A model generated the notes under the pieces. The model was not told the DNA's origin, did not search any database, and saw only the letters and a program-made list of their open reading frames with translations. DNA of 38,743 nt, taken from an uncultured Cellvibrionales bacterium. Its GTDB lineage: Bacteria > Pseudomonadota > Gammaproteobacteria > Pseudomonadales > GM7GCV1. Below are positions 1 to 38,743 of this stretch, one piece after another (the first letter of the stretch is position 1; every line of letters begins with the position of its first letter). The DNA lies in contig CAJXYP010000001.1 of assembly GCA_913063225.1 (NCBI GenBank), forward strand, positions 121,308-160,050, given 5' to 3'. The position numbers and the translations under genes are program-made.

Positions 1-281
1 TCCAACACGCGAGTTATCACTGAAGAGCCTGGCACGGCAACCGCTACGTTTTTTGCTTTGGAGCGCATTAGGCCAACTGCTTTACGTAATGTTTGCGCTA
101 AAGCGGGGATATCTGCAATTTTTCCTTCAACAATCGTATTCGGGGCCAACGGATATACGCCCGCATTTTGCACCGTTATGGTTCGTCCAGAGCGAGATAG
201 CTCAACGATCTTAAGGCTGGTAGAGCCTATATCGATGCCGAGCAGTGGCGCACTATTTTTGCTGAACAGAGGTATTTGCAT
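1..281 (-). CDS. pilM: PilM, type IV pilus assembly ATPase-like protein (N-terminal part)
   Basis: Translating the minus strand from an ATG at 281 gives MQIPLFSKNSAPLLGIDIGS and continues in frame off the window, about 93 codons. The GIDIGSTSLK segment is the phosphate-binding loop of the actin-like PilM/FtsA fold, and the following region (VELSRSG, then NAGVYPLAPNTIVEGKI) is characteristic of PilM. PilM is the cytoplasmic part of the PilMNOP alignment complex that links the type IV pilus motor to the outer-membrane secretin. Its position, divergent from the PBP1A gene, is the standard arrangement in Pseudomonas and relatives, where pilNOPQ follow; those genes would lie outside the window. 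The C-terminal three quarters is missing because the contig is cut here. Confidence 0.93.
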   Translation of the reverse strand, partial: MQIPLFSKNSAPLLGIDIGSTSLKIVELSRSGRTITVQNAGVYPLAPNTIVEGKIADIPALAQTLRKAVGLMRSKAKNVAVAVPGSSVITRVL

Positions 282-399
282 CAGTCCTGCCGTTATCTCA
301 TTAACAAAAGGCTGGCGAATGAACGCCAACCTTTGCCAACTGTCCGATATAATATGAGGTCAATTTTGCCATCTGGCGTTCAAACCCCCAAGTAATTTG
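282..399. promoter_or_regulatory. Divergent pilM/mrcA promoter region
   Basis: This 118-bp divergent spacer contains a consensus TATAAT at 348-353 on the plus strand, about 47 bases before the mrcA ATG, with no good -35 at normal spacing. An imperfect inverted repeat at 307-334 (AAAGG, C, TGGCG / CGCCA, A, CCTTT, loop AATGAA, one C-A mismatch) lies just upstream of that -10. It could be an operator or a transcript hairpin for the pilM leader. The assignment rests on position and the -10 match only. Confidence 0.4.
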
Positions 400-2853
400 A
401 TGTTGTCTTTTAAACAAACATTCTCTTTCTTGATAAAACTTGCTGTTGCTGGCGCTGCAGCTGGCGTTCTCACTGTGGCTGCTGTCTTGATGTACTTGGT
501 GCCCGGGCTTCCATCTGTCGACCAGCTGCGAGACGTACACCTGCAAACTCCGCTGAAGGTATATGCCAGCGGAGGTGAGCTGATTGGAGAGTTTGGCGAG
601 CAGCGCCGTTCTCCAGTAAGTTTTGAGCAAATTCCCGATCATTTTATCAATGCCATTGTTTCCGCAGAGGATGATAGCTTCTTCTCCCACGGAGGGGTGG
701 ACTTAATGGGATTGTTGCGCGCTGCGTCACAAATTGTAACTACAGGCGGAATCCAATCGGGCGGCAGTACTATAACCATGCAGGTCGCTCGCAATTTTTT
801 CTTAAGTCTCGAGCAGACTTTTACCAGGAAATTCAATGAGATTCTGCTCGCTCTTGAGATAGAGCATGAATTATCCAAAGAAGAAATACTAGAGCTTTAT
901 GCCAATAAGATCTACCTCGGTAAACGCGCGTATGGCGTGCAGGCAGCAGCAAATGTCTACTACGGTAAAGATATTGGCGAGCTGGATTTAGCTCAGCTCG
1001 CGATGATTGCAGGTTTGCCAAAAGCTCCAACGGGCTCAAATCCAATAAATAACCCCGAAAGGGCGCTTATTCGAAGAGATTGGATACTGGGCCGAATGCT
1101 GCTGCTGGAGTACATCAATCAAGCTGAGCATGATTCTGCTTTAACACAACCTATTACGGCTTCGTACCACGGTTCTACACTGGCTTTGGACGCTACCTAC
1201 GTTGCCGAGATGGTTAGAGCAGAGATGCTGGATTTATATGGTCAGGAGGCCTATGAGGCTGGCTATGAGGTCACTACGACGGTAGATATCGAGCTTCAGC
1301 GCGCCGCGGACGATTCTGTGGTTTATGGGGTCTTTACCTATGATTTACGCCATGGTTACCGGGGGCCTGAAAAGCGGTTGCCGGAGCCGCTAATGTCGGA
1401 TTCTGCGGCACTTGAGGAGTATATCGATCAGGTCCCTAACCGATCCGGCCTGATGCCTGCAGTTGTATTAGAGTTATTTGAAAAATCCGCAACGCTTATG
1501 GCAAATGGCGGTGCCATATTTAGTTTGGAGTGGACTGATGGTCTCTCGGGGACCAGAAAATACCGAACTGAGAGTTGGCAGGGGGAGTTACCGGATTCCG
1601 CCGAACATCTGCTTGCTGTTGGTGACTTGATACGTTTGCGAGAAGTTGATGGCCGCTGGGTACTTTCTCAGATTCCAGATGTGCAGGCGGGATTGGTCGC
1701 CGTAGACCCACTAAATGGCTCAATCAGGGCGCTTACTGGTGGTTTTGACTTCTATCAGAGTCGCTTCAACCGTATGACTGACGCAAATCGTCAGCCCGGT
1801 TCCAATATGAAGCCGTTTTTGTACGCTGCCGCCCTAGAAAATGGATATACGGCAGCTACCTTGGTGAACGATGCGCCGATAATCTTTGAAGACGCGGCGC
1901 TGGAGGATTTTTGGCGTCCCGAGAATGATTCAGGTATTTTTTATGGTCCGACGCGATTGCGTAAAGCGCTATATTTGTCACGCAACCTTGTGTCCATTCG
2001 GGTTTTACGCGGCTTGGGCATTAATATTGCGCGCGAAGCCATTATTGACTACGGATTTGAGGAGTCGGATTTACCCTACAACTTGACTCTCGCATTGGGT
2101 AGCCAGGGCTTAGAAGCCATAAAGTTAGCAGCGGGATACTCAATTTTCGCTAATGGCGGACATGGTGTAGAGCCATATTTGATATCTGAAATCCGTGATC
2201 GGAACGGCGAAACGCTCTATTTAGCCGATCCCCCAAGCGTATGTCGAGATTGTGATTCGAAGATCGACCAAGGCATACAGGAGGCGTTTCTGGTTGAAGC
2301 GTCTATCCTTCAGGAGCAAATCAACTTATATAGGCCTGAAATCACGGAAGAGGCCCCAAATATCGCCGAGCAAGTGATGGACCCTCGAGTCGCTTACATT
2401 ATGGATTCAATTCTTAGGGATGTGGTTGCGAAAGGAACCGGAACTCGGGCGCAGGTGCTTGAGCGCTCTGATATTGCGGGCAAAACCGGCACGACTAATG
2501 GGCCAAGAGACGCTTGGTTCTCTGGATACAGTCCACATTTGGTAGCTACTGCTTGGGTCGGTTTTGACGACAACGGATTGCTGGGCGCTAGTGAGTTTGG
2601 TGGGTCCGCGGCTTTGCCAATTTGGATCGACTTTATGGAAGTTGCCCTCGAAGGAAAGGCCGATGTATTGCTGCCGCAACCAGAAGGTTTGGTTACGGTG
2701 CTAATTGACCCAGAGACAGGACAAAGAGCGGCTCCCGGGGCTGCAAATGCACAGTTTGAGTTATTTCTAGAAGAGCGTGTGCCGGAATTGTTATCTCAGG
2801 ATAATTTTGAGTCCGGTGAAGACACAGGCAGCGTTACAGATGGATTGTTCTGA
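400..2853 (+). CDS. mrcA: Penicillin-binding protein 1A (bifunctional peptidoglycan synthase)
   Basis: Class A PBP of 817 residues that polymerises lipid II and cross-links peptidoglycan in the periplasm. An N-terminal membrane anchor (about residues 6-32) is followed by a GT51 glycosyltransferase domain with SAEDDSFFSHGG (catalytic Glu90), GGSTITMQVARN and EILELYANKIYLG. After an OB-like insert comes the transpeptidase with the SxxK motif PGSNMKP (Ser468), SRN, and KTGT (Lys695). These positions nearly match E. coli PBP1A (Glu94, Ser473). The ATG at 400 is preferred over the in-frame TTG immediately before it at 397. No clear Shine-Dalgarno precedes it. The gene is divergent from pilM, as in Pseudomonas (ponA). 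All catalytic motifs are intact, and the acidic C-terminal tail is typical. Confidence 0.97.
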   Translation: MLSFKQTFSFLIKLAVAGAAAGVLTVAAVLMYLVPGLPSVDQLRDVHLQTPLKVYASGGELIGEFGEQRRSPVSFEQIPDHFINAIVSAEDDSFFSHGGVDLMGLLRAASQIVTTGGIQSGGSTITMQVARNFFLSLEQTFTRKFNEILLALEIEHELSKEEILELYANKIYLGKRAYGVQAAANVYYGKDIGELDLAQLAMIAGLPKAPTGSNPINNPERALIRRDWILGRMLLLEYINQAEHDSALTQPITASYHGSTLALDATYVAEMVRAEMLDLYGQEAYEAGYEVTTTVDIELQRAADDSVVYGVFTYDLRHGYRGPEKRLPEPLMSDSAALEEYIDQVPNRSGLMPAVVLELFEKSATLMANGGAIFSLEWTDGLSGTRKYRTESWQGELPDSAEHLLAVGDLIRLREVDGRWVLSQIPDVQAGLVAVDPLNGSIRALTGGFDFYQSRFNRMTDANRQPGSNMKPFLYAAALENGYTAATLVNDAPIIFEDAALEDFWRPENDSGIFYGPTRLRKALYLSRNLVSIRVLRGLGINIAREAIIDYGFEESDLPYNLTLALGSQGLEAIKLAAGYSIFANGGHGVEPYLISEIRDRNGETLYLADPPSVCRDCDSKIDQGIQEAFLVEASILQEQINLYRPEITEEAPNIAEQVMDPRVAYIMDSILRDVVAKGTGTRAQVLERSDIAGKTGTTNGPRDAWFSGYSPHLVATAWVGFDDNGLLGASEFGGSAALPIWIDFMEVALEGKADVLLPQPEGLVTVLIDPETGQRAAPGAANAQFELFLEERVPELLSQDNFESGEDTGSVTDGLF

Positions 2854-2881
2854 GCTGAACAATCCCAAAGTGTTTTTGGGA
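2842..2881 (+). terminator. Overlapping hairpins at the 3' end of mrcA (possible terminator)
   Basis: GGATTGTTC (2842-2850) and GAACAATCC (2857-2865) form a perfect 9-bp stem with a 6-base loop that contains the mrcA stop codon. TCCCAAA (2863-2869) and TTTGGGA (2875-2881) form a second 7-bp stem. The two stems share TCC at 2863-2865, so they cannot both form completely. No U-run follows, so intrinsic termination is doubtful; mRNA 3'-end protection is an alternative. Confidence 0.35.
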
Positions 2882-2954
2882 ATGATGAAGTTGGATGAGG
2901 CGTCACTATCAAATTAAATATAGGTACGGTAGTACCAGGACGCCTCGCCCGAAA

Positions 2955-3173
2955 TCAGGATTTACTGCTGACCCGACCGCCAAAGCGCTTATTGAATTTG
3001 TCGATTCGACCGCCAGTATCCATAACCTTTTGCTTACCGGTATAGAACGGGTGGCAGCTTGAGCAAACGTCAATATGAATGTCACCACCGCGAGTGGATT
3101 GGGTCACAATAACGTTGCCACAACTACAGGTGGCTTTCATTTCTTCGTATTTAGGGTGGATATCTGTTTGCAT
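2955..3173 (-). CDS. rpmE: 50S ribosomal protein L31 (zinc-binding form)
   Basis: Protein of 72 residues starting [20 protein letters not shown], a typical L31 sequence. Four cysteines (CSC near residues 16-18 and CSSC near 37-40) make it the zinc-binding C+ type that is replaced by a C- paralogue under zinc limitation in many bacteria. An in-frame ATG lies 15 bases upstream at 3188, but the AAGG ribosome binding site sits inside that extension, 8 bases before the ATG at 3173, so the shorter start is chosen. Divergent from priA with a 92-base spacer, as in Pseudomonas. Because C+ L31 is a zinc store, the putative zinc-type importer elsewhere in the window is worth noting, but no Zur-type site was seen here. 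Confidence 0.96.
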
Positions 3174-3265
3174 GGTGTGCGCCTTCAATGTTGTCGTGCC
3201 GCCGTCCCATTTTCAGGGTACGGCACCGTAGCGTGCGGAAAAGAGCGCGCATACTATCAGAATAA

Positions 3266-5437
3266 ATGACGATGACAAGTAACTCATACTGGCGTATTGC
3301 CCTGCCCTGCCCGCTTCGACGCCTTTTCACCTACTCTGCCACAAAAAATTTGACGCTAGAAGCCGGTGATTGGGTGCAAGTACCCTTTGGAAATAGAAAG
3401 GTAGTGGGCCTGGTTCTTGAAGCTACGGAAAAGCCGAGAGTCGATTACCAGATTAAAGAAGTTGCTGAGGTTGTGCGCAAAGAATTGCAGCTGCCAAGGT
3501 CCATTGTCGCCCTGATTTTATGGAGTATGCGTTATTACCATGCCGCTCCATGGGACATAGTTTCTACCTTTGTTCCTGGGTATATTCTTCAGGGGAAAAC
3601 TCCCGAAGCCGAACCGGTATGGTTTGTTCGTGAGGACGCTGCTGCGAAAGTCTCTGCTCGCGCCCGCCGGCAAAAGGAGCTAATCGAGTGGCTAGGGGAA
3701 AGCGGACCCAGCGATAGCGGTAGCATTGTTTTCGCGGGTTTTTCGCGAGCGTTGATTCGACAGCTAAGGGACGCTAATGCGATCGAGGCTGCTGAAGCAG
3801 AACAGCAGCATGCGCCACCCTTAACTAAATCTGAACTACTGCAACCCACCTCAGACCAAAGCGCTCTAATTGATCAGGTTAGCCAAGAAGGCAGTGGTAC
3901 CTATTTACTGGAGGGTATAACGGGCAGCGGTAAAACTTTGGTATATCTACATCTCGCCCGTGAGCAGTTAAAGCAAAACAAGCAGGTGCTAATTCTGGTC
4001 CCAGAAATTGGATTGGTGCCGCAAATGCTGGAGCACTGCCGGCAACTAGTCGAACAACCCTTTTGTTATCACAGCGGCATGACAGATTCTCAGCGTGCAG
4101 AAACTTGGTTGGCCTGTTTGCAGGGGCGGGCACAACTGATAATCGGTACTCGATCGGCATTATTTCTCCCTTTCGAAGCGCCGGGCATGATCGTTGTAGA
4201 TGAGGAGCATGACGCTTCTTACAAGCAGCAGGAAGGCATGCGATATCACGCGCGTGATATCGCTGTGATTAGAGCCTCGAAAATGGGTATCCCCATTATT
4301 TTGGGTAGTGCGACACCATCTTTAGAAAGCCTCTACAACGCAAAGCGCGATAACTTTACGCACCTAGGTTTGAATAAGCGGGTAGCGGGTGGTGAGATAC
4401 CCAAATGGAAGGTATTGGAGGGTCGTGCACCCATCGAAAATACGGGATTGCTGCCAGAGTCGCTAAATTCTATCCAGGCGCATCTATCGGCAAATCAGCA
4501 GGTTCTAGTTTTTATCAATAGACGTGGTTACGCGCCATGCCAGCGATGCAGCCAATGCGGATGGCAGGCCAGTTGCGATAGCTGTGATTCTAGATATACC
4601 TATCACAAGAGTTTTAATGAGCTGAGATGTCATAGATGCGATATACGTCGTGCGGTGCCAACGCAATGCCCGGTCTGCGCCAGCCAGCAGTTGCTATTTT
4701 TGGGGCAGGGAACCGAGCGAATTGCCCAGAAACTATCAGAATTTTTCCCTGATGTGCCAGTTATCCGAGTTGACCGAGATGCGACCAAGGGAAAACAAGG
4801 TATGCAGCGCAAGCTAGACGAGGTACACGCATCGGGCGCGGCGATTTTGGTAGGTACGCAGATGCTAGCCAAGGGCCATCATTTTCCTAACCTATCCATG
4901 GCGCTTATTTTGGATATAGATTACGCGATGATGAGCGCGGATTTTCGAGCGACTGAGCAAGGCATGCAGTTAATAACTCAGGTTGCAGGTCGCACCGGCA
5001 GAGAAAGTGGCGGTGGCGAAGTTGTCTTACAAACAGAATACGCTAGCCATCCCATGTTGGTTGATCTGGTTTCCAACAAATATGCGCATTTTGCAGAAGA
5101 GCTTTTGCTGCAGCGACGGGAATTGTCCCTACCGCCCTATTGTTACATGGCCATTTTACGAGCTGAATCGGAAGACTACCGACTCGCTCTTGGTTTGTTA
5201 CAAGATAATCTAAAGGCGGTGCAGCGCTCGGGGCTATATGATTGCCAAATAATTGGGCCCAGTCCATCGCCGACAGAAAAACGTGCTGGGCGCTATCGCT
5301 TTCAGACCCAAATTACGGCGGGCGCTCGCTCCAATCTTCACAAACTATTGAGCTTTGTAGTCGCTGACTTAGATAGCAGAAGACATAATAAGAAACTTCG
5401 CTGGCATTTAGATATTGATCCAATAAGCTTGGATTGA
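3266..5437 (+). CDS. priA: Primosomal protein N', replication restart helicase PriA
   Basis: 723-residue superfamily 2 3'-5' DNA helicase that recognises stalled forks and reloads DnaB. The N-terminal 3'-DNA-binding domain (YWRIALPCPLRRLFTYSA) is followed by Walker A GITGSGKT (residues 217-224), the DEEH box (312-315), and GSATPSLES. The zinc-binding insertion has paired cysteines (CQRCSQC, CDSCDS, CHRCD, CPVC), and the C-terminal helicase motif VAGRTGR is present. Length matches the family (about 730). Starts at ATG 3266; a second in-frame ATG follows two codons later. argS, which often follows priA in Pseudomonas-type genomes, is not here; a SPOR protein comes next. Confidence 0.97.
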   Translation: MTMTSNSYWRIALPCPLRRLFTYSATKNLTLEAGDWVQVPFGNRKVVGLVLEATEKPRVDYQIKEVAEVVRKELQLPRSIVALILWSMRYYHAAPWDIVSTFVPGYILQGKTPEAEPVWFVREDAAAKVSARARRQKELIEWLGESGPSDSGSIVFAGFSRALIRQLRDANAIEAAEAEQQHAPPLTKSELLQPTSDQSALIDQVSQEGSGTYLLEGITGSGKTLVYLHLAREQLKQNKQVLILVPEIGLVPQMLEHCRQLVEQPFCYHSGMTDSQRAETWLACLQGRAQLIIGTRSALFLPFEAPGMIVVDEEHDASYKQQEGMRYHARDIAVIRASKMGIPIILGSATPSLESLYNAKRDNFTHLGLNKRVAGGEIPKWKVLEGRAPIENTGLLPESLNSIQAHLSANQQVLVFINRRGYAPCQRCSQCGWQASCDSCDSRYTYHKSFNELRCHRCDIRRAVPTQCPVCASQQLLFLGQGTERIAQKLSEFFPDVPVIRVDRDATKGKQGMQRKLDEVHASGAAILVGTQMLAKGHHFPNLSMALILDIDYAMMSADFRATEQGMQLITQVAGRTGRESGGGEVVLQTEYASHPMLVDLVSNKYAHFAEELLLQRRELSLPPYCYMAILRAESEDYRLALGLLQDNLKAVQRSGLYDCQIIGPSPSPTEKRAGRYRFQTQITAGARSNLHKLLSFVVADLDSRRHNKKLRWHLDIDPISLD

Positions 5438-5523
5438 AAGTAAACGGTGGTTGTTAACACCCCCTAGTTTCGATTCTCGGAGCGAAGAGCTAGAATGAGC
5501 CTATCTATCGAGCAGTGATACCT

Positions 5524-6036
5524 ATGTCAAAGTCTGCATCCCGCGGTGCTTCAAAAAAAACCTCCGAAATTCAGCATAGCCAGGGATCCGGACTTCTGGT
5601 TACTGGTTTTGTATTGGGAATTCTTGCGACATTAGGTGGGCAATGGTTATTGCGATCGGGCTTCACCGGAAATAATTTGCCAGACCAAGACATTGCTGCG
5701 GTAGACGCAGGAGATGAATTCGAGTTCTACACTTTGTTGGGAAATATGGAGGTGGAAGTTCCCGAAGCGAGCATGGTTAATGTCGAAGATGATGATGTGA
5801 TTTACTGGTTACAGGCTGGCTCATTTCGCGCTCCTGATGATGCAGAAAGCATGCGAGTAAGCCTTCTTTTAAAAAATATGGAGGCCGAAGTAAAGCCGTT
5901 TAGTCATCAGGGAATTATTTGGCATCGGGTCATTGCCGGACCCTTTCAAACCAAAACAGTAATGAACAAGGCTAAGCAAGATCTGATCCAGGAGGGAATG
6001 CCCTCCATTACACTTAGACAAAATCCGTTCGAATAA
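5524..6036 (+). CDS. SPOR-domain inner-membrane protein (FtsN-like)
   Basis: 170-residue protein with a short basic cytoplasmic head (MSKSASRGASKK), one transmembrane helix (about residues 24-46, GLLVTGFVLGILATLGGQWL), an acidic linker, and a C-terminal SPOR domain (about 98-165, from WLQAGSFRAPDDAES to VIAGPFQTK). SPOR domains bind denuded septal glycan, so a role in cell division is likely. The gene sits where the FtsN-like protein lies downstream of priA-argS in Pseudomonas. An in-frame GTG at 5515 is a possible earlier start; ATG 5524 is preferred because homologues begin with a similar short basic stretch. It is shorter than E. coli FtsN (319 residues) and lacks an obvious essential-segment match, so it is called FtsN-like without a symbol. 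Confidence 0.85.
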   Translation: MSKSASRGASKKTSEIQHSQGSGLLVTGFVLGILATLGGQWLLRSGFTGNNLPDQDIAAVDAGDEFEFYTLLGNMEVEVPEASMVNVEDDDVIYWLQAGSFRAPDDAESMRVSLLLKNMEAEVKPFSHQGIIWHRVIAGPFQTKTVMNKAKQDLIQEGMPSITLRQNPFE

Positions 6037-6063
6037 ACTCCAGACAACCGCTGATAGATTTCC

Positions 6064-6501
6064 ATGAATGATGAAGTAAATTCCAATGAATCCAAAACTC
6101 CGGATGCAGATACCAAAGTTCCCAGTAAAATAGCTGTGCACGATCAAGGCCGGGCGATGCACCTTGAATACGACGATGGACTATCGGCGACTCTGAAAGC
6201 TGAATATTTGAGAATCGAAAGCCCCAGCGCTGAGGTTAAGGGGCATGCTGGTGTTGGCGGGACCTTACCCACGGGCAAGCGGCATGTAAAAATTACTGCG
6301 GTAAAGCCGGTCGGCTATTACGCCGTAGCTATCCACTTCGATGATGGTCACGACTCCGGCATCTACACATGGGAACACTTGCGTCACTTGATACGCCAGG
6401 AAAAAAGGTTGTGGGCGGACTACGAAAAAAAGCTGCGTGAACAAGGCGCAGGCAGGGAGCCTGATGTGCAGATAATTCGAATGATGGATCCGCCAAAATA
6501 G
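6064..6501 (+). CDS. DUF971 family protein (gamma-butyrobetaine hydroxylase-like N-terminal domain)
   Basis: 145 residues. After a polar 30-residue head, residues 33-125 match the DUF971 fold: LEYDDGLSATLKAEYLRIES, then HVKITAVKPVGYYAVAIHFDDGHDSGIYTWEHL. The pattern of FxDGHxSGIYxWxxL is the family signature. DUF971 occurs as a stand-alone protein and as the N-terminal part of gamma-butyrobetaine hydroxylases; its stand-alone function is not established. In Pseudomonas this gene follows hslVU; here it follows the SPOR gene by only 27 bases, so the protease genes are missing from the interval. Probably cotranscribed with the SPOR gene. Confidence 0.88.
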   Translation: MNDEVNSNESKTPDADTKVPSKIAVHDQGRAMHLEYDDGLSATLKAEYLRIESPSAEVKGHAGVGGTLPTGKRHVKITAVKPVGYYAVAIHFDDGHDSGIYTWEHLRHLIRQEKRLWADYEKKLREQGAGREPDVQIIRMMDPPK

Positions 6502-6518
6502 GAGCCGCTAGGCTTTTC

Positions 6519-7061
6519 TTAGTATCCTAAAACACTAATAGAAAATATCGCAAAAGCTGTCCCTAATGCAGCTCCTGCCAATATGTCCGATACAAAGTGA
6601 ACCCGAAGAAATACGCGGGAAACGCCAATAGATGAAGCCCACATATACATAAGTAGCGTCGCCCCCGGGAAGAAATGGCTGACGATATAGGCCATTAAGA
6701 AGCCGCCGGCAGTGTGCCCGGAGGGAAAGCTGAATTCATCGGAAGGATCATGAATGCGCTCTAGGCGTTCAACCACTAAGTAAGGACGGCGGCGCTTAAA
6801 TGTCTTTTTGAGAATTGCGTAGGTAGGCAGCTCAAACGCAAATGCCAGAAAGCCGCATAAGGTAACGGCCAAGCCCGCCTCTGGAGAAAAAATCAAGAGC
6901 ACTGCCGCGACGATTAGATATGCGTAGCCGTCGCCAGTAAAGGAAACTGCTCGAGCAATCTTGTATAGGCGCAGGCGTTCTTCCATAAGCCCCATAAAGA
7001 CGTACAGCCGAGCATCAATCTCGGCGAGTAGTTTCATGGCTGCGCTTTTCGGTTCTTTCAT
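6519..7061 (-). CDS. PAP2-family membrane phosphatase
   Basis: 180-residue integral membrane protein with the three PAP2 motifs: KKTFKRRRP (KxxxxxxRP), FPSGH (PSGH), and SRVFLRVHFVSD (SRxxxxxHxxxD) containing the nucleophilic His. Four or more hydrophobic segments alternate with these loops. Family members dephosphorylate undecaprenyl diphosphate, phosphatidylglycerol phosphate or phosphatidic acid; the sequence alone does not decide the substrate. It is convergent with the DUF971 gene (17-base gap) and divergent from the Tag-like gene. ATG 7061 is used; an internal ATG eight codons in would also give a complete protein. Confidence 0.9.
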   Translation of the reverse strand: MKEPKSAAMKLLAEIDARLYVFMGLMEERLRLYKIARAVSFTGDGYAYLIVAAVLLIFSPEAGLAVTLCGFLAFAFELPTYAILKKTFKRRRPYLVVERLERIHDPSDEFSFPSGHTAGGFLMAYIVSHFFPGATLLMYMWASSIGVSRVFLRVHFVSDILAGAALGTAFAIFSISVLGY

Positions 7062-7240
7062 TGATTCTGGTTACTTCATACTAGTTGGTTATTAGCCCAA
7101 CACGTTGCACTAGTTGGAGATAGTATGGCACTCTTTTGACACAAATTTTACAGAATCAACAAGTGGCAATAACCCTAATTCATGGACCTATCTGTGACGC
7201 AGCCGACAAATTCCCAATTTCCCTATTCTGAGTAAGACAT

Positions 7241-7912
7241 TTGAAATATTTTCCAGCGCTCTACGATCTATTTCTTCACCGCCACGCCAATGATGAAGCA
7301 TCTGCCTTGGCATCTCTGCCGGTCGCTTCGGGCGATAAAGCATTGCGCGAGCTGAGTGATGACCGATATTTGTCCCAGATGGCCCTGTGTATATTCCAAG
7401 CTGGCTTTGTCTGGCGTGTAGTCGTCAATAAGTGGGATGGCTTTGAAACCGCTTTTCGAAATTTTAAGCCAGCAGCAGTTGCCTATCTGTCTGACGAGCA
7501 AATTGAAGCACTTATGTTGGATGCCAGCATTATTCGCAACCGACAAAAAATTATCGCCACCAGAGAGAATGCGGCCTTTGTTTTCCTGCAGAGTCAAAAA
7601 TCTGAAGGATTTGGTAATTGGATCGCCGATTGGCCGCCTGAGGATATTGTTGGTCTTTGGCAGGCGCTCAAGAAACAAGGATCTCGCCTTGGCGGCAATA
7701 CCGGGCCACGCGTACTTAGATTGGCTGGCAAAGACACATTTTTACTTACTCAGGATGTTTGCACCGCTCTACTCCGTCACGGTTTGGTGAATGACCTAAG
7801 TCCAACTAGCATGGGTGGTCAGCGCAAAGCCGAAAAGGCCTTTTTGGACCTGCAGCAGCAATCCGGGTGGTCCATGTGCATGTTAAGTCGAATGTTGGCT
7901 TTTACGATTTAG
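7241..7912 (+). CDS. Tag-like 3-methyladenine DNA glycosylase I family protein
   Basis: 223 residues, TTG start. The sequence QAGFVWRVVVNKWDGFETAF, then IIRNRQKI and a C-terminal CTALLRHGLVND, aligns with the helix-hairpin-helix core of E. coli Tag (QAGLSW, IIRHRGKI, GLVND). Three Tag features are absent: the N-terminal RCxW and YHDxEWG segment, the C-terminal His/Cys pair (so no zinc site), and the active-site Glu38, whose place is taken by Cys. This is therefore a divergent subfamily whose base-excision activity cannot be assumed. The TTG start is chosen because homologues as recalled begin with a similar MKxFxALY segment; no strong Shine-Dalgarno is seen. It stands alone, 109 bases before ubiE. 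Confidence 0.78.
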   Translation: MKYFPALYDLFLHRHANDEASALASLPVASGDKALRELSDDRYLSQMALCIFQAGFVWRVVVNKWDGFETAFRNFKPAAVAYLSDEQIEALMLDASIIRNRQKIIATRENAAFVFLQSQKSEGFGNWIADWPPEDIVGLWQALKKQGSRLGGNTGPRVLRLAGKDTFLLTQDVCTALLRHGLVNDLSPTSMGGQRKAEKAFLDLQQQSGWSMCMLSRMLAFTI

Positions 7913-8021
7913 GCCAAATGTCGCTAAAAACCTGCTTTCAAATGCATAAAACAGGCCAGAATCGTGTTTAGAGAGCAGTTATCCTTTCTCACAGACCCTG
8001 CCACCCCTACAATCCGACCCC

Positions 8022-8777
8022 ATGAAACAAGAAAAGACTACGCACTTCGGTTTTTCCGAAGTTCCCGAGAGTGAAAAAGCCAGCCATGTAGCGGGCGTAT
8101 TCCACTCTGTGGCTGCGCGCTACGATATTATGAACGACTTGATGTCCTTTGGCGTGCATCGCATTTGGAAGCAAATCACCATCGAATCTTCCGCGGTTCG
8201 CCCGGGTGCTTCGGTACTGGATTTGGCCGGAGGAACAGGAGACTTAGCTGCGGCCTTTGCGAAGCGCGTTGGCGATGATGGCCGTGTCGTTCTAGCAGAT
8301 ATCAATGCGGCCATGCTATCCGTAGGCCGAGATAAGCTAGTAGACAATGGTAACTACAACCGTATTCGCTGGGTCCAGGCGGATGCTGAAGCGCTCCCCT
8401 TTGAAGATAAAAGTTTTGATTGCGTAACTATCGCCTTTGGGCTGCGCAACGTAACTCGCAAAGACAAGGCCTTGGAATCTATTTATCGGGTGCTAAAACC
8501 CGGCGGTCGCCTGCTGGTATTGGAGTTCTCCAAGCCTATTAGCCCTACCCTAGGGCAAATCTATGACAGGTATTCCTTCGATTTGCTTCCAAAAATGGGA
8601 AAGTGGGTGACAGGAGACGCGGAAAGCTATCAATACCTAGCAGAATCTATTCGTAAGCATCCCGATCAGGATACCTTGCAGTCAATGATGGAAGGTGCCG
8701 GATTTTCTGACGTGAGCTATACGAACCTGACTGGTGGCGTCGTCGCTCTGCACAAGGGTTTTCGTTTTGATTCCTGA
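8022..8777 (+). CDS. ubiE: Ubiquinone/menaquinone C-methyltransferase UbiE
   Basis: 251-residue class I SAM-dependent methyltransferase that adds the C-methyl group in ubiquinone (and menaquinone) synthesis. Motif I is seen as [11 protein letters not shown], preceded by the UbiE signature [19 protein letters not shown], and followed by [18 protein letters not shown] and [13 protein letters not shown]. Length equals E. coli UbiE (251). First gene of the ubiE-ubiJ-ubiB operon, as in most gammaproteobacteria. No Shine-Dalgarno is visible before ATG 8022, so the leader may be unstructured or very short. The 3' end overlaps ubiJ by 11 bases. Confidence 0.97.
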
Positions 8778-9411
8778 ACAATTTCTACGATTTGCAGAGA
8801 CTGCAATAAACCGGGCGTTAGAGACGGACTCTTTAGCGGCCTCTGAATTAATAACGCTTCAGGGAAAGATCTTTGCCATTGAGTGCCAGAGTCCACCGCT
8901 ACCCCTAAGTCTTTCAGCTGACGCTGAAGGTGTGACCCTGAGCAACGGCATTGCTGATGAGGCTAGTGTTGTCTTGGTGGGCACTCTGCCGGCCCTAATG
9001 ACATTGGCGAGTTCCATCGCGAGAGACGAATCGGATTTTTCTTCCTCCGGAGTAGAAATTCGCGGAGATGTTGGCGCGCTATTACAGCTTAGCCGCGCTA
9101 TGTCGCGTTTAGATATAGATTGGGAAGAGATAGTTGGCAGCTTTATGGGAGAAATCCCTGCGCGGCTTTTCTTTCTTGGGCTGGAGCGCATCCAGGAGAA
9201 GAAACCAATAATAAAAGAAAAAGTATCAGAAGTAAGTGCTAACTTCTTAACTGGCCCCGGGGGCATAGCTAAGGGCGATCAAGCTACTGAGATGCGAGAA
9301 CAGTTGCGTCAACTTCAGTATCGCCTTGATAGAGTGCAGGCGCGTGTTAGTAAAATTCAACAGCCGGTGGATGTCTCAGCTGGCAGTGGCTCTGGGCAAG
9401 GAGGAGCATAA
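8767..9411 (+). CDS. ubiJ: Ubiquinone biosynthesis accessory factor UbiJ (SCP2 domain)
   Basis: 214 residues from a TTG at 8767, preceded at 9 bases by AAGGG; a GTG at 8734 in the same frame is less likely because it gives a hydrophilic extension unlike UbiJ. Residues about 15-115 form the SCP2-like lipid-binding domain ([20 protein letters not shown]), followed by [14 protein letters not shown] and a C-terminal coiled coil ([20 protein letters not shown]). UbiJ is a soluble scaffold that binds ubiquinone intermediates in the Ubi metabolon. Its place between ubiE and ubiB is diagnostic, since sequence conservation is low. Overlap with ubiE suggests translational coupling. Confidence 0.9.
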
Positions 9412-9413
9412 GA

Positions 9414-11015
9414 ATGCGATCCCTATTTCGATTGATATCGATTTGGTGGCAGATGTGCCGCTATCGCCTCGATGAATTGATACCTAAATCTGCGCCACTA
9501 CTACTAAAGCTCTTGTTTTGGCCAGCCCCGCTTGTGGGAAGTAAAAAGAAAAATCGCGCAGAGCGGCTTCTGACATTCCTGCAAAATCAGGGCCCAATTT
9601 TTGTGAAGTTCGGACAGCTAATGTCGACTCGACCGGACTTGCTTCCAGCTGATATCGCCTCTGAGCTGCAGAAACTGCAGGATCAGGTACCCGCTTTTGA
9701 TTCAGAGTTGTTCAAGCAGTTGGTAGAAACCGGCTTGGGAGCACCGGTAGAGGAAATATTTGCCGAATTCGAGTCCGAACCTATAGCGTCTGCATCTTTG
9801 GCACAGGTTCACGGTGCGGTGCTTAAGACGGGAGAGCAGGTAGTAATAAAGGTATTACGACCCGAGGTACACCGGCAGGTGAAACGAGACCTGCGAGTGA
9901 TGAGCAGTTTTGCTCGTCTGGTCAACATTGCTGGATCGGATGGTAAAAGATTACATGCACCAGAGGTTGTTGCCGATTACGAAGCAACAATTTTGCGGGA
10001 GCTAGATCTCGAGCATGAAGCGGCCAATACTCAGATTCTTCGCGATAATTTCAACTGCAGTTCAGATGCGAATGCGGCTAACTACACCCCAGTGGTGTAT
10101 TGGGATTATGTGCGCTCGAATATTTTGGTTTGCGAGCGAATTAAGGGCATACCAGTTAATGATCGCGCCGCAGTTTTGGCGCAAGGGACGGATTTACGTC
10201 GTCTAGCGGAAATTGGCGTGGAGATATTCTTTACTCAAGTTTTCGAACACAACTTTTTTCACGCAGATATGCACCCGGGTAACATCTTTGTCGCCTCGGA
10301 AAATATCAGTCACCCGCAATATATTTCTGTGGACTGCGCCATAGTCGGTACCTTGACCGATGCAGAGCGAAACTCATTGGCGGCAATTTTGATAGCGGTA
10401 TTTAAACGCGACTATCGTCGTGTGGCCGAGGTGCAAATTCGTCACGGCTGGGTTGCGCCGGATACTTCGGTTCACGAATTTTCTGCTGAGATACGTAAAG
10501 TCTGTGAGCCAATTTTTGCCAGACCACTAAGTGAGCTGTCCTTTGCGGACATGCTGGTTAGTCTATTCAGTACCGCACGCAAATTCGATATGCAGGTGAT
10601 GCCGTCTCTAGTGTTGCTGGAAAAAACCATTATTAATATCGAAGGGCTAGGGCGCCAGCTCTACCCAGAATTGGATTTGTGGGACACAGCCGCACCATTT
10701 CTTGAGAAATGGTGGAAACAACAGCATTCGCCGCGCAATTTATTGAAAAAATTTAGAGAAAAAGCACCTGACTATCTAGACGACATAGCCACCCTGCCAG
10801 CGCTAACACGAGAATTGCTGGAGCAACGCGCACTACAAAAAGTAGCAACCAAAAGAACCGTTAAACGGGCCCCTGCGGCCATTTTTGGTGCAGCCTGCCT
10901 TGGTGTCGCTCTGGGTATATTTCTTGGAAATTCAGATCCATTAGCGGATATCGCGTCGATGGCTCCGGCTATTCTTGGAATAACAGGCCTTTATTTACTT
11001 GTTCGAGCGTCCTGA
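9414..11015 (+). CDS. ubiB: Atypical kinase/ATPase UbiB, ubiquinone synthesis
   Basis: 533-residue ABC1/ADCK-family protein. The family-specific KxGQ motif appears as FVKFGQLMSTRPDLLP, with ASLAQVH (the alanine-rich loop), VIKVLRPEV (ATP-binding lysine), ADMHPGNIFV (catalytic loop) and DCAIVG in place of DFG; E. coli UbiB has DCGIVG at that place, so this is normal apart from Gly to Ala. Two C-terminal transmembrane helices (about residues 480-530) anchor it to the inner membrane. It supports early ubiquinone steps through ATPase activity rather than protein kinase activity. A strong AAGGAGGAG ribosome binding site precedes ATG 9414, two bases after the ubiJ stop. Confidence 0.97.
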   Translation: MRSLFRLISIWWQMCRYRLDELIPKSAPLLLKLLFWPAPLVGSKKKNRAERLLTFLQNQGPIFVKFGQLMSTRPDLLPADIASELQKLQDQVPAFDSELFKQLVETGLGAPVEEIFAEFESEPIASASLAQVHGAVLKTGEQVVIKVLRPEVHRQVKRDLRVMSSFARLVNIAGSDGKRLHAPEVVADYEATILRELDLEHEAANTQILRDNFNCSSDANAANYTPVVYWDYVRSNILVCERIKGIPVNDRAAVLAQGTDLRRLAEIGVEIFFTQVFEHNFFHADMHPGNIFVASENISHPQYISVDCAIVGTLTDAERNSLAAILIAVFKRDYRRVAEVQIRHGWVAPDTSVHEFSAEIRKVCEPIFARPLSELSFADMLVSLFSTARKFDMQVMPSLVLLEKTIINIEGLGRQLYPELDLWDTAAPFLEKWWKQQHSPRNLLKKFREKAPDYLDDIATLPALTRELLEQRALQKVATKRTVKRAPAAIFGAACLGVALGIFLGNSDPLADIASMAPAILGITGLYLLVRAS

Positions 11016-11035
11016 GAGTTCGATAATGGTGCGCT

Positions 11036-11443
11036 ATGTCTGATTCAATACTCAACGAAATCACCTGGAATGACCAGGGCCTTATTGCCGCTATCGCGCA
11101 AGATGCCGGAACTGGCCGTGTGCTGATGATGGCTTGGATGAATGCCGACGCCCTTATGGAGACGCTTCAGCAGGGTTATGCTACTTATTGGTCCAGATCG
11201 CGGCAAAAGCTCTGGCGTAAGGGTGAGAGTTCAGGGAATCGGCAAAAAATTCACCACATAGCGCTGGACTGCGACGGTGACGCAATATTGTTAAAAGTTG
11301 ATCAGGAAGGTGGTGTAGCTTGTCACACTGGTCGAAACTCATGTTTTTACCGTGCAGTAGAAACAAATGATCAGGGCGAGAAAGAATGGGCGGAGACCGA
11401 ACCTGTTCTCAAGTCGCCCCAAGAGATGTACCGCAATGACTGA
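11036..11443 (+). CDS. hisI: Phosphoribosyl-AMP cyclohydrolase HisI
   Basis: 135 residues; opens the adenine ring of PR-AMP in histidine synthesis. The signatures are [28 protein letters not shown], the magnesium-binding DCDGD, and the zinc cysteines in [15 protein letters not shown]. It is a stand-alone HisI rather than the HisIE fusion of enterobacteria, as in Pseudomonas. It follows ubiB by 20 bases, and the last 8 bases overlap the hisE start (ATGACTGA), so the two steps are translationally coupled. Confidence 0.97.
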
Positions 11444-11768
11444 TAAATCGAAACAAGATATTTTGCTGGAGTTGCAGCAGGTACTTGAGCAGCGCAAGGG
11501 CGCTGAAGCATCAGAATCCTATGTTGCCGGTTTGTATAGCGAAGGCTTAAACAAAATACTGGAAAAAATAGGTGAAGAGGCGACGGAAACTATATTGGCT
11601 GCCAAAGATGGCGATAAGCAGGCGCTGATAGGAGAAACGGCTGATCTATGGTTTCACACCATGGTAATGCTGGCCGACCAGGGGCTGTCTGTGACAGACA
11701 TTATTGACGAATTAGCGAGACGCTTTGGCTTGTCCGGTCTGGACGAAAAAGCGTCTCGCACATCATGA
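11436..11768 (+). CDS. hisE: Phosphoribosyl-ATP pyrophosphohydrolase HisE
   Basis: 110 residues starting [20 protein letters not shown]. It removes pyrophosphate from PR-ATP in the second histidine step. The all-alpha MazG-like motif [19 protein letters not shown] and the downstream [13 protein letters not shown] are characteristic. Reading frames open further upstream, but only ATG 11436 gives the family N-terminus; that start lies inside the end of hisI. tatA follows 11 bases later, so hisIE and tatABC probably share a transcript, as in Pseudomonas. Confidence 0.95.
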
Positions 11769-11779
11769 GGTGAATTGAA

Positions 11780-12055
11780 ATGGGACTAGGTGGAATAAGT
11801 GTTTGGCAATTACTGATCGTTTTGGTGATTGTGTTATTGCTGTTTGGGACAAAAAAATTAAAAGGTATTGGAACCGATCTTGGTGGAGCAGTTAAGGGCT
11901 TCAAAGATTCAATGAGCGATGAAGACAAGAAAGCTGCTGAAAGCGACAATCAAGAAAAAGTCGTTGAAGAGCCCTCGTCAACAGTTAATCAGACTACTGC
12001 TCAGTCCTCTTCAACGGATCAGAGCACCAACAAAGAAGACACCCCTTCGTCCTGA
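11780..12055 (+). CDS. tatA: Twin-arginine translocase subunit TatA
   Basis: 91 residues: a short N-terminal transmembrane helix ([15 protein letters not shown], about residues 9-23), the [14 protein letters not shown] hinge and amphipathic helix, then an acidic Ser/Thr-rich tail. The FG dipeptide and polar residue pattern are conserved TatA features. TatA oligomers make the passage for folded proteins across the inner membrane. A GAGGTGA ribosome binding site precedes ATG 11780. First of tatABC, directly after hisE. Confidence 0.95.
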
Positions 12056-12063
12056 GCCGCTAA

Positions 12064-12498
12064 ATGTTTTCAATTGGTTTTGCAGAGCTGCTGATTATTG
12101 CGGTCGTCACCCTATTGGTGGTTGGCCCGGAAAGACTGCCGGAAACTATCCGGTTTATCAGCCTGCACTTGGCAAAATTTCGACGTTATTGGCAGGGTGC
12201 CCGCCGCGATATAGAAAAGGAATTGGGTCTTGATGATTTGCGCCGCGAGATTCACAACGCTGAAGTTATGGAGCACCTAAAAGAAACCAAAAAGGCCCTG
12301 AACAAATCCCTCGATATCGATCCCGAACAAAAGAAAACCGGCATTCTGCCTCTGTCTGAAACATCCAGTACCACAATAGAAAAAGCCAACGCTTCACTGG
12401 ACGCGCAGAACAGCATTCTTGATAAGTCGCAGCAGTCCGAGACAGGCGAGCTGTTTGCCGATGAATCTGCCGAAACCGCTTCTGAGCCATCAAAATGA
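12064..12498 (+). CDS. tatB: Twin-arginine translocase subunit TatB
   Basis: 144 residues starting MFSIGFAELLIIAVVTLLVV with the TatB-specific early Glu (residue 8) in the membrane helix and the GPERLPETIR hinge, followed by a long amphipathic helix and a variable polar tail. TatB with TatC forms the receptor for twin-arginine signal peptides. It starts 8 bases after tatA stops and overlaps tatC by ATGA. Confidence 0.95.
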   Translation: MFSIGFAELLIIAVVTLLVVGPERLPETIRFISLHLAKFRRYWQGARRDIEKELGLDDLRREIHNAEVMEHLKETKKALNKSLDIDPEQKKTGILPLSETSSTTIEKANASLDAQNSILDKSQQSETGELFADESAETASEPSK

Positions 12499-13319
12499 GC
12501 GACGAACAGCTAACCTTAATCGAACATCTGCTCGAATTGCGGACCCGCATAATGCGGTCCCTGCTGTTTGTCGCGGTAGTATTTCTGGCGCTATTCGCGA
12601 TAGCCAATCCGCTCTACGAATTTCTCTCTGAACCCCTCACAGCTTTGATGCCCGAGGGTACCTCTATGATTGCTACGGATGTGGCTTCGCCCTTTTTGGC
12701 ACCACTGAAACTGGCTCTGGTTTTGGCGGTATTCATAGCGATGCCATTCTTGCTATATCAGCTCTGGGCCTTTGTGGCACCCGGTTTATACAAGAATGAA
12801 AAAGCGGTGGCTATGCCGATATTTATTAGCAGCGTGGTGCTTTTCTATACCGGCATAGTGTTTGCCTATTTTGTGGTTTTTCCTTTGGTTTTTGGTTTCT
12901 TTACTAGCGTTGCACCCGAGTCCGTTTCGGTAATGACGGATATCAATAGCTACCTAAACTTTGTTATTAAACTATTTTTTGCTTTTGGTTTGGCCTTTGA
13001 AATTCCCGTAGCGACTTTTCTGTTGATCAAAGCCGGAATCGTCACGGCAGCAGAACTTGGTTCCAAGCGGCCTTACGTAATAATCTTTTGCTTTATTATC
13101 GGCATGTTTATGACGCCGCCGGATATCTTCTCTCAAACCTTGCTGGCAATACCCATGTACGCGCTTTTTGAGTTGGGGCTGCTGTTTAGTCGTATATTTG
13201 CTGGGGATGTTAAGCAAGAATCAGATGACGAGGATTCCGAAAACAGCTCGCAAGACTTGCAGGACCTGCAAGATATAGAAGGTGAACGTCAAATGGCAGA
13301 GGACGAAAAGGGAGCCTAG
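12495..13319 (+). CDS. tatC: Twin-arginine translocase subunit TatC
   Basis: 274-residue polytopic membrane protein with six predicted helices. Family signatures are the cytoplasmic N-terminus LIEHLLELRTRIMRS, FLLYQLWAFVAPGLY, the periplasmic cap, and GMFMTPPDIFSQTLLAIPM. TatC is the core receptor for the Arg-Arg signal. The hydrophilic C-terminal tail after about residue 240 is highly acidic (SDDEDSENSSQDLQDLQDIE), a little longer than in E. coli (258 residues). Translation is coupled to tatB by a 4-base overlap. Ends 7 bases from the convergent slyX stop, with no terminator visible between them. Confidence 0.97.
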   Translation: MSDEQLTLIEHLLELRTRIMRSLLFVAVVFLALFAIANPLYEFLSEPLTALMPEGTSMIATDVASPFLAPLKLALVLAVFIAMPFLLYQLWAFVAPGLYKNEKAVAMPIFISSVVLFYTGIVFAYFVVFPLVFGFFTSVAPESVSVMTDINSYLNFVIKLFFAFGLAFEIPVATFLLIKAGIVTAAELGSKRPYVIIFCFIIGMFMTPPDIFSQTLLAIPMYALFELGLLFSRIFAGDVKQESDDEDSENSSQDLQDLQDIEGERQMAEDEKGA

Positions 13320-13326
13320 TCGAACC

Positions 13327-13545
13327 TTAATAGTGAGGAGGTTTTTCCTCTGTGGGTGCGGCACTGTCTGACTGATTTTCTGCGAGCGTTTTGTACTGTT
13401 CAGAAATACGCTTTAACTGAAGATCTATAGCATCCATTCGCAACTGCTGTTGATACAGCGCATCGTGCATTTTCTCCAACTCATCTTCCTGAAAGGCCAG
13501 TTGCGATTGTAATTCTGCGATATGTTTTTCTGAATCTTGTGCCAC
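13327..13545 (-). CDS. slyX: SlyX family coiled-coil protein
   Basis: 72 residues, GTG start. Nearly the whole protein is a heptad coiled coil (IAELQSQLAFQEDELEKMHD), and it ends with the conserved PPHY tail typical of SlyX. Function is unknown across the family despite the lysis-related name. The ending and length are the deciding evidence. It lies convergent to tatC. Confidence 0.88.
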   Translation of the reverse strand: MAQDSEKHIAELQSQLAFQEDELEKMHDALYQQQLRMDAIDLQLKRISEQYKTLAENQSDSAAPTEEKPPHY

Positions 13546-13644
13546 GTACTAAATACCTGATGTTGTATGGTGCCATTTTAGAGCTTTAAGTTGGAATTAC
13601 GAGTCACCTCTTTTTAACAGTCTTTATTAGTCTAGAATAACTGA

Positions 13645-14514
13645 ATGAAATCGTTATTTTTTAAGAAGCCTGCAGACCTAAAAGATTCAAAAATTGGCCT
13701 AGCTCTTGGTGGTGGTGGAGCCCGTGGCTTAACTCATATTCCTGTTTTACAAACCCTGGATGATCTTGGAGTACAACCGGCACATATCTCCGGTACCAGT
13801 ATGGGTGCCATTATCGGTGCTATCTACGCCTCTGGTAAAACTCCGCAGGACATCCGTGAAATTGTCGACAGCATGGTTATCTTAGAAGGTGAGGGCCTCA
13901 AAGATATTTTACAGAAGCGCGGACTACGTAAATGGTTTGAACTGGTAGATCCCAATTTCTTCAAAAAGGGTGGAGTTATAAAGGGCCAAAAGATCGCCGA
14001 ATTTCTACAAGAAATTATAGGCGTCGATACCTTTGAAGAATTAAATATCCCCCTGACAATCATCGCCACAGACTTTCACACTGGTGAACAAGTTGTTTTT
14101 AATTCCGGGCCGCTAATGCCTGCGGTGAGAGCAAGTATGTCCTTGCCCGGGCTGTTCGAGCCGGTAAAATACGACGGACGACTACTTATCGACGGTGGCG
14201 TTGTTAACCCGGTACCCCATGATCTTCTGCTCGATATGGATTTTGTAATAGCAGTGGACGTTAGCGATTTACCTCAGGCGACCGGTAAGGTGCCCGGAGT
14301 AACAGATGCACTAATGGGCGCGGTAGAAATCATGGGCAGGCAAATTGGCGATACACGTCGAGCAGCTTGTCCGCCGGATATCTTCTTGCGGCCTGAATTT
14401 GATGGTGTTGAGATGACCGATTTCCATCGGACTAAAAAAATATTTGCTGTTACTCAGCCGATTTGTGAACAGCTTAAGAAGGAGTTGTCGTCCAAGTTTG
14501 GACTGAGCGGCTAA
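13645..14514 (+). CDS. Patatin-like phospholipase (RssA family)
   Basis: 289 residues. The oxyanion loop LALGGGGARGLTHI, the nucleophile elbow GTSMG (Ser about residue 52) and the DGG dyad aspartate (LIDGGVVNPVP) are all present and in the right order, so the Ser-Asp lipase should be active. No signal peptide is seen, so it is probably cytoplasmic or membrane-peripheral like RssA. It stands alone, divergent from slyX and convergent with the metal-transport cluster. The physiological lipid is unknown. Confidence 0.92.
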   Translation: MKSLFFKKPADLKDSKIGLALGGGGARGLTHIPVLQTLDDLGVQPAHISGTSMGAIIGAIYASGKTPQDIREIVDSMVILEGEGLKDILQKRGLRKWFELVDPNFFKKGGVIKGQKIAEFLQEIIGVDTFEELNIPLTIIATDFHTGEQVVFNSGPLMPAVRASMSLPGLFEPVKYDGRLLIDGGVVNPVPHDLLLDMDFVIAVDVSDLPQATGKVPGVTDALMGAVEIMGRQIGDTRRAACPPDIFLRPEFDGVEMTDFHRTKKIFAVTQPICEQLKKELSSKFGLSG

Positions 14515-14557
14515 AGTCGAGATTCGATCAAAGCTAAGCTATAAAAGCTTCTGGGAA

Positions 14558-15505
14558 CTATAAGCTGGGCAGGGCTGAAATTAGCTGGGCCAGATTTTCC
14601 GTCGCTATGACATTAATGTCTGCAGTTGAGGTTTCAAAGGTATTCAACACAACCAATCTGCTTCCACCGGCTTGAATAGCAGCCTGAATGGTCTCAGACG
14701 GTTCCCATTTGTGGATCACGATGGGGATACCCCCCTCTTTAAGCGTCACTGTTAACTGGGCTAGATCATCTTCAGTCCAATTAATATCCTGCTTAACAAA
14801 ATAGTCTTCGACGTAAATACCGTATTCCGTAGTGAGATAGGAAAACTCGTCCGCCAATGCGTATATATAGGGATCTGTGCTGACTAGGGCGACTTCAAAA
14901 TCTCTTTTCTGAGCTAATAATTCCGCAGAGATTTGCTGTTCATTCATTCGTATGATTTCCGCTGACTCCGGGAAGAGACGAGCTAAATCATTGGAGATGA
15001 TTTTCGCCGAGCGAATGATATTGGCCGGGCTCAACCAAAAATATGGTGATGCTTCGCCGCTTGAAGGTGAATTCACAACGGAGACGCCGGTTAGCTGTGA
15101 AGAGTAGGGTAGCGTCGCGTCTATATTAACCACACCAATATTGTGTTCTCGAACCGTTAGGTACAAAGAATCGTAGCGCCAAAGGTTGCCCATACTGACT
15201 ACGGCGTCAGCTTGCTCAAAGGTTTCGTAAAAAGGTTCAGATTGCTTTGCCAGCCAAGTGGGCTGAGCCGCCAGGGAGCGGGCTCTGTCCGGCATATTTA
15301 GAACTTCTACCCCTGTTCCTTCGACTAGCGCACTGGTGATGCTGTAGATAGGGCCCACTGAGGTCAAAACAATATTGCTCTGATGTTCAGGCATGCCTTC
15401 TTCTTGAGTATCGACTTGTACATTGATGCAGGAAGTTAAAAGCACGCAGGAAGCTAGAAGTGCCATCTTGGCCAATAAAGTCGAGCGCCCTAATACCAGC
15501 AGCAT
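14558..15505 (-). CDS. Lipoprotein of ZnuA-like solute-binding fold lacking canonical metal ligands
   Basis: 315 residues with a signal peptide and lipobox LLTSC, followed by an Asp/Gln-rich linker. The fold pattern of cluster A-I metal-binding proteins is visible (VLTSVGPIYSITSALVEGTG, FEQADAVVSMG, SPYFWLSPANI, IPIVIHKWEPSETIQAA). The usual ligand positions are changed: the DPHxYxPxPxD histidine region reads MPDRARSLAAQPTW, and the NPHxWLDP region reads SPYFWLSP. It is therefore a degenerate or repurposed paralogue of the ZnuA-like protein at the other end of the ABC block. It is coupled to the permease by a TAATG overlap and is the last gene of the cluster. It may be an accessory or bind a different ligand; inference only. 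Confidence 0.78.
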   Translation of the reverse strand: MLLVLGRSTLLAKMALLASCVLLTSCINVQVDTQEEGMPEHQSNIVLTSVGPIYSITSALVEGTGVEVLNMPDRARSLAAQPTWLAKQSEPFYETFEQADAVVSMGNLWRYDSLYLTVREHNIGVVNIDATLPYSSQLTGVSVVNSPSSGEASPYFWLSPANIIRSAKIISNDLARLFPESAEIIRMNEQQISAELLAQKRDFEVALVSTDPYIYALADEFSYLTTEYGIYVEDYFVKQDINWTEDDLAQLTVTLKEGGIPIVIHKWEPSETIQAAIQAGGSRLVVLNTFETSTADINVIATENLAQLISALPSL

Positions 15506-16407
15506 TATATTTTTGCCTCTCTAAATTGAGGCATAAAGCCGCGCATTAGGCTGGTGATAAGGAAGAAACAGGCGGCACATAGAATAATTGCACCACCGGA
15601 AGGGATGGGAATGTCGAACTGCATAGGAATAATAATGCCCATCAAACAACTTGAAACTGAGAAAATTACACTCCAGAGCATGAAGCCGCCTAGAGAGCGG
15701 TTTAGATTTCTAGCCGCTGCCGCAGGAATCAGTAGTAATGCCTCAACCAGCACAGCTCCAATAATCTTCACGCAAGCGACGGTGACAACCGTAATCATCA
15801 GCACAAATATGTATTCCATTAGCTGAACCTTAACGCCCCTTACATGGGCTAGTGCCGGGTTCAAGCTGGATAACAACATGCGGTTAAAAAGTGGTATTCC
15901 TGTTGCCAGCACCAGCACGGATACAAAGAACAAAACACTTATATCCAACTGGTTAACGGTGAGAATAGAACCAAACAGAATGCTCTCTAGTATGTGAGTA
16001 TTCACTTTTGCTGAGATGAACAGGAGCAGAGAGGCTCCAAGCGCAAGAGAGATCGAAAGGAATACACCAATCAAGGTGTCAGATGCCATTTTTGTATGGT
16101 TTCTGGTGAAATTCAGCAGCAGTGCAAAGAGAATACAGAAGGAGAACATTGATATATAAGGAGAGGTATAAGACTCACCTATAAGCACGCCAATTGCCAC
16201 ACCAGTTAGCGCCGCGTTGCCTACTGCCTGAGAGAAAAATGCCATGCGTTTTGCCACTACCATGGTACCAAGGGCACCAAGTACGGGGCCGATTATCAGC
16301 GCACAAATAACGGCGTTAAATACAAATTCATAGTAGAGCGCCCAGGGCACTATGCCGCGGCCAGCCATCATCATGATTTCTTGTTGAAAACCCTCTAAAC
16401 CCATCAT
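15505..16407 (-). CDS. Metal ABC transporter permease (ZnuB-like, ABC-3 family)
   Basis: 300-residue membrane protein with about eight hydrophobic helices and family segments ALGTMVVAKRMAFFSQAVGN, ALTGVAIGVL and VKIIGAVLVEALLLIPAAAA, which are hallmarks of ABC-3 permeases for zinc and manganese. The ATG overlaps the ATPase stop by four bases (ATGA), and its own stop overlaps the next gene by TAATG. It is longer than E. coli ZnuB (261), the extra length being a 35-residue N-terminal segment. Substrate is inferred from the family as a divalent metal ion. Confidence 0.92.
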   Translation of the reverse strand: MMGLEGFQQEIMMMAGRGIVPWALYYEFVFNAVICALIIGPVLGALGTMVVAKRMAFFSQAVGNAALTGVAIGVLIGESYTSPYISMFSFCILFALLLNFTRNHTKMASDTLIGVFLSISLALGASLLLFISAKVNTHILESILFGSILTVNQLDISVLFFVSVLVLATGIPLFNRMLLSSLNPALAHVRGVKVQLMEYIFVLMITVVTVACVKIIGAVLVEALLLIPAAAARNLNRSLGGFMLWSVIFSVSSCLMGIIIPMQFDIPIPSGGAIILCAACFFLITSLMRGFMPQFREAKI

Positions 16408-17132
16408 GCGGCTTCTCCGGATACTTTGATTGAGGGTGGAGACCCTGCGCGGAAATTCCCGTGCATCATAGGTTCAGTAAGTATTTCGTTGGTAGGACCA
16501 CTAGCGATGACTTCGGTGTCTATCACCGTCACTCGAGTTGAAACGCGTTTTACCTGCGCCATATCGTGGTTTACCCATAATAGAGTTTTACCTCTAGCTG
16601 TGAGGTCCTGAATTAGGTCTTCAAATATGGTAATGCCAGCTTCGTCCAAGCTGGTCATTGGTTCATCAAGCACTACCAAGGAAGGCTCGGGTATAAGGGC
16701 TTGGGCAAATAACAGTCTTTGCCGCTCGCCACCGGATAGGTTACCGATCATGGTTTTTTCCTTGCCATTTAGCTTAACTATGTCCAAGGCGGCTGCAACG
16801 GCCTCCCTGTATTTCTTTCTAAGGCCCAAAAACGCCGGAGTATTTTGGCAAACCATGGTCATAAAGTTATTTACGGTAACTGGTAATGTTTTATCAAAAT
16901 CCAAAAATTGAGGCACATACCCAATGCATTTATTTTCGCCCCACTCAAATTGAATATCGCCCGTGTGAGGCATTTGTCCAAGGATGCAGCGCAGGGTAGA
17001 TGTTTTCCCGCCGCCGTTTGGACCAACAATGCAGTGCACTTCACCAGGCTTTGCCAGCATATTTATATTGCTAAGAATGGTGGAATTTCCGAGGGATAGC
17101 CCTAGGTTTAATACACTAATTTTGGGACCCAT
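16404..17132 (-). CDS. Metal ABC transporter ATP-binding protein (ZnuC-like)
   Basis: 242 residues with a complete nucleotide-binding domain: Walker A VGPNGGGKTST, Q-loop in YVPQFLDFDKTLPVTV, signature LSGGERQRLLFAQAL, Walker B LVVLDEPMTSLDE and H-loop VNHD. The sequence style (FDKTLPVTVNNFM) is that of zinc/manganese importers. Its ATG overlaps the stop of the binding-protein gene as TAATG. It powers import through the adjacent permease on the cytoplasmic face. Confidence 0.94.
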   Translation of the reverse strand: MGPKISVLNLGLSLGNSTILSNINMLAKPGEVHCIVGPNGGGKTSTLRCILGQMPHTGDIQFEWGENKCIGYVPQFLDFDKTLPVTVNNFMTMVCQNTPAFLGLRKKYREAVAAALDIVKLNGKEKTMIGNLSGGERQRLLFAQALIPEPSLVVLDEPMTSLDEAGITIFEDLIQDLTARGKTLLWVNHDMAQVKRVSTRVTVIDTEVIASGPTNEILTEPMMHGNFRAGSPPSIKVSGEAA

Positions 17133-18049
17133 TAGCTGTCGGCCTCCTCTGAGCTATTAAGTGATGCACTGAATTCCAGCGCTCGTCGCAGTTCTTCAAT
17201 ATTGCGTCGCATGTCGACTTCAAAATGCTCAGCTGAATAATCACCATCGGAGATATGAGAGAAGGAGTAAATTTTTACACCTGTCTCGTCTTCAATGGTG
17301 TCTGCCAATTTACTGGCGAAATACTGTTCTGCAAAAAGCACGGTTACGCCGGTGGCGTTGATCTCATCGATGGTCCCAGCCAACTGTCTAGCCGTGGGCT
17401 CAACGCCATGCCGTGGTTCAACTACAGCAGATATTTGCAATCCGAATTCTTGCATCAGGTAGCCATAGGCGCCGTGCATTGTTGCTGCTTTAAAATTTGT
17501 CGAATCAAGAGCAGCGATATCGGGCATGTACTCAGCCTTAATGCTGCGCAGGTGCTTTGCATATTTGCGAGCATTGGAACGATAAAAATCTTCGTTCTCA
17601 GGGTCCAGTGCTCCTAGGCCTTTTGCGATTTCATAAACTTGGGCAATAGCCGCCGTCGTTGAAATAAAAGTATGTGCATTTACGGATTGGTCGTTGCCGG
17701 AAACAGGCATTAGGGCCACTGCGTTATTTGCATAAATTTTTGGCAGATCATCCCCCCGACCCGCAGCTTGCAGGATTTCGAAGGCCCATTCGTCGTGACC
17801 AATGCCGTTCACTACAACAACGTCGAGCTCGAATGCACGCTTTATGTCAGCTGGTTGTGGGGAATAGCCGTGGGGGTTATACCCGGAATCGATTAATGGC
17901 TGGATGTCTGCCCGGTCCTGCACGATATTAGCCACGAAACTATAGTAGGGATGCAGGGTAACGCCGATATTCAGACGAGCGCAGGCGCTCAGGGGCAGCA
18001 AGCTAAGGCTTACTAAAACGAGGGTCGGTAAAAAACCTTTTTTCAACAT
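17132..18049 (-). CDS. ZnuA-like metal-binding periplasmic protein
   Basis: 305 residues from ATG 18049, chosen because MLKKGFLPTLVLVSLSLLPL is a typical signal peptide start; in-frame starts at 18070 (ATG) and 18091 (TTG) only add a polar extension. The signal ends in LSAC, which could be a lipobox, or in ACA for signal peptidase I. Metal ligands of the cluster A-I family are kept: NPHGYSPQPADI, NAHTF, TMHGAYGYL, and an acidic residue in FAEQYF. It lacks the His-rich loop of classical zinc-type ZnuA. It delivers metal to the permease encoded two genes downstream. Zinc or manganese is most likely, but the sequence does not settle which. Confidence 0.9.
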   Translation of the reverse strand: MLKKGFLPTLVLVSLSLLPLSACARLNIGVTLHPYYSFVANIVQDRADIQPLIDSGYNPHGYSPQPADIKRAFELDVVVVNGIGHDEWAFEILQAAGRGDDLPKIYANNAVALMPVSGNDQSVNAHTFISTTAAIAQVYEIAKGLGALDPENEDFYRSNARKYAKHLRSIKAEYMPDIAALDSTNFKAATMHGAYGYLMQEFGLQISAVVEPRHGVEPTARQLAGTIDEINATGVTVLFAEQYFASKLADTIEDETGVKIYSFSHISDGDYSAEHFEVDMRRNIEELRRALEFSASLNSSEEADS

Positions 18050-18092
18050 GGCTTCATAATTCCAATTCATAGTGCTAATAAATAGCCCCAAT

Positions 18093-18731
18093 TTAAAGAC
18101 CGGTGCCTTTCAGGCGTTCAAGTTCATCGCGACCGGAGTAAGGCACTACATTCATCCATCCTTCCAATACAAGGGACTGAGTTTTAGAAGTTACGGGCAT
18201 GTCTTGCTCCGGGTTTTCGTGAATCCAAATGGTGTTGTGGTTCGACATAGTATTGCCAGCGTGCAGATGCCCAATAACCACGATATATGCGCTTTGATTC
18301 TCGGCGGTGCCCATATTGCCGTGATAAAGGGTATAGCCCTGCATCTCGCCTTCTTGAACCACATCGCGGTAATCCCATTGCACAGAGCCGGTATTGGCCC
18401 AAGAGATATCTTTAACGAAGGGAGGGACCAAATACTCCTCCAAGTCGGTGATGTTTGGCCAAGGGCCGATTTCGTATTGAATCCAGCCGATATCTTCTTG
18501 TGCGGTATAGAGCGCGCTATATATCGCTTGGTCAGCTTCGCTAAGATCACTAAAAGAGCTTACTTGCCAGGACTGCAGCTCTTGGGTCGAACCTTCCTGC
18601 CCGTATTTCAATACATAAGAACCCGTTGCCGCTAACAGGCCAATTACTCCCGCTAGCAAGATAAACAGCTCCCATCTGCTAGAGCTAGGTTTAACAATGG
18701 AAGCGCTAACCACTCTATTTTTGGTGCTCAA
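18093..18731 (-). CDS. Membrane-anchored His-rich periplasmic protein of metal-transport cluster (possibly DUF6162)
   Basis: 212 residues, TTG start that overlaps the preceding stop as TTGA; a GTG six codons later is an alternative. One transmembrane helix (about residues 22-43, LFILLAGVIGLLAATGSYVL) leaves a large periplasmic domain. Its most striking part, around residues 153-175, is GHLHAGNTMSNHNTIWIHEN, with four His in 17 residues, plus an earlier YHGN, all plausible metal ligands. I recall an uncharacterised family of this type (DUF6162) next to zinc ABC transporters in Pseudomonas, but cannot confirm membership. It lies between the DUF4198 genes and the binding protein, so a metal hand-over or assembly role is inferred. 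Confidence 0.65.
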   Translation of the reverse strand: MSTKNRVVSASIVKPSSSRWELFILLAGVIGLLAATGSYVLKYGQEGSTQELQSWQVSSFSDLSEADQAIYSALYTAQEDIGWIQYEIGPWPNITDLEEYLVPPFVKDISWANTGSVQWDYRDVVQEGEMQGYTLYHGNMGTAENQSAYIVVIGHLHAGNTMSNHNTIWIHENPEQDMPVTSKTQSLVLEGWMNVVPYSGRDELERLKGTGL

Positions 18732-19603
18732 AGGTCTCTGCCTGCGGATGTCAGGGGTACATTCTCAGCGTAGATCCACAGAATGGCGTCTTGAGATATA
18801 TAGATATCCTCGTATCGAATTTCCGGGCCAGTCCCCAGTGCAGCGATAGCCCACCAGCCGGCGGCGGGGATACCGAAATGGAATTCGCCATTTTCGTTAG
18901 TGATCATGGATATGTATTTATAGCTTGGGTGGGTAGCGGCTATATAGGGCACCTCTGAGAAGCGTGCGTTTTCTGCATCTACCGCGTAATTAAGGTAGTC
19001 GATTTCGAGTCGTGCGAAGGGAACCGGGTAGCCATCTGAGTAGACAATGCCGCTAAAGGTTTCCCCAACCCAATTTGCGTAGGGAGTTTTAAGCGCCTGA
19101 ATTTCTGTAGGTAAGCCAAGCGTTGAAAACCAATTGGTCTGACCGCCGCCGACATTAACAATCAGCTTAACGAACTGTTGTATATAGATTTCGTCGTTAA
19201 CATCGTAATAGGGTTCCGTAACGACGACAAACTGGTGGTCGCCCAGAGATCTAATCTGGTCTCTTGCTATACTCGCAGAGAAAGCATCAACGCGCACTTC
19301 TTCGCCATTTGCATCGATACGGTTCAACCATTGAACGGACTCAAGATTGTCCATCAGATCAGTTTCTTCCATACGGATGCTCCGGCCGGAATGCTGTGTG
19401 AAGGACTGTATCTCCATCGGCATCGTCGGGCCGCCATCGGTGGCATGAGTAAAGACGATGGACATTTCAACATCTGTAGCGCGATCCAGAGCCATGTTTT
19501 CTGTATATATGATCGTAGTGTGTGCACTAAGACTGCCGGAGACCATGCCGCAAACAACGGTGGTCAGCAGTAGGCGATTGTGAATTTGTTTGCCAATGAA
19601 CAT
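18728..19603 (-). CDS. DUF4198 / NikK-like secreted metal-uptake protein, copy 1
   Basis: 291 residues with a signal peptide ending GSLSA before HTTIIYTENM, so the mature protein would begin with His. The family core is visible: MSIVFTHATDGGPTM, a long beta-rich middle (EIYIQQFVKLIVNVGG), and a carboxypeptidase-regulatory-like beta-sandwich at the C-terminus (FSGIVYSDGYPVPFARLEID, then FGIPAAGWWAIAALG). DUF4198 proteins accompany nickel/cobalt and other metal transporters and are thought to be periplasmic metal-binding components. It is clearly paralogous to the next gene upstream (19630-20454). Its stop overlaps the start of the following membrane protein. Confidence 0.85.
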   Translation of the reverse strand: MFIGKQIHNRLLLTTVVCGMVSGSLSAHTTIIYTENMALDRATDVEMSIVFTHATDGGPTMPMEIQSFTQHSGRSIRMEETDLMDNLESVQWLNRIDANGEEVRVDAFSASIARDQIRSLGDHQFVVVTEPYYDVNDEIYIQQFVKLIVNVGGGQTNWFSTLGLPTEIQALKTPYANWVGETFSGIVYSDGYPVPFARLEIDYLNYAVDAENARFSEVPYIAATHPSYKYISMITNENGEFHFGIPAAGWWAIAALGTGPEIRYEDIYISQDAILWIYAENVPLTSAGRDL

Positions 19604-19629
19604 CTAATTTCCCGACTTGGTTAAATTAC

Positions 19630-20454
19630 CTAGTTAATCTCTTTTGCTTGAACCCAGAGTACCGCATCTTGCGAAAGCTCTTTGCCCTCATGCTCGGTGG
19701 CTGGGCCAACGCCAAGTGCAGCAATGCCCCACCAGCCAGCTTTGGGCAGGCCAATCGAGAAGGTTCCACTAGCGTCTGTGCGAACACTTACATGCTCATA
19801 TCCCGGAAGAGGCGCCTCAATGCTGGCATCAGCATCAAATCGTCGGTCTTCAAAATTTGGATTGTAATTCAGGTATTCCACTTCGATTTCAGCGAAAGGA
19901 ACCGGCTCTCCGGAAGAAAGTACAACACCACGAAATACTCCACCGACCCAGTTTGTGTAGGGTTTGTTTAATGACTGTATTTCTGTAGCTAGACCTAAAG
20001 TCGCATCCCAATTTGTTGGTGCGCCGCCGACATTCATAATCACCTTAGTGATTTGCTGAATATAGATGTCTTCTTCCGCTTCGTAGTAAGGCTGAGGTTC
20101 TACAACAACCTGATAGTCGCCTAAAGATCGCATTGCGTTTCTGGGAATGGCTGCGACAAACGCGCTTTTGCCTTCTGCATGACCCCATTGAACAGGCTCT
20201 AGGTAATCCATTAAATCAATGCGAGTTAAATCATCATCGCCCGCTTTTTTCTGCATGGCATAGAAGTTTTCAATACCTGGTAGATCCATCGTTGGGCCGC
20301 CATCAAAGGCGTGAGTAAAGACAATAGACATATCTATGTTGGCGCTGCGGCCAAGTAGCATTTCAGGTGTGTGTACCACTAAGAAGTGCGCCGATGTCGT
20401 GGCGGACGCGGTTAGCAAAATAGCCGTCGAAAAAAGTGCTCTTACTAAATTCAT
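19630..20454 (-). CDS. DUF4198 / NikK-like secreted metal-uptake protein, copy 2
   Basis: 274 residues; signal peptide ends TTSA before HFLVVHTPEM, again giving an N-terminal His on the mature protein. It shares with copy 1 the blocks MSIVFTHA-DGGPTM, IYIQQ, TNWVGG/E, PVPFAEIEVEYLNY and GWWGIAALGVGP, so the pair arose by duplication, although they are now quite divergent. Predicted periplasmic metal-binding accessory of the downstream ABC importer. Copy 1 starts 26 bases after its stop. Confidence 0.86.
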   Translation of the reverse strand: MNLVRALFSTAILLTASATTSAHFLVVHTPEMLLGRSANIDMSIVFTHAFDGGPTMDLPGIENFYAMQKKAGDDDLTRIDLMDYLEPVQWGHAEGKSAFVAAIPRNAMRSLGDYQVVVEPQPYYEAEEDIYIQQITKVIMNVGGAPTNWDATLGLATEIQSLNKPYTNWVGGVFRGVVLSSGEPVPFAEIEVEYLNYNPNFEDRRFDADASIEAPLPGYEHVSVRTDASGTFSIGLPKAGWWGIAALGVGPATEHEGKELSQDAVLWVQAKEIN

Positions 20455-20508
20455 TTGTTCTCCAATTACCTTTGTATCTTCATCGTTCTAAATTTGTGAT
20501 CAGGAGGC

Positions 20509-20811
20509 CTAGTAAATTTCATCACCGAAAAGAACAATCTCGTGCCCTTCACCTGCTTCGAAATAAACCGAATATTCCTCATCTGGGATATCAAAGGTAT
20601 AACTGCTAGCTTCATCTAACTGCCCCTGCATTAAAACGCGGCCGCTGGCTAGTTCAACTCGAATGCCAACACCAGCTGCTGGGCCACCGTCAGAAAAAGC
20701 CCCTTCACAGGTCGCCGTGCTGTCACCGTTGTCGAAACAATCAAACAGGGGTGAATGTGCTGCTGCGGGCAGGCTCAGCATTAAAGCGGCCAGTGCTATT
20801 GAATTTTTCAT
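20509..20811 (-). CDS. Small secreted protein, first gene of the metal-uptake cluster
   Basis: 100 residues. Signal peptide MKNSIALAALMLSLPAAA, predicted mature start HSPLFDCFDNGDSTATCEGA, with two cysteines that could form a disulphide. The rest (about residues 45-100) looks like a small beta-sandwich of the carboxypeptidase-regulatory type (GVGIRVELASGRVLMQGQLD, YTFDIPDEEYSVYFEAGEGH). This resembles the small NikL-like partners found with NikK, but that is a shape comparison rather than a confirmed family. A good AGGAG ribosome binding site lies 7 bases before the ATG. It heads the run of eight same-strand genes, so the operon promoter should lie upstream, between 20812 and about 21000. Confidence 0.75.
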   Translation of the reverse strand: MKNSIALAALMLSLPAAAHSPLFDCFDNGDSTATCEGAFSDGGPAAGVGIRVELASGRVLMQGQLDEASSYTFDIPDEEYSVYFEAGEGHEIVLFGDEIY

Positions 20812-21176
20812 TTCAGTACTCCTGAAGCTATTTAGTGTCAGTAAACCTTGAACATGCGCAGTCTACTAGATGCTTAACCGACCTTTGGATAGAGTAACGC
20901 AAGTTAACAGTTGCTAAACACTGTGGAGATAGTTGTAAGTTGTTGATTTAACAAAAGCTTGATGTCGCTCACACTTTTAGAGGCAGAAGTGCATTTTATG
21001 AGGTATTGATGGTGTCTGAACGTGACCCAGTTCCGAAAACCTTCTATTAGAAGGCCTAAAGTTGGACCTCCCCTGAAGAGATTCTACATCCCCCTTGAAT
21101 GATCTCTCTCTTACGGCATCTTCGGATGTCGTCTTTTTTCCTGCATTTTATTACAGGCCCTAATCATCCTAGTGTT
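20812..21176. other. 365-base intergenic region: operon leader and orphan plus-strand terminator
   Basis: The region separates the metal-uptake operon (reading left) from the end of uup, also on the minus strand. It contains inverted repeats TTGTT-GATTT-AACAA (20940-20954) and ACAGT-TGCTAAAC-ACTGT (20907-20924), both possible operators for the operon. There is also a plus-strand hairpin CCTTCT-ATT-AGAAGG (21040-21054), and a strong plus-strand terminator at 21113-21139. A 13-codon open frame (ATG 21009, stop TAG 21048-21050, GAGG five bases upstream) lies between them. No Zur, Fur or NikR consensus and no known riboswitch was recognised, and no convincing sigma-70 promoter could be picked by eye. 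Confidence 0.5.
21113..21139 (+). terminator. Intrinsic terminator with C(UUCG)G tetraloop, plus strand
   Basis: ACGGCATC (21113-21120) pairs with GATGTCGT (21125-21132), eight base pairs with one G-U, closed by a cUUCGg tetraloop. One C then six T follow at 21134-21139. On the minus strand the hairpin has no U-run and a CGAA loop, so the signal works in the plus direction. No plus-strand gene lies upstream for several kilobases. Confidence 0.8.
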
Positions 21177-23096
21177 TCAGCTTTTCATTTCTTCGAGTTC
21201 AACCCAGCGCTCTTCCTTTTGGCTTAACTCAGCCTGTAGTTCGCCAAGTCTCTCCAGTAAGGGTTGGCTGACTTCAAAAGCCTGGTCATAGAATCCCGCA
21301 GCTGAGGTTGTTTCACTGAGCTTTGTAATTTCGGTCTCTAGCTTTTCGATGGCTGCTGGCAGCATGTCCAATTCACGTTGGTATTTGTAACTTAGCTTGC
21401 CCGTTGCGTTCATCTTGAGAGCTTTTTTCTCGCTAGGGGCTTCTTTCTGGATAGGCGGGGGCTCAGGAACTGCCTTGTTATCAAACTTGGGTTGTTCTGT
21501 TTCCATCAACTTCAGTCCGCGTTTGGCCCAATCGCTGTAGCCGCCGGCGTACTGCACTACCTTGCCTTCCTCTTCAAATACCAGAACACTGGAAACCACG
21601 TTATCCAAGAAAGTCCGATCATGGCTAACAATTATCAAAGTGCCCTGGTAGTCCACTAATTGCTCTTCGAGAGCCTCTAGCATTTCTACATCGAGATCGT
21701 TGGTTGGTTCATCCAAGACCAATAAATTATTTGGCTGAGTGAAAAGTTTGGCGAGCAAAACGCGATTGCATTCACCACCAGACAAATACTTCACAGGGGT
21801 CATGGCGCGTTTTGCGGTAAACAAAAAGTTACGCAGGTAGCCGACGATATGACGGTCTTTGCCGTTTAGTTTTATGTACTCCTTGCCGTTGCCTACATTC
21901 TCCGCGACGGTTTTTTCCGGCTCGAGTTCACGGCGTATTTGATCGAAATATCCGATCTCAAGATGGTTGCCTGTTTTAACCGAGCCCACATCAGGCGTTA
22001 TTTGCCCCAGCAGGATTTTGAGTAGTGTACTTTTGCCTACGCCATTGTTACCTATAAGACCGATGCGATCTCCGCGCATAATGCGCATGCGAAAATCCTG
22101 AATTAAGATGCGATCGTCGTAGCCATGGGTGATGCTACGAGCATCGATTACCCGCCGGCCGGCAGATTCTGCGGTTTCTATTTGAACCTTTGCCGTGCCG
22201 CTTCGTTTAATGCGTTTAGCAGATTCAGACCGCATGCTTTGTAGAGCACGTACGCGGCCCTCATTACGTGTGCGGCGCGCTTTGACACCTTGGCGTATCC
22301 AGCTTTCTTCTGCGGCCAGCCGCTTATCAAAAAGTGCGTTGGCAGTATCTTCATCCTTATCAGCCTGCTCTTTAAGCTCTAGATACTGGTGATAGTTTCC
22401 GGGCCAGCTAACCAGTTTGCCGCGATCGATTTCTACAATCCGGGTGCAGAGCCGCTGCAAAAAATTTCGATCATGAGTAATAAAGACAACACTACCTGGA
22501 TAACTGCGGATGCGATTTTCCAGCCACTCAATTGTCGCTATATCTAAATGGTTGGTGGGTTCGTCCAGTAATAGTAGCTCTGGGTTGGAAACCAGAGCTT
22601 TGCCTAGCGCTACTCGTCTGCGCCATCCTCCGGAAAGATCTTCAAGGCGGGTGTTTGCCGGCAGTTCTAGCTGAGTGATAATACGGTCTACCTGCTTGTC
22701 TGGCTGCCAACCTCCGCCTGCTTCAATTTCCGCTTGAATCAGTTCCATTTCACGAAGCTGGTTATCGTCCGGCAAATTACTGCTAATGCTTTGATATTTG
22801 TCTATCAGCTCCTGTTGGTGCGCCAGGCCCTCTTTTACCACCTCAAAAGTTGTGCGATGTAAGTCACCGGGCAGCTGCTGCTCTAGCTTGCTGATACGCA
22901 AATTGCGTTTGTAGGTGACATCGCCGAGATCAGGAACGACCCAGCCCATTATGATTTTAAGCAGGGTCGACTTGCCTGCACCATTGCGACCAATTAGGGC
23001 AATACGTTCCTTATTTTCGATGGTTAGATCGGCTTCGATCAAAATAGGATTGTCACCAAATTCGATAGAAATCTGGTCGCAGCGCAATAGGGTCAT
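21177..23096 (-). CDS. uup: ABC-F ATPase Uup
   Basis: 639 residues with two ABC domains and no membrane segments. First Walker A GRNGAGKST, signature LSGGWRRRVALGKAL, Walker B LLLLDEPTNHLD; second Walker A GNNGVGKST, signature LSGGECNRVLLAKL, Walker B LLVLDEPTNDLD. The linker KARRTRNEGRVRAL and the C-terminal coiled coil (from about residue 565, KLSYKYQRELDMLP) mark it as Uup rather than EttA or YheS. Uup acts on ribosomes and branched DNA intermediates and limits precise excision of transposons. The second signature has Cys where E. coli Uup has Arg. It is upstream of, and on the same strand as, the metal cluster but 365 bases away, so probably a separate unit. Confidence 0.95.
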   Translation of the reverse strand: MTLLRCDQISIEFGDNPILIEADLTIENKERIALIGRNGAGKSTLLKIIMGWVVPDLGDVTYKRNLRISKLEQQLPGDLHRTTFEVVKEGLAHQQELIDKYQSISSNLPDDNQLREMELIQAEIEAGGGWQPDKQVDRIITQLELPANTRLEDLSGGWRRRVALGKALVSNPELLLLDEPTNHLDIATIEWLENRIRSYPGSVVFITHDRNFLQRLCTRIVEIDRGKLVSWPGNYHQYLELKEQADKDEDTANALFDKRLAAEESWIRQGVKARRTRNEGRVRALQSMRSESAKRIKRSGTAKVQIETAESAGRRVIDARSITHGYDDRILIQDFRMRIMRGDRIGLIGNNGVGKSTLLKILLGQITPDVGSVKTGNHLEIGYFDQIRRELEPEKTVAENVGNGKEYIKLNGKDRHIVGYLRNFLFTAKRAMTPVKYLSGGECNRVLLAKLFTQPNNLLVLDEPTNDLDVEMLEALEEQLVDYQGTLIIVSHDRTFLDNVVSSVLVFEEEGKVVQYAGGYSDWAKRGLKLMETEQPKFDNKAVPEPPPIQKEAPSEKKALKMNATGKLSYKYQRELDMLPAAIEKLETEITKLSETTSAAGFYDQAFEVSQPLLERLGELQAELSQKEERWVELEEMKS

Positions 23097-23287
23097 GAAT
23101 AGGGTCGGGCAGCTTGGTATTTAGGGGCGCGCATCTTACCAGAGTGCGCCTTGACCGTTGTTCCTAGTTTGCCCCTACCTTTGCAAAAGCTGAGATATGG
23201 GTGATCTTGCAGAAAGCCTTGTCCAAAAAGCGCGCGTAAAGTAAGGTGCGCCCTCCAAAAAACTCGTGAAAACAAAGGTGAGTAGCA

Positions 23288-23701
23288 ATGAAATTATTAA
23301 AAGCACTAAAAGAGTTCAAAATTTTTCAGCGTCGCGATGGTCGGTATGCGGTTAAAACCCGTAAAGGCCGCCCAGTTAATGCTGATGAAAAAATTGCGGT
23401 TTTGATTGGCGAAGGCTTAATTGCCGCGCCTGAGCCGAAACCACAGCCTGAAGCTGTTGAAGAAACAGTAGAGGAAGCGGTAGCTGAAGAAGCACCAGCA
23501 GAAGAAGCTCCGGCTGAAGAAGTAGCAGAAGAAGCTCCGGCTGAAGAAGTAGCAGAAGAAGCTCCGGCCGAAGAAGTTGCAGAAGAAGCTCCAGCGGAAG
23601 AAGCTCCAGCGGAAGAAGCTCCAGCGGAAGAAGCTCCAGCGGAAGAACTAGCCGAAGAGCCATCAGCGGATGAAGAGTCTCCAGAAGAAGACAAGAAATA
23701 G
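23288..23701 (+). CDS. Small protein with basic head and acidic EEAPA-repeat tail, unknown function
   Basis: 137 residues. The first 45 (MKLLKALKEFKIFQRRDGRY, then AVKTRKGRPVNADEKIAVLI) are basic and look like a small folded domain. The remainder is low complexity: eight EEAPA units interspersed with EEVA/EELA, ending in an acidic EESPEEDKK tail. The product would be strongly bipolar in charge. No signal peptide or membrane helix is seen. AAGGTGAG precedes ATG 23288, and a strong terminator follows, so it is a single-gene transcription unit divergent from uup. I do not recognise a functional family. Long frames on the opposite strand across the repeat are artefacts of the repeat composition. 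Confidence 0.8.
   Translation: MKLLKALKEFKIFQRRDGRYAVKTRKGRPVNADEKIAVLIGEGLIAAPEPKPQPEAVEETVEEAVAEEAPAEEAPAEEVAEEAPAEEVAEEAPAEEVAEEAPAEEAPAEEAPAEEAPAEELAEEPSADEESPEEDKK
23486..23653 (+). repeat. In-gene tandem repeats of 15-bp and 27-bp units
   Basis: GAAGAAGCTCCAGCG-type 15-mers encode EEAPA: eight copies in all, of which four are consecutive at 582-641 past 23000 (23582-23641). Between them, 12-mers such as GAAGAAGTAGCA encode EEVA, so three EEAPA-EEVA units of 27 bp run in tandem at 23501-23581. All units are multiples of three, so copy-number change would keep the frame. Confidence 0.9.
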
Positions 23702-23717
23702 ACTTTCTTTTCTTCCT

Positions 23718-23747
23718 AAAAAAGCCGGGTATATACCCGGCTTTTTT
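23718..23747. terminator. Strong bidirectional intrinsic terminator
   Basis: AAAAAAGCCGGGT (23718-23730) and ACCCGGCTTTTTT (23735-23747) form a perfect stem around ATAT. The T-run continues to 23748 on the plus strand, and the A-run gives a U-run on the minus strand. It serves the acidic-repeat gene and the convergent dtd gene, which ends 23 bases away. Confidence 0.92.
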
Positions 23748-23770
23748 TATGCCTACTTAAAAATCAGAAC

Positions 23771-24208
23771 TTAGCTTTCCAGCAGAAAGGTGACCGGTCC
23801 ATCATTAACCAGAGCGACCTGCATATCGGCGCCAAAAATACCGGTTTCCACTCGATCGATTTTACGACGGCAGTAATCAATAAAGTCATTGTATAAGGGC
23901 TCAGCCACTTCGGGTGAGGCGGCGCTAGAGAATCCCGGCCGTAGACCTTTTTTGGTGTCGGCGCAGAGCGTAAATTGAGAAACTACCAATAGCTCTCCGC
24001 CAATATCGCGAAGACTAGTGTTCATAGGCTTTAGAGTGTCCGGGAATATTCGGTAGTTGATAATCTTCTCCGCTAGGCGTTCAGTATCTGAGGCGCTATC
24101 TTCAGGAGCGACCCCCAGCAGTACTAAAATGCCAGCACCAATTTCCCCGATTATCTTGCCCTCAATCTCTACGGAGGCTTGGCTAACTCTTTGGATTAAT
24201 GCACGCAC
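23771..24208 (-). CDS. dtd: D-aminoacyl-tRNA deacylase
   Basis: 145 residues, GTG start with GGAGAG upstream. Both active-site signatures are present: SQFTL (about residues 77-81) and the gly-cisPro region NDGPVT near the C-terminus. The N-terminus MRALIQRVSQASVEIEGKII is classic DTD, and the length equals E. coli Dtd (145). It hydrolyses D-amino acids wrongly attached to tRNA in the cytoplasm. Divergent from the DCC-family gene. Confidence 0.96.
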   Translation of the reverse strand: MRALIQRVSQASVEIEGKIIGEIGAGILVLLGVAPEDSASDTERLAEKIINYRIFPDTLKPMNTSLRDIGGELLVVSQFTLCADTKKGLRPGFSSAASPEVAEPLYNDFIDYCRRKIDRVETGIFGADMQVALVNDGPVTFLLES

Positions 24209-24296
24209 AGCTGCTCTCCACGGTAACTGGTCTGAAATTCCGGTACTCTTAGGTCCCCAAGGATTCCATATTTCTCGTCATTTCTAAAGCCTGAGA

Positions 24297-24704
24297 ATGA
24301 AATTACAAAATATTGATTTGGTTTACGACACAGAGTGTCCGTCTTGTGACTTCTATTGCAAGCTAGTGCGTGTGCGCGAGTCCGCTGGGGTACTCAACCT
24401 GATTGATGCCCGAGAAAATCCGGAGATTTTGCAGGAGATTTCTGCACGAGGATGGGACATTGATGAGGGCATGGTATTACGGGTGGAGGATCAGCTCTAT
24501 TATGGCAGTGATGCCATTCATACTCTGTCCCTGTTGGGTACCCGATCCGGATTATTCAATCGACTGAATTATTGGATGTTTAAATCTTCAAACAGAGCGC
24601 ATCTTCTCTACCCTCTACTAAAAAGTTACAGAGGGCTGCTACTAAGGATATTACGCCGAACGAGAATCAATAACCTTCAGGTCGTAGGTAAAGACAAATT
24701 CTAA
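24297..24704 (+). CDS. DCC-family thiol-disulphide oxidoreductase-like protein (DUF393)
   Basis: 135 residues. The N-terminal VYDTECPSCDFYCKLV carries the CxxC after a YDxxC motif, matching the DCC family (usual form YDGxCxxC), followed by an alpha-helical C-terminal half. A conserved YGSDAIHTLSLLG block matches the family pattern of DxxAxxxLL. The predicted fold is thioredoxin-like, with unknown substrates. The final basic stretch (LRILRRTRINN) is unusual but plausible. Single gene, divergent from dtd and convergent with typA. Confidence 0.83.
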   Translation: MKLQNIDLVYDTECPSCDFYCKLVRVRESAGVLNLIDARENPEILQEISARGWDIDEGMVLRVEDQLYYGSDAIHTLSLLGTRSGLFNRLNYWMFKSSNRAHLLYPLLKSYRGLLLRILRRTRINNLQVVGKDKF

Positions 24705-24705
24705 A

Positions 24706-24736
24706 AAAGGGGCCGTTAGTTTTTAACAGCTCCTTT
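24706..24736. terminator. Hairpin between convergent DCC-family gene and typA
   Basis: AAAGGGGC (24706-24713) pairs with GCTCCTTT (24729-24736), with an inner GTTA/TAAC stem (24715-24718 with 24724-24727). It lies just after the plus-strand stop and just before the typA stop. The following T-run is short, so efficiency is uncertain. Confidence 0.6.
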
Positions 24737-24740
24737 CCTA

Positions 24741-26558
24741 TTATTTTGGAGCGCGCCCAGCTCTTTTACGTTCATTTTCGGTAAGTAGCTTTTTACGTAA
24801 ACGAATAGATTCAGGAGTAACTTCTACCAACTCATCGTCTTCAACGAATTCCAGAGCCTGCTCTAACGTAAAGCGAACAGGTGGCGAAAGCGTAAGCGCC
24901 TCATCAGTACCAGCAGCGCGAATGTTGTTCAGCTGTTTACCCTTGGTTGGGTTAACTGCCAAATCATTAATGCGTGAGTGCAAGCCAACAATTTGACCTT
25001 CATATATTTCTTCAGCGTGGCCCAAATATAGGCGGCCTCGATCCTGCAACGTAAATAGGGCATAGGCCAAGGTTTTACCTTTGACCATAGAAACCAATAC
25101 GCCATTTGCGCGTTTCGCCACTTCGCCGGTTTTTACCAGCCCATAGTGATCAAAGATACTGGTCATAATGCCGCTGCCAGAAGTCAGAGTTAAAAACTGA
25201 CCTCTAAAGCCAATTAGGCCACGTGACGGAATTAGATATTCAAGCTTGGTGCGGCCTTTGCCGTCTGGTTCCATATTTTTTAGGTCGCCACGACGCAGAC
25301 CCATTTCTTCCATTACTGAGCCCTGGTGTTGTTCTTCGATATCGATAACAACCATTTCATAGGGTTCATGAATTTCGCCATTCACTTCGCGCTGAATAAC
25401 TTCGGGTCGAGATACACCCAACTCAAACCCTTCACGGCGCATGGTTTCAATAAGAACCGAAAGATGCAGCTCGCCACGGCCAGAGACTTTAAATTTATCT
25501 GGAGAATCACCCGGTTCAACACGTAGGGCAACATTGTGAATAAGCTCTTGCGCCAAGCGCTCTTTAATATTTCGCGAGGTTACGTACTTTCCTTCGCGGC
25601 CACAGAAAGGCGAATCGTTGACCTGAAAGGTCATGCTTACCGTGGGTTCGTCCACTGACAAAGGCGGCAGGGCTTCAATCGCCTCTGGCGAACATAGGGT
25701 ATCCGAGATGCCCAAACCTTCGATGCCAGTAATGCAGACAATATCACCTGCATTGGCGAGATCTGTGTCTACGCGTTCCAGACCGTGGTAACCCATAACC
25801 TGCAGCACGCGAGCCTTTCGCTCTTTACTTTCGTGGTTAATAACAATTACTTGTTGATTGGGTTTTAAACTGCCTCGAGTAATGCGGCCGATGCCTATTA
25901 CGCCCACGTAGCTGCTGTAGTCCAACGCAGAAATCTGCATCTGAAACTCACCTTCAACATCTACGTCAGGCGGAGAAACTTTAGCAACGATCATTTCCAG
26001 AAGAGGCGTCATGTCGTCCGCCAATGTATCCGGTTCAAGACCAGCGACGCCATTTAGTGCTGAGGCGTAAATTACCGGAAAATCCAACTGTTCGTCAGTG
26101 GCACCCAAGCGATCAAATAGATCAAATACTTGGTCCATAACCCAATGTGGTCGCGCACCGTCGCGGTCAACCTTGTTGACTACCAATATGGGGTTCAGAC
26201 CTTGCTCGAATGCTTTTTGGGTTACAAATCGAGTTTGCGGCATAGGGCCGTCGACGGCATCAACCAGCAGCAATACGCAGTCAACCATGGATAGAACCCG
26301 CTCAACTTCGCCACCAAAATCGGCGTGTCCCGGGGTGTCTACAATGTTGATCCGATAGTCGTTCCAGCTAATAGAGGTGTTTTTCGCAAGAATAGTAATA
26401 CCGCGTTCTTTCTCCTGGTCGTTGGAATCCATTACCCGAACTTCGTCTTGGTTACGACGGTCAAGGGTGCCGGACTGCTGAAGCAGCTTGTCTACAAGAG
26501 TGGTTTTGCCGTGGTCAACGTGGGCCACGATGGCGATATTACGCAGTTTGCTAATCAT
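24741..26558 (-). CDS. typA: Ribosome-associated GTPase TypA/BipA
   Basis: 605-residue translational GTPase. G1 [11 protein letters not shown]3 [10 protein letters not shown] and G4 NKVD are intact in the N-terminal domain; domains II, III and V follow the EF-G pattern, and the C-terminal domain includes [17 protein letters not shown] and [20 protein letters not shown], specific to TypA. It binds the 70S ribosome and helps 50S assembly at low temperature and under stress. Length is as in E. coli (607). The 180-base spacer upstream separates it from ridA, so it likely has its own promoter. Confidence 0.97.
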
Positions 26559-26738
26559 TGGAATGGTCTATGGAATGAAAGGTGTATTTTGGTGAGAAAA
26601 CAAAGCGCGGCATTATATAGATATTGGCTGCTTATGTCCGAATTCTATGCATTCCTGTTCAAGACGAGAGATTCTTGGGGAAGCTGCCGCTAAATACCGA
26701 TTTTCGACAGCAACATATTTTATCGAAGTGACGGCGAA

Positions 26739-27122
26739 TTAAACTACCATCACTCCATCCATCTCCACCTGTGATCCCAATGGTAGCGCAGATACCTGCA
26801 CTGCGGCGCGTGCCGGATAGGGTGTGTCAAAATACTCAGCCATTATCTGGTTTACTAAAGCGAACTGACTAAGATCAGTCAGGTAGACGTTTAGTTTAAC
26901 TATATCGTTCAGTGTGCCGCCTGCAGCGTGGCAGATTGCGGTCAGGTTTTTGAACACATGAGTAATCTGAGCGGCAGTGTCGTCCCCAACCAACTCCATA
27001 GTGTCGGCGTCTAAAGGGATCTGACCGGATAGATAGACGGTGGTATTTACCTTAACTGCTTGGGAATAGGTACCGATTGCAGCAGGAGCTGAAGTGGTAT
27101 TGATGATGGCTTTGTTGGGCAT
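26739..27122 (-). CDS. ridA: RidA family enamine/imine deaminase
   Basis: 127 residues with the full RidA pattern: [46 protein letters not shown], and [23 protein letters not shown], including the conserved Arg and Glu of the trimer active site. It hydrolyses reactive enamines formed by PLP enzymes such as threonine dehydratase. Placement directly after spoT (27-base gap) is the usual gammaproteobacterial order gmk-rpoZ-spoT-ridA. AGGAG precedes the ATG. Confidence 0.96.
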
Positions 27123-27149
27123 CGGAATTGATCTCCTATGGGGTTTGAA

Positions 27150-29264
27150 TCAGACGTTGCTACCGCGACGCACGCGTTTAACTGGCGGCATCAAGCGCGT
27201 TTTACGCATAATAGTTGCCAAATGTTTTCGGTCCTTCACTCGCAGGTGAAGTTTTAATACGCTCAGGCTAGAACCTCTTTCCTCGAAGCCGATATGGTCG
27301 ATACCTGCATCATAGGAAGTAATGCGAGATGCCAGTTCGGCAATAATGCCACGAAACATCTCAACTTCAATCCAGACTTCTACTTGGAATTCACCGGAGA
27401 CTTCCGGTGCCCAGGCAACTGGGGTATAGCTCTCGGGATCTTTCCGGTAACCGATAACATTTTTACAGCGATCCAGATGGATTACCAATCCTCGGCCAGA
27501 GCTAAAGTGACCAACAATAGGATCCCCTGGAATGGGGCGACAGCAGCCCGCAAAGTTAATCACATGGTCTTCTGATGAATCAATAACAATAGGCGAATGT
27601 AGTTGCGCTATTTCGCTTTCCTGATCTTCATTTACCAGATGCTTGGCAACAGAAGAAGCTTGGCGATCGCCTAATCCAATTTGTTTGAGAATGTTGTCGA
27701 AGTCTTCCACTTCATAGAATTTGATTGCAGCTTTGATTAGTTTTGCATCAACTTCATCTAGAGAAAGGGAGGCGTTGGATAGCACTTTGTTTAGAAGTTG
27801 CCTCCCAAGCCGCAAGGATTCACCAATTTGGCGATGTTTCAGATCGTGCCGAATTGCACTGCGTGCCTTTGCCGTAGTTACAAAGTCTAGCCAATTGGGG
27901 TGAGGCTGCGCGCGCTGGGCAGTTACCACCTCTATCATTTGCCCACTTTGCAAAGTTTCTGAAAGTGCAGCAAGGCGATTATTGATTTTGCATCCGACGC
28001 AGCGGTTGCCAATGTCGGTATGCACAGCGTAGGCAAAGTCGACAGCTGTGGCGCCACTAGAAAGTGTGACAATTTTACCCTTGGGTGTGAAAACGTATAT
28101 CTCGTCGGGATACAGATCCGCCTTTACATGCTCAATAAACTCTAGGGGATTACCAGCCTGTTGCTGAATTTCCAGTAGGCCTTTTACCCAATCTGTAGCT
28201 CGGTTCGAAGAAAGTTGGCTGCTGCCTTGGGATTTATAAAACCAGTGTGCGGCAATGCCAAAGTTGGCCATCTCATCCATTTCTTTGGTACGTATTTGAA
28301 TTTCGATAGGCACGCCATGCATGCCTATTAATCCGGTGTGCAGGGATTGGTATCCGTTGGCCTTGGGTATAGCGATATAGTCGTTAAATTCAGTGGCTAC
28401 AGGCTTAAAGAGGTTGTGCACAACACCCAGCACTCGATAGCACTCATCGACCGTTTCCACCACAATGCGAAAGGCAAATACGTCCATAATTTCTTTAAAC
28501 GGCAGATGCTTGTCGCGCATTTTTTTGTAGATGCTATACAGATGTTTTTCTCGCCCTATCAATTGAACATCGAAGTTTTCGCGTTCTAATCTAATCTCGA
28601 TGGCTTGTTGAATTTCTAGTACTAGATCTCGACGTCGACCGCGGGCATTAATTAAGGCCGCCGCTAGACGTTCCGCCCGCATGGGGTAATAGGCTACAAA
28701 CCCGCGGTCCTCAAATTCCAGCCGCATATCGTTGATACCGAGTCGCTGGGCAATGGGCGCATAAATTTCTAGGGTTTCTTTGGCTATGCGTCTCCTTTTA
28801 GGGGGATCAAGTGCGTCTAGCGTGCGCATATTATGCAAACGGTCTGCCAGCTTCACCAAGATCACGCGAATGTCTTTCGACATCGCCAGAGTCATCTTCA
28901 GGAAGTTTTCCGCCTGCTGCTCTTCAAGGGTATCGTCGCTGGATTCAATTTTTTTGAGCTTGCTGACGCCGTCCACTAGATTGGCGACGCTGACACCAAA
29001 TTTTTTGGATAGGCCGGCCTTGGTTGCGGGTGTATCTTCAATTACGTCATGCAACAGGCAGGCCATCAGGCAATGATGGTCCATATGCATATCGGCAAGA
29101 ATATTGGTCGCTGCGAGAGGGTGGGTTACGTAGGGTTCACCACTTTTTCGATATTGGCCTTCGTGCGCTTGCTCTGCAAAGGTATAAGCTCTGCGGACAT
29201 CTTTAATTTGGCCAGATGTTAGGTAGGAGGTGAGCCGATCGCAAAGCCCATCAATACTGCTCAA
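27150..29264 (-). CDS. spoT: Bifunctional (p)ppGpp synthetase/hydrolase SpoT
   Basis: 704 residues. The N-terminal hydrolase has the intact HD motif CLLHDVIEDT and KLADRLHNMRTL. The synthetase region has KHLYSIYKKM and PKANGYQSLHTG, then TGS (DEIYVFTPKGKIVTL), the conserved-Cys domain and a C-terminal ACT-like domain (FQVEVWIEVEMFRGIIAELA). The active HD supports SpoT rather than RelA. Start is TTG 29264 with GGAGGG seven bases upstream; no good ATG fits. It lies 20 bases after rpoZ and presumably forms an operon with it and ridA. Confidence 0.97.
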   Translation of the reverse strand: MSSIDGLCDRLTSYLTSGQIKDVRRAYTFAEQAHEGQYRKSGEPYVTHPLAATNILADMHMDHHCLMACLLHDVIEDTPATKAGLSKKFGVSVANLVDGVSKLKKIESSDDTLEEQQAENFLKMTLAMSKDIRVILVKLADRLHNMRTLDALDPPKRRRIAKETLEIYAPIAQRLGINDMRLEFEDRGFVAYYPMRAERLAAALINARGRRRDLVLEIQQAIEIRLERENFDVQLIGREKHLYSIYKKMRDKHLPFKEIMDVFAFRIVVETVDECYRVLGVVHNLFKPVATEFNDYIAIPKANGYQSLHTGLIGMHGVPIEIQIRTKEMDEMANFGIAAHWFYKSQGSSQLSSNRATDWVKGLLEIQQQAGNPLEFIEHVKADLYPDEIYVFTPKGKIVTLSSGATAVDFAYAVHTDIGNRCVGCKINNRLAALSETLQSGQMIEVVTAQRAQPHPNWLDFVTTAKARSAIRHDLKHRQIGESLRLGRQLLNKVLSNASLSLDEVDAKLIKAAIKFYEVEDFDNILKQIGLGDRQASSVAKHLVNEDQESEIAQLHSPIVIDSSEDHVINFAGCCRPIPGDPIVGHFSSGRGLVIHLDRCKNVIGYRKDPESYTPVAWAPEVSGEFQVEVWIEVEMFRGIIAELASRITSYDAGIDHIGFEERGSSLSVLKLHLRVKDRKHLATIMRKTRLMPPVKRVRRGSNV

Positions 29265-29284
29265 TTTACCCTCCTAATGGACTG

Positions 29285-29650
29285 CTATGCTGAGGGAGTT
29301 TTCTCAGTAGCAGCAATCTCGGTTGGAGCTTCCGCAGCTGTTGTTTCCCCGAGAATGGGGCCAATGCCCATTGGGATTTCAGCCCCTTCAAGCAATACAC
29401 CCGCAGGCACTTCAGTGGTGAAGTTCTCTTCAAACAAAGTATCTTGAACTTCTTCTTTCAAAATGGAAGCGTCAATTAGGCCTTGTTCAATTTCGCGCAA
29501 CGCAACTACTGTTGGCTTGTCGTTTTCCCATGGAACCAAAGGCTCGTGGGTACCAGCTAGCAATTGACGAGCGCGCTTGCTCGCAACCAGAACTAGCTCA
29601 AAACGGTTATCTACATTTTCTAAACAATCTTCTACAGTAATTCGTGCCAT
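29285..29650 (-). CDS. rpoZ: RNA polymerase omega subunit
   Basis: 121 residues starting [20 protein letters not shown], the conserved omega N-terminus, with ASKRARQL and [16 protein letters not shown]. coli omega has 91 residues; here an extra, low-complexity Ala/Thr/Glu-rich tail follows about residue 85. Omega stabilises beta-prime and mediates ppGpp binding, fitting its operon with spoT. gmk, the usual upstream partner, is displaced by about 3 kb. Confidence 0.96.
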
Positions 29651-29805
29651 GTGTTACTCGGTATGCCAGTTGTAATGCCTGACGATTTATCACGTCAAGC
29701 AAATCATAATACAGGGGGCGGCGATTCTATCCAATCTCGCCCCCCTAGGAAAGCTTTAGAGTAGATTTTAGCGAATGAGGCCCATTTCTCTTAAGGTTTT
29801 GGCCT

Positions 29806-30660
29806 TTAGCGCAGAAGCCAAAGGGGTTTATTGGCGCCTAACAGCATTTTAGCGGTCAAGCTTCCCAGGACTATTTCTCGCAGTTTACTATGACTGAAAG
29901 CGCCCATAAGCGTCAAATCGATTTGATTTTCTGCCTGATATCGGCAAAGCGCTTCATTCGCTTTGCCGTTTAGTATTACGGTAACAATTTGGTGGCCGGA
30001 TTGCGTAAGTTTTTCTGCAGCATCTGCCTGTAATTTTTCTGCGTTGGCTTGATCTTCGCCTACGGTAACCAGATGCACAGGTATGCCTTTGAATAGCGGG
30101 CTTGTGGCAAGCATATCTAGTGCTTTGCCAGAGGCTTCGCTGCCGTCATAGGCCAACATGATTTGTTCCGGCGCTTTGAATTCACTATTCACGACCAGAA
30201 TGGTCGAGTGCAACGAACGAATGGTTGATTCCAGCTGAGCGCTAAAGTGCTTATCCTCTTCTGGCTCTTCGCTGGTTCCCAGGACCAGAACTCGAATGTC
30301 ATCCTCTATTTCGAGCAGGGACTCCGCGAGCGTTCCGTGGCGATGGGTAAGAACGGGCTCCGTAATGCCCATAGACTGCACTCGCTCTTTCGCGACACTG
30401 AGCATTTGCTTGCCCTGCTGGAGAGATAGTTTATTGCGTTCTTCTTCAGCTTGAGTTAGTTGCTCCATTAATGCTTCTTGGCTACCTAAGCCAATAGCTC
30501 CAGATAAATCACTAACGGCGGCCGTGGGTCTGACGATGTTGTGGAAAAGCTGAAGCCGCAGATCAAGACGTTTGCTGATCCAGGCGGCGTAGTCACATAC
30601 GGCCGAGCTGTGTGCCGAGCCGTCGATGCAAGCCAGAACGGTTTTGTTATTAATATCCAT
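29806..30660 (-). CDS. Tandem universal stress protein (two UspA domains)
   Basis: 284 residues with two Usp domains. Domain 1 starts VLACIDGSAHSSAVCDYAAW; domain 2 starts IMLAYDGSEASGKALDMLA and ends with the ATP-binding signature MGAFSHSKLREIVLGSLTAKML (first part at about residue 252), so the second domain should bind ATP. Domain 1 has the weaker VLGTSEEPEEDKHFSAQLES version. The ATG is coupled as TAATG to a duplicated remnant of the SulP 3' end, reflecting an original SulP-UspA overlap. Regulation of the neighbouring transporter is a plausible role, but inferred from context. Confidence 0.92.
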   Translation of the reverse strand: MDINNKTVLACIDGSAHSSAVCDYAAWISKRLDLRLQLFHNIVRPTAAVSDLSGAIGLGSQEALMEQLTQAEEERNKLSLQQGKQMLSVAKERVQSMGITEPVLTHRHGTLAESLLEIEDDIRVLVLGTSEEPEEDKHFSAQLESTIRSLHSTILVVNSEFKAPEQIMLAYDGSEASGKALDMLATSPLFKGIPVHLVTVGEDQANAEKLQADAAEKLTQSGHQIVTVILNGKANEALCRYQAENQIDLTLMGAFSHSKLREIVLGSLTAKMLLGANKPLWLLR

Positions 30661-30788
30661 TAGTGAGCCCCCATTATTTTGTCAATCTCTTCAGGTTTGT
30701 CATGCAAGCCAAACCGGTCGACGATGGTTTCACTGGCTTCACTAAGCCCGCTGATCGTAACTTTAGCGCCTTCTCTTCGAAATTTCAT
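30660..30788 (-). pseudogene. Duplicated C-terminal fragment of SulP (STAS end), 42 codons
   Basis: From an ATG at 30788 the frame reads [15 protein letters not shown] and ends MGAH, matching the intact SulP C-terminus ([19 protein letters not shown]) apart from three substitutions. It ends in TAATG, overlapping the intact uspA start. It is a remnant created by the tandem duplication. It could still be translated and couple to uspA, but lacks its own evident ribosome binding site. Confidence 0.85.
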
Positions 30789-30813
30789 TACGGCTTTTGC
30801 TGATTCAGGCGGC

Positions 30814-30885
30814 TTAGTCAGATACGGCCGAGCTGTGCGCCGAGCCGTCGATGCAAGCCAGAACGGTTTTGTTATTAATATCCAT
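30814..30885 (-). pseudogene. Truncated 5' copy of uspA, 23 codons
   Basis: Starting at the ATG that overlaps the intact SulP stop (TAATG), the frame reads [20 protein letters not shown] then VSD and a TAA stop. The intact uspA has VCDYAAW at that place; the duplicate carries TGT to TCT and TAC to TAA changes. It is the broken half of the tandem duplication and probably only a leader for the real uspA. Confidence 0.88.
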
Positions 30886-32369
30886 TAGCGAGCCCCCATT
30901 ATTTTGTCAATCTCTTCAGGTTTGTCGTGCAAGCCAAACCGGTCGACGATGGTTTCACTGGCTTCATTAAGCCCGTTGATCGTAACTTTAGCGCCTTCTC
31001 TTCGAAATTTCATTACGGATTTGTCTAGCGCAGATACTGCGGTGATGTCCCAAAAGTGGGCTTTGGTCAGATCTATAACCAGATGCTCAACCGCCTCTTT
31101 AAAATCAAAGGCCGCCAGAAACTTTTCAGACGAATTAAAGAAAACCTGACCAACCACTCTATAAGTTCTGGTATCTGTTGCCTCATCGTAGTCCGATTCG
31201 ACATACATAAAATGGCTAACTTTGTTGGCAAAGAATAGCGCAGCTAACAGAACGCCAGTAAATACACCCAAAGCAAGATTATGGGTCCAAACCACGACAG
31301 TTACTGTGGTTAGCATGACTAAATTTGAGGATAGTGGAAGCTCTTTCAGGTTTTTAATGGAAGACCACTTAAAGGTACCAATAGATACCATAATCATCAC
31401 TGATACCAATGCTGCCATGGGAATAAGAGAGACCCAATCATTTAGAAATACCACCATAATTAGGAGCACTACACCTGCTGTCACAGTGGACAGTCGGCCT
31501 CGACCTCCAGACTTAACATTGATTACGGATTGTCCAATCATTGCGCAGCCAGCCATTCCGCCGATAAGGCCTGAACCGAAATTAGCGATGCCTTGAGCTT
31601 TACACTCGCGGTTCTTGTCGCTGGGTGTGTCCGTCAGATCGTCTACAATGGTTGCGGTCATCAGAGATTCCAGCAGACCCACCATGGCTAGGGGGATGGA
31701 ATAGGGTAGGATGATTTTTAGGGTTTCTATAGTGAAAGGAACCTGAGGCCACAAAAATACTGGCAAGGTATCTGGCAGTTCGCCCAAATCACCCACAGTG
31801 CGAATATCAAGGTCCAGAAAAATGGAGATGCCTGTCAAAACAAAAATGGTTACCAGGGGAGATGGGATCACCTTATTGACTAAGGGGAATAAGTAGATAA
31901 TCGCCAAGCCTCCGGCGGTCATAGCGTAGACCTGCCAAGGGGCGTTAGTTAGCTCTGGAATTTGGGCCATAAAAATCAAAATAGCTAAGGCGTTTACAAA
32001 GCCCGTTACTACAGAGCTGGAAACAAAGCGCATCAATTCGCCCAATTTGAGATAACCGGCAACAAGTTGAATAAGTCCCGTAAGCAGGGTTGCAGCCAGC
32101 AAATACTCGAGACCATGATCACGTACTAGGGTGACCATAAGAAGTGCCATGGCTGCGGTAGCAGCGGATATCATGCCAGGACGGCCACCTACAAACGCAG
32201 TAATTACGGCGATGCAGAAAGAGGCGTATAAACCTACTTTTGGGTCGACCCCGGCTATTATGGAAAAAGCGATTGCTTCGGGGATAAGTGCTAAGGCTAC
32301 AACAAGACCAGCTAGAATATCGCCACGTGTATTGCCGAACCAATCTCGTCTGGTTGACGAAAGCAGCAT
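30885..32369 (-). CDS. SulP family anion transporter with STAS domain
   Basis: 494 residues from ATG 32369 (GAGGTAA eight bases upstream); a TTG 63 bases earlier in the same frame is less likely. The SulP core has [27 protein letters not shown], multiple hydrophobic helices, and [21 protein letters not shown]-terminal STAS domain (about residues 385-490) contains [14 protein letters not shown] and [19 protein letters not shown]. Members carry sulfate, bicarbonate or dicarboxylates; the BicA-like sodium-bicarbonate group is a possibility, not established here. It pairs with UspA through a TAATG junction. This pair interrupts the usual gmk-rpoZ neighbourhood. Confidence 0.93.
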
Positions 32370-32389
32370 GGGGTTACCTCTTTGATGGG

Positions 32390-32413
32390 CAAAGGCCTCA
32401 CAAAGGGCCTTTG
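32390..32413 (-). promoter_or_regulatory. Leader hairpin upstream of SulP
   Basis: CAAAGGCC (32390-32397) and GGCCTTTG (32406-32413) are perfect 8-bp inverted arms with an 8-base loop, located 21-44 bases before the SulP ATG in the transcript. No U-run follows. It may stabilise the mRNA or modulate translation. The rest of the 265-base gmk-SulP spacer shows no gene; a weak gmk terminator candidate (AGTAGT/ACTACT arms at 32600-32605 and 32622-32627 with a U-run at 32588-32593) is noted. Confidence 0.35.
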
Positions 32414-32634
32414 CAGAAACGGTTATGGACAAAGCAGAGTTTTATCTGGTTTGAAAAGGTTATTGAAGAATCAGAATTTTGATTTTCAGCGTCATCAGAA
32501 AGTGCAGATGATGCGATGCCTAAAGCGAAGGGCGCATGGTACTGATAGAAAGTAATTAAGCAAGCCGCAGGCTAGAAAAGAGCGGTTAAAAAATAGCCAA
32601 GTAGTGCCGAACTTTTGATCAACTACTAAATCAG

Positions 32635-33246
32635 TTAGGAGAGCAGCTCGCTGATGGTATTTGCGTTTTCTTCAGACTGAGGGCCGATGCCGAGGCGGTT
32701 AGAAAGCAAGATGGATTTCAGTTGGCTTAGAGCAAGCTTGAAGTTATCGTTGATTACCAAGTAGTCTGCTTCGCTGTAGTGGGACATTTCCTCTTTAGCT
32801 TCCGCCATTCTTCCCGCTATTACATCATCGGAATCTTGCCCGCGGTTACGCAGTCGCTGCTCTAATACGCTTCTGGAGGGTGGTAAAATATAGACGCTAC
32901 ATGCAGAAGGCATTAGCCGACGCACTTGGGAGGCGCCCTGCCAATCGATTTCAAGGATTACGTCTAAGCCGGATTTAAGCTGATTTTTGACCCATGGCTC
33001 AGATGTGCCGTAATAGTTACCATATACCTGAGCCTGTTCTAAGAATTCCGCACCGTTAAGCATCTCGACAAAGCGATCGGTCTCAATAAAGTGATAATCC
33101 ACTCCTTCTGTTTCACCCGGACGGCTTTCTCGGGTGGTATGGGAGACGGAAAGGGTTACGCCTTCGACCTGTTGAACTAGTTCGCGGACTAAGCTGGTTT
33201 TGCCGGCCCCGCTGGGCGCTGAAACTATATAGAGTATGCCGCTCAT
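32635..33246 (-). CDS. gmk: Guanylate kinase
   Basis: 203 residues starting MSGILYIVSAPSGAGKTSLV, with P-loop SAPSGAGKTS, the GMP-binding SHTTRESRPGE and GVDYHF, and DVILEIDWQGA. It phosphorylates GMP to GDP in the cytoplasm. Length as in E. coli (207). In most gammaproteobacteria rpoZ follows directly; here the SulP-UspA pair intervenes. Confidence 0.97.
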   Translation of the reverse strand: MSGILYIVSAPSGAGKTSLVRELVQQVEGVTLSVSHTTRESRPGETEGVDYHFIETDRFVEMLNGAEFLEQAQVYGNYYGTSEPWVKNQLKSGLDVILEIDWQGASQVRRLMPSACSVYILPPSRSVLEQRLRNRGQDSDDVIAGRMAEAKEEMSHYSEADYLVINDNFKLALSQLKSILLSNRLGIGPQSEENANTISELLS

Positions 33247-33443
33247 AAATATTTTGGTTGCTGATCTGCGTATGAAGACTAAGATTGAAGAATAGCATTC
33301 TGGACAGAAGCTGACATCTCTAAGATCGCTTCAATTTAGTGACTATTTCAATTCCCCGTGATTTCTGCTCAGATACTAGCTTTGGACATATTCGAGAACG
33401 CAATTCGAAAGCGTAAATCGAGAGTGTAATTAGAGTGCAATTA

Positions 33444-34095
33444 ATGCCTGATAGAACCTTTAAACCTGCTACCGCGCTTATGCTTGGCATCCGAATGCTG
33501 ATGCAGTTGACGATGTTGATTGGGTTTTTTGGGCGCTAGCTCAAGGCCGTTTGGATCTGGCAGGATTGGTTGTGCTGAGTATGCTAGCGACGCTTTCGCC
33601 AATTTGGCTAAGTCGGTGGTTAGAAATCCATTTGCCACCAGAAGCTGAGCTTCTCGCCATTATTTTCCTCTACACCAGTCTCTTCCTTGGTGAGCTAGGG
33701 GGTTTTTACGAGAAGTTTTCTGGTGGGACGCGGCTCTTCATACTAGTTCCGGGTTTATGATGGGGTTGTTTGCCTGCATCTTGATCTTTGTACTGAATCG
33801 CTCCCCTCGCTCCAGCCTGAATTTGACCCCTCCTTTTGTAGCCCTATTTACCGTGTCTTTCGCGATTGCTACCGGTGGCGTTTGGGAAATATTTGAATAT
33901 GGCTGCGACCAGTTTTTCGGATTAAATATGCCAAAAAGCGGATTACAGGACACCATGGGCGACATGATAGTGAACCTAATCGGCGCCTCAGCTTTTGGCT
34001 TGATCGGGTATCTGCAGTTCAGGCTAGATAGAGGCTCATTTATCGCGCCGATGGTCGACAGATTTATGCGAGAAAACCCGGGTTTGTTGAAGTAG
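33444..34095 (+). pseudogene. DUF2238/YjdF-like inner-membrane protein, broken by two frameshifts
   Basis: Three frames together give one continuous membrane protein of about 217 residues. Segment 1 starts at ATG 33444 (MPDRTFKPATALMLGIRMLM) and hits TAG at 33537. A -1 shift at the T-run 33525-33530 continues as WALAQGRLDLAGLVVLSMLA. A second -1 shift at the T-run 33716-33719 restores WWDAALHTSSGFMMGLFACI, ending at 34095. The LHTSSG and WEIFEYGCDQFFG motifs and helix pattern match the DUF2238 family as I know it. Adding one T at each run would repair the frame. Most likely a pseudogene; sequence error or recoding are alternatives. Downstream gene yicC is convergent. Confidence 0.8.
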
Positions 34096-34099
34096 CCAG

Positions 34100-34966
34100 T
34101 TATTCGATATTCTGAATTTGCTCTCTTATTTGTTCTATCAATACCTTCATGTCTACCGCGGTATTGGTTTGGCTCAGCCCCTGAGATTTGGAGCCTAGCG
34201 TATTGGCTTCTCGATTTAGCTCTTGCATGAGGAAGTCGAGCTTGCGGCCTATGGCCTGGTCGCTATTCACCAGATCGTCAATTTGATCCAAGTGAGCGTT
34301 CAGGCGATCTATTTCTTCTTCAACGTCCATTTTTTGAGCGATAAGAATAAGCTCTTGCTCGATTCGGTCCTGATTTATTTCAATATCGACATCCGTCAGG
34401 CGTTGCCGAATTTTGGTTTCATAGTTCTGGCGAATGGCCGGAACAATTTCCACCAAGCCAGCTGTTAGTTTTCGAATCTTTTTGGTCCGACTCAGAATTT
34501 CGTTACCCATAGCATCACCTTCACGCTGTCGGGACTGCTTAAGTAGGTTGAGGCTTTCTGCAAGGGTTGTGACCACTAAAGCTTGAAGTGCTTCGGTATC
34601 TAATTCTTTCGACCCAAGTACGCCCGGCAAGCGAAGGATATCCAGCGGATTGACTGGAGTATCACCGCTGAGCATTTCGGAAAGCTGCTGAGATGCGTCG
34701 ATATAGGATTGTGCTACTGCCTTATCCAGTTGCATTTGTTCGGCGGAACCGGGGTCAAATTTGACGCTAATGCTGCATTCGACTTTGCCTCGCGCCAATT
34801 CCTTGCGAATTTGTTCTCGCAATTCATGCTCAGATGAACGCATGCTGTCCGGCATGCGAAAACTTAGATCGAGGAACCGATGATTAACGGACTTCAATTC
34901 ACATACCACGTTGCCCCATTCCGCGCTTTGATCAACGCGGGCAAATCCCGTCATACTTTTTGGCAT
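34100..34966 (-). CDS. yicC: YicC family endoribonuclease
   Basis: 288 residues starting MPKSMTGFARVDQSAEWGNV, with the family signatures ELKSVNHRFLDLSFRMP and, at the C-terminus, QELNREANTLGSKS. E. coli YicC is a hexameric endoribonuclease that degrades the small RNA RyhB; length 287. Divergent from rph across an 84-base spacer with a perfect inverted repeat, as in many gammaproteobacteria where yicC and rph are neighbours. Confidence 0.95.
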   Translation of the reverse strand: MPKSMTGFARVDQSAEWGNVVCELKSVNHRFLDLSFRMPDSMRSSEHELREQIRKELARGKVECSISVKFDPGSAEQMQLDKAVAQSYIDASQQLSEMLSGDTPVNPLDILRLPGVLGSKELDTEALQALVVTTLAESLNLLKQSRQREGDAMGNEILSRTKKIRKLTAGLVEIVPAIRQNYETKIRQRLTDVDIEINQDRIEQELILIAQKMDVEEEIDRLNAHLDQIDDLVNSDQAIGRKLDFLMQELNREANTLGSKSQGLSQTNTAVDMKVLIEQIREQIQNIE

Positions 34967-34988
34967 TTATACATCCTATTTTTGAGAT

Positions 34989-35027
34989 CGGCAGTATAGC
35001 CGATACGCTATAGCGGCTATACTGCCG
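34989..35027. promoter_or_regulatory. Perfect 14-bp inverted repeat in the yicC/rph divergent promoter
   Basis: CGGCAGTATAGCCG (34989-35002) and CGGCTATACTGCCG (35014-35027) flank an 11-base centre. Each arm contains a TATACT -10-like hexamer, on the minus strand at 34998-34993 and on the plus strand at 35018-35023. These place transcription starts roughly 20 bases before yicC and rph, so the arms may be back-to-back -10 boxes or a dimer operator. No good -35 boxes are seen. Confidence 0.65.
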
Positions 35028-35050
35028 GCTCACTTAGAAGGAAGTATTTC

Positions 35051-35788
35051 ATGGAACGTCCCAGCGGCCGTCGGCCGGAACAACTGCGCAGCGTCAAAAT
35101 TACTCGAAACTTTACCCAACATGCCGAAGGATCGGTGTTGATAGAAATGGGAAATACCAAGGTCATATGCACCGCTTCAATTGAAGAGTCCATACCGCGC
35201 TTTCTAAGAGGAAAAGGGCAGGGTTGGGTCACTGCGGAGTACGGCATGTTGCCTCGTTCAACTGGGGAAAGAATGCAGCGAGAGGCAGCTCGTGGAAAAC
35301 AATCGGGCAGGACTCAGGAAATTCAGAGGCTAATTGGTCGATCCTTACGAGCGGCAGTCGATATGAGTGCGCTAGGCGAGCGATCAATCGCTATTGATTG
35401 CGATGTTATTCAGGCTGACGGTGGAACTAGAACCGCTTCAATAACGGGCGCATGCGTCGCATTGGCAGATGCATTGAATGGTTTGGTAGAGAAGAAAAAG
35501 TTAAAGGTTAGCCCCATGAAACACATGATTGGCGCAATTTCTGTTGGTATCTATGAAGGCGAACCAGTGCTGGATTTAGATTATCCCGAAGACTCGAAAG
35601 CCGGCACAGACATGAATGTAGTAATGACGGAAAGTGGCGGTTTTATTGAGATACAGGGTACTGCAGAAGACGGCACCTACTCTACAGAAGAATTACAAAG
35701 TATGCTTGGGCTAGCCCAGCAGGGCATAAAGCAGTTGGTGCAAATTCAAAAAATGGCGCTTTCTCAGAATTATAGGGCTCAGCAATAA
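35051..35788 (+). CDS. rph: Ribonuclease PH
   Basis: 245 residues starting [20 protein letters not shown], with the phosphorolytic core [40 protein letters not shown], and [17 protein letters not shown]. It trims tRNA 3' ends using phosphate. Length is typical (238-245), so not the truncated E. coli K-12 form. AGAAGGA precedes ATG 35051. pyrE follows after 29 bases, too little for the attenuator found between rph and pyrE in E. coli. Confidence 0.97.
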
Positions 35789-35817
35789 GGAGCACAGGAA
35801 TAGAGATCCCAGTAAAA

Positions 35818-36492
35818 ATGAGTGAATTAGTCGAATATCAAAAGCGCTTTATCGAGCTGTCTCGTCGTTACGAGGCCCTTAGCTTTGGTGAGTTCGAGTT
35901 GAAATCGGGTCGTATAAGCCCCTATTTTTTTAATGCAGGTAAATTCAATTCCGGGGGAGCTTTAAGCGCGCTTGGCCGCTGCTATGCAGATTCCATAGTC
36001 GCTGCCGGAATAGAGTTCGATTTTATATTTGGCCCGGCTTATAAAGGTATCCCACTTGCTGCGGTGACTGCGGCGGCTCTATTCGAGCGTCATGATATGG
36101 ACGTCCCTTATTGTTTTAATCGCAAAGAGGCAAAACATCATGGCGAAGGCGGCATGTTGGTCGGTACGAAACCACGTGGCAGGGGTCTTATTGTTGATGA
36201 TGTTATTACCGCTGGCACAGCAATTCGTGAAGCCATAGGTATTTTGGACAATATGGGTGCGGTGGCGGCTACTGTGATGATTGGCTTAGACCGTAAAGAA
36301 CGGGCGCCGGATTCTGGCCTATCCGCGGTTATGCAGCTTGAGTCTGAGTCGGCAATTCAAGTTCAATCAATAGTAAACTTGGATGATATTCGTGAATATT
36401 TGTCTGCAGAATTGGATCAACAGTCGGAGCGGCAGTCCGATCAAGGTTTACTAACCAAAATAGAGAACTACCAAGATCAATACGGAGTATAG
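35818..36492 (+). CDS. pyrE: Orotate phosphoribosyltransferase
   Basis: 224 residues; converts orotate to OMP in pyrimidine synthesis. Motifs: FELKSGRISPYFFNAGKF, IFGPAYKGIPLA, YCFNRKEAKHHGEGGML and the PRPP-binding LIVDDVITAGTAIREA. Slightly longer than E. coli PyrE (213), with a polar tail. It forms an operon with rph; a small secreted-protein gene starts two bases after its stop. Confidence 0.97.
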   Translation: MSELVEYQKRFIELSRRYEALSFGEFELKSGRISPYFFNAGKFNSGGALSALGRCYADSIVAAGIEFDFIFGPAYKGIPLAAVTAAALFERHDMDVPYCFNRKEAKHHGEGGMLVGTKPRGRGLIVDDVITAGTAIREAIGILDNMGAVAATVMIGLDRKERAPDSGLSAVMQLESESAIQVQSIVNLDDIREYLSAELDQQSERQSDQGLLTKIENYQDQYGV

Positions 36493-36494
36493 AA

Positions 36495-36677
36495 ATGACT
36501 AATCTGAAAATATTCCTTTCATTGGTACTATTTATGGCCGCATCTAAGGTTTGGGCTCAGGAGTTCTACCGTTACAAAAATGCAGATGGTCAAATCATGA
36601 TGGATGGCATGATTCCAGCGGAATATGTGAGCGGCGGATATGACGTCCGCCGTAAACTAACAGCAGTACGTCTATAG
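36495..36677 (+). CDS. Short DUF4124-like secreted protein, probably truncated
   Basis: 60 residues with a signal peptide (MTNLKIFLSLVLFMAASKVW, cleavage after AQ or WA), then EFYRYKNADGQIMMDGMIPA and EYVSGGYDV. This matches the N-terminal pattern of DUF4124 proteins (YRYxNxxG, then IPPEYVxGGYxV), which usually continue for more than 100 residues. Here the frame stops soon after GGYDV with RRKLTAVRL, so the C-terminal part is missing or decayed. GGAG lies upstream of ATG, and it follows pyrE by 2 bases. Confidence 0.6.
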   Translation: MTNLKIFLSLVLFMAASKVWAQEFYRYKNADGQIMMDGMIPAEYVSGGYDVRRKLTAVRL

Positions 36678-37083
36678 TTGCCTATTGGCGACCTATCTGC
36701 GACAGCTGGGGGTACCCTTGCGCGAACGCTGAGGAGTTGCGCAAAAACAAAACATCAAGGGTGTGCGGCCTAAATCGCACGCGGCACAGTGCAAATCTAG
36801 ACGAGGCGACGCACTGCTCAATATGGCGGCCTCACCGCACCAGTTTGAGAGTATTGGGAAGTTAACTACTCAAATTGAGAAAAACCCCGATTGAGAATTT
36901 CTATATTCTCACCGCCTTTTTCCATGTCAAAAAAACAAGCATTGCCCGAATGTCTAAGTGACTGAGTACTTGGTCGATCTAAATAACACTATGGTGAAGC
37001 TAGCGTTCCAACTGGAACGTAAGGCAATCTATTTGGTTGATATTGATGATGAATTTTTTGGAAAAATGGATCGTTTCGGCAAC
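36678..37083. other. 406-base gap between the DUF4124-like gene and slmA: no gene recognised
   Basis: No recognisable coding region. A short hairpin TGAGAAT-TTCTAT-ATTCTCA (36892-36911) followed by T5 at 36917-36921 is a weak terminator candidate on the plus strand. CGTTCC-AACT-GGAACG (37004-37019) is another small inverted repeat. A 42-codon frame from ATG 36991 runs into the end of slmA; nothing supports it. The left part may hold decayed remains of the DUF4124-like gene. Confidence 0.5.
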
Positions 37084-38636
<1,553 letters not shown>

Positions 38637-38706
38637 CTAAAAAGGTAAGTTTAGTTCTGGAAAAATATTTTCAAACTGCTGACGGACTTTTGCTTGAACT
38701 TCAGAC
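38637..38706 (-). CDS. algC: C-terminal end of phosphomannomutase/phosphoglucomutase AlgC (partial)
   Basis: The minus strand reads SEVQAKVRQQFENIFPELNL then PF and a TAG stop at 38639-38637. A gene ending here, just before argB, is algC in Pseudomonas-type genomes, but only 22 codons are available and they carry no catalytic motif. The assignment therefore relies mainly on gene order. The upstream part is lost at the contig end. Confidence 0.55.
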
Positions 38707-38743
38707 CTGTCTCTTATACACATCTCCGAGCCCACGAGACCGT
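38707..38743. other. Illumina Nextera adapter sequence (artefact)
   Basis: CTGTCTCTTATACACATCT (38707-38725) is the Nextera transposase mosaic end, and CCGAGCCCACGAGAC (38726-38740) is the rest of the read-2 adapter; the last three bases are the start of an index. It is untrimmed read-through at the contig end and not part of the genome. Confidence 0.98.

What the first reader, a model, noticed from the sequence alone, without database searches (positions are those of the whole stretch)
14558..20811. Eight-gene metal-uptake operon coupling DUF4198 proteins to a ZnuABC-type importer
Seen: eight same-strand genes, the last five joined by TTGA, TAATG or ATGA overlaps or short gaps. They combine a complete ABC-3 metal importer, two DUF4198/NikK-like secreted proteins, a small secreted protein, a His-rich membrane protein and a second binding-protein-like lipoprotein. 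Known: DUF4198/NikK proteins usually accompany ECF-type nickel/cobalt transporters, whereas ZnuABC normally acts with one binding protein. Inference: a composite importer in which periplasmic accessory proteins capture or hand over metal to the ABC core. I know of no described system with this exact set.
Basis: partly seen in the sequence, partly recalled or inferred. Interest (0 to 1): 0.7.

Follow-up and report, generated by a model that had tools for sequence, protein, structure and literature searches.

The report
Pyoverdine-type importer with nickel-carrier proteins
A marine bacterium carries an eight-gene metal-uptake operon whose core matches the iron-release importer of the Pseudomonas pyoverdine pathway, but in place of that system's reductase it has two secreted proteins of the kind that serve nickel and cobalt importers.

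Summary
The eight genes are real and read as one operon. They are not a ZnuABC system. Six of them match, in order, fpvJKCDEF, part of the P. aeruginosa pyoverdine iron-release machinery (fpvGHJKCDEF), which already has an ABC-3 core with two binding proteins. The first binding protein is FpvC-like (280 bits to PDB 6r3z; next family about 90). What differs: the reductase FpvG and partner FpvH are missing, and two DUF4198 proteins sit between J and K. Among 37 loci of the family I found three architectures: I, PepSY reductase; II, PepSY2-DUF2271-DUF4198; III, DUF4198 without those upstream genes (the window kind). Type III rows fall together in a tree of C+D+E, and their DUF4198s group with those of Ni/Co ECF importers, not with type II. 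FpvJ itself is NikL-like. So type III looks like a NikK/NikL carrier pair attached to an Fpv-type ABC importer. No Fur-like site was found before it (0 of 7 type III regions; 11 of 22 type I/II regions). Nickel or cobalt is my leading substrate, iron close behind; neither is shown. New variant of a known kind.

The parts
20509..20811 (-). FpvJ/NikL-like small secreted protein (100 aa), mature N-terminus predicted His19, conserved Cys25/Cys35
   Evidence: NCBIfam NikL model 4.9e-12, below cut-off; 12 of 12 aligned family members match that model at 0.01; His column 37 of 37
19630..20454 (-). DUF4198 protein a (NikK lineage), predicted mature His1 (H23) and conserved His (H48)
   Evidence: PF10670 5.3e-45; 40-46% identity to four DUF4198 proteins that I checked to lie beside cbiM in Rhodobacterales; tree
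18728..19603 (-). DUF4198 protein b, paralogue of a, predicted mature His1 (H28) and conserved His (H53)
   Evidence: PF10670 3.9e-36; tree
18093..18731 (-). FpvK-like inner-membrane protein (DUF6162), TTG start, with the HLHAG...NHNTIWIH histidine stretch
   Evidence: PF19659 1.4e-13; alignments
17132..18091 (-). FpvC-like metal-binding protein; H74, H99, H140, H206, H228, H279 conserved
   Evidence: PDB 6r3z 280 bits; His counts
16404..17132 (-). FpvD-like ATPase
   Evidence: PF00005; 48% to the Pseudomonas-type gene L047
15505..16407 (-). FpvE-like ABC-3 permease; the only ABC-3 permease found in this genome
   Evidence: PF00950
14558..15505 (-). FpvF-like second binding lipoprotein without the metal-binding histidines
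   Evidence: PF01297 4.9e-16; 0 of 6 FpvC His positions are His in the window protein in a joint alignment
20895..20912 (-). AACTGTTAACTTGCGTTA, block shared upstream of the operon by the three species of the genus; possible regulatory site, no known match
   Evidence: alignment

Best explanation
The operon encodes an FpvCDEF-family divalent-metal importer in which NikK-lineage DUF4198 proteins take the place of the reductase part. Proposed mechanism: secreted DUF4198 a and b, and perhaps FpvJ, hold a divalent metal at their mature N-terminal histidine (plus the conserved second His in DUF4198); FpvJ/NikL-like and FpvK dock them to the inner membrane; the metal passes to the all-histidine site of the FpvC-like protein; FpvD/FpvE pump it in. 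The FpvF-like lipoprotein holds no metal by the canonical site and probably binds a metal-chelate or acts as a scaffold. With no reductase in the operon and no Fur-like site found, a metal that needs no reduction is favoured: nickel or cobalt first (about 0.45), ferrous iron second (about 0.3), zinc or another metal the rest. Shown here: homology, gene order, clade structure, conserved histidines. Inferred: hand-over route and metal.
For: J-K-C-D-E-F order shared with Pseudomonas-like, Azospirillum, Shinella, Cereibacter and Vibrio loci; the Pseudomonas-like FpvC of L047 scores 525 bits to PDB 6ru4 and its cluster has the published order; type III rows form one group in the C+D+E tree; type III DUF4198s share a starred group with four ECF-associated ones, apart from type II; published IsDUF4198 binds Ni2+ with Kd 18 nM through its N-terminal His and a second His (PMC12537917, passages); all five gamma-proteobacterial type III FpvK rows carry a HxHAG...IWxH motif, against 0 of 23 type I/II rows and not L018; 0 of 7 type III upstream regions have a Fur-like site at p<0.05 against 11 of 22 type I/II regions; G000 has a Ni superoxide dismutase but no CbiM/NikM; G609 carries both a type I and a type III cluster, which suggests different substrates.
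Against: The FpvC histidines are the same in types I, II and III, so the metal could be the same, i.e. iron. The two other species of the genus have the operon but no Ni superoxide dismutase. One type III locus (L053) has a PepSY gene downstream. G000 has a PepSY next to a TonB receptor elsewhere, and no FeoB above cut-off, so it may need this importer for iron; that TonB/PepSY pair has no Fur-like site by my scan either, so the scan can miss iron genes in G000. G001 and G002 have a second, weaker FUR-family protein, which could be a Zur. The type III branch has 66/98 support. The DUF4198 of L018 is on a long branch. The second DUF4198 His is at mature position 26 here, not 18 as in IsDUF4198, and I did not show that they are equivalent. 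NiCoT, HupE, ZIP and NRAMP carriers were not searched.
Confidence: 0.6

Rival explanations
1. It is an iron importer like Fpv: a TonB receptor and the PepSY protein encoded elsewhere (G000 contig 7) release and reduce siderophore iron, and this operon carries Fe2+ across the inner membrane, with DUF4198 as a periplasmic Fe2+ carrier.
For: Homology of the six-gene core to the iron system; same FpvC histidines; PepSY beside a TonB receptor in G000; FeoB above cut-off in only 1 of the 3 species with the operon (G001); a PepSY gene downstream of type III locus L053; DUF4198 of another lineage belongs to Fur-regulated or iron-responsive clusters (PMC3751524, PMC7190382, passages).
Against: No Fur-like site upstream in any of the three species, though the same scan finds one before a TonB gene of G002 (15/19, reached in 0 of 300 shuffles); DUF4198 lineage is that of Ni/Co importers; reductase not in the operon; G001 has FeoB together with the operon.
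Confidence: 0.3
2. It is the cell's zinc (or manganese) importer, a divergent ZnuABC with accessory carriers.
For: It holds the only ABC-3 permease found in G000, so no other Znu system was seen; the SBP site is all His; G001 and G002 have a second FUR-family protein that could be Zur.
Against: Scores far under the NCBI ZnuA, ZnuB, ZnuC cut-offs; no Zur-like site better than shuffles; only one FUR-family protein in G000; the sister genus G003/G004 has no ABC-3 permease at all; two binding proteins and accessory genes match Fpv instead.
Confidence: 0.15
3. The genes are chance neighbours and the DUF4198 pair has no role in the importer.
For: Gaps of 54 and 26 nt before the tightly overlapped part leave room for separate units.
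Against: DUF4198 lies in the same cluster in all 6 type III loci, with two different gene orders; no terminator-like site lies in those two gaps.
Confidence: 0.03

Closest known systems
Pseudomonas aeruginosa fpvGHJKCDEF (pyoverdine iron release and uptake)
   Same: Genes J, K, C, D, E, F in the same order; FpvC-like protein with the same conserved His; second binding protein without the metal site
   Different: No FpvG reductase or FpvH in the operon; two DUF4198 genes between J and K; extra His motif in K; no Fur-like site found
NikKMLQO nickel/cobalt ECF importers
   Same: DUF4198 (NikK) of the same lineage and a NikL-like small secreted protein, both with predicted mature N-terminal His
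   Different: No NikM/CbiM (0 of 5 genomes of the family); the membrane engine is an ABC-3 importer with a binding protein
PepSY_TM_like_2-DUF2271-DUF4198 iron-reduction clusters (Caulobacter CC3059-63, Alteromonas), here found joined to J-K-C-D-E-F as type II
   Same: A DUF4198 gene next to FpvJ and the same ABC core
   Different: Those DUF4198s are a separate deep branch, come with DUF2271 and mostly a PepSY2 gene, and 5 of 10 upstream regions tested have Fur-like sites
ZnuABC zinc importer
   Same: ABC-3 permease, ATPase and cluster A-I binding protein
   Different: Below the curated cut-offs; second binding protein and four accessory genes

Membership tests
Fpv system (fpvGHJKCDEF) | FpvC-type binding protein with its conserved histidines | tested here: met
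   280 bits to PDB 6r3z; H74, H99, H140, H228, H279 in 38 of 38 and H206 in 37 of 38 rows
Fpv system (fpvGHJKCDEF) | FpvD/FpvE ABC-3 core and FpvF second binding protein in the order C-D-E-F | tested here: met
Fpv system (fpvGHJKCDEF) | FpvJ and FpvK homologues upstream | tested here: met
   J 29-37% and K 25-27% to the type I members L047, L014, L011 (the K match to L011 spans only 44 aa), same positions
Fpv system (fpvGHJKCDEF) | FpvG (PepSY) reductase and FpvH in the cluster | tested here: not met
   absent from the window operon; one PepSY match elsewhere in the genome
Fpv system (fpvGHJKCDEF) | acts on ferri-pyoverdine or another siderophore | not testable with these tools
   no call bears on it
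NikKMLQO ECF importer | NikK-lineage DUF4198 | tested here: met
   tree; identities
NikKMLQO ECF importer | NikL | tested here: inconclusive
   46 bits to NF058648 with a cut-off of 100
NikKMLQO ECF importer | NikM/CbiM core component | tested here: not met
   0 of 5 genomes
ZnuABC | ZnuA, ZnuB, ZnuC above the NCBI equivalog cut-offs | tested here: not met
   61 against 268, 101 against 284, 114 against 306 bits
ZnuABC | Zur control | tested here: inconclusive
   no Zur-like site better than shuffles in the three species; one FUR-family protein in G000, but two each in G001 and G002

The most novel reading that the evidence does not exclude
NikK and NikL are a portable periplasmic metal-carrier pair, with the metal held at the mature N-terminal histidine, that evolution attaches to unrelated membrane engines: ECF (NikMQO), the Fpv-type ABC-3 importer (this operon), and perhaps a third ABC type (Paracoccus locus L112). 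The window operon would be the first nickel or cobalt importer of the Fpv family and would give orphan NikK/NikL genes a home; FpvJ of the pyoverdine pathway, of unknown function, would be a metal carrier of the same kind.
Probability: 0.35. Interest if true: 0.68.

Novelty: new variant of a known kind. Interest (0 to 1): 0.52.

Why it matters
A 2009 survey reported orphan NikK and/or NikL genes in genomes without NikMQO and could not find what they serve (PMC2667541, passages); the roles of FpvJ and FpvK are unknown in the 2020 paper (PMC6954188, discussion read). This operon ties both questions together and makes them testable: does a NikK/NikL-type pair load the FpvC-type protein, and with which metal? 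It also bears on annotation: records label such binding proteins 'zinc ABC transporter substrate-binding protein', although the nearest characterised relative serves iron.

Tried and rejected
Rejected: ZnuABC membership (NCBI cut-offs). Rejected: DUF4198 taken over from the type II iron clusters; the tree puts them on a separate deep branch. Tried without result: Fur- and Zur-consensus scans upstream of the operon; Rfam over the window (0 hits); sigma-70 and terminator scan, within the range of shuffles; AlphaFold2 of mature DUF4198a with five sequences, mean pLDDT 46, not used further; PDB search with the DUF4198 profile gave 9mhk/9mhi under an odd molecule name (60 bits) and a weak NikK hit, 9gcb, at E 0.63. 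A DUF6162 match in G397 had none of the other genes around it (L012) and was dropped. The Pfam DUF6162 model finds few relatives (4 of 95 genomes; 2 of 370), so I counted with FpvC instead. The Ni-SOD test did not co-vary: 1 of 3 operon-bearing species of the genus, 1 of 7 genomes in all. The FeoB test was mixed: above cut-off in G001 only, of 7 genomes; matches below the cut-off are short and cover mostly the GTPase part, and I read them as absence; draft genomes (86-100% complete) weaken this. Literature: searches for DUF6162 (0 papers), DUF4198 + zinc + ABC transporter (2), DUF4198 (10 held, 9 listed), fpv gene names (9), FpvC or 6R3Z (99, mostly unrelated, 30 listed), FpvJ (13), PepSY/DUF2271/zinc ABC (9 held, 7 listed), NikK/NikL (382 loose hits, 20 listed) showed no title or abstract start describing DUF4198 joined to an Fpv-type ABC importer. 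I opened nine papers: passages of eight (PMC4176598, PMC3751524, PMC12537917 with its outline, PMC11870441, PMC8238504, PMC10826366, PMC7190382, PMC2667541) and, of PMC6954188, the first fifth, passages and the discussion. So this is not proof of absence.
Full report
What is there. In transcription order they are: a 100-aa secreted protein; DUF4198 a; DUF4198 b; a membrane protein of family DUF6162 with one hydrophobic stretch near its start; a ZnuA-type binding protein; an ATPase; an ABC-3 permease; and a second, weaker ZnuA-type lipoprotein. The genome is a draft (G000, 2.26 Mb, 32 contigs; 96.8% complete). The nearest named relatives found are a Porticoccaceae MAG and an uncultured Cellvibrionales MAG, whose contig lengths equal those of the G002 and G001 loci. 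Both congeners have the same set; in G002 it is split over two contigs that together hold all eight, in G001 the last gene is cut by the contig end.

What it is related to. The first binding protein matches PDB 6r3z/6ru4, 'Probable adhesion protein', with 280 bits (and 6r6k, a histidine-poor variant of the same chain, with 253), while the next PDB sequence has 90.5 bits. That this PDB name is P. aeruginosa PA2407 = FpvC is my recollection. What the calls show is that a locus of family f21 (L047; Pseudomonas is my inference) scores 525 bits to the same PDB chain, and that its gene order PepSY - unknown - J - K - C - D - E - F equals the published fpvGHJKCDEF (PMC6954188). The window proteins are 57% (permease), 50% (FpvC), 48% (ATPase), 32% (FpvF), 35% (FpvJ) and 27% (FpvK) identical to those of L047. 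So six of the eight genes are fpvJKCDEF homologues in the same order. In plasmid-collection records the same cassette stands in Cereibacter, Azospirillum, Shinella and Vibrio, where the annotated records call the first binding protein 'zinc ABC transporter substrate-binding protein'.

How common. With a profile of FpvC-like proteins, 21 of 390 genomes of the order and 13 of 397 of the phylum have a match at 1e-45 (the two samples overlap). The 22 places in the order sample fall into 11 type I, 6 type II and 5 type III. Altogether I compared 37 loci of this family, from both samples, the plasmid records and the named MAGs: FpvJ is seen in 36 of 37, the exception (L009) being cut by the contig end, with its FpvJ on another contig (L092); FpvF in 36 of 37, the exception (L059) also cut by a contig end; a DUF6162 match in 29 of 37. 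The three architectures are I: PepSY reductase (with or without an FpvH-like gene) - J - K - C - D - E - F, 17 loci, none with DUF4198; II: PepSY_TM_like_2 - DUF2271 - DUF4198 - J - K - C - D - E - F, 14 loci (in L062 the PepSY2 match lies at the other end, in L063 none was seen); III: J and one or two DUF4198 with K - C - D - E - F, 6 loci (window, L005, L009, L053, L061, L018; DUF4198 in all 6). Pfam confirmed the type II domains in representatives.

Type III is a lineage. In a tree of FpvC+D+E, built without DUF4198, the six type III rows are one side of a branch (66 bootstrap / 98 SH-aLRT; one change in all 200 bootstrap trees), with I and II needing two changes each. The outgroup is very distant and the root is not reliable. 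One genome, G609, has a type I cluster (L050) and a type III cluster (L061).

Where the DUF4198s come from. In a quick tree of 32 DUF4198 proteins the 14 type II proteins form one deep branch. The ten type III proteins share a starred group (98) with four DUF4198s encoded next to cbiM in Rhodobacterales; nine of the ten form their own starred subgroup (96), and the tenth, from L018, is on a long branch. One of those four ECF clusters also carries cobO, cobW and cobN; a more distant ECF member stands beside nikR and urease genes. FpvJ matches the NCBI NikL model in 12 of 12 members tested, from all three types, at E 0.01 or better; the window member scores below the curated cut-off. The pair DUF4198 + FpvJ therefore resembles NikK + NikL of the NikKMLQO importers (PMC2667541, passages).

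A shared chemical feature. At the predicted signal-peptidase site these proteins read A|H: the His column is filled in 37 of 37 FpvJ-like rows (36 of the 37 loci plus L092) and 31 of 31 DUF4198 rows that have an N-terminus (the truncated L009 row has none). I judged the cleavage site by the motif, not by a predictor. A second His (H48 in a, H53 in b) is kept in 29 of 31 and in all 15 rows of a hand-chosen alignment. The N-terminal His of DUF4198 is already published: 79% of the family have it, and IsDUF4198 binds Ni2+ (Kd 18 nM) through it and His18, with Zn2+ and Co2+ also stabilising (PMC12537917, passages). The second His is at mature position 26 here, so I cannot say that it is the same residue. 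That FpvJ has the same N-terminal feature I did not find stated in what I read. FpvC keeps H74, H99, H140, H228, H279 in 38 of 38 rows and H206 in 37 of 38; the window FpvF-like protein has none of these in a joint alignment. FpvK of the five gamma-proteobacterial type III rows has HxHAG...IWxH; 23 type I and II rows and L018 do not; type I and II rows often have histidines at their C-terminus instead.

Which metal. For iron: the core is that of an iron system, FpvC histidines do not differ between types, G000 has no FeoB above cut-off and has a PepSY beside a TonB receptor elsewhere. Against iron: no reductase in the operon, and no Fur-like site: 0 of 7 type III regions (six loci) against 5 of 10 type II and 6 of 12 type I regions at p<0.05 by dinucleotide shuffles (p-values not corrected, loci not independent, not every locus tested). 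An earlier mononucleotide test gave a like picture. A TonB gene of the congener G002 does have a Fur-like site (15/19), so the consensus can work in the genus; but three other control regions, the TonB and PepSY genes of G000 and the first gene of the G002 cluster L091, show none, which weakens the argument. For nickel/cobalt: DUF4198 lineage, NikL-like partner, Ni superoxide dismutase in G000 with no CbiM/NikM. Against: the congeners lack Ni-SOD. For zinc: the operon holds the only ABC-3 permease found in G000, and G001/G002 have a second FUR-family protein; against it, the sister genus has no ABC-3 permease at all. I put nickel/cobalt at about 0.45, iron 0.3, the rest zinc or other.

Regulation. 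The three congeners share an 18-base block AACTGTTAACTTGnGTTA, 84-101 nt upstream of the start codon in the window, that matches neither Fur nor Zur; no Rfam element lies in the window.

Conclusion. It is a variant of the Fpv importer family in which NikK-lineage proteins replace the reductase part. Substrate and hand-over remain to be tested.

Noticed in passing
L112 (Paracoccus liaowanqingii plasmid), 1862-6962: DUF4198 - unknown - ATPase - ABC permease - ZnuA-like binding protein - DUF4198 - FpvJ-like (22 bits): a NikK/NikL-like pair with what seems a third kind of ABC importer.
   Followed up: partly
L091 (congener G002, contig 94), 241-7260: A small cytochrome-like protein, DUF4198 near the type II branch, an EF-hand-like protein, ApbE+DUF2271 fusion, a TonB-receptor-like protein and PepSY2 in a row, with a Fur-like site (15/19) before the TonB gene. 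In G000 the only DUF4198 matches are the two of the window.
   Followed up: partly
G000 contig 19, 37900-38280 (L119): Ni superoxide dismutase with a signal-peptidase-like gene beside it; not found in the six other genomes searched, congeners included.
   Followed up: partly
L061, 1636-5513: Directly upstream of the type III cluster in G609, same strand: DUF6152 (mature N-terminus seems to read HH), an alpha/beta hydrolase, and two membrane proteins, one of which matches DUF6644 and CopD. Proteins that look like DUF6152 by eye also occur in L119 and L120 of G000.
   Followed up: no
window 23288-23701: Protein with a tail of EAPAEE repeats encoded by overlapping 15/27-bp tandem repeats; the congener G002 has a similar gene on contig L092.
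   Followed up: no
L018 (NZ_CP084075.1): A 2.1 Mb record listed as a Fusobacterium plasmid, of chromosome size, with a type III-like cluster holding two FpvC-like genes, one lacking a conserved His.
   Followed up: no
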